This document shows, piece after piece, positions 1 through 36,131 of a stretch of DNA of 36,131 bases; the first letter of the stretch is position 1, and every line of letters starts with the position of its first letter. The position numbers and the translations under genes are program-made. Below the pieces are notes generated by a model, which was not told where the DNA came from, made no database searches, and was given only the letters and a program-made list of their open reading frames with translations. The stretch comes from Chloroflexaceae bacterium (lineage in GTDB: Bacteria; Chloroflexota; Chloroflexia; Chloroflexales; Chloroflexaceae), in assembly GCA_012031225.1 (NCBI GenBank), contig JAAUTZ010000028.1, positions 3,130 through 39,260 on the forward strand, given 5' to 3'.

Positions 1-350
1 AGACGTGGTTTACTGTCCTGCGCGGTGCTGCCACCCCTGACATGCTCGAACCCGCCGACTTTGCAGATCGCACACTCATCCGCTCGCACTGGGACACCGT
101 AGAACAGCAGATGCGTGAGTATCTTGCAGCGTTGCGCGACGAGATGTTGTTCGACAAACCATTCACTGAGGGCGAAGACAAAGATCTATTCTTCGAGGAT
201 GAAGACAAAGATCTATTCCTCTGGCAGGTCTTACTGCAAGTCATAAATCATGGGACGGATCATCGTGCCCAACTGCTCAGGCTCCTTCATGATTTGGGTA
301 TCGAAACCGGACCTCAGGACTTCATCTTCTATGTGTATGACAATGGGTAG
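1..350 (+). CDS. DinB-family protein, C-terminal part (5' truncated by window edge)
   Basis: The reading frame is open to the left edge of the window, so the N-terminus is missing; the visible frame starts at base 3. The C-terminal part is recognisable as a DinB/YfiT-like four-helix bundle: an NHGTDHRAQLLRLLHDLG stretch carries the conserved His-x3-His pair that usually completes the metal site of this fold. Members are often damage-inducible or thiol-transferase-like, but the substrate here is unknown. An acidic segment just before the last helix is duplicated in frame (see the repeat at 174-218). A second, different DinB-family gene lies at 27288-27785. Family assignment is fairly safe; function is not known. 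Confidence 0.75.
   Translation, partial: TWFTVLRGAATPDMLEPADFADRTLIRSHWDTVEQQMREYLAALRDEMLFDKPFTEGEDKDLFFEDEDKDLFLWQVLLQVINHGTDHRAQLLRLLHDLGIETGPQDFIFYVYDNG
174..218 (+). repeat. 27-bp-period in-frame tandem duplication inside the DinB gene
   Basis: Eighteen identical bases occur at 174-191 and again at 201-218, a 27-base offset that equals nine codons. The protein therefore reads EDKDLFFED followed by EDKDLFLWQ. The duplication keeps the frame and lengthens an acidic loop. Confidence 0.85.
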
Positions 351-479
351 CTCAGGAACAGTGCCAAGCCCAGACAGGATCAGTTCAGCTTGAGCCTGTA
401 ATACAAGCAAGCGTACTCGTTTACATCGTCGCCACGTCAGCGGTAACTATATGCGCTGCGTATGCTCAGAGGAAGCTGC

Positions 480-721
480 TCAATCTGCGGCTGGAACGGA
501 GTGCGTCGCCAGCCATGCCGTCAGGTCGGCAAGAGTGGCGAAATCGAAGATCGCATCCGCCAGATCGAGCAGGCGTTCGCCGCCGAGTTGTTGCACCTGC
601 GCTACGACGGGTGCGGGCAGGGGGCCTAGGCGGAGCGAGAGTTGGCGCAGCACAACCGATGCGCGGCCTTCTTCGCGGCCCTCTTCGCGAGAGAGGGTGA
701 TAATCAATGGCTCTGGCAGTC
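480..721 (-). pseudogene. Duplicated C-terminal fragment of an Rpn-family gene
   Basis: This minus-strand frame encodes a near copy of the C-terminal end of the adjacent intact gene at 768-1688: LPEPLIITLSREEGR, then a short EEGR repeat, then the LGPLPAPVVAQVQQLGGERL domain resembling DUF4351. The nuclease domain is missing and homology stops near 721, so this is a leftover from a tandem duplication or the tail of a deleted paralogue. It carries only two of the EEGR units against six in the intact gene. An ATG at 755 would give a 91-residue product, but nothing shows it is expressed. Confidence 0.7.
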
Positions 722-1040
722 CGGCATCATTATTGCTAGCTGGTCTGCTCTGCATGGTGCTGCGCCCTCAATCGGTAGGTACGGCCGCGTGCGCGTCGAG
801 CCATGCCGTCAGGTCGGCAAGAGTGGCGAAATCGAAGATCGCATCCGCCAGATCGAGCAGGCGTTCGCCGCCGAGCTGTTGCACCTGCGCTACGACGGGT
901 GCGGGCAGGGGGCCTAGGCGGCGCGAGAGTAGGCGCAGCAAGACGGATTCACGGCCCTCTTCACGGCCCTCTTCGCGTCCCTCTTCGCGTCCTTCTTCGC
1001 GTCCCTTTTCGCGGCCTTCTTCGCGAGAGAGGGTGATAAT
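511..1040. repeat. Direct repeat of the Rpn gene 3' end
   Basis: Bases 511 to about 704 recur at 799 to about 1040. The first hundred-odd bases are almost identical at an offset of 288. By the end of the block the offset has grown to 336, and the 48-base difference is exactly four extra copies of the 12-base unit described at 953-1024. The high identity implies a recent duplication or ongoing gene conversion. Confidence 0.85.
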
Positions 1041-1688
1041 TAGCGGTTCCGGTAAGCCGTAATCGTGGTGATAGATTTGTTGTGCCATTGCAAGAATCTC
1101 CTGATTGGTACAAAGTGAGAGTAACTCCGAGAAGAAGTTAAGCCGTAGCTCACCTTCCGTATGATTGTAGATACGCTGCATTGCCAAGCGCAGATCACGC
1201 TCAGGATTGACAATCTTGGTCTGCCCGATCAGCACTGCTAGCGCAGGCGGATCAAGTGCCAGCAGTTCCTCAGAAGTCATTTTCCAGAGATGGATCACCC
1301 CATACTGCCACGCCAGCAACACGTGCCCATTGTGATCAGTACGGGTGTGGCTGCCCATATCATTTGCCCCTGCCCCACCCACATACAGCACAAAGCTCCG
1401 CACAATCGTAGTGGGGTGCTGCACCAGAATCCGTACATTGTATTCTAGCACCCGTAGCGGCATCGGGCGGTGGCTACCTACGCCTTGCAACTCGATATGC
1501 ACAATCGTCTCGTGTTGGCTAGCTGTCGTGGCAAAAAAGATCAGATCAGCATCAATCGCCTCCGGTGAACCGTAGATTTCATCTTTGCGCGTGGTGACGC
1601 TAATCACCGGCTCATTCAATAGCCATGTTGCAAACGCTGTTGGCGCAAGCATAAACACACGTTTGAGCGGGTGGTCTGTAGCGGGCAT
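768..1688 (-). CDS. Rpn-family recombination-promoting nuclease/putative transposase (PD-(D/E)XK type)
   Basis: The 306-residue protein has the layout of Rpn/YhgA-like proteins: an N-terminal PD-(D/E)XK nuclease-like domain (around residues 20-120, with DADLIFFATT and HIELQG supplying the acidic and E-x-Q positions) and a C-terminal domain like DUF4351 (about 255-300). Between them is a low-complexity linker of EEGR tetrapeptides (about residues 222-246), encoded by a 12-base tandem repeat. Characterised Rpn proteins are DNA endonucleases that raise recombination, often encoded in variable tandem paralogues; activity here is inferred. The ATG at 1688 follows AAGGA at nine bases, with a TATAAT box just upstream. 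The tail is duplicated downstream (480-721). Confidence 0.8.
   Translation of the reverse strand: MPATDHPLKRVFMLAPTAFATWLLNEPVISVTTRKDEIYGSPEAIDADLIFFATTASQHETIVHIELQGVGSHRPMPLRVLEYNVRILVQHPTTIVRSFVLYVGGAGANDMGSHTRTDHNGHVLLAWQYGVIHLWKMTSEELLALDPPALAVLIGQTKIVNPERDLRLAMQRIYNHTEGELRLNFFSELLSLCTNQEILAMAQQIYHHDYGLPEPLIITLSREEGREKGREEGREEGREEGREEGRESVLLRLLSRRLGPLPAPVVAQVQQLGGERLLDLADAIFDFATLADLTAWLDAHAAVPTD
953..1024 (-). repeat. Six 12-bp tandem units encoding (EEGR)n
   Basis: Six consecutive 12-base units run from 953 to 1024, with variants of ggccctcttcgc on the plus strand. On the minus strand each unit encodes Glu-Glu/Lys-Gly-Arg. The paralogous fragment has two units (665-688). Because the unit is a multiple of three, copy number can change without a frameshift. 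Confidence 0.9.
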
Positions 1689-1702
1689 TGTAGCAATTCC
1701 TT

Positions 1703-1708
1703 ATTATA
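1703..1708 (-). promoter_or_regulatory. -10 box upstream of the Rpn-family gene
   Basis: A perfect TATAAT lies on the minus strand 14 bases before the ATG at 1688. The predicted transcript start would fall within or next to the AAGGA ribosome site, giving a very short leader. I see no convincing -35 box. Confidence 0.4.
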
Positions 1709-1840
1709 ATCCTGAACGCGACAACACAAGTATGCTATTCCTATTGTAGCATATACAGGCAAGCCCTGCTCGGTTGGGAACAACTGCCCCGCTCGATGTG
1801 TGTCAGGCAGTCGCCAGTGCCTAAGCCAGTATGGTATACT

Positions 1841-2623
1841 ATGCGTGTGGAAACACAAACACTGCATCAACTGCATCGCTGGCATATTCTCCAGCTTGGC
1901 TGCATACCCTATGCGACTGCGTGGGCATGGCAACGCGAACTCGTGCGCCTGCGCTCGCTCGGTGTGATTGAGGATACGTTGCTCTTGCTGGAGCATCCGC
2001 CGACGATCACGCTGGGGCGGGCGGCAGATCGGAGCAACATTCTGGCCAGTCCAGACGAGTTGGCGCAGCTTGGCATTACAGTTGTCGAGACGGATCGCGG
2101 TGGCGATGTGACCTATCACGCCCCCGCCCAACTCGTCGGCTACCCGATCCTCAAGCTCTCGCGCTACGGCGGTAATCTGCTCGGCTACCTGCGCCAGATC
2201 GAAGAAGCCCTGATCCGCACCCTCGCCTCCTATGGCATCGCGGCTGGGCGGATCGAGGGCTTGACGGGCGTATGGCTCAGTGCGCGTCGCCCACGCCTGC
2301 ATGATCCCGCCCTGCCGGACACGCCGGATGCTGACCTCGATCAGAAGATCGCGGCGATAGGGGTGCGCCTCAGTGCCAGTGGCGTAACCTCGCACGGCTT
2401 TGCGCTGAATGTTGCCCCCGACCTCTCCGGCTTTCGCCAGATCATCCCCTGTGGCATCCGTGAACGCGGCGTAACTTCGATGCAGGCGGTCTTGGGCACT
2501 GCCCCGCCGCTCGCAGAAGTTGCCCCGCAGGTAGTTGCCCATCTGGTTGAGCTGTTTCAGATCGAACCGAACATTGATCCATGCATAGATATAGAAGAAC
2601 TGGTAAGGAGTAACCATGGCTGA
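1841..2623 (+). CDS. lipB: Octanoyl-[acyl-carrier-protein]:protein N-octanoyltransferase
   Basis: LipB moves octanoate from acyl carrier protein onto lipoyl domains of 2-oxoacid dehydrogenases and the glycine cleavage H protein. The protein shows the family core DRGGDVTYHAPAQLVGYP (residues 85-102), then KIAAIGVR with the catalytic-type Lys near 169, SHGFALNV, and IIPCGI with the catalytic-type Cys near 204. A segment of about 23 residues between GVW and KIAAIG is longer than usual. An ATG at 1841 is preferred: the alignment with the family begins soon after it and a TATGGT box ends five bases before it, suggesting a leaderless transcript. Upstream alternatives add residues with no similarity. 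The gene overlaps lipA by eight bases. Confidence 0.93.
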   Translation: MRVETQTLHQLHRWHILQLGCIPYATAWAWQRELVRLRSLGVIEDTLLLLEHPPTITLGRAADRSNILASPDELAQLGITVVETDRGGDVTYHAPAQLVGYPILKLSRYGGNLLGYLRQIEEALIRTLASYGIAAGRIEGLTGVWLSARRPRLHDPALPDTPDADLDQKIAAIGVRLSASGVTSHGFALNVAPDLSGFRQIIPCGIRERGVTSMQAVLGTAPPLAEVAPQVVAHLVELFQIEPNIDPCIDIEELVRSNHG

Positions 2624-3533
2624 GTTCATTCCTCTCACGGCATTCGAGGCTCCCGTACATACACCCACCCCGACGCGCCCTACCCCAAAACGCCCAGAGT
2701 GGCTCAAAGCGCGTGCCCCCACAGGTGCGAACTATCAGGATGTGCGGGCCTTGATGCGCGACCTCGACCTGCATACCGTGTGCGAAGAAGCCCGTTGCCC
2801 GAACATCGGCGATTGTTGGAACCACCGTACCGCTACGTTCCTGTTGCTTGGCGAGGTGTGTACTCGCGGTTGCCGCTACTGCGCGATTGGCAAAGGCAAG
2901 CCCGAAGCCATAGATGAACACGAACCGGAGCGCGTAGCACGGGCGGTGCAACATCTCAAGCTGCGCCACGCTGTACTGACTTCGGTCAACCGCGATGACC
3001 AACCCGACGGCGGGGCGCAGATCTTCGCGCAGACGATTACGCTGATCCGTGATTATGTGCCGGAGTGCAAAGTTGAGGTACTCATCCCCGATTTCGATGG
3101 CAACTGGGATGCCTTGCAGATCGTGCTGGAGACGCGCCCCGATGTGCTGAACCACAACATCGAAACCGTGCCGCGCCTGTTCCGCCGCTTCCGCCCGCGG
3201 GCCGGCTTCGAGCAAAGCCTTGAACTGCTCGCCCGTGCCCGTGCTTTCGACTCCGCAATGGTCACGAAAAGCGGCATTATGGTTGGGGCCGGCGAAACCA
3301 ATGCCGAAGTGCTGGAAGTGATGGATGCCCTGCGCCGCAGCGATGTGAATGTGATGACGATTGGGCAGTACCTCGCCCCAACAGATAGCCATTGGCCCAT
3401 TGACCGCTATGCAAGCCCTGCCGAATTTGCCATGTTCCGCGAGGAGGGGCTGAAGCGCGGCTTCCGTCACGTTGAGAGTGGACCTCTCGTCCGCAGCAGC
3501 TACCACGCCCACGAACACGTCGCAAATCTGTAA
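2616..3533 (+). CDS. lipA: Lipoyl synthase (radical SAM)
   Basis: LipA inserts two sulfur atoms into the protein-bound octanoyl chain made by LipB. Both iron-sulfur sites are visible: the auxiliary cluster cysteines C56, C61 and C67 in CEEARCPNIGDC, and the radical-SAM motif C82-x3-C86-x2-C89 in CTRGCRYC. The C-terminal RSSYHAHE supplies the conserved serine that ligates the auxiliary cluster. At 305 residues the length is normal. AAGGAG five bases before the ATG fixes the start, inside the end of lipB, so the two genes are translationally coupled and provide the complete endogenous lipoate route. A strong stem-loop follows at 3576-3605. Confidence 0.97.
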   Translation: MAEFIPLTAFEAPVHTPTPTRPTPKRPEWLKARAPTGANYQDVRALMRDLDLHTVCEEARCPNIGDCWNHRTATFLLLGEVCTRGCRYCAIGKGKPEAIDEHEPERVARAVQHLKLRHAVLTSVNRDDQPDGGAQIFAQTITLIRDYVPECKVEVLIPDFDGNWDALQIVLETRPDVLNHNIETVPRLFRRFRPRAGFEQSLELLARARAFDSAMVTKSGIMVGAGETNAEVLEVMDALRRSDVNVMTIGQYLAPTDSHWPIDRYASPAEFAMFREEGLKRGFRHVESGPLVRSSYHAHEHVANL

Positions 3534-3575
3534 CCTAGCTTGGTGGGCAAAGGGTGAGACTTGGTGGGCAAGCCG

Positions 3576-3605
3576 CAGGCTCTCTCTCGTGCAGGAGAGA
3601 GCCTG
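3576..3605 (+). terminator. Stem-loop after lipA
   Basis: An 11-base perfect inverted repeat (CAGGCTCTCTC at 3576-3586, GAGAGAGCCTG at 3595-3605) encloses an eight-base loop, 43 bases after the lipA stop. Only a short TT follows, so this is a terminator or a 3'-end stabilising hairpin without a clear uridine tract. Confidence 0.6.
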
Positions 3606-3677
3606 TTGTATGGTGTGCCGCCAATCTGAAGCTATGCTTCTCACCGAGCATTTAGCCGCAATCTCAATCATCAATGT

Positions 3678-3683
3678 TATAAT
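3678..3683 (+). promoter_or_regulatory. -10 box upstream of the sulfatase-like gene
   Basis: A perfect TATAAT lies after the lipA stem-loop and about 75 bases before the next gene start. No good -35 box is seen at 17 bases, so confidence is limited. Confidence 0.4.
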
Positions 3684-3755
3684 GTCCAAATGACTGAACC
3701 ATACCCCACTGGCGGGGTTGCCCAATGATGTTGTGGAGCAATGAAAGGACGGAGT

Positions 3756-5291
3756 GTGAAACGGCAGCCTGATATTGTCTTTCTTGTGTTGGATACGCAG
3801 CGTTTGGATCGGCTCTCGTGCTATGGCTATCCGCTCGAAACCTCACCCCACCTCGATGCTTTTGCCGCCGATGCAACCCGCTTTACCAACGGCTTCTCGG
3901 CTGCCCAGTGGACGATCCCCTCCCACAGCTCGATGTTTACCGGGCTCTATCCGACGGCCCATACGACGGTGCAATCCTCCTCGCGCCTGCCGGATAGCAT
4001 CCCCACCCTCGCCGAGCGGCTGCGGGCAGGCGGCTACCACACCGCCGCCTTCTGCAACAACCCGCTTGTGGGGGTGGTAAATAATGGCTTGCGGCGCGGC
4101 TTCGATAGCTTCCTCAACTATGCCGGCTTACTCACCTCGCGCCCCAATCAGGCTGGTATAAAGCCGGGCGTAATCGGGCGGTATCGCCAATTCTTCAAGC
4201 GCAACCTTGCCAATCTCGTGCAGCAGTTGCAGGACTCGTTTGCCCATTCCGATCTGCTACTGCGCTTTGCCTTTACGCCGCTCATGGTTCCGCTCTGGCA
4301 GACCGCATTGAGCTTCAAGGGCAATACCAGCAAGTCGCTTAATGATGCCGCCAAGCTGCTGATTGAGCGGCGGCGCGTGGCCGCCGATCAGCCGATCTTC
4401 ACCTTCATCAATCTCATGGGCGTGCATCTGCCGTATCACCCCTCGCGTGCCGCAATGCAACGCTTCGCGCCGGAGGTGCTCCACGACAAAAGCCGCCTGC
4501 GCTACCTGCACCGCTTCAATGGCGATATTTATGGTTGGCTTGCACCGCTTGCTGGCGAAATTGATGCTGAACATAAAGCCCTGATTGACAGCATGTACAA
4601 TGCCGAGATTGCCACCCAAGATGAGCATCTAGGGCGGTTCTTCACTAGCCTGCGCGAAAGCGGTGCCCTCGATCAGACGCTCGTGGTGGTGGTTGCCGAT
4701 CATGGCGATCACCTCGGTGAGAAGAAGCTGTTGGGGCATCTCTTTTCGCTCTACAACGAACTGATCAACGTGCCCCTGATCATCCGTGATCCGGCAGGTG
4801 AGCTACCGCATGCTACCACCGTTGCCCATCCGGTCTCGACCCGACGGCTGTTCCAGACGGTGCTGAGTAGTGCCGGCATCGCCACGCCCGACGAGCACCG
4901 CTATAGCCTTGCCGCCACGGCCAGCAACCCCGCCAGCGATCCCGATCAGGGGGTAGTGCTATCCGAAGGTATTCCGCCTACGAACGTTGTGAGTATGATC
5001 CAACGCCGCCAGCCGCACATTGCCCGTGAGCGGCACTGCGAGCTACCCCGCCGAGCGGTGGTGCAGGATGGCTACAAGCTGATCCAGACCGGAACCCTCT
5101 TGACCGAACTCTACCACCTCAAGGATGACCCGCGTGAGCAGCACAACCTCGCCGTAGCCCAACCGCGCCGCGTGCAGCAGATGCAGCAGCACTTCCGTAT
5201 GCTCCAGCCGGGTGAGGTGGCTGCACAGATTGTCCCTGAGCATGATCCCGTACTTGCCCGCCGCCTCCGTGATCTAGGCTATATCGAATAG
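3756..5291 (+). CDS. Sulfatase-like hydrolase (alkaline phosphatase superfamily) with Thr at the nucleophile position
   Basis: The N-terminus DIVFLVLDTQRLDRLSCYGY and the later VVVVADHGDHLGE and YHLKDDPREQHNL are hallmarks of the sulfatase branch of the alkaline phosphatase superfamily, including metal-binding Asp and His residues. True sulfatases have C/S-x-P-S/A-R, where Cys or Ser is converted to formylglycine. Here the site reads TIPSH (Thr near residue 53, His replacing Arg). This argues against a formylglycine sulfatase and for a phosphodiester or phosphoryl-transfer enzyme with a Thr nucleophile, or an uncharacterised specificity. No signal peptide is evident. GTG at 3756 is chosen because AAGGA lies six bases before it; ATG at 3741 is the alternative. 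lgt begins eight bases later. Confidence 0.8.
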   Translation: MKRQPDIVFLVLDTQRLDRLSCYGYPLETSPHLDAFAADATRFTNGFSAAQWTIPSHSSMFTGLYPTAHTTVQSSSRLPDSIPTLAERLRAGGYHTAAFCNNPLVGVVNNGLRRGFDSFLNYAGLLTSRPNQAGIKPGVIGRYRQFFKRNLANLVQQLQDSFAHSDLLLRFAFTPLMVPLWQTALSFKGNTSKSLNDAAKLLIERRRVAADQPIFTFINLMGVHLPYHPSRAAMQRFAPEVLHDKSRLRYLHRFNGDIYGWLAPLAGEIDAEHKALIDSMYNAEIATQDEHLGRFFTSLRESGALDQTLVVVVADHGDHLGEKKLLGHLFSLYNELINVPLIIRDPAGELPHATTVAHPVSTRRLFQTVLSSAGIATPDEHRYSLAATASNPASDPDQGVVLSEGIPPTNVVSMIQRRQPHIARERHCELPRRAVVQDGYKLIQTGTLLTELYHLKDDPREQHNLAVAQPRRVQQMQQHFRMLQPGEVAAQIVPEHDPVLARRLRDLGYIE

Positions 5292-5299
5292 GAAGCCGT

Positions 5300-6163
5300 A
5301 TGTATCCACCTGTTGATCCGATCATCGTTCAGCTTGGCCCAATCACGCTCCGCTGGTATGGGCTACTCATGATGTCGGCCATGCTGATTGGCGCGTGGGT
5401 GGCAGCCCGCTACGTCGAGACGCAAGGCGAAGATGGCGACAATATTTGGGACATGCTGATGTGGGTGCTGATCCCAGCCCTGATTGGCGCACGCCTCTAC
5501 TACGTCTTCATCCAATCCCCGCGTGGACCCAATGGGCTAGATCGCTACTTGCAAAATCCCATCGAGATTATCCAGATTTGGCAAGGGGGCATTCATATCT
5601 TTGGGGGCTTCATTTTCGGCGGCATTGCGCTCTATCTCTACACCAAGCTCAAGCAGCTCCCGTTGCTGATCTACCTTGATGGGATTAGCTTGGGCTTGCC
5701 CCTCGCCCAAGCTATCGGGCGGCAAGCCAACTTCATCAATCAAGAGCTGTACGGTCCGCCGACAACGCTGCCGTGGGGCTTGCGGATTGACTTGCAGCAC
5801 CGCATCCCGCCCTACAACGATATTTTCGTCTACCCCGAAAGTACCCGCTTCCACCCCCTGTTTCTCTACGAATCGATCTGGAACTTCATCGGCTTCCTGC
5901 TGATCCTGTGGATCGTGCGACGGTTTGCCGAGCGGCTCAAGGCGGGCGATATTTTCCTGATGTACCTGATCTGGTATCCGGCGGGGCGGTTTATGCTAGA
6001 GTTTCTGCGGACAGACTCGTGGTTCTTTCCGGGCACCCCGTTCAATGTGGTGCATATCCTCTCCGCCCTCTCGGTGGTGATCGCGGCAACGCTGCTGTAT
6101 CTGCGCCACCGCCCGAACGGGCAACCTGTGCGCGGCTCATCCGCATCGGGGGCGGGATCGTAA
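5300..6163 (+). CDS. lgt: Phosphatidylglycerol:prolipoprotein diacylglyceryl transferase
   Basis: Lgt attaches diacylglycerol to the lipobox cysteine of prolipoproteins in the cytoplasmic membrane. The 287-residue protein has about seven hydrophobic segments and the family signature GRQANFINQELYG (residues 140-152, including the essential Arg at 141). A WQGGIHIFGG segment near 94-103 corresponds to the H-G-G region, and PAGRFMLEFLRTD supplies the second conserved Arg region. AGGA precedes the ATG, eight bases after the sulfatase-like gene, so the two are probably cotranscribed. Lipoproteins that would need it appear in this window (19307-20425 and 30739-31260). Confidence 0.96.
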   Translation: MYPPVDPIIVQLGPITLRWYGLLMMSAMLIGAWVAARYVETQGEDGDNIWDMLMWVLIPALIGARLYYVFIQSPRGPNGLDRYLQNPIEIIQIWQGGIHIFGGFIFGGIALYLYTKLKQLPLLIYLDGISLGLPLAQAIGRQANFINQELYGPPTTLPWGLRIDLQHRIPPYNDIFVYPESTRFHPLFLYESIWNFIGFLLILWIVRRFAERLKAGDIFLMYLIWYPAGRFMLEFLRTDSWFFPGTPFNVVHILSALSVVIAATLLYLRHRPNGQPVRGSSASGAGS

Positions 6164-6225
6164 AGCCGGCCCCCGATTGTTGGATTGCTGCGGCACGCGG
6201 CATCCCAGCCTACCCGATCCCTACC

Positions 6226-7386
6226 TTACCCACCCACCTGCTCTTGCGGCACATACGGCAGATAGACGCGGAAGGTTGTCCCAGTGCCGGGATAGCTCTG
6301 CAATAGGAGCCGCCCGCCGTGTTGCAGAATCGCCTTCTGCGCCACAGCCAAGCCCAATCCGGTCTGCCCACTGCGGCTGAACGGCTCGAAGATGCGCTGG
6401 GCAACATCAGGCGCAATGCCCGGCCCATTGTCCTCTACATCCAGCACACACCACAGCTGCGTCGGATCAAGCGGCGGGTCAAGTATCGGTATGTCGTGCA
6501 GCGTCGTCAGGCGCAGGACTATCGTGCTGCCACGCTGGGTATGGCGAATACCATTGCTAATCAGATTGGCAATCGCCTGTTGCAACACCTCACCGTCACC
6601 AATCACGATCACATCTGGGGCAAAGGTCTGCTCCAGTGCGCCATCGTGATCAAACAGGATCGTCACGCCGCGTTCGCGGGCATGGCTATGAAAGGCTTGG
6701 GCAACCTGCTCCACCAACAGCTCCAGCTCAATCGGGTAGCGGTGAGCGGGCGTAGCTGCTTCCAGCCGTTGCAGATCGAGGACTTGCCGCGTCAGGGCAA
6801 GAGCCGCATCCACTTCCTGCTTGAGCAGCATGAGTGTGTGCTGTTGCTCATCGCAGAGCGGCTCGGCATCCGGCTCCAAGAGAAACTCAATGCTGCTTGA
6901 CATGCCCGACATCCGTGAACGCAGATCGTGCGTTACAAGGGCGAGCAGATCAGCGGTGCGCTGCGAACGCAAGGTGAGTTCTTGGTTTTGCTCGGCAACC
7001 CGTTCGTGCAGCAGGCTCAGCTCATAATACTGCTGCTGAATGTGCTGTTGGAGGCGCATCTGGTTGCTCTGATCGGCGAGGATCACCAGCAACCCAGATG
7101 CGAAGCTCAGCGCATACAGCGAGAGGTAGCGCGTCTCGCCGTTTGGTTGGAACAGATTGAGCTTCTCAAGCGCAAATTGGGTCAGCCTGCCAGTAACAAC
7201 CTCAAGCAGGCGGGGCGCACTCATTGCCAGTGCTAGCACCGCATCCGTAATCGGCACACCGAGTAACTCATTCGGTGCTACACCGAGGAGTTCGGCAGCG
7301 TGGGCACTGATCGCGGTAATCTTCAGTTCGGGATCACACACGAGGTAGGCAACCTGTGCCTCATCGAGTGTGGGCATCATCAGCAT
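6226..7386 (-). CDS. Soluble PAS-domain sensor histidine kinase
   Basis: The 386-residue protein has a PAS-like domain at about residues 10-105, a coiled-coil linker (about 108-145), a HisKA domain with the phospho-acceptor H153 in LVTHDLRSRM, and an HATPase domain with N-box NLISNGIRH (about 274-282), G1 DNGPGIAP and G2 GLGLAVAQK. No transmembrane segment is seen, so it acts in the cytoplasm. The start is one of three ATGs at 7386, 7380 and 7377, following GAGGAG; the first is given. It lies 64 bases downstream of the small-GTPase gene on the same strand. No response regulator is adjacent, so its partner is unknown. Confidence 0.9.
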   Translation of the reverse strand: MLMMPTLDEAQVAYLVCDPELKITAISAHAAELLGVAPNELLGVPITDAVLALAMSAPRLLEVVTGRLTQFALEKLNLFQPNGETRYLSLYALSFASGLLVILADQSNQMRLQQHIQQQYYELSLLHERVAEQNQELTLRSQRTADLLALVTHDLRSRMSGMSSSIEFLLEPDAEPLCDEQQHTLMLLKQEVDAALALTRQVLDLQRLEAATPAHRYPIELELLVEQVAQAFHSHARERGVTILFDHDGALEQTFAPDVIVIGDGEVLQQAIANLISNGIRHTQRGSTIVLRLTTLHDIPILDPPLDPTQLWCVLDVEDNGPGIAPDVAQRIFEPFSRSGQTGLGLAVAQKAILQHGGRLLLQSYPGTGTTFRVYLPYVPQEQVGG

Positions 7387-7450
7387 AACTCCGGCTCCTC
7401 TGGTTCCCCCCCAAAGGTATGTAGGTGATGGATAGGTGCAAGGCAACCGC

Positions 7451-7966
7451 TTATGGCTGCTGGACCGCTTGCTCGATCAGCCGTTCGCCCAGCGTGGTAA
7501 ACATATCCTCGACCCCCACCCCTGTGCTCGCACTCGTCAACGTGAGTAGCTGATCAAGCTGGGCGGCAACCCGCCGCACCAGAATCAGGTGTGCATGTTC
7601 AAGCGGCAACAGATCGAGCTTGTTCCCCGCTAGCACAATCTGCATTGCCGGATTGACGCGCAGCAACAGCTCAACATAGTTCTTCATGTTCATGATCGTT
7701 GTGAGGCGTGTCAAGTCGCACACGACCACCGCGCCGGTTGCTGCATCAAGATAGCTTTCGCGCACCGTTGCACCATCTTTGCCGCCCTCAATATCCCACA
7801 GGATCAAAGCCGCAGCGGCACCCCGGGTCGGCACAATTTTGCGCTGCATCCGCACCCCAACCGTCGTCAGGTAATCTTCCGAGAATTTGTTATAAATGAA
7901 ACGGCTGAACAGACTCGTTTTACCGACGGCGAAATCGCCGACGAGACATACTTTACGTTGGATCAT
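7451..7966 (-). CDS. Rab/Ras-like small GTPase
   Basis: A 171-residue single-domain GTPase. Motifs in order: G1 GDFAVGKT (10-17), G2 TTVGV (34-38), G3 DIEGG (58-62), G4 NKLD (115-118), G5 SAS (145-147). The layout is closest to the Rab-like prokaryotic members of the Ras superfamily. The catalytic Gln of the usual DTAGQ is replaced by Gly (residue 62), so unaided hydrolysis is probably slow and a partner may be needed. There is no C-terminal prenylation box. The start ATG overlaps the stop of the longin-like gene by four bases, showing translational coupling. Family assignment is firm; the cellular process is unknown. Confidence 0.93.
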   Translation of the reverse strand: MIQRKVCLVGDFAVGKTSLFSRFIYNKFSEDYLTTVGVRMQRKIVPTRGAAAALILWDIEGGKDGATVRESYLDAATGAVVVCDLTRLTTIMNMKNYVELLLRVNPAMQIVLAGNKLDLLPLEHAHLILVRRVAAQLDQLLTLTSASTGVGVEDMFTTLGERLIEQAVQQP

Positions 7967-8994
7967 GAGATCGTATCCTGTGTAGCGAGCAGCGGCGCAA
8001 GTAGCTCGTGCAACGTCTCTGGGTCAAGCGGATCGCCCTGATAGTCGCGCAGCTGGCTCCCGAATTCGGCGTGGATCACGCTCAATTGCTCGCGCATGCG
8101 CTGCCGGAAATCAGCCGGTTCAATGCCCTCAAGCACCACCGCGAGCAGGGCCGCACTGCCTTCTTGAATCACAATCTGGCGTTCACCATAGTTGATCTCA
8201 TCAAGCGTCTGCTCCTCATCGCCACCGAGCGAGTCGCGCACATAGGAACGGATCGCCGTGAGCATACCGCTAATCAGGTCCGCATCGGTGATCGTCCCCG
8301 TTGCCGAAGCGTGATGCAGCAGCAGCCCAGAGCGACGGTGGATCAGAAAGATCTCTTGCACCGTGAAGGGCAGCACGTCACGCAGCATCGCTTCCTGCGG
8401 GTTCACCCCTTGCAAGCGCAACCAGAGCCGTTTGGCTACCTGCGGGCGCAGGTTTTGGCGCACCGTTGCATCAATCCGTTCAGCAAGATTGCGGATCGCC
8501 TCATTCACAGCGCGGGTGATGCTAGAGCCAATGATCGGGTAGAACGCCTCCACCATCTCATCCCGCGAATCACGCACGCGGTTGGCAATCGAATTGGCAA
8601 TGACGGGACTGAGGATCTCGATCAGCGCATCTTGGCTCATCAGCTGTTGCTGGAGCTGGGCAATCTCGGCTTCGAGTTGGGCGATGCGGGCATGTTCGGG
8701 GGCAAGCAAGATGCGGCGCAATTCGATCATCTCCGGCGAGAACACAGGAACAGACCTATCCGGCAACGCTGCCGAGTCGGTCTGTTCGGTATGGGCTACA
8801 GCAAGCGCGTGGGTACCATTGCTATGAGGGGCGGCTTGCCCTTGTGCATCGCCAATGGTCTTCCCGATCAGGCGCAGTAAGAGCTGGCTATGGGCATTGC
8901 CGACCTCGGACAGCAACAACTCACGCAGGACCACCTGCTGGAAGGCTTCATCATTCAGGCTGAACACAAGGCCTGACTCAGGCTCAGTCACCAT
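7963..8994 (-). CDS. GTPase-partner protein with coiled coil and longin/roadblock-like domain
   Basis: The 343-residue protein has an N-terminal helical part, a coiled coil at about residues 95-122 (EHARIAQLEAEIAQLQQQL), a long helical region with SPVIANSIANRV and YPIIGSSITRAVNEAI, and a C-terminal domain (about 205-330) beginning VQEIFLIHRRSGLLLHH. That last segment has the look of a longin/roadblock-type fold, as found in small-GTPase regulators; this is fold-level inference. The ATG at 8994 overlaps the upstream coiled-coil gene by 11 bases and is preferred over the one at 9033, which has no ribosome site. No membrane segment. Coupling to the GTPase suggests it is its effector, exchange factor or activator. 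Confidence 0.75.
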   Translation of the reverse strand: MVTEPESGLVFSLNDEAFQQVVLRELLLSEVGNAHSQLLLRLIGKTIGDAQGQAAPHSNGTHALAVAHTEQTDSAALPDRSVPVFSPEMIELRRILLAPEHARIAQLEAEIAQLQQQLMSQDALIEILSPVIANSIANRVRDSRDEMVEAFYPIIGSSITRAVNEAIRNLAERIDATVRQNLRPQVAKRLWLRLQGVNPQEAMLRDVLPFTVQEIFLIHRRSGLLLHHASATGTITDADLISGMLTAIRSYVRDSLGGDEEQTLDEINYGERQIVIQEGSAALLAVVLEGIEPADFRQRMREQLSVIHAEFGSQLRDYQGDPLDPETLHELLAPLLATQDTIS

Positions 8995-9535
8995 CGTGTG
9001 CGTGATCCACCTTGATCGTGGTATTGCTTGCATCGCTGGTAAAGCGGTTCGTCAGGCTAGGGCTAGCAGCTTGCGCGGCAGCTGCCCGTTTGACTTGCAT
9101 GCCGAGCGAGATCAACAAATCGGAGAGTTGGTCGTTACTGATCTTGTCGCCTTCCAGCCGATCAATGAGATTGTACAGTGTGCCTTGCAGCTCATCGAGG
9201 CGGCGTTGCGTTTCACGCTGATGATCGCGCAGGCGTTCGTTCACAAGGCGGATCATCTCCTCCATACGTAGTTGCGTCTGCATATGCTGATCGCGGCTAC
9301 GCCCATTCATATCGGCGTGTTCTTGGCGCACCTGATCGGCGAACTGATTGAAGGCAGCGAAGTTGTTGCCGATCTCGCGCTCTAGCGTGCGAAAGCGACG
9401 TTCATAATCACGGCTGTAGTTACCGAAGAGCAGATTACGTACCTGATCAATGTCCCCTGCTGTCTCGGCTTCAGTGTCCGCCGCAAACCCACTCCCGATG
9501 GATAGTTCGGGGTTCGTATTCTCACTATTGCTCAT
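8984..9535 (-). CDS. Conserved coiled-coil protein of the small-GTPase cluster
   Basis: The 183-residue protein is hydrophilic and largely helical. After an acidic N-terminus comes the distinctive stretch IDQVRNLLFGNYSRDYERRF (about residues 29-48), a pattern I recall in uncharacterised proteins next to small GTPases in Cyanobacteria and Chloroflexota. It is followed by heptad-type coiled coil through about residue 130 and a low-complexity tail. It is the first gene of the cluster, with GAGG seven bases before the ATG and a TATAAT box about 70 bases upstream. Its stop overlaps the next gene. A scaffold role is a guess; no catalytic motif is visible. Confidence 0.75.
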   Translation of the reverse strand: MSNSENTNPELSIGSGFAADTEAETAGDIDQVRNLLFGNYSRDYERRFRTLEREIGNNFAAFNQFADQVRQEHADMNGRSRDQHMQTQLRMEEMIRLVNERLRDHQRETQRRLDELQGTLYNLIDRLEGDKISNDQLSDLLISLGMQVKRAAAAQAASPSLTNRFTSDASNTTIKVDHAHDGD

Positions 9536-9604
9536 GCTCTGACCTCGCTTGTTCTGTACAGATCAATATTCTTTTCTTTTCGCGCAATATCCTAGACCTT
9601 CTCT

Positions 9605-9610
9605 ATTATA
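9605..9610 (-). promoter_or_regulatory. -10 box of the small-GTPase cluster
   Basis: A perfect TATAAT in the context GCGGTATAATAG lies on the minus strand 70 bases before the ATG at 9535. A clear -35 box is absent. The same core context (CGTATAATAG) precedes fumC. Confidence 0.5.
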
Positions 9611-9660
9611 CCGCGTAACTGCTCGATTAGGATAGGCTCCCAATGAATTGCTCTTCCGGC

Positions 9661-9685
9661 ATGCTGGGTGCGCCCATCCCAGCAT
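9661..9685 (-). terminator. Stem-loop after the glycosyltransferase gene
   Basis: ATGCTGGG (9661-9668) and CCCAGCAT (9678-9685) form an eight-base perfect stem with a nine-base loop, starting 16 bases past the stop of the minus-strand glycosyltransferase. No T-tract follows. Confidence 0.45.
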
Positions 9686-9701
9686 AGTCCAGCTAGGTTG
9701 C

Positions 9702-11945
9702 TCACTCCACGCGCACCTGATCCAGCATCAGGCTCAGCGGGCGCGTATCTACGCTGTCGGGGAAGGTGTGTGCGGGCACAAAGATCGGCGCATCCAGTTG
9801 CAGCACCAACGTTGAGCTACCAATCAAGGCGGGCGGAATACTCAGCCGATACTGCCGCCACACCCCACTTGCAACACTGAACTGCTTTTGCGTCCCATTC
9901 GCAAAGGTGACGGTAAGCGGGACGGCTTGCGGATAGCCAGCCGTCATATGCAGGACGACTGTTGTACCCGCTTGGATCGGCTCGGACAAGGGGATTCGCA
10001 GCAGCCCACGCCCCTGTAGCCAGCGATAGGCAATGGGCGTGCCAGCGGGCAGGGTCAGTTGCTCAACGGACGAGAAGCCGTGAATGTAGCCCAGATCCAG
10101 CCCCGTACCCACGTCCACCTGTCGCGTCGGCGGAGCATTGAAGCCGAGCATGTAGTGCTGCATATCTGCGCCGTGCCACTTCTCCGATTCAACAATCAAT
10201 TCACGGGCAAGCTCTGGCTGTCCTTCAGCGTGGGCTAGCATGCCGCGTGCCAACACCGCATGCTGCGTGGTGCGCGTGCGGAGTAGCTCGCGGGCGGTAT
10301 CCAGATCGCCCTGCTCAATGGCGAGCAACGCAAGCGCGGCACGAGTCTCAGAAAATTGGCCATGCACCGCAAGGGCTTGGGTGTATGCTGCGTGGGCTGC
10401 ATCCAGATCGCCCGCGTGGTAGGCTCGCTCGGCAGTGACAAGGGCGGCTTCGCGCTGGATGATGCGGCTAATCAGGTAGGGGTAGTCGCGGTAGGTAAAG
10501 CAGGTGAACAGGAACCCACCGCCCACCAGAACAGCCAGTGCCATGTGCCACCAATGCTGGCGCACGCCGCGCCACACGCCGCGCAGATCGGCTAGGGTAG
10601 CCGCGCCGTAGATCATCAGAAAGAGCCAGATCGGGAATAGATAACGCGGCTCGATGTGAAAGATCATCATACCGACGATGGTGTAGCTGACCCACGCTAG
10701 GGACAGCAGGCGGAATGCCCCCTCACGCGGGCGCAGTGGCAGCGTCAGCCCGATCAAGCCGGTAAAGACAAATGCCAACCAGATCAGATCACTTAGCCCA
10801 CCGAGCCACATCGCGGGGCGCAAGGGTCGCCCGTAGAGGCTGCGCTTGGTAGCAAAATCTTCGACAAATTGGGCCTTCCAGATATGCTGGAAGTGCGGCA
10901 CGGCATTGCGCCACACCAGCCCTAGAAAGCCATCCGGATCAGCTTCGTAGATGCGGCGGGTATCCTCTACGGCGAAGATATGCCGTTCAGCTTGAGGCAT
11001 CGTCTTGAGCACCTCAACCCCTTTCTCAGGGTACTGCTCAATATGCAGCCACAGGTTCACCGAGCCGAGCGTATCTACCGGAATGAAATGCCCATACGTC
11101 ACGTAGTTGCGATATGTCCACGGGACGACAATCGCCACCGCAAACGCCACGAAAACTACCGCATTGCGGATGACATCCAGCCACCACTGCCGTTCGCGGA
11201 GCTGGGCCCACCACCACTGGAGCAGTTCGCGGGCCCATGCGAGCGGCGTAGCGGCGGCAAGGCGGGGGGCGGGGTGCGTTTCGAGCACGATAAACAGCAG
11301 CGCAAACGGGATGCCATACAGCGTCGGTGAGCGCGAGAGTGCGCCATAGCCCACGGCAATGCCCGCCAGCGCAAGCGTCGTCCAGCGTTTGTCGTCGCGC
11401 CAGCGGAGCAGTAGCCACAGGTGCAGCACCAGAAAGAAGAAGAAGGTCGGCTCGCTGAACAGGTGGATCGGCAGTTCGAGCAGAGGATACCAGATCGCAA
11501 GGATGCCCGCCAGCACCACGCCCGCTGTGCGGCTAAACAGCCGCCGCCCAATATCGTAGCCCATCGGGATTGTCGCCGTAATCATGGTGATCTGGAGCAG
11601 GCGGATCAGCAGCAGCGCATCTACATTGCCGAGCAGGATGCTGAGCTTGATCATGGTGGCAAAGAGGAACACATGCAACGGCGGGCGGATCAGCCAGAAG
11701 TCATCAATGTATACGCCCGTCGTGGCAAAGCGTAGGGCCCGCTGGTAGTAGTCGCCATCATCGGCAGGCGAGTAGATCGGCTGGAGTTCGTTGACACTCA
11801 TCAGCCACAGCCGCAAGCCCAAGCCGAGCAAGGTCAGGCTGATCACAAGCAGCAGGTGGACGGGGATCGCCCGCACGCTGGTAGTGGCGTGCGGGCGGGT
11901 TGCCGTTGCTGGCGCGGAGCTAACCGCCAGAGGTGGGGTGGTCAT
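9702..11945 (-). CDS. Multi-pass membrane glycosyltransferase (GT39/PMT/ArnT-like) with C-terminal TPR and beta-rich domains
   Basis: The 747-residue protein starts with about ten to twelve hydrophobic segments (residues 28-475). The first outer loop has PADDGDYYQRA (Asp62/Asp63) and the next has IRPPLHVFLF, the arrangement of lipid-linked-sugar glycosyltransferases in the GT-C superfamily. After the last membrane segment come about three TPR-like helical repeats (roughly 480-590, for example AERAYHAGDLDAAHAAYTQAL) and a C-terminal beta-rich stretch (about 615-747). It would use a polyprenyl-phosphate sugar donor; the acceptor is unknown. It starts eight bases after the aminotransferase gene, without an obvious ribosome site, so coupling by termination-reinitiation is likely. 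Confidence 0.78.
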   Translation of the reverse strand: MTTPPLAVSSAPATATRPHATTSVRAIPVHLLLVISLTLLGLGLRLWLMSVNELQPIYSPADDGDYYQRALRFATTGVYIDDFWLIRPPLHVFLFATMIKLSILLGNVDALLLIRLLQITMITATIPMGYDIGRRLFSRTAGVVLAGILAIWYPLLELPIHLFSEPTFFFFLVLHLWLLLRWRDDKRWTTLALAGIAVGYGALSRSPTLYGIPFALLFIVLETHPAPRLAAATPLAWARELLQWWWAQLRERQWWLDVIRNAVVFVAFAVAIVVPWTYRNYVTYGHFIPVDTLGSVNLWLHIEQYPEKGVEVLKTMPQAERHIFAVEDTRRIYEADPDGFLGLVWRNAVPHFQHIWKAQFVEDFATKRSLYGRPLRPAMWLGGLSDLIWLAFVFTGLIGLTLPLRPREGAFRLLSLAWVSYTIVGMMIFHIEPRYLFPIWLFLMIYGAATLADLRGVWRGVRQHWWHMALAVLVGGGFLFTCFTYRDYPYLISRIIQREAALVTAERAYHAGDLDAAHAAYTQALAVHGQFSETRAALALLAIEQGDLDTARELLRTRTTQHAVLARGMLAHAEGQPELARELIVESEKWHGADMQHYMLGFNAPPTRQVDVGTGLDLGYIHGFSSVEQLTLPAGTPIAYRWLQGRGLLRIPLSEPIQAGTTVVLHMTAGYPQAVPLTVTFANGTQKQFSVASGVWRQYRLSIPPALIGSSTLVLQLDAPIFVPAHTFPDSVDTRPLSLMLDQVRVE

Positions 11946-11953
11946 TGTTGCGC

Positions 11954-13327
11954 TTAGGCGTGGGTTGCTGCTACTGCCGCTGGCACAGCCGCTCGAATAA
12001 TCGCCACGATCTGGTCAATCTGCGCGTGGGTGGTGACAAGCGGCGGAGCAATGCAAATGATGTCGCGCACGATGCGCGTGAACAAGCCGCGCTCAAGCAG
12101 CTCGCGGGCGAGGTGCTTGGTGAAGCCACTCGCAGGCGCGAACTGGGCTTTCGTCTCGCGGTTGGCGACAATCTCAACCCCGGCGATCATGCCGATCCCG
12201 CGCACATCACCGACATGCTCGATCTCGTACAGACTTTGCAACTGCTGCTGCAAATACGCCCCAACCTCCGCCGCCCGCTCGACTAAGCCTTCCTGCGTGA
12301 TCACGTCAAGGTTCGCCAGCGCAACAGCGCACGTCGTCGGGTGGCCCGAGTAGGTGTAGGCGTGCATGTACTTGGAGCTAGCGGGGGTATTGTAGAGCGT
12401 CTCGCGGATAGTATCCGATACGCCAATCCCGCCCAGTGGCACATAGCCGCTCGTGATGCCTTTGGCGAATTGCATAATGTCTGGCTCGATCCCGAAATGC
12501 TCTAGCCCAAACCAGCGTCCAGTGCGCCCAAAGCCGGTAATCACCTCATCGGCAATCAGCAGCACATCGTACTGATCGCAGATTTCGCGGATGCGGGTGA
12601 AGTAATCGGGCTGCGGCACAATCACGCCGCCTGCGCCTTGGATCGGCTCGGCAATGAAACCAGCTACCGTATCCGCGCCCTCGTGCAGGATCGCCGCTTC
12701 GAGCAGATTGGCTGCCGCTACGCCGGGGCTGGTGTGTTCGTCGCCGCCTGTAAAGCGGTAGGGGTAGGGCGACTCGATGTGGCTGAAGTGGGGCACACGC
12801 GGCTCAAACATCGCCCAGTAGCCAGCAATGCCGGTGGCACTGCCCGCCGCCATCGTTACGCCATGATAGCCGTGAATGCGTGAGATGAACTTCACCTTGT
12901 CGGGCTTGCCGCGTAGCTTCCAATAGTACCGCGCCGTCTTAAACGAGCTTTCAGTGGACTCTGCGCCGCCACTGGTGAAGAAGAAGGTATTGATCGAAGG
13001 ATAGGTGAGCTGGCTCAGGCGATTGGCAAGCTCAATCGTGCGGAGATTGGTGGAGCCGGTGTAGGCGGAAGCGTAAGCCAGCGTACTCATCTGGTGCATC
13101 GCAGCCTCTGCCAATTCACGCCGCCCGTGCCCGATATGCACATTCCACAACCCGCTCAGCCCATCAATGAAGGTGTAGCCCTCCATATCGGTGAGCAACG
13201 CCCCTTCACCTTTGACCCAGATGCGCGGGTGTTGGTGATCGGTAGGGTGATAGAGCGGGTGCATCAGGTGCGCCAAATCATCCTGAATATACTCGGCAGC
13301 GTGGGCTGCCTGTGGTGTTTCTAGCAT
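11954..13327 (-). CDS. Class III PLP-dependent aminotransferase (omega-amino acid:pyruvate type)
   Basis: The 457-residue protein shows class III fold-type I features: GLSGLWNVHIGHG (57-69), FFFTSGGAESTESSFKTAR, D260 in LLIADEVITGFGRTG (pyridine-nitrogen contact), and Lys289 in FAKGITSGYVPLG (internal aldimine). The overall pattern resembles omega-transaminases such as SpuC or beta-alanine:pyruvate aminotransferase. The same superfamily includes PLP lyases acting on phosphoethanolamine or 1-hydroxy-2-aminoethylphosphonate, so with an aminophosphonate cluster 1.7 kb away it might act on such a substrate; this is inference only. AAGGAG eight bases before the ATG and a TTGCAG-17-TATACT promoter support the start. 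It heads an operon with the glycosyltransferase. Confidence 0.85.
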   Translation of the reverse strand: MLETPQAAHAAEYIQDDLAHLMHPLYHPTDHQHPRIWVKGEGALLTDMEGYTFIDGLSGLWNVHIGHGRRELAEAAMHQMSTLAYASAYTGSTNLRTIELANRLSQLTYPSINTFFFTSGGAESTESSFKTARYYWKLRGKPDKVKFISRIHGYHGVTMAAGSATGIAGYWAMFEPRVPHFSHIESPYPYRFTGGDEHTSPGVAAANLLEAAILHEGADTVAGFIAEPIQGAGGVIVPQPDYFTRIREICDQYDVLLIADEVITGFGRTGRWFGLEHFGIEPDIMQFAKGITSGYVPLGGIGVSDTIRETLYNTPASSKYMHAYTYSGHPTTCAVALANLDVITQEGLVERAAEVGAYLQQQLQSLYEIEHVGDVRGIGMIAGVEIVANRETKAQFAPASGFTKHLARELLERGLFTRIVRDIICIAPPLVTTHAQIDQIVAIIRAAVPAAVAATHA

Positions 13328-13357
13328 GGTGTGTACTCCTTAACATGTATTTAAGCT

Positions 13358-13386
13358 AGTATAGCATCAGGTGTGCAAGGCTGCAA
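13358..13386 (-). promoter_or_regulatory. Sigma70-type promoter of the aminotransferase operon
   Basis: On the minus strand TTGCAG (13386-13381) and TATACT (13363-13358) are separated by 17 bases, about 30 bases before the ATG at 13327. Confidence 0.6.
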
Positions 13387-13422
13387 CGTTCTGCGCCTGT
13401 CTACGCTCGGCGCGACTCCGCG

Positions 13423-13428
13423 TATAAT
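13423..13428 (+). promoter_or_regulatory. -10 box of fumC
   Basis: A perfect TATAAT (context CGCGTATAATAGG) lies 43 bases before the chosen fumC start. The -35 region is not consensus. Divergent from the aminotransferase promoter, with about 60 bases between the two -10 boxes. Confidence 0.5.
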
Positions 13429-13471
13429 AGGAGTTAGACAGAGAAGCTCTACTAGCAACAGGGAGGTTTGC

Positions 13472-14884
13472 ATGGCAACACACAGTACAGGCGGGGCAAC
13501 CCGTACCGAGACCGACAGCATGGGCCCGATTGAAGTCGCCACAGATCGTTACTGGGGCGCACAAACCCAACGTTCGCTGCACCACTTTGCGATTGGCGCA
13601 GATGTGATGCCGCGTGAGTTGATCCGTGCCTTTGGCATCCTCAAGCGGGCGGCAGCAGAAACAAACCATGAGTTGGGCTTGCTTGCGGAAGAGCAGGCAA
13701 CACTGATCTTCAAAGCTGCCGATGAGGTGATTGCAGGTACGCTGGATGAGCATTTCCCACTCCGCATTTGGCAGACGGGCAGTGGTACGCAGACCAACAT
13801 GAACTCGAATGAGGTGATCTCGAATCGGGCGATTGAGCTAGCAGGCGGCACGATGGGCAGCAAGAAGCCCGTCCATCCCAACGATCACGTCAACATGTCG
13901 CAATCCTCGAATGATACCTTCCCCACGGCGATGCACATTGCGGCAGTCGAGCAGATCATGCACGAGCTGCTACCATCGGTGCGCGAATTGCGCGACGCGC
14001 TAGATCGGCGTGGCAAAGAGTTTGAGGCGATCATCAAGATTGGGCGCACGCACTTGATGGACGCGGTGCCGCTCACGTTGGGGCAGGAGTTCTCCGGCTA
14101 CGTCGCCCAGCTTGATTTCGCGCTGAAGCAGATCGAGGGCACGCTGGAAGGGCTGTATGAACTGGCACTCGGTGGCACCGCCGTCGGCACAGGGCTGAAC
14201 ACGCACCCCGAATTTGCCGAGCGGGCTGCTGCAAAGATTGCCGCCCAAACTGAACTGCCCTTCGTGAGTGCGCCGAACAAGTTCGCCGCCCTCGCCGGGC
14301 ACGATGCGCTCGTGGCGTGCAGTGGCACCCTCAAGACGTTGGCTGCCGCCCTGATGAAGATTGCCAACGACATCCGCTGGCTCGGCTCAGGTCCCCGCTG
14401 TGGACTCGGCGAGCTGAACCTGCCCGCCAACGAACCGGGTTCCTCGATTATGCCCGGCAAAGTCAACCCGACCCAGAGCGAAGCCATGACGATGGTGTGT
14501 GTGCAAGTGATGGGCAACGATGCCGCGATTGGCTTTGCTGGCTCGCAGGGCAACTTCGAGCTGAATGTGTTCAAGCCGGTGATCATCTACAACCTGCTGC
14601 ATTCGGTGCGCCTGCTGGCTGATAGCAGCCGCTCGTTCCGCGAGTTCTGCGTGGATGGTCTCCAGCCCAACACCACCCAGATCAACCACTTCCTGCAAAA
14701 CTCGCTGATGCTCGTCACGGCATTGTCACCGCACATCGGCTACGACAAGTCGGCGAAGGTTGCCAAGCACGCCTTCGAGAATAACTCCTCGCTCCGTGAG
14801 GCGTGTCTCGAATTGGGCTATCTGACGGGTGAGGATTTTGACCGCATGGTGCGCCCAGAGGATATGCTCGGGCCCAGTGCATAG
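13472..14884 (+). CDS. fumC: Fumarate hydratase, class II
   Basis: FumC interconverts fumarate and malate in the TCA cycle, without an iron-sulfur cluster. The 470-residue protein has the complete class II pattern: [27 protein letters not shown], the [20 protein letters not shown] region with the catalytic-type His, and the superfamily signature [13 protein letters not shown] (about 322-335). The start is set by GGGAGG five bases before ATG 13472; a GTG at 13373 would add 33 unrelated residues. It sits alone between the divergent aminotransferase operon and the FAD oxidoreductase, with a hairpin after it. Aspartase shares the fold but the sequence reads as FumC. Confidence 0.96.
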
Positions 14885-14898
14885 GGCTTGGGGGGCGT

Positions 14899-14941
14899 GG
14901 TGGCAGGTGGGCGGTGCGTAAGCGGGCCGCGCCCTGCCACC
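14899..14941 (+). terminator. Inverted repeat after fumC
   Basis: GGTGGCAGG (14899-14907) pairs perfectly with CCTGCCACC (14933-14941) around a 25-base GC-rich loop. An alternative pairing of GCAGGTGG with CCACCTGC is also possible. There is no T-tract. It may stop fumC transcription or sit in the leader of the FAD oxidoreductase gene. Confidence 0.4.
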
Positions 14942-15004
14942 TGCGGCTTCTGGGGTCGGATTGGTACGTAAGCATAACTCAGCGCGAGAAAGAGCAACAC
15001 CCCC

Positions 15005-16144
15005 ATGACCACCCAAACGCAGCAGGCTGATGTCGCTATTGTCGGGGCCGGCATTGTTGGATTGGCGCACGCACTCGCCGCCGCCCGGCGCGGGTTGCGG
15101 GTGGTAGTGTTTGAGCAACACACCCACGCGGTTGGTGCATCGGTACAGAACTTCGGCTTGGTCTGGCCCATTGGGCAACCCGCCGGACACCTGCACAACC
15201 GCGCCATGCGGAGCCGGGCGATCTGGCTTGAGGTGTGCCAGCAAGCCCAACTGTGGCATGCAGCGAGCGGCTCACTGCATCTGCTGTATCACGCCGACGA
15301 AGAAGCCGTCGCCCTAGAATATCTGGAGACCAGTGCCGAGAGCCACGCCTTAGGGCGCACGATGCTCACGCCGGCGGAGGTCAGCGCGAAAAGTCCGGCG
15401 GTGCAGGCAGAAGGGCTACGCAGTGCCCTGTGGAGTCCAACCGAGATCAACGTAGACCCACGCCAAGCGATCCGCACGCTCCCGCAGTGGCTCACTGCGG
15501 CGTATGGCGTGCAGTTTCAGTTTGGCACAGCGGTGCAGGCCATCCACGCGCCCCACCTTGAAACGGCGGCGGGGCAGTGGCAGGCGGCGCAGATTATCGT
15601 GTGCAGTGGCACCCACTTCGAGTCGCTGTATCCGGCTCTGTATGCCGCGAGCGGGCTGCAACGCTGCAAGCTGCAAATGCTCCGCACGGCCCCGCAGCCT
15701 GCGGGTTGGCAGCTTGGTGCAGCCCTGTGCGCGGGGCTGACGCTGCTGCACTATGGCGCATTTCGGCCCTGCACAAGCCTTGCACCGCTACGCGAACGGC
15801 TCCAAGCCGAGTTGCCCTTCTACATTGAGGAGGGCATCCACGTCCTCCTTTCGCAGACCAGCTTGGGCGAATTGACCATCGGCGACCACCACGAATACGC
15901 ATGGAGCCACGATCCCTTTAGCCGTGAAAATGTGGATGCAGCGATTCTTGCCTATCTGCATCAGTTTGCCGTGCTGCCCCAGCCCACCATTGCCGAACGC
16001 TGGGTGGGCATCTACCCGATTCTGCGCGGGCAGAGCGAACTGGTGCTGCACCCCGCAGCAGGTGTAACCATCGTGAATGGGCTAGGCGGGGCGGGGATGA
16101 CGCTTTCATTTGGCTTGGCAGAAGAGATTGTCGCCGCGCTGTAG
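15005..16144 (+). CDS. FAD-dependent aminophosphonate oxidoreductase, HpnW/PbfD-like (TIGR03364 type)
   Basis: The 379-residue protein is a DAO-family flavoprotein. The FAD-binding GAGIVGL (14-20) is followed by the ADP-ribose-binding Glu near residue 37 and by the stretch VGASVQNFGLVWPIGQPAG (about 43-61), which I recognise as the mark of the family proposed for phosphonate catabolism; GLGGAGMTLSFGLAEEI closes the FAD site. Characterised relatives oxidise aminophosphonates such as N-methyl-2-aminoethylphosphonate to phosphonoacetaldehyde. It converges on the phnX-transporter cluster. With no phnW present, it is the best candidate for generating the PhnX substrate; activity on unmodified 2-aminoethylphosphonate is unproven. 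The start has only a weak GA-rich upstream site. Confidence 0.87.
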   Translation: MTTQTQQADVAIVGAGIVGLAHALAAARRGLRVVVFEQHTHAVGASVQNFGLVWPIGQPAGHLHNRAMRSRAIWLEVCQQAQLWHAASGSLHLLYHADEEAVALEYLETSAESHALGRTMLTPAEVSAKSPAVQAEGLRSALWSPTEINVDPRQAIRTLPQWLTAAYGVQFQFGTAVQAIHAPHLETAAGQWQAAQIIVCSGTHFESLYPALYAASGLQRCKLQMLRTAPQPAGWQLGAALCAGLTLLHYGAFRPCTSLAPLRERLQAELPFYIEEGIHVLLSQTSLGELTIGDHHEYAWSHDPFSRENVDAAILAYLHQFAVLPQPTIAERWVGIYPILRGQSELVLHPAAGVTIVNGLGGAGMTLSFGLAEEIVAAL

Positions 16145-16154
16145 GGAGATCGGG

Positions 16155-16187
16155 GAGAGCCGTACCAGTGCTCGTGATACGGCTCTC
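16155..16187. terminator. Bidirectional stem-loop between convergent phosphonate genes
   Basis: GAGAGCCGTA (16155-16164) pairs perfectly with TACGGCTCTC (16178-16187) around a 13-base loop. It lies in the 87-base gap between the FAD oxidoreductase and permease stops, where a shared terminator is expected. There is no long T-tract on either side. Confidence 0.6.
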
Positions 16188-16231
16188 GATTGAGACTGTG
16201 CCGCTCGCTTGTGGGCGAGGGGCGAGGATGG

Positions 16232-18019
16232 CTACCGCTTGCGCCACGCCTGCGTGCGGGTGCGAATACTCCACGTTGCCACGCCATACAGCACGCGCAC
16301 ACCGATGCTGGTTGCCATAATGAGCACCGACATTGCGGCGGCTGAGGCCGTTACCCCTGCGTCATCCATGTTCACCACCGCCACTGCCGCGAGCGGGAGT
16401 GCGGGCGGGTACAAGAAAATCACCGCCGATACGGTGACCATCGCATTGACGAAGAAGTACATTGCAATCTCTAGCACGGCGGGTAGGCACACGGGCACAC
16501 TCACGCGCCAGAAGGTCTGGTAGAAGGGCACGCCCATCGAAGCCGAGACCGTCTCGAATTCCGCATCCATCTGCTTCAGGGCGGTTGAGGCGGTGAGGAA
16601 ACAGACGGTGTAGAAGTGAATGATATTGGCGATCACGAGAATTGCCATTGTGCCATACAGCCCATTGAGCGGATTGGGCACGCGCATCCCCAAGAAGTTG
16701 AAGGCGGGAATGTTGAAGAAGAAGATGTACGCCAAGCCAATGACTAGCCCCGGCAGCGCAACTGGCAGCATCGAGGCGAAGTAGATCGTTGAGCGGGCCC
16801 ACTCCAGCCGTTTGATCTTCTCAACGAGGTAGGCACTGATAAAGACGATCACCGTGCCGATGATAGCCGTGTAAAACGCCATGCGGACACTGTTCCAGTA
16901 AGCGGGATAGCCGCCGCCACTGACCCGCGAGAAGTCGTAGTGGCGCATGGTGAGGCTCATATCGTAAGGCCAAACATTGACTGTAGAAGCCAGCACCGCC
17001 GTACCGAGTGTGGCGAGGATCATGAAGCAGATCAGCGCACAGAAGATGAACATGCTGAGATCGAGCAGGCGGGTTGGTTTCGGTTGCAGCGGTACTGCCC
17101 GCGCACTGAGCAGGGCAACTTGGCGTTGTTGGGCGATGCGATCCAGAATGAATGCAAGTACTGTCGGGAGCAGGAGCAGGATGCTGACGGTCGAACCCAT
17201 CACGAAGTTCTGCTGCCCGATCACCTGCTTGTAAATATCGGTGGCGAGGACGTTGAAGCTACCGCCCACCACCTTTGGCACGCCGAAATCGGTGAATGCG
17301 AGGGTGAAGCAGACGAACGCGGCACTAATGATGCCGTAGCGCACACTCGGCAGCGTGACGGATGTGAAGGTGCGAAAGGGCGAGGAGCGCAGGGCCGTTG
17401 ATGCTTCGTAGAGGCGGGCATCAGCCAGCGAGAGCGCAACCGTCAAAATCAGCACGGCTTGCGGGAAGCAGAACAGCACCATACCGATGATGATGCCAGT
17501 CGGGCCATAGATGCCAATATCAAAGCCCGGTAGCACGCCAAAGAAGCCTTTGGTGATTAAGCCTTGATTGCCAAAGAGATAGATCAGCGCGATAGCATGC
17601 ACAAGCGAAGGTGCATAGAGCGGTAGCATGGCAATCACCATAAAGATGCTCTTGCCGGCAATCGCCGTGCGTGTAATCGCATAGGCAAAGCCAAAGCCCA
17701 GCACTACTGAGATGACCATGCTGGCAAGCCCAATGTACAGGCTATTGAAGAACGAGTTGAACAGGGCCGGTGTGCTGAAGTAGGTGATGTAGTTCTCGAA
17801 GCCAACAAACTCGCCCGCGCTATTGGTCAGGCTGCGCCACAGGATTTGCAGCAGGGGGAGGGCCACCGTCACGATCAGCCACAGCCCAGTCAGGGCGATC
17901 AAGCCGCGTGCCAGCCAATCTTCGCTGGTGATATTCTGGCGCACGCGCTGCGTCGCAAGCTGAGCCGTAGCCTCACTGCTCAGGGCGGCGGGTGGCGGCG
18001 TTAGGGATGTTTCACTCAT
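16232..18019 (-). CDS. ABC transporter permease, fused double-domain, 2-aminoethylphosphonate type
   Basis: The 595-residue protein contains two binding-protein-dependent permease domains in tandem, about twelve membrane segments in all. Each half has an EAA-type loop that contacts the ATPase: [18 protein letters not shown] in the first half and [18 protein letters not shown] in the second. The ferric-iron/phosphonate-type fused permease and its neighbours fit the putative 2-aminoethylphosphonate permease family (TIGR03262, PhnUV-like). Its ATG overlaps the ATPase stop by four bases. Because ferric-ion permeases have the same architecture, the substrate call rests on the neighbouring phnX and HpnW-like genes. 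Confidence 0.87.
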
Positions 18020-19185
18020 GCGCTACCTCCCTCTGGAAAGACCTGCACCAACTCAGCCGGAACTTGCACTGCTACCTCTGCACCACTGACAAGCGGCATC
18101 ACACGGGCCGCCTCTGCGCCTACGTCAGCGAGCATGCGGGTCGGGGGGGTATCGGCGGTGGGGCTAGGCAGTTCGAGGCGCACGCGGTAGAATGCACCGA
18201 GAAACTCAACATCGCAGAGCCGCGCCATGCGCGTATCGCCCGTGCCGTTGGATATGCCCAGCAGGCGTACATCTTCGGGGCGGATGGCGACTTGCACCGG
18301 CGTACCAGTAGCGGCCCCATTCAGGGCATGCGGGAGGTGCAGATCAAAGCCTGCCGCCTGCACCCGCTGGCCCGCCGCAACGATCTCGCCACTGAGGAAG
18401 TTCATCACCCCGACAAAGTTGGCGACAAACGGGGTCTGTGGGTTGCGGTAGATCTCAAGCGGCGTGCCAATCTGAACGATCCGCCCCTGATCCATCACGA
18501 CAATCCGATCCGCCATTGAGAGGGCTTCTTCCTGATCGTGCGTCACCATAATTGTTGTCACGCCGATCCGCCGATGCAGCGCAGTGATCTCGGTGCGTAG
18601 GTTGGTGCGGACTTTGGCATCCAGCGCAGAAAGCGGCTCATCGAGCAGCAGCAAGCCCGGCGCCAGAGCCAGCGCACGCGCCAGCGCAATGCGTTGCTGC
18701 TGCCCACCCGAAAGCTGCGCGGGAAACTTTGGGCCTGCATCGGGCAAGCCGACCAGATCGAGCAGTTCTTGTACGCGCTGCTGCACCTGCTGGCGGCTCA
18801 TCTTCTCGTTCTCCAAGCCGTAGGCAATGTTTTGCGCGGCGGTCAAGTTGGGGAATAGCGCGTAGGACTGGAACACAATGCCGAAATCGCGCCGCGAGGG
18901 CGGCAGGCGGGATACGTCTACCCCATTCTGGATCACCTGTCCGGTGTTCTGCTCTTCCAATCCGGCAATGACCCGTAGCAGGGTAGTTTTGCCGCAGCCA
19001 CTGGGTCCGAGAAAACAGATGAACTCACCGGGTTCAATATCGAGGCTGACATCAGCAAGGGCAACAAATTTGCCAAAGGTCTTTGTAACCTTGCGTATCT
19101 GGAGATATGCGGATGCTACAGACGAAGGCGCGGGCGTGTGGGGCGCATGCCTAACAGACGCAGTGGCGGGGGGGCTTGCATTCAT
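18016..19185 (-). CDS. ABC transporter ATP-binding protein, 2-aminoethylphosphonate type
   Basis: The 389-residue ATPase has Walker [10 protein letters not shown] (60-68), signature [15 protein letters not shown], Walker [13 protein letters not shown] and the H-loop [11 protein letters not shown], followed by a C-terminal TOBE-like regulatory domain (about 270-389). The first 25 residues are a Pro/Ala-rich extension. AAGGAG five bases before ATG 19185 fixes the start; an upstream ATG at 19230 has no such site. It is separated from the binding-protein gene by 121 bases holding a stem-loop and overlaps the permease gene by four bases. It powers uptake through the fused permease. Confidence 0.92.
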
Positions 19186-19239
19186 CAGAACTCCTTCCGT
19201 CAAGATTAGTGAGTATATGCCTGCTGGCAATAAACCGAT

Positions 19240-19270
19240 GAGAGAGGCATTCTTGCGGAAAGCCTCTCTC
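19240..19270 (-). other. Intercistronic stem-loop between binding protein and ATPase genes
   Basis: GAGAGAGGC (19240-19248) and GCCTCTCTC (19262-19270) form a perfect nine-base stem with a 13-base loop. It lies between the binding-protein stop (19307) and the ATPase start (19185), where such hairpins commonly protect the more abundant binding-protein message or attenuate read-through. Confidence 0.65.
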
Positions 19271-19306
19271 TGGGCGGATCACATTTGCTGTGCTGTGCGC
19301 GTGAGC

Positions 19307-20425
19307 CTATTGCGGCTCCGATTTCGCGTCGAAGCGGGCGATCCACTCTTCGAGGATGCGCTCCCGATTGGTGGCGGCCCAATTGAAGTCATTCTCGATC
19401 AACTGCGCCACCGGATCGGTCGGGAACTCTGCGGCAATTGGTAGCCCCGTTGGGACAGAGGTGATCGAGTAGTTCTGGCCATAGAGTTGCATAATCTCAT
19501 CGCTGATCGCCCAATCGAGGAACGTCTGGGCGGCAGGCTTGATCGTGTCTTTCTTCACCAATGCATTGGCTTCCATGTCCCAGCCAGAGCCTTCAGTGGG
19601 GAACACCACTTCGATTGGCTCGCCGTCTTGCTTCTGCGAGATGCCTCGAAAATCGAAGGAGATGCCGATGGGGAATTCACCTGCACCTGCCATACGACAG
19701 GGCTTCGAGCCGGAATGGGTATACTGGGCCATGTTGGTGTGCATGGCATCGAGGAATTCCCAGCCGGCTTCCTCGCCCATCATTTGCAAGATGGCCGAGA
19801 CCGACAGGAAGCCTGTGCCCGACGAAGCCGGATTGGACATCACAATCGAGCCTTCATACACCGGATCGGTCAGGTCTTCCCACGAAGTTGGGATCGGCAA
19901 GCCCTTGGCTTCGGCTTCGATGGTATTGACACAGAAGGCCGACATCCAGACGGTGATACCGACCCACGTTGGGACTTCACGCGGGTCGCGGAAGCTGTCA
20001 GTGACACGCTCTAGCCCAGCCGGTGCATATGGCTCCAGCATGCCTTCCTGATCGGCGACGAGCAGGCTCGTTGCAGCCAAGCCCCAGATCACGTCGGCTT
20101 GGGGGTTGTCCTTCTCAGCTAGCAGGCGGGCGGTGATAATACCCGTTGAGTCGCGCACGATATTCAGATTGATGTTGGGGTATTCGGCTTCAAACAGTTT
20201 GCGATACTCAGCGATCTGGTCATCTTCGATAGCAGTGTAAATGACAATCGTGTCAGCCTCGCCACCACTGGCGGCAGGAGCTTCGGCAGCGGGTGCTTCG
20301 GCGGCAGGGGCTTCGGCAGCGGGTGCAGCCGCCGGAGCCGGAGCAGCGGCAGGCGCACCACCACATGCGGCAAGCAGGACGCTTAGCATCAGACCTAACA
20401 TGATCAACGTCGTATTCTTCAGCAT
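19307..20425 (-). CDS. Substrate-binding lipoprotein of the 2-aminoethylphosphonate ABC transporter
   Basis: The 372-residue protein begins with a lipoprotein signal peptide, [10 protein letters not shown] then LLAAC with the lipobox Cys at 21, followed by an Ala/Pro/Glu-rich linker to about residue 60. The rest is an iron/phosphonate-type extracellular binding domain: [42 protein letters not shown] and [18 protein letters not shown] are patterns I associate with 2-aminoethylphosphonate binding proteins (TIGR03261, PhnS2-like). GGGAGG before ATG 20425 fixes the start and excludes a 33-residue upstream extension. It is anchored outside the membrane and delivers ligand to the fused permease. 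Confidence 0.88.
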
Positions 20426-20496
20426 ACAATCCTCCCTGAATCCATTGTTACATACCCTTACACAGGCCATTCCAAACCGGTACGAACCATACCTAC

Positions 20497-20512
20497 CTGT
20501 TGTCCACCACAG
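20497..20512 (-). promoter_or_regulatory. Imperfect palindrome upstream of the binding-protein gene
   Basis: CTGTTGTCCACCACAG is a palindrome with 6 of 7 arm positions matching around a two-base centre, 72 bases before the binding-protein ATG. Its position suits an operator, but no regulator is encoded nearby and I could not place a consensus promoter with confidence. Confidence 0.3.
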
Positions 20513-20578
20513 CATAACCCGCACACAACGAAACCCCGCTGACGACCGTGCAGCGTGAGAATTGGTGCGGGGTGTATA

Positions 20579-20625
20579 GTGCCACGAGGCACGCCCATTC
20601 CACCTATCACTGTACGCGGAATGGG
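20579..20625 (-). other. Two adjacent stem-loops after phnX
   Basis: GTGCC-acga-GGCAC (20579-20592) abuts a larger hairpin, CCCATTCC (20594-20601) with GGAATGGG (20618-20625) and a 16-base loop. Both lie in the 262-base gap between phnX and the binding-protein gene. They may terminate or attenuate phnX transcription. I see nothing else coding in the gap. Confidence 0.5.
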
Positions 20626-20687
20626 TTAAGTCTGTGTTATGGTTGTGTTAAGATTTGAGGTAGGGACAAACCGGATTGAAGGATAGG

Positions 20688-21518
20688 CTAAGGCTTCTCG
20701 CCGCGCTGCACGGCGGCCGCAAGGGTATCGAGCACGGCGGGCACATCGGCAATGCTCTCGACAACCGCGTGGGATCCCGCCTGTAGGAATTGCTGCCGGA
20801 TCTGGGCAAGGCGGGCGGCGAGGGCCTCCGGTGCAAGGGCAGCTTGCTCATCGGGCAGTAGCCCCAGTTCATTGCCGGTGCGGGTCAACCCAATCGTCCA
20901 GACCCCCGCATTCAGCCCCTCGCTAATGTCCGGCAGCGTATCGCCCACCTTGACGATAGCTTCCATTGGATAGACCCCTAACTGCATCGCATTCTGAAAG
21001 ATCATCCATGGGGCGGGGCGGCCTGCGGCGACTTGATCGGGGCATACCAGCGCATCGGGGGTGTAGCCCTGTGCGCTGGCAAGCGGCAGGAGGGCCTGCA
21101 TCATAGCCTGATTGTAGCCCGTCGTGGAGCCGATCTTGAGGTGGCGGGCCCGGCACGCAGCTAGGGTTTCGAGCGTGCCGGGAATGAGGGTGGCATACTC
21201 ACCGATCAACTCGGCTTGGATTGCAGTAAGTTGCTGGTAAAGTGACTCTACATCGGATTCAGTCCATGCACGTTGGTGCTGCGCTTGCCACTGCTGGCGA
21301 ATTGACTCAAGCTGGAGGATGGTGCGAATATGATCGCGTTTGTGCAAGCCCATTGGGATGCGGGCTTGGGCAGTGGTGATACGCAAGCCGTGCTGCTCAA
21401 AGAGTTGCAACAGGGCGGCAATCGGGGCGTAGCTGCCATAGTCGAGTGTAGTGCCCGCCCAATCAAAAATGACCGCTTGCAACGGGCCGCGATAGCTGCG
21501 CCGAAAGTAGAAATCCAT
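20688..21518 (-). CDS. phnX: Phosphonoacetaldehyde hydrolase (phosphonatase)
   Basis: PhnX hydrolyses the C-P bond of phosphonoacetaldehyde to acetaldehyde and phosphate. The 276-residue HAD protein has the nucleophile D19 in FDWAGTTLDYGSYAP, the PhnX-specific cap Lys (K60 in PMGLHKRDHI) that forms the Schiff base with substrate, GSTTGYNQAMM, and KVGDTLPDISEG for the metal-binding acidic residues. These fit classical PhnX rather than the PhnX-like TIGR03351 group. GGAG nine bases before ATG 21518 is a better start than ATG 21539. It is the promoter-proximal gene of the minus-strand phosphonate cluster, 262 bases ahead of the binding-protein gene. Confidence 0.95.
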   Translation of the reverse strand: MDFYFRRSYRGPLQAVIFDWAGTTLDYGSYAPIAALLQLFEQHGLRITTAQARIPMGLHKRDHIRTILQLESIRQQWQAQHQRAWTESDVESLYQQLTAIQAELIGEYATLIPGTLETLAACRARHLKIGSTTGYNQAMMQALLPLASAQGYTPDALVCPDQVAAGRPAPWMIFQNAMQLGVYPMEAIVKVGDTLPDISEGLNAGVWTIGLTRTGNELGLLPDEQAALAPEALAARLAQIRQQFLQAGSHAVVESIADVPAVLDTLAAAVQRGEKP

Positions 21519-21546
21519 CGTGCTAGGCTCCTTCTGCATTACCCTC

Positions 21547-21568
21547 GTTGGGCCGATTTTGGCTCAAC
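21547..21568 (-). promoter_or_regulatory. Inverted repeat in the phnX leader
   Basis: GTTGGGCC (21547-21554) pairs with GGCTCAAC (21561-21568) around a six-base loop, with one G-T wobble. A TACAAT box on the minus strand lies just upstream at 21583-21578, so the repeat would sit at or just after a transcript start: an operator, or the terminator of the preceding beta-helix gene. Confidence 0.35.
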
Positions 21569-21605
21569 ATTGGGGCTATTGTACCCGACTTGGCCCAGCT
21601 GCTGG

Positions 21606-24203
21606 TTACCGCCGCACCACCGCCGGCAAGTATTGGCGGAAGCTCGGCACGTCGGAGCCAAATTCAAATGCACCCACATCGCACGCGCTGCCCACCGTGC
21701 GCGGTGCGCCGCGAGCATCCCGGGCCGCACAGGTGGCCGGCGTGCCCGCATCAATGCCGATGCTGCCCTCCAGCAGGGCCACCGTCGGCACGCGCCCGCC
21801 GTTGTTGGCTGGTGCGGCGTAGCGTGGCTCGGCAATAGTTGCGCTAGCGGTGCAGTCGCGGTCATTCGTGCTGCCAGTTTTGGCCGGGAACTGGATCACC
21901 GTGCCTGTCTGCTGGAGCGTGGTGCGGCAATTCTGGAAGATGCCCCAGCTATTGCCTTCATTGTCGGCGGTGTTGTGGGCAATGATCGAGTTGCTAAGTT
22001 GGGAGTCTTGCAGATCATACAGCCCGCCGCCATTCGCTCCGGCGTGGTTCCGCAAGATCGTGCAGTGGTTGCAGCCTAATACACCCGCGCCCCCAATCCC
22101 GCCGCCGTAGCCGCCCGTGCCGGTGCTTGGCTCGGCGCGGTTGCCATACACGGTCACATTGGTCAGGCTAGCAACACCGGTGCGGGTTAGGTAGAAACCG
22201 CCCCCAGCATTGCGGGCGATGTTATTCAGGAAGGTGGTATCACGCATGGTCAGGGGCACGTTGCCATGAATCAGCCCGCCCCCATTGGCGGCCCCGCTAT
22301 TGTTGGGGCTAATGCTGTTGCCCTCAAACAGCAGCCCTTCCATCGTGGCGGTATCGGGCGGGTAAAGCCAACTGTATACCCCGCCACCCTCGCCCGCCCC
22401 GCGATTGTTGCGGATGATCGTATTACGCAGGATAAACTCGCCCCCGACGGTGCCGTCACGGCTATCGCTTGCACCATCAAGATAGATTGCCCCGCCAAAG
22501 CCGAAGCCGGCGGGCCCGCCTGCCGTGCTGTCGTTGTCCTCAAACAGCGAGTTTTCAATCGTGAGGGCGGCATTGGTGATGTTAACTGCTCCACCGTTTG
22601 CGCCACGATTGCTGCGGAACACACTCTCACGGATGATGACAGGTGATTTATCGCTGTAGATTGCCCCCGCCCCAAACTCGATTAAGCCCGCCGTGCCGTC
22701 GTTATTCTCAAAGGTACTCTTGAGAACGGTGAGGCGGCTGCGCGAAATGGCATAGATCGCCCCGCCGCGCCCATCGGCGGCTTTGCCATCACGCAGGGTC
22801 AGGTTCTGCACGACGAGGTGCTGGCCCATCTCGACAGCAAAGATGCGCGTGCGCCCGGCACCACTCAGGGTGATCTGCCCGCCGCCATCTATGTTGGTGT
22901 CCTGCGTAATCCGCATCTCCGCGCTCAGCGTGATCGTATGAGGAGCCGCGCCGCAGTTGAAGCTGATTGCGCCACTGCGAGCCACAGCTGCCTGTAGGGC
23001 CGCCGCGGTGCAGCTTGCAGGCGTGCCTGTGCCAACCACATTGCCGACATTGGGCGGCGTGCTTCCGGCGGCAAGCTCCACCGCGCCGCTATCGCACCTA
23101 GCCTGCTCGTCACCGTTGGTGGGGCGCGGGCTGCCGCGTTGATCGGTGGGCGGGCACTGCTCGGTAATGCCGCCATCAATCGCGGGGCTGCCTTGTCCGG
23201 GTAGCATGGTCAAGGTGACCCCGCCATTCGCGGCGAGCGGTGCAAGCAGCGGATCGGCGGTGCGGATCGCTGGGCCGCAGGTGTTACCCGGAAACTGAAG
23301 ATTGCCGCCGAGATTGGTGATTGTTCCCGCACAATTCTCGCGTGCGCCACTCAGGTCATTTGACATAATCGTGTTGGCGGCGGCAAGCGTGCCTTGACTG
23401 TTGAAGATGCCCGCCGCGTATTCGCTGGCCCGGTTGGCGGCAAAGGTACTGGCAATGATCGTCGTGGTGGTACGGCGGCTATACAGTGCGCCACTATTCA
23501 CGGCACTATTCGCGGCAAGGGTGCTGTTGACAATCAGCAGCGCCTGCGTCGCGCCACCACTGCCGCCCGCCGAGATCGCCCCGCCGATGTTGGCGGTATT
23601 GGCGGTGAAGGTGCTGGCTTCAACCGTCATGCTTATACGCGGGCGGTTTTCGTGGTAGTAGTTGATCGCCCCGCCACCTTCCGTCGCGGTATTGTTGGCA
23701 AAGGTGCTGTTGCGGATCGTCGCGGTGCCAACGCCGTTGTAGAGTGCGCCGCCGCTCCGGGCGCGGTTGCCTGTTAGCACCACCCCATCAAGCGTAACGA
23801 CCCCGCCATTGTTGTTGATTGCGCCGCCGTTGCCCGTGCCCGCATTGCCGCCGCTCAGGGTGATCGCCGTGAGCGTGAGCTGCCCGTTGCTGCTGACGCT
23901 GAACAAGCGCGTGGCATTGTCCCCATCGAGCGTGACTGCCCCGCCACCATTGATGGTTGTGGCTGTGGTAATATTCAGGGCACGGGTGATGCGGATCGTG
24001 TGTGGAGCAGTACCGCAGTTGAAGGTAAGTGTACCGCCGCCGCTCAAAGCAGCAGTGAGGCTGGCTTCGGTGCAACTAGCGGGTGTGCCTGTGCCGACAG
24101 TTCCGGCGGCAGCGGCAGGAGTTCCCCCCGTGCCGAGCCAGCCAATCAAACAGATCGCGCAGAGTAGCCCGCGCCAAAATACAAGTCGTCGTGTATGGTG
24201 CAT
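21606..24203 (-). CDS. Secreted right-handed beta-helix protein with polymorphic (Pmp-like) repeats
   Basis: The 865-residue protein has an N-terminal signal peptide (hydrophobic core GLLCAICLIGWLG, likely cleavage after the AAAA near residue 33). Two long modules follow, each opening with GTGTPASCT and then FNCG and PHTI, separated near residue 390. Both are full of GGAI/GGGxY and SxFxxN repeats typical of chlamydial-Pmp-like parallel beta-helices. The C-terminus is SFRQYLPAVVRR, resembling the YLPLV-R tails I recall on many secreted Chloroflexota proteins. No autotransporter barrel is present. Paired cysteines recur in each module. Probable surface or extracellular protein; ligand unknown. 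ATG 24203 is preferred (GGGGA seven bases upstream). Confidence 0.85.
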   Translation of the reverse strand: MHHTRRLVFWRGLLCAICLIGWLGTGGTPAAAAGTVGTGTPASCTEASLTAALSGGGTLTFNCGTAPHTIRITRALNITTATTINGGGAVTLDGDNATRLFSVSSNGQLTLTAITLSGGNAGTGNGGAINNNGGVVTLDGVVLTGNRARSGGALYNGVGTATIRNSTFANNTATEGGGAINYYHENRPRISMTVEASTFTANTANIGGAISAGGSGGATQALLIVNSTLAANSAVNSGALYSRRTTTTIIASTFAANRASEYAAGIFNSQGTLAAANTIMSNDLSGARENCAGTITNLGGNLQFPGNTCGPAIRTADPLLAPLAANGGVTLTMLPGQGSPAIDGGITEQCPPTDQRGSPRPTNGDEQARCDSGAVELAAGSTPPNVGNVVGTGTPASCTAAALQAAVARSGAISFNCGAAPHTITLSAEMRITQDTNIDGGGQITLSGAGRTRIFAVEMGQHLVVQNLTLRDGKAADGRGGAIYAISRSRLTVLKSTFENNDGTAGLIEFGAGAIYSDKSPVIIRESVFRSNRGANGGAVNITNAALTIENSLFEDNDSTAGGPAGFGFGGAIYLDGASDSRDGTVGGEFILRNTIIRNNRGAGEGGGVYSWLYPPDTATMEGLLFEGNSISPNNSGAANGGGLIHGNVPLTMRDTTFLNNIARNAGGGFYLTRTGVASLTNVTVYGNRAEPSTGTGGYGGGIGGAGVLGCNHCTILRNHAGANGGGLYDLQDSQLSNSIIAHNTADNEGNSWGIFQNCRTTLQQTGTVIQFPAKTGSTNDRDCTASATIAEPRYAAPANNGGRVPTVALLEGSIGIDAGTPATCAARDARGAPRTVGSACDVGAFEFGSDVPSFRQYLPAVVRR

Positions 24204-24344
24204 ATCCTGTTCCCCTACAGTAAATGCGAATCTATTCAACCGCAAGTTTCTGCTGGTATCATAGCAGAGGCAACTCGCTTTAGCTATGGGTCAAGAGTCC
24301 TGAGATAAATAGGGATCAGATGTCCGGTGGCGGGGATGGCATCG

Positions 24345-24380
24345 CACGAAGGGCACGAAGGGCACGAAAGACACGAGGGA
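24345..24380 (+). repeat. Four 9-bp tandem units (CACGAAGGG type) at the mobA 5' end
   Basis: Four successive nine-base units: CACGAAGGG twice, CACGAAAGA, CACGAGGGA. In one frame they encode HEG HEG HER HEG. Related units occur just before the mobA stop (25054-25071). Confidence 0.8.
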
Positions 24381-24393
24381 CACAACGCACAGC

Positions 24394-25077
24394 ACAACCG
24401 GCATTATCCTAGCGGGCGGGCAGAGCCGCCGGATGGGGCAGGACAAACGCCGCCTGCGCCTGTGGGGGCCAACTGCGCCAACCCTGCTAGAGCATACCTG
24501 CGCCGTGCTGACCCCGCTCTGCACGGCTACGCTCGTGGTATTTGCCGATGCGGAGGATGCGGCGGCGTGGCACTTGCCGGGCATACAGGCCGTGTGGGAT
24601 GCCGCCCCCGATGCGGGGGTGCCCGCCGCGCTGGTAGCGGGCTTGCAGGCGATGGCTACGCCGCACGCGCTGGTGGTTGCCGCCGATCTGCCCCTGCTCA
24701 ATGCGGCTCTGCTCACCGCGCTGCGCGACGATCCACGCCCGTGCGATCTGCTCGTGCCGCGTGCCCTGCACACCCGCACCCGCAATGCGTGGCACGCCGA
24801 ACCACTCCACGCCCGCTATGCCCAAAGCTGTCTGCCGATGTTGCAGGCGATGGTGGCGCGGGGGCAGCGGCGCATCACCGATCTATTGGCGCAGGTGCAG
24901 GTGGCGTGGTTTGAGCCGGAGCAGACACGCCAATCCGATCCGCACGGGTATTCGTTCCTGAATATCAACACCCCGTCTGATCTCGCACAGCTACAGGCTG
25001 TGCTACACTATAATCCTGAACCAAATACGTTTCAAAGGTCAGAGAAGACAGACCACGAAGAACACGAAGGTAGGTGA
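24394..25077 (+). CDS. mobA: Molybdenum cofactor guanylyltransferase, MobA-like, start codon not evident
   Basis: MobA transfers GMP to molybdopterin to make the guanine dinucleotide cofactor. The frame contains the family loop TGIILAGGQSRRMGQDKRR, then VVAADLPLLN with the metal-binding Asp, and FLNINTPSDL. The first in-frame ATG (24433) would remove the LAGG half of the nucleotide-binding loop, and between the in-frame stop at 24310 and that ATG there is no ATG, GTG or TTG. The given start is the approximate start of homology; initiation might use a rare ATT/ATC (24403/24406) or the gene may be damaged. The C-terminal TDHEEHEGR is repeat-derived. It precedes a molybdopterin oxidoreductase that would need the cofactor. 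Confidence 0.75.
   Translation, partial: TTGIILAGGQSRRMGQDKRRLRLWGPTAPTLLEHTCAVLTPLCTATLVVFADAEDAAAWHLPGIQAVWDAAPDAGVPAALVAGLQAMATPHALVVAADLPLLNAALLTALRDDPRPCDLLVPRALHTRTRNAWHAEPLHARYAQSCLPMLQAMVARGQRRITDLLAQVQVAWFEPEQTRQSDPHGYSFLNINTPSDLAQLQAVLHYNPEPNTFQRSEKTDHEEHEGR
25054..25071 (+). repeat. Two 9-bp units (CACGAAGAA type) at the mobA 3' end
   Basis: CACGAAGAA and CACGAAGGT follow one another and encode the HEEHEG tail of the mobA frame. They belong to the same family as the units at 24345-24380. Confidence 0.7.
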
Positions 25078-25119
25078 CTAGGTGAGTCAGTTGTAATCCG
25101 TGACACCCGCCACGCACCA

Positions 25120-25149
25120 CCTGAAACCTAGTACCTGAGACCTGATACC
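25120..25149 (+). repeat. Heptamer tandem repeat (CCTGANA)
   Basis: Four seven-base units, CCTGAAA, CCTAGTA, CCTGAGA and CCTGATA, lie just before the oxidoreductase gene. On the other strand they read as CAGG-T-N-T units, the same family as the satellite at 36090-36131. Confidence 0.75.
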
Positions 25150-25174
25150 GTTATGATAAGGAGGGCCAACAGGG

Positions 25175-27286
25175 ATGACCACTAGCCCGATTACCAAAGT
25201 TTATGGGGTGTGCCCGCACGATTGCCCCGACACCTGCGCCACCATTACGGAAGTGCAGGATGGGCGGGCGGTTGCCTTTTATGCCAATCCCGATCACCCG
25301 TACACGCAGGGCTGGCTCTGTGCCAAAGTGCGCCCCTATCTGGAGCGAGTGTATGATCCAGAGCGGCTGATGTACCCCTTGCGGCGCGTTGGCGCAAAAG
25401 GCAGCGGGCAATGGCAGCGCATCAGTTGGGCTGAGGCTATCGCCGAGATTACCACACGCTGGCAGCAGATCATTGCCCAGTATGGAGCCGCCGCGATCTT
25501 GCCCTACTCCTACAGTGGCACACTTGGCATCGTGCAGAATGCGGTCTGCCAGCATCGCCTGTGGAACCGCATGGGCGCAAGCGGGCTAGAGCGCAGCATC
25601 TGTGGGGCGGCGGCTGAGCATGCTGTGCTGGCTACGCTGGGGCGGCGCATTGCGGCCCCGCCCGAAGATGTGCTGCACAGCAAGCTGGTGATCCTATGGG
25701 GGCACAATCCGGCAAGTACAGGCCCACACTTTATGCCCTTCCTGCGCCAAGCCCAGAAGCAGGGCTGCTATGTGGTAGTGATTGACCCGCGCCGCACGCG
25801 CACCGCCCGCAGTGCCGATCTGCATCTCCAGCCCCGCCCAGCTACCGATGGTGCGTTGGCACTCGGCATCATGCATGTGCTAGAGGCCGAAGGCTTGCAC
25901 GATGAGGCGTGGCTGCACCAGTATGCAACTGGCTGGGAAGATCTGCGGGCACGGCTGGCCGATTACCCGCCAGAGCGGGTAGCGGCAATCACGGGTGTGC
26001 CGGTAGCGGTCATCACCGAGCTGGCACGGCGGTATGCCCGCACCACACCTGCGCTGATCAAGATTGCCGATGGGCTGCAACGCCACGCCAACGGTGGGCA
26101 GACGGTGCGGGCGATTGCGTGCCTGCCCGCCCTGACGGGGCAGTATGGACTCGCGGGCGGGGGCTTAGCCTACAGCACCGGCGGCTACATCGCATGGGAT
26201 GGAGCCACGCTGGCCCGCCAACACGAATGCCCGCCGGTGCCGCGTGTGGTCAATATGAATCGGTTGGGGGCGGCCCTAACAGGCGAAGTACACGACCCGC
26301 CGATCATGTCGCTGTATGTGTTCAATGCGAATCCGGTGACAAGTACCCCGAACACGGCGAAGGTGATACAGGGCATGCAGCGCGAAGACCTATTCACGGT
26401 GGTGCATGATCTCTTTCTGACTGATACCGCCCAGTACGCTGATCTGGTATTGCCCGCCACCAGCCAATTGGAACACGCCGACCTACACCGGGCCTATGGG
26501 CAAGTAACGCTGCAATACAACGCGCCCGCGCTTGCGCCGCTCGGTGAGTGCAAGCCCAACTGGGATGTGATGCGCCTGCTCGCGGCGGGCATGGGCTACA
26601 CCGATACGTGGCTACAGCAGGATGATGAAACAGTGCTGCGCGAGATCCTCGATGTGACCCGCACGCAGGGCGATGCCTTCACGCGCTCCGTATTGGCTGG
26701 GATCACGCTAGAGCGGCTCAAGGCGGAAGGCAGTGTGGGCCTGAACCTGCCCGCCGACTTCGTGCCCTTCCGCGATCCGGCAACGGGCACGCCGCGTTTC
26801 TTCACCGATGATGGGCGCATCAAGCTGCGCTGCGACGCACTGATCAGCAGTGGGCTGGACCCGGTGCCGGAGTATCACACGCCCGCCGAATTTGCCCACG
26901 CCACACCGGATGACCTGATCTTGATTACGGGTGCGCCGCACCATTTCGTCAGTGGCAGCTTAGGCAATCAAGCCAGCCTGCGCCAGAAAGAGGGTGCGCC
27001 AAGCATCGAGATCAACCCTCACGACGCGGCTGCACGCGGGATCAGCACGGGTATGATGGTGACGGTGGGCAATGCTCGCGGCAGTTGTCAGCTACAGGCT
27101 CTTGTCACGCAGGATGTGCCGCCGGGCGTGGTCGTGGCTCCGAAGGGACACTGGGGCAAGTATGCGGCGGATGGGCGCAATGTAAACTGGACGACACCGG
27201 ATGCGCTCGCTGATCTGGCCGGGCAAAGCACCTACCACAGCAATCTGGTGCGGGTGGTAGCAGATGGCAGCGGGCAAGGAGCATGA
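25175..27286 (+). CDS. Molybdopterin-dependent oxidoreductase (DMSO reductase family)
   Basis: The 703-residue protein opens with a 4Fe-4S motif C13-x3-C17-x3-C21-x27-C49 (CPHDCPDTC and GWLCAK), then the catalytic molybdopterin domain (YSYSGTLG, VILWGHNPAST, VVIDPRRTRTA, DLVLPATSQLEH) and a C-terminal cofactor-binding domain (INPHDAAARGISTGMMVTVGN). The likely molybdenum ligand is C143 in ERSICGAAAEHA. There is no twin-arginine signal and no adjacent electron-transfer or membrane subunit, so it is probably a soluble cytoplasmic enzyme of unknown substrate. AAGGAGG precedes the ATG by ten bases. mobA lies upstream, and the DinB gene starts one base after its stop. Confidence 0.9.
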   Translation: MTTSPITKVYGVCPHDCPDTCATITEVQDGRAVAFYANPDHPYTQGWLCAKVRPYLERVYDPERLMYPLRRVGAKGSGQWQRISWAEAIAEITTRWQQIIAQYGAAAILPYSYSGTLGIVQNAVCQHRLWNRMGASGLERSICGAAAEHAVLATLGRRIAAPPEDVLHSKLVILWGHNPASTGPHFMPFLRQAQKQGCYVVVIDPRRTRTARSADLHLQPRPATDGALALGIMHVLEAEGLHDEAWLHQYATGWEDLRARLADYPPERVAAITGVPVAVITELARRYARTTPALIKIADGLQRHANGGQTVRAIACLPALTGQYGLAGGGLAYSTGGYIAWDGATLARQHECPPVPRVVNMNRLGAALTGEVHDPPIMSLYVFNANPVTSTPNTAKVIQGMQREDLFTVVHDLFLTDTAQYADLVLPATSQLEHADLHRAYGQVTLQYNAPALAPLGECKPNWDVMRLLAAGMGYTDTWLQQDDETVLREILDVTRTQGDAFTRSVLAGITLERLKAEGSVGLNLPADFVPFRDPATGTPRFFTDDGRIKLRCDALISSGLDPVPEYHTPAEFAHATPDDLILITGAPHHFVSGSLGNQASLRQKEGAPSIEINPHDAAARGISTGMMVTVGNARGSCQLQALVTQDVPPGVVVAPKGHWGKYAADGRNVNWTTPDALADLAGQSTYHSNLVRVVADGSGQGA

Positions 27287-27287
27287 T

Positions 27288-27785
27288 GTGCATACCCAAG
27301 CTCTTGAGGAACTATTCGCGTATAACTATCACACCAACCATACCCTGCTTGATCTCGCAGCACAACTGCCTGATATGCCGTGCCGTGCTGCAATGAACGC
27401 CAGCTTTGGCAGTATCTACGCAACGCTGGCGCACATCTTCGGGGCAGAACAGATCTGGCGCATGCGCGTGCAGGCAGGCGTATCGCCGCCACGTATTCCC
27501 GATGCGAGCGATTTCGCTACCCTTGCCGAACTGCGGGCGGCGTGGCAACCCGAAGAAGCCGCCATGCGGGCCTATCTGGCAACGCTCACCCAAGCCGATC
27601 TGCTGCTTCCCGTTACCTACACAAATACTTACGGGGTAGTGTTGCAACGCCCGCGCTGGAAGTGCCTCACGCACATCGTCTTACACGGGATGCAGCACCG
27701 CAGCGAGGTGGCCGCAATGCTCACGGCACTGGGCAAATCGCCGGGCAACATTGACTTGATCTACTTTGAGCCAGAGGAGGAGTAG
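27288..27785 (+). CDS. DinB-family protein
   Basis: The 165-residue protein has the four-helix DinB layout: FAYNYHTNHTLLDLAAQLP in the first helix (with the first metal His), SIYATLAHIFGAEQIW in the second (second His), and HIVLHGMQHRSEVAAMLTALG in the last with the His-x3-His pair. GTG at 27288 is chosen because AAGGAG lies six bases upstream; an in-frame ATG at 27264 would overlap the oxidoreductase gene and has no site. It is embedded in a run of closely spaced genes (gaps of 1, 6 and 8 bases). Relatives act as metal-dependent thiol-transferases or are uncharacterised; function here is unknown. Confidence 0.85.
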   Translation: MHTQALEELFAYNYHTNHTLLDLAAQLPDMPCRAAMNASFGSIYATLAHIFGAEQIWRMRVQAGVSPPRIPDASDFATLAELRAAWQPEEAAMRAYLATLTQADLLLPVTYTNTYGVVLQRPRWKCLTHIVLHGMQHRSEVAAMLTALGKSPGNIDLIYFEPEEE

Positions 27786-27791
27786 CCGCGC

Positions 27792-28646
27792 ATGCCCCCC
27801 GCACCCCTGCTCATCACCGGCGGCACGGGCTATCTCGGTGCTGCACTGGTGCGCCAAGCCACCGCACAGGACACGCCAGTTGCCGCCACCTACCACACCC
27901 AAGCCCCGCCACCACTGGCGGGCGTAACGTGGCATGCGCTCGATCTGCGTGATCCGGCGGCGGTGCAGCAGGTAGTTGCACAGGTCCGCCCGCATGCCGT
28001 CATCCATACCGCCTTTCGCCAATATGATCCCGACCTGTGGGCTGTGACGGCAACCGGGGCAGGGGCAGTAGCCCAAGCTGCGTGGCACTGCGCTGCCCGC
28101 CTGATCCATCTCTCCAGCGATGTCATCTTTGATGGCGAGCAGCCCATCGCCTACACCGAAGCCGACCCGCCAACCCCGATCAGTGCCTACGGTGCAGCCA
28201 AAGCTGCCGCCGAGCAGCTGGTGCAAGCGGCCCATCCGCAGGCGGTGCTGGTACGCACGTCCCTGATCTATGGCTTTGACCCGCTGGATCGGCATACCCG
28301 TTTCATCCTCGATGTCGCCGATGGGATGCAGCAGGCGGCTTTATTTCACGATGAACTGCGCTGCCCCGTCTTTGTCGGCGATCTGGCGGCGGCATTGCTT
28401 GAACTTGGGCCAATGACGTGGCACGGCATCCTCAATATTGCGGGCGACGCGGTAGTTAGCCGCTACCAATTCGGGCAGCTGCTGGCGGCCCACTACGGGC
28501 GCGATCCGCACCGGATTACGGGCGGCTACACTACTGATCATCCGGTGCGCCGCCCGCGCAACTGTGCGCTCGATCTGACGCTGGCTCGCAGCCTGCTCAG
28601 CACACCGTTGCGCGGCGTGCCAGCGGTGCTACGGGATCGGGGCTAG
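27792..28646 (+). CDS. RmlD-like NAD(P)-dependent sugar-nucleotide reductase/epimerase (extended SDR)
   Basis: The 284-residue protein has the Rossmann motif GGTGYLG (about 10-16), [10 protein letters not shown], and the catalytic YGAAK (Tyr-x3-Lys, about 137-141), the arrangement of dTDP-4-dehydrorhamnose reductase and its relatives. [10 protein letters not shown] and the C-terminal [12 protein letters not shown] fit the RmlD substrate-binding region. No other rhamnose-pathway genes are nearby, so the natural substrate is uncertain. It is six bases after the DinB gene and eight bases before endonuclease V, so it is probably cotranscribed. Confidence 0.85.
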
Positions 28647-28654
28647 GTGGGCAG

Positions 28655-29365
28655 ATGGCAAGTGCTGTACGGATACCGCCGCCCCACGCATGGGCTGTGA
28701 CCCCCGCCGAAGCGATTGCCATTCAGCAGGAGCTGCGCGGTTTGGTCATCACCCACGACGATCTGCCCCCAATCAGCACCGTTGCTGGGGTAGATGTGGG
28801 CTTTGAGCAGGAGGGGCAGATCACCCGGGCCGCCGTTGCCGTGCTGTCCTTCGCCGACCTGACGCTACACCGCCACGCCATCGCCCGCCGCCCCACCAGT
28901 ATGCCCTACGTGCCCGGCTTGCTGTCGTTCCGCGAAGTGCCCGCCGTCCTTGATGCACTGGCTCAGCTCGACCCACCGCCCGATCTCTTGCTGGTGGATG
29001 GGCAAGGCTACCTGCACCCGCGCCGCTTCGGGATCGCCTGCCATCTGGGGGTGCTGACTGGCATCCCGGCAATAGGGGTGGGCAAACGGCCCTTCGTCGG
29101 TGAACACGCCCCCGTGCCCAACCTGCGGGGCGCGTGGGAGCCGGTGCGCGATGCGGGCGAGGTAATTGGCGCAGCCCTGCGCACGCGCCCGAATACCCGC
29201 CCACTGTATATCTCGGTGGGGCATCGCCTCAGCCTCCCAACCGCGATTGCCTATGTGTTGCACTGCACGCCGACGTATCGCTTGCCCGAAACGACGCGCC
29301 TTGCCCACCGCTTGGCGAGCGGGCAAGCTGCCGCCAAAGCCGCCCGCAAGGTGCGCGGGGGCTAA
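28655..29365 (+). CDS. nfi: Endonuclease V (deoxyinosine 3'-endonuclease)
   Basis: Endonuclease V nicks DNA one nucleotide 3' of a deoxyinosine or other deaminated base. The 236-residue protein shows the whole active site: D47 in AGVDVGF, Y85 and E94 in [11 protein letters not shown] (damage-binding wedge and catalytic Glu), D115 in [21 protein letters not shown], and the His of SVGHRLSL. It ends the run of five closely spaced plus-strand genes starting at 25175 or mobA. The start follows AGGTGGG. Possibly a repair function grouped with a DinB-type protein, but the neighbours do not form a known repair operon. Confidence 0.95.
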
Positions 29366-29411
29366 GCCGCTCGCCCGCCAAGACGATGCCCGCACGCCCT
29401 GCGGTTCGGTG

Positions 29412-29417
29412 TATAAT
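29412..29417 (+). promoter_or_regulatory. -10 box of the cysS-like gene
   Basis: A perfect TATAAT (context GTGTATAATGC) lies about 70 bases before the chosen start. No consensus -35 box is seen. Confidence 0.5.
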
Positions 29418-29485
29418 GCTTATGGTTGCATTGTTTGCCTGCCCGAACGAAACGCCGCGTATTATGCATGAAGGATGTTTGTCAG

Positions 29486-30682
29486 ATGCAGTTGTATAAC
29501 TCGTTGACTGCCCGCAAAGAGCTATTTACGATCCCGACAGATCGCCCAGTAACGCTGTATGTCTGTGGGGTTACACCCTATGATACAACCCACATGGGCC
29601 ATGCCCGCACCTACCTCGTCTTTGATGTGCTGATCCGCTACCTGCAATGGAAAGGCGCGGAGGTGCTGTATTGCCAGAATGTGACCGATGTAGACGACCC
29701 CTTGTTTGAGCGGGCCCAGCGCGACGGGTTGCATTGGTATGATTTGGCGGAGCAGCAGATCGAGCAGTACCGGAGCGACTCAGCCGGCATGAATTTCATC
29801 CCGCCGACCTACTTCCCGCGTGCCAGCGAGGAGATCGCCGGCATGATCACGATGATCGAGCGGCTGATCGAACTCAAGCATGCCTACGTGCGGCAGGGCA
29901 ATGTCTACTTCAGCATCCACACCGACCCCGATTTTGGGCGGATGGCGCACACCGGTTATGCCGATCTGCTAGCGATTGCCAACCAGCGCGGCAACGATCC
30001 GCTTGATCCGCTCAAAGATGATCCGCTCGATTTTGTGCTATGGAAAACGGGCAAGCCCGGCGATCCAACATGGCCTAGCCCGTGGGGCGCCGGACGGCCC
30101 GGCTGGCACATCGAATGCAGCGCAATGACAACCCGCTATCTTGGCAATCAGATAGACATTCACGGCGGCGGGCGCGATCTTGTTTTCCCGCACCACTCGT
30201 GCGAAATCGCCCAGACTGAGCCAGTCACGGGGGTGACACCCTTTGCCCACATCTGGATGCACACCGGCTTGGTGTGGCTGGGCGAGGCCAAGATGAGTAA
30301 ATCGCTCGGCAATCTCGTGTTTGCCCGGGATGCGCTCAAGGCGTATGATGCCGATATATTGCGGCTCTACCTACTGACCTTTTCCTACCGCAAAGACTTC
30401 AGCTATGAAGATGCGGGCGTGCAGCATACCCGCCAACGGGTAGACGGGCTGCGGGCGGCGGTACACGCACCGAGCGGCTCTGGTGCAGTGCTCGACCTGA
30501 GTGGCTATCGGGATGAGTTTGATCAGCATATGGGCAACAACCTGCGTACCTCCTATGCGATCCATACGCTCGAAACGGCGGCAGCAAGCATCTTGCAGGC
30601 GGCTGAAGCCCAGCAGGATGTACAGTCCGCACAGGCAACCTTGCGCGAATTGGCGGGGGTGTTGGGCTTACGCTTGGCGTAG
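29486..30682 (+). CDS. cysS: Short cysteinyl-tRNA synthetase/MshC-like ligase
   Basis: This class I synthetase-fold protein activates cysteine as an adenylate. The start LYNSLTARKELF, C27 (YVCG), the HMGH signature (36-39), WHIECSAM, FPHHSCEIAQTE and KMSKSLGN (269-276) give the cysteine-specific zinc site (Cys, Cys, His, Glu) and both ATP motifs. It has 398 residues, with only about 125 after KMSKS, whereas typical CysRS has about 460 with a longer anticodon-binding end. Stretches such as VCGVTPYDTTHMGHA and NVTDVDDPLFERA look more like MshC, the mycothiol cysteine ligase. CysRS is the default call, but a ligase role with another acceptor is possible. ATG 29486 follows AAGGA at ten bases. Confidence 0.75.
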   Translation: MQLYNSLTARKELFTIPTDRPVTLYVCGVTPYDTTHMGHARTYLVFDVLIRYLQWKGAEVLYCQNVTDVDDPLFERAQRDGLHWYDLAEQQIEQYRSDSAGMNFIPPTYFPRASEEIAGMITMIERLIELKHAYVRQGNVYFSIHTDPDFGRMAHTGYADLLAIANQRGNDPLDPLKDDPLDFVLWKTGKPGDPTWPSPWGAGRPGWHIECSAMTTRYLGNQIDIHGGGRDLVFPHHSCEIAQTEPVTGVTPFAHIWMHTGLVWLGEAKMSKSLGNLVFARDALKAYDADILRLYLLTFSYRKDFSYEDAGVQHTRQRVDGLRAAVHAPSGSGAVLDLSGYRDEFDQHMGNNLRTSYAIHTLETAAASILQAAEAQQDVQSAQATLRELAGVLGLRLA

Positions 30683-30727
30683 CAGCCCCAGCAGCATTGC
30701 CATACACCCGCCCGCCTGCTACAGGCT

Positions 30728-30733
30728 TATAAT
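30728..30733 (+). promoter_or_regulatory. -10 box giving a probable leaderless LysM transcript
   Basis: TATAAT ends five bases before the first of two adjacent ATGs (30739 and 30742), so the expected transcript start coincides with the start codon. No ribosome binding site precedes it. Confidence 0.5.
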
Positions 30734-30738
30734 TGCCA

Positions 30739-31260
30739 ATGATGAATACGAAACACCACCAGCCCCATCAGCTTGTCACGTCGCCCCCGCCGCACCCCCA
30801 GCAGCTTGGGAAGCAGGCCGCTTGGCTGCACCGAGCGCGGCAGCTTGGGGTGCTTGGGCTAGCTGGGCTAGCGGTAGCCGGGTGCGCCCTGACGCTACCC
30901 GAACCGCCCCAAGTCAATCTACCGACCCAGCCTGCCGTGCTGCATATCACCCCTGCGCCCACCCTCGATGTAGATGCAACGGCAACGGCAATGGCGGGCA
31001 TGCTCCGCCCTACGCCTACTCCGGCGGGGCTATATATCATTCAAGCGGGCGATACATTGAGTGAACTGGCGGTGCGCTACAATACGACGGTCGAGGAGAT
31101 TCTGGTTGCCAATGGCTTGAGCAACCCGAATGATGTACAGGTTGGGCAGGCGATTATCATTCCGTCGTTGCTGCCCAGCCCAGTGTTAGAAGCCGCCCCA
31201 TCCGAAGCGCAAACCGCCCCGGCGGAAGCAGAAGCCGCCCCAGATCCGCCCCAGCCATAA
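30739..31260 (+). CDS. LysM-domain lipoprotein
   Basis: The protein of about 173 residues has a long hydrophilic N-terminus (His/Pro/Gln-rich), a hydrophobic stretch GVLGLAGLAVAGC with a lipobox-type Cys near residue 48, a Thr/Pro-rich linker, one LysM domain (YIIQAGDTLSELAVRYNTTVEEI and VGQAIIIP, about residues 98-141) and an acidic Ala/Pro/Glu tail. LysM domains bind N-acetylglucosamine polymers such as peptidoglycan, so it is likely a cell-envelope protein. The positively charged region before the hydrophobic stretch is unusually long for a lipoprotein signal, so it may instead be membrane-anchored. It converges with the STAS gene, 12 bases apart. Confidence 0.85.
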   Translation: MMNTKHHQPHQLVTSPPPHPQQLGKQAAWLHRARQLGVLGLAGLAVAGCALTLPEPPQVNLPTQPAVLHITPAPTLDVDATATAMAGMLRPTPTPAGLYIIQAGDTLSELAVRYNTTVEEILVANGLSNPNDVQVGQAIIIPSLLPSPVLEAAPSEAQTAPAEAEAAPDPPQP

Positions 31261-31272
31261 TGCCGCGTGCGC

Positions 31273-31584
31273 CTACTCAAATACCAAGAACTCGGTCAGC
31301 AATGTCTTGCGGAAGACATCCATAATCTCCGGCGACACCCGCGTGAGGGCTAACTCGCCGCCGTGCTGCCGCACGATCTTGAAGCCGTTGATCAAGGCGG
31401 TGATGCCCGTGCTATCCAGAAACGGCACATGCTCAAGATCAAGCACAATGCGGGTGTTGCTGGCACTAGGGGCAAGTGTTCGTAGGTGGCTCTCTAGCTC
31501 AGGTGCATAGCGGGCATTCAGCGTGCCGCGCACAGCTACAAAGATGCGCCCATCTTGTTTCGTGGTCTCAATCGCTATTGTCAT
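31273..31584 (-). CDS. STAS-domain protein (anti-sigma factor antagonist-like)
   Basis: The 103-residue protein is a single STAS domain like SpoIIAA/RsbV: VAVRGTLNARYAPELESHL, VLDLEHVPFLDSTGITALI with the phosphorylatable Ser at 58 (Asp-Ser-Thr-Gly), and ELALTRVSPEIMDVFRKTLL. Such proteins bind and release anti-sigma kinases when unphosphorylated. No anti-sigma kinase or phosphatase is adjacent, so its partner lies elsewhere. The ATG at 31584 has only a weak GAG site upstream. It is followed convergently by the LysM gene and lies on the same strand as acs, 152 bases beyond the acs stop and past the acs terminator. Confidence 0.9.
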   Translation of the reverse strand: MTIAIETTKQDGRIFVAVRGTLNARYAPELESHLRTLAPSASNTRIVLDLEHVPFLDSTGITALINGFKIVRQHGGELALTRVSPEIMDVFRKTLLTEFLVFE

Positions 31585-31648
31585 ACCATGCTACTCATTG
31601 TGTGCCCATTGCTGCGGGCTACCGAGCCGATCTCAACTACCCATATAA

Positions 31649-31682
31649 ACGGGGAAATCTGGGTTATCCCCAGACTTCCCGT
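31649..31682 (-). terminator. Rho-independent terminator of acs
   Basis: On the minus strand, ACGGGAAGTCTGGGG pairs with the complementary arm around a short loop (about 14 pairs with one bulge and one mismatch). It is followed by GTTTATAT (31649-31641). It starts 55 bases after the acs stop and is the clearest intrinsic terminator in the window. Confidence 0.75.
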
Positions 31683-31736
31683 CAGCGTTTGAGCAAGTGT
31701 GCTCATCCTCACATGCATACTACGTGGGGCTGTGGC

Positions 31737-33731
31737 TTAGGTCTCCAGCGTGCTGGTATCGCCCACATCCTGACCAAGGGCCTGTGCTTTCAGCACCCGC
31801 CGCATAATCTTACCGCTGCGCGTCTTGGGCAGAAAGGTGACAAACTCGATCTTTTCAGGGCGGGCAATCGGCCCCATCTCGTGCCCGACGTGGGCTTTCA
31901 ACTCAGCTTCGAGCGCGGGCGACGGCTCAAAGCCCATCCGCAAAATGACGAAGGCATGGATCGCGTTGCCCTTCAGCTCGTGCGGCAAGCCGATTGCGGC
32001 GGCTTCAGCAACGGATGAGTGGCTCACCAGCGCACTCTCCACTTCAGCCGTGCCGAGCCGGTAGCCACTGACTTTGATCACGTCGTCGAGGCGGCCAATC
32101 ACCCAGATGTAGCCATCCTCGTCCTTGCGGGCACTATCACCGGCAGTATACACACCACCGGGCACTTTCTCCCAATAGGCGGAGACGTAGCGATCTGGAT
32201 CGTTCAGCACCGTGCGGAGCATACCCGGCCACGGCTTGCGGATGATCAGCATCCCATCTTCGTTGGCGGCGCAGGATGAGCCATCCTCATGCACCACGTC
32301 TACATCCACCCCAAGGAAGGGGCGCGTGGCACTGCCCGGCTTGAGCGGCGTAATCGGGGTGGGCGTAATCATAAAGTGGCCGGTTTCCGTCTGCCACCAC
32401 GTATCCATAATTGGAGTCTCACTTGCGCCAATCGTGTCGCGGAACCAACGCCATGCTTCGGGGTTGATCGGCTCACCGACGCTACCCAGCAAGCGGATGC
32501 TGCTCAGATCGTGGCGGCTCGGCCATGCCTCGCCGAAGCGCATCAAGCTGCGGATTGCCGTCGGTGCAGTATACATCACGTTGACCCCGTAGCGCGAGAC
32601 AATGTTCCACCAGCGATCTGGATAGGGGAAGTTGGGTGCGCCTTCGTACATAATCGAAGTCGCCCCAGTGATTAACGGCGCATACACAATGTAGCTATGC
32701 CCAGTGATCCAGCCCGGATCGGCGGCACACCAGTAGCGATCTTCATCCTTAATGTCAAAGACCATCTTCAGCGTCGTGTACGTCCCGACCATATAGCCGC
32801 CGTGCGTATGCACCACGCCTTTGGGCTTGCCCGTCGTGCCGGAGGTGTAGAGCACAAACAGCATATCTTCGGCATCCACTGGCTCGGTATCGCACAATGC
32901 AGAGGCAATCGGCAAGCCGAACAGATCATGCAGCCACAGATCGCGTCCCGTCTCCATCACCACATCTTGGCCTGTATGCTTGGTTACAATCACGGTCTGG
33001 ATGGTGGGCGTGCGTTGCAAGGCTTCATTGACGATCTTCTTCAATTCGATCACCTTGCCGCGCATGTAGCCGCCGTCGGCAGTCAGGAGTACCTTGCTCT
33101 TGGCATCGTTGATGCGATCCGCAAGCGCATCTACACTAAAGCCACCGTACACAACGCTATGGGCCGCACCGATCTTGGCACACGCGAGCATAGCAAACAT
33201 CAACTCTGGGATGCGTGACATATAGATCGTCACGATGTCACCCTTCTTCACACCCATGCTCTTGAGCACATTAGCAAGGCGGCTGACCTCACGGTTGAGC
33301 AAGTGGTAGGAGTACGAACGCATCTCGCCCATTTCGCTCTCCCAGATCAGAGCCACTTTGTTGCGCCGCCATGTGGTCAGATGGCGATCAATCGCATTAT
33401 GGACAATGTTGCACTTGGCTCCCGCAAACCATTTGTAGAAGGGTGCGTGGCTCTCATCGAGTACCTGATCCCACGGAGCGTACCATTCCAGCTCCTGTGC
33501 CATGTCGGCCCAGAAATCCTGTGGGTTGTTGACGGTCCACTGATACAGGTCATCGTAGGTGTCGAATCCCTTTTTCCGCATGTACGCCGTGATGTTAGCA
33601 TTCTCAATCATGCCGTCACTTGGCGCATATACGTCGCTGCTTGGCGTAGTATCCGGCATCTCTGCCGTGTTTGGTGCAACCGTGCCATTCGCCATCGTGG
33701 CTTCCGGTGCATCGCTGCGTGCCTCCGACAT
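31737..33731 (-). CDS. acs: Acetyl-CoA synthetase
   Basis: Acs converts acetate, ATP and CoA to acetyl-CoA through acetyl-adenylate. The 664-residue protein has a non-conserved acidic N-terminus (about 35 residues), the P-loop-like YTSGTTGKPKGVVHTHGGY, ADPGWITGHSYIVYAPL, GSVGEPINPEAWRW, TWWQTETGHFMI with the Trp that limits the acyl pocket to acetate, and the C-terminal PKTRSGKIMRRVL with the catalytic Lys regulated by acetylation in relatives. ATG 33731 follows AAGGAGG at seven bases; an upstream TTG at 33737 is less likely. A strong TTGACA-18-TATAAT promoter lies about 75 bases upstream. It is divergent from prpE. Confidence 0.95.
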   Translation of the reverse strand: MSEARSDAPEATMANGTVAPNTAEMPDTTPSSDVYAPSDGMIENANITAYMRKKGFDTYDDLYQWTVNNPQDFWADMAQELEWYAPWDQVLDESHAPFYKWFAGAKCNIVHNAIDRHLTTWRRNKVALIWESEMGEMRSYSYHLLNREVSRLANVLKSMGVKKGDIVTIYMSRIPELMFAMLACAKIGAAHSVVYGGFSVDALADRINDAKSKVLLTADGGYMRGKVIELKKIVNEALQRTPTIQTVIVTKHTGQDVVMETGRDLWLHDLFGLPIASALCDTEPVDAEDMLFVLYTSGTTGKPKGVVHTHGGYMVGTYTTLKMVFDIKDEDRYWCAADPGWITGHSYIVYAPLITGATSIMYEGAPNFPYPDRWWNIVSRYGVNVMYTAPTAIRSLMRFGEAWPSRHDLSSIRLLGSVGEPINPEAWRWFRDTIGASETPIMDTWWQTETGHFMITPTPITPLKPGSATRPFLGVDVDVVHEDGSSCAANEDGMLIIRKPWPGMLRTVLNDPDRYVSAYWEKVPGGVYTAGDSARKDEDGYIWVIGRLDDVIKVSGYRLGTAEVESALVSHSSVAEAAAIGLPHELKGNAIHAFVILRMGFEPSPALEAELKAHVGHEMGPIARPEKIEFVTFLPKTRSGKIMRRVLKAQALGQDVGDTSTLET

Positions 33732-33805
33732 AGACAAACCTCCTTGTTCTCTTGCGTTGTGTGGTTTTCAGGTATAGAATCCTGATAATAGCTTTTGGCC
33801 TCTAA

Positions 33806-33835
33806 ATTATAAGCAAATGGTATAAGCCTTGTCAA
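33806..33835 (-). promoter_or_regulatory. Consensus sigma70-type promoter of acs
   Basis: On the minus strand, perfect TTGACA (33835-33830) and perfect TATAAT (33811-33806) are separated by 18 bases. The predicted transcript start is near 33799, giving a leader of about 68 bases. Confidence 0.8.
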
Positions 33836-33932
33836 ATCCTGATTGGCAAGCAACGCGGTGTCATTGGGGAGCGGTATTTTTGGGTATGATAGTCAAAAGC
33901 TCGATTTGTCAACAAAGTGTCTTCGTGAAGGA

Positions 33933-33953
33933 ATGACTACCAAGCGTAGTCAT
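33933..33953. promoter_or_regulatory. Inverted repeat in the acs-prpE intergenic region
   Basis: ATGACTAC (33933-33940) and GTAGTCAT (33946-33953) are perfect inverted arms around a five-base spacer. It lies about 100 bases upstream of the acs promoter and about 120 bases upstream of the prpE promoter, a position suited to a shared regulator binding site. The rest of the 452-base gap (33732-34183) shows no open frame that I would call a gene. Confidence 0.4.
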
Positions 33954-34074
33954 GTCTTTCCTATTACCCACTACCCGACCACACAAAAGCCTCGCTGATG
34001 CAGTGGGTGCGGCAAGCGTGTGCGTGCAGGTGGTACCGCGCTTACCGCACCGCCGCCCCTACCTTGAATGATTC

Positions 34075-34102
34075 TTGCTTAACAGTAAAAATATGGTACA
34101 CT
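34075..34102 (+). promoter_or_regulatory. Candidate promoter of prpE
   Basis: TTGCTT (34075-34080) and TACACT (34097-34102) are separated by 16 bases, with AT-rich spacer. Predicted transcript start near 34109. Confidence 0.5.
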
Positions 34103-34110
34103 TTCAACAT

Positions 34111-34124
34111 ATCTGCACGCAGAT
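34111..34124 (+). promoter_or_regulatory. Palindrome at the prpE transcript start (operator candidate)
   Basis: ATCTGCACGCAGAT is a perfect six-base-arm palindrome with a two-base centre, just downstream of the predicted -10 box. A repressor bound here would block initiation. Confidence 0.45.
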
Positions 34125-34183
34125 CGCACTAGGGATCCATTTCTGTGTGCAAACTATTATCATAGCTGATGTCAGGAGGTTCG

Positions 34184-36085
34184 ATGATGAGCTATCAAGA
34201 GATGCATCAATGCTCGATCTCGCAGCCCGCCGAATTTTGGGGTGCGCTCGCGGAGGAGTTGCACTGGTATCGCAAGTGGGATACTGTGCTGGACGACTCG
34301 AACGCGCCCTTCTTTCGCTGGTTTGTGGGCGGTGAGACGAATATCTGCTACAACGCCGTAGATCGGCACGCGCTCGGCCCCAAGCGCGGGCAAGCCGCCC
34401 TGATCTGGGAAAGCCCCGAAGCCGATCAATCACGTACACTGACCTTCCACGAGCTGTACCGCGAGGTCAATCGCCTTGCCGCCACGCTCAAAGCCTTGGG
34501 CGTGCAGAAGGGTGATCGCGTGATCATCTACATGCCGATGGTTCCTGAAGCGATCTTTAGCATGCTGGCGTGTGCCCGCATCGGGGCGATCCACTCGGTC
34601 GTCTTCGGTGGCTTTAGCATTAGTTCGCTTGCCAACCGCATCAACGATGCCGAACCAACGATGATCCTGACGGCTGATGCAGGTCTCCGTAAGGGCTTGC
34701 CTGTGCCGCTCAAAGAGATTGTGGATGAGTCCCTTGAACTGGCGACGGTGGATACGGTCAAGCATGTGTTGGTGCTGGAGCGCGGGATCGTCAAGAATAC
34801 GATGAAAGAGGGGCGCGATCTCGATTGGCAGACGCAAGTCAACGAACACGGCAAGCCCTACGTTGAGCCGGAGCGCATGCTTAGCACCGATCCGCTGTAC
34901 ATCCTCTACACCTCTGGCACAACGGGCAAGCCCAAGGGCGTAGTGCGCGATACCGGTGGCTATATGGTTGCGCTGCACGCCTCGATGGGCCACATCTACG
35001 ATGTGGGCGATGGTGATGTCTACTGGTCTACCTCTGATATTGGCTGGGTGGTGGGGCATAGCTACATTGTTTATGCGCCACTGCTCAAAGGCGTGCCGAC
35101 CATCGTCTTTGAAGGTCGCCCCGATCACCCCGATCCCGGCGTGTGGTGGCGCGTGATCGAGAAGTATGGCGTGACGTGTATGTTCACCGCGCCAACGGCG
35201 TTACGTGCGCTCCGCAAGTTCCCCGAACACTGGATGCAGCAGAGTGATCTGTCGAGCCTGAAGCGCGTCTTTAGTGCGGGCGAGCCACTCGATGGGCCCA
35301 CCTACGATTGGGCGACGGCGATGCTCGGCTTGCCCGTGATTGACCACTACTGGCAGACCGAGAGCGGCTGGTCTATGATTGCGAATTCGGTGGGCATCGA
35401 AGACCTGCCGATTAAGTCCGGCTCGCCCACCTTCGCCGCGATGGGCCACCATCTGGAGGTGGTGGACATTGACGGCAACCCGGTGCCACGCGGCGAGAAG
35501 GGCTTGCTGGTGGACTACCCGCCGCTGCCGCCGGGCATGCTGCTGACGCTCTGGAACGATGACGACCGCTACCTCAAGAGCTACTGGACGCACTTCAAGG
35601 ACAAGCAGCTGTACCTCACGGGCGACTATGCGATCCACGATGCGGACGGCTACTTCTGGCTGCTGGGGCGGGCCGATGAGGTGATGAATGTGTCGGGGCA
35701 CCGGCTGGGAACCCGCGAGATCGAGGAAGTGGTCTCTTCGCATCCGGCGATTGCCGAAGCCAGTGTGATCGGCGTGCGCGACGAGTTGCGCGGCGAGGCG
35801 GTGCTAGTGGTGTCGGTGCTAAAGGCGCACATTGTCCCCGCTGAGCAGGATAAGATTGCGAATGAGATTCGCCAGCTAGTGCGGGAGCGCATCGGTGCGA
35901 TTGCCACGCCCCACGGGGTTCACTTCGTCAGTACGCTGCCCAAGACACGCAGCGGCAAGATTATGCGGCGCGTGATCCGCGCTGTGTATCAGGGCGATAA
36001 TATCGGCGACCTCAGCACGATTGAGGATGATGCAACGGTGGATATGGTGCGCGAGGCGGTCGAGATTATGAAGGGCGAGTTCTAG
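34184..36085 (+). CDS. prpE: Propionyl-CoA synthetase (acetyl-CoA synthetase family)
   Basis: PrpE makes propionyl-CoA from propionate, ATP and CoA. The 633-residue protein matches PrpE rather than Acs at diagnostic places: GKPKGVVRDTGGYMVAL, SDIGWVVGHSYIVYAPLL, FTAPTALRALRKFPEHW, SAGEPLDGPTYDW, IDHYWQTESGWSMI (Tyr where Acs has Trp) and LGRADEVMNVSGHRLGTREIEE. The C-terminal PKTRSGKIMRRVI carries the catalytic Lys. AGGAGG at 34174-34179 serves ATG 34184 or 34187; ATG 34169 lies upstream of that site and is unlikely. Divergent from acs, so short-chain acid activation genes share one regulatory region. Propionate specificity is inferred from motifs. Confidence 0.9.
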   Translation: MMSYQEMHQCSISQPAEFWGALAEELHWYRKWDTVLDDSNAPFFRWFVGGETNICYNAVDRHALGPKRGQAALIWESPEADQSRTLTFHELYREVNRLAATLKALGVQKGDRVIIYMPMVPEAIFSMLACARIGAIHSVVFGGFSISSLANRINDAEPTMILTADAGLRKGLPVPLKEIVDESLELATVDTVKHVLVLERGIVKNTMKEGRDLDWQTQVNEHGKPYVEPERMLSTDPLYILYTSGTTGKPKGVVRDTGGYMVALHASMGHIYDVGDGDVYWSTSDIGWVVGHSYIVYAPLLKGVPTIVFEGRPDHPDPGVWWRVIEKYGVTCMFTAPTALRALRKFPEHWMQQSDLSSLKRVFSAGEPLDGPTYDWATAMLGLPVIDHYWQTESGWSMIANSVGIEDLPIKSGSPTFAAMGHHLEVVDIDGNPVPRGEKGLLVDYPPLPPGMLLTLWNDDDRYLKSYWTHFKDKQLYLTGDYAIHDADGYFWLLGRADEVMNVSGHRLGTREIEEVVSSHPAIAEASVIGVRDELRGEAVLVVSVLKAHIVPAEQDKIANEIRQLVRERIGAIATPHGVHFVSTLPKTRSGKIMRRVIRAVYQGDNIGDLSTIEDDATVDMVREAVEIMKGEF

Positions 36086-36089
36086 GGGG

Positions 36090-36131
36090 CAGGTGTCAGG
36101 GGTCGGGTGTCAGGTGTCAGGGGTCGGGTGT
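36090..36131. repeat. Heptamer satellite running off the right edge
   Basis: Two perfect 21-base copies (36090-36110 and 36111-36131), each made of three heptamers: CAGGTGT, CAGGGGT, CGGGTGT. It begins four bases after the prpE stop and may continue beyond the window. Same family as 25120-25149 on the opposite strand. Confidence 0.9.

Follow-up and report, generated by a model that had tools for sequence, protein, structure and literature searches.

How does a gene begin if its reading frame is intact but offers no start codon? The question is raised by a mobA-like gene in the window analysed here, a stretch of 36,131 nucleotides from a Chloroflexales draft genome of 205 contigs. We compared it with the sister species, an uncultured Chloroflexales bacterium (CALCJV010000080.1), so that all comparisons within the genus involve two genomes, both draft assemblies, and with homologues from other genera of the order.

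A mobA frame without a canonical start

The mobA frame is open from stop to stop (Table 1), ends with TGA at 25075-25077, and its 254 codons contain neither stops nor frameshifts. Yet none of the codons at 24313-24432 is ATG, GTG or TTG, and the earliest canonical start in the frame is ATG 24433. The conserved motif TGIILAGGQSRRMG begins in the same frame at ACC 24397, and translation from ATG 24433 would omit its first 12 residues, up to RR. The original prediction, made from the letters alone, is thus borne out on two points: the motif follows the TAG at 24310 in frame without a usable start, and starting at 24433 would delete half of the nucleotide-binding loop. By chance alone, 28 codons without a canonical start are not rare; the stretch is notable because a conserved domain follows.

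Table 1. Positions in the window of the mobA frame, the repeat DNA at its two ends and the candidate start signals.
Feature	Positions	Strand	Evidence or remark
Spacer poorly alignable to the sister genome	24302..24396	+	homology is lost after about 24301 and returns at 24396/24397
In-frame TAG, closes the mobA frame upstream	24310..24312	+	sequence
Dispersed composite repeat copy: degenerate 7-mers (about 24310-24340), then CACGAAGRN 9-mers	24310..24380	+	nhmmer E 4.9e-12
mobA-like open frame	24313..25077	+	molybdenum cofactor guanylyltransferase, NTP_transf_3 domain
9-mer array CACGAAGGG CACGAAGGG CACGAAAGA CACGAGGGA CACAACGCA	24345..24389	+	TRF period 9
GAGGG, best Shine-Dalgarno-like stretch near mobA	24375..24379	+	predicted duplex -6.8 kcal/mol
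ACG, candidate near-cognate start (MHSTTGIILAGG...)	24385..24387	+	putative; 5 nt after GAGGG
Codons for TGIILAGGQSRR	24397..24432	+	against the sister, one synonymous change, amino acids identical
ATT, second candidate near-cognate start (MILAGG...)	24403..24405	+	putative; kept in the sister, there after AAGGAGGT
ATG, first canonical in-frame start; its use would cost the protein most of its nucleotide-binding loop	24433..24435	+	sequence
Second CACGAAGRN array, in the mobA frame at its 3' end	25054..25077	+	adds HEEHEGR to the C terminus

Judged by its sequence, the encoded protein is a MobA-type nucleotidyltransferase. It shares with known MobA proteins the NTP_transf_3 domain (Pfam PF12804, 91.4 bits against a gathering score of 27), the nucleotide-binding motif LAGGxSxRMGxDK, which reads LAGGQSRRMGQDK from 24409, and an alignment spanning nearly the full length of its best solved relatives, the MobA structures 3ngw and 1e5k. 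It differs from them in having no canonical start, in scoring 85.6 bits against the NCBIfam MobA equivalog TIGR02665, below the cut-off of 151.85 (as do the sister and the relatives scanned likewise, at 76-91 bits where listed), and in reading GVPAA in place of the GPLGG-like loop. The latter change is found in both genus members, while 26 or more of the 28 relatives keep the GG. When the MobA of the genus (window 24397-25020) is set against the residues invariant in 26-28 of these 28 relatives, further departures are seen at residue 53 (N to E or D) and residue 49 (L to F or Y). Because several residues invariant elsewhere are no longer present in the genus, constraint on its MobA may have been relaxed, or its function may have shifted.

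The two MobA proteins are 92% identical, gene order is shared, and in both species the gene after mobA encodes an oxidoreductase with a molybdopterin-dinucleotide-binding domain. The window genome also contains moaA. The original prediction had proposed a search for a second mobA: none was found across this genome, where the only further match had an E-value of 0.1.

We examined 28 mobA homologues from other genera of the order, and each has a canonical start 2-17 codons before the motif. So has the sister, with a GTG in the mobA frame nine codons before it. In the window, ATG 24433, the first canonical start of the frame, could be the beginning of a protein devoid of the nucleotide-binding loop. 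But such a start would remove LAGGQSRR, which is conserved in relatives, and the 36 bases before it differ from the sister at a single synonymous site, in contrast with the poorly alignable spacer that precedes them. We regard its present use as highly improbable. Nor is it the ancestral start, judging from the 12 codons before it, which show no amino-acid change between the two species in a gene with a dN/dS of 0.16. Purifying selection and these unchanged motif codons together argue that, over most of the recent past of mobA, translation has included the motif.

Selection on the gene also bears on whether mobA is now decaying. The start might have been lost recently, and in the window lineage only, through its replacement by the repeat described below or through subsequent drift of that repeat, leaving the gene barely translated. 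Several observations fit such a loss: the dN/dS of mobA is higher than that of the neighbouring oxidoreductase (0.054), the MobA of the genus departs from residues invariant in its relatives, and in the window no strong Shine-Dalgarno sequence accompanies a good near-cognate start. Yet the frame has accumulated neither stops nor frameshifts, amino-acid changes are spread over both lineages without a clear excess of substitutions in that of the window, and no other mobA was found in a genome that keeps moaA and a dinucleotide-cofactor enzyme. A recent loss is a serious alternative, albeit an unlikely one.

Repeat DNA at the start of mobA

Homology between the two species resumes exactly at the MobA motif, and the spacer that precedes it in the window belongs to a dispersed repeat family. 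A model built from 15 other copies, with the window spacer left out, recognised this spacer with the E-value given in Table 1, while all shuffles scored below 4 bits; the sister spacer matched weakly (6.3 bits), yet above all shuffles. The 9-mer core matches 107 times in the window genome and 84 times in that of the sister; the reversed control gives 0 matches. Copies from both genomes, once aligned, share a layout in which CACGAAGRN 9-mers come after a tract of degenerate, AGGTGTC-like 7-mers. The tandem 9-mers that had been noticed next to the missing start are part of this family. The CACGAAGRN repeat is also abundant in another genus of the same bacterial family (155 matches), in whose genome no mobA was found. 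A literature search, limited to one 16-base string, found no published account of the repeat.

The two halves of the repeat have different coding properties. Arrays of the consensus 9-mer have neither stop nor canonical start in any forward frame, whereas heptad arrays such as AGGTGTC provide GTG in every frame. The window mobA frame is open but startless because the 9-mer units lack both kinds of codon. The canonical starts that the window repeat does carry, ATG 24320, GTG 24327 and ATG 24336, are outside the mobA frame. The original prediction suggested that translation could enter from the HEGHE frame. Ribosomes would then have to start at GTG 24327 or ATG 24336 and shift by +1 into mobA. 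These codons exist and the HEGHE frame is open through the array, but visual inspection revealed no recognisable +1 shift site, and the sister, with its GTG already in the mobA frame, neither needs nor conserves anything comparable. The suggestion is not supported, and we deem this route extremely improbable.

The sister spacer, read in steps of seven bases (AGGTACT GGGTGGT AGGTGGC ATGTGGC AAGTGTT CGGTGTA AGGAGGT AACTGGC), is a decayed array of eight 7-mers, with a period-7 identity of 29/49 (p at most 0.0004), whose end abuts exactly the ATT of TG-I-I-LAGG. Its heptad ATGTGGC carries the GTG start, and its heptad AGGAGGT is a perfect Shine-Dalgarno sequence before the ATT. In the same period tests, the 7-mer part of the window is short and weakly periodic (p 0.01 to 0.16).

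Repeat DNA is also fused to the other end of the gene. In the sister, as in the window, the mobA frame continues into a related 9-mer array at its 3' end, which becomes part of the C terminus. The lack of stops in every forward frame of the 9-mer repeat explains why frames fused to it remain open at either end of mobA. Just downstream of the C-terminal array, at 25119-25149, the window has a degenerate tandem repeat of 7-base units (ACCTGAT-like). Elsewhere in the window there is a different tandem repeat at 948-1025 (unit TTCGCGGCCCTC, 12/24 bases) and, at the window end, a further heptad array at 36090-36131 (CAGGTGTCAGGGGTCGGGTGT, 2 copies of 21).

Among the repeat arrays retrieved, mobA was the only clear case of a known gene with an array against its start. 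The best lead was a pair of loci in the window genome (L186 on contig C175 and L187 on contig C145), where a near-identical short open frame has the composite repeat fused at its 5' side and the number of 9-mers differs between copies. We rejected it as a further overwritten start, since both copies carry the array and there is thus no empty site.

Candidate start codons

Initiation at a near-cognate codon is the most likely single explanation of how mobA would be translated at present. As this is the only mobA found and it has been under purifying selection, translation most likely still covers the whole nucleotide-binding loop, and the sequence offers two candidates from which this could happen at a low level. 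ACG 24385 lies behind the best Shine-Dalgarno-like stretch and would give an N terminus of a length usual among relatives. ACG differs from ATG by one base and usually initiates poorly. Moreover, every unit of the window array brings an in-frame ACG, so that chance alone would be expected to place one close to a run of purines. ATT 24403 would produce the shortest N terminus of all those compared, and its predicted Shine-Dalgarno duplex is +1.2 kcal/mol (none), against -12.5 kcal/mol for the ATT of the sister.

Starts of this kind have a precedent in the lineage, by analogy with infC. In both genus members infC starts at ATC behind AAAGGAGT. Across the order, in the other genera where the start site could be read, the infC start codon is ATT, ATC or ATA, and an AAGGAG-like Shine-Dalgarno sequence is conserved before it. 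AUU start codons are likewise used by infC and pcnB of Escherichia coli (PMC9410913). The window candidate resembles these starts in being non-ATG, but the infC pattern combines an ATH codon with a strong Shine-Dalgarno sequence at 5-9 nt, and for the ATT of mobA such a sequence is present in the sister only. Hence, the earlier proposal of initiation at ATT or ATC gains plausibility from infC and loses some from the window itself, where it is ACG 24385 that has a Shine-Dalgarno-like stretch.

The search for an unusual codon would be misplaced if most cells had a canonical start that is missing from the assembly, owing to a wrong base, a misassembled repeat or a strain variant. The genome is a 205-contig draft, tandem repeats are prone to collapse, and many spacer codons, such as ACG 24385, need a single base change to become a start codon. 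However, gain or loss of whole 9-mer units creates no start, as the units have none, and base accuracy looks good because the coding stretches compared between the two genomes contain no net frame-breaking indel. An artefact or variant of this kind seems improbable to us but is, like recent loss, a serious rival.

Origin of the startless gene

Overall, we think it likely that repeat DNA replaced the native start of mobA. The idea that a repeat had inserted or expanded over this start is strengthened by the membership of the spacer in a dispersed family, by the 7-mer spacer of the sister and by the resumption of homology at the motif. Its timing needs revision: the repeat was probably present at mobA before the two species split, and it is the 9-mer part that differs between them. 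A relative with an evident start in the same region would speak against the idea, and the sister has one in its GTG, but that codon lies in non-homologous repeat DNA.

As mobA directly adjoins repeat DNA of this family in both species, a single replacement before the split is the simplest history. The genus 7-mer/9-mer repeat would have replaced the native start region, and each species would then have rewritten it by different growth and decay. The sister would have kept the 7-mer half, whose usable start would be the heptad-borne GTG or the ATT behind the perfect Shine-Dalgarno sequence. In the window, the 9-mer half would have come to adjoin mobA, leaving the frame open yet startless and the full loop translated weakly from ACG 24385 or ATT 24403. 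We hold this complete scenario, with early replacement, separate rewriting and low-level near-cognate translation, only tentatively, as it is slightly more apt to fail in one of its parts than to hold in all. The loss in the genus of residues invariant in relatives, such as GVPAA for GPLGG, also fits relaxed constraint.

If replacement by repeat DNA is the right explanation, the two sister species show side by side a gene caught in transition, after repeat DNA has taken its start and before a new one is established. There is also a practical consequence, because gene finders requiring ATG, GTG or TTG would annotate this mobA from 24433 onwards, without its catalytic loop. It is tempting, if doubtful, to generalise: the repeats of this genus might repeatedly overwrite gene starts, with units adopted as Shine-Dalgarno sequence and start, as AGGAGGT and the GTG in the sister, and with near-cognate starts serving as a bridge, as in the window.

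For the repeat itself, a known parallel is provided by the TAACTGA heptamers of Beggiatoaceae, intergenic tandem repeats of which many end at a start codon and cover the ribosome-binding site (PMC4679880). Like them, the repeat of this genus consists of short tandem 7-mers dispersed between genes and found beside start codons. It differs in sequence and in having 9-mers mixed in. Finally, the Beggiatoaceae genes keep their start, whereas the window mobA has lost it.
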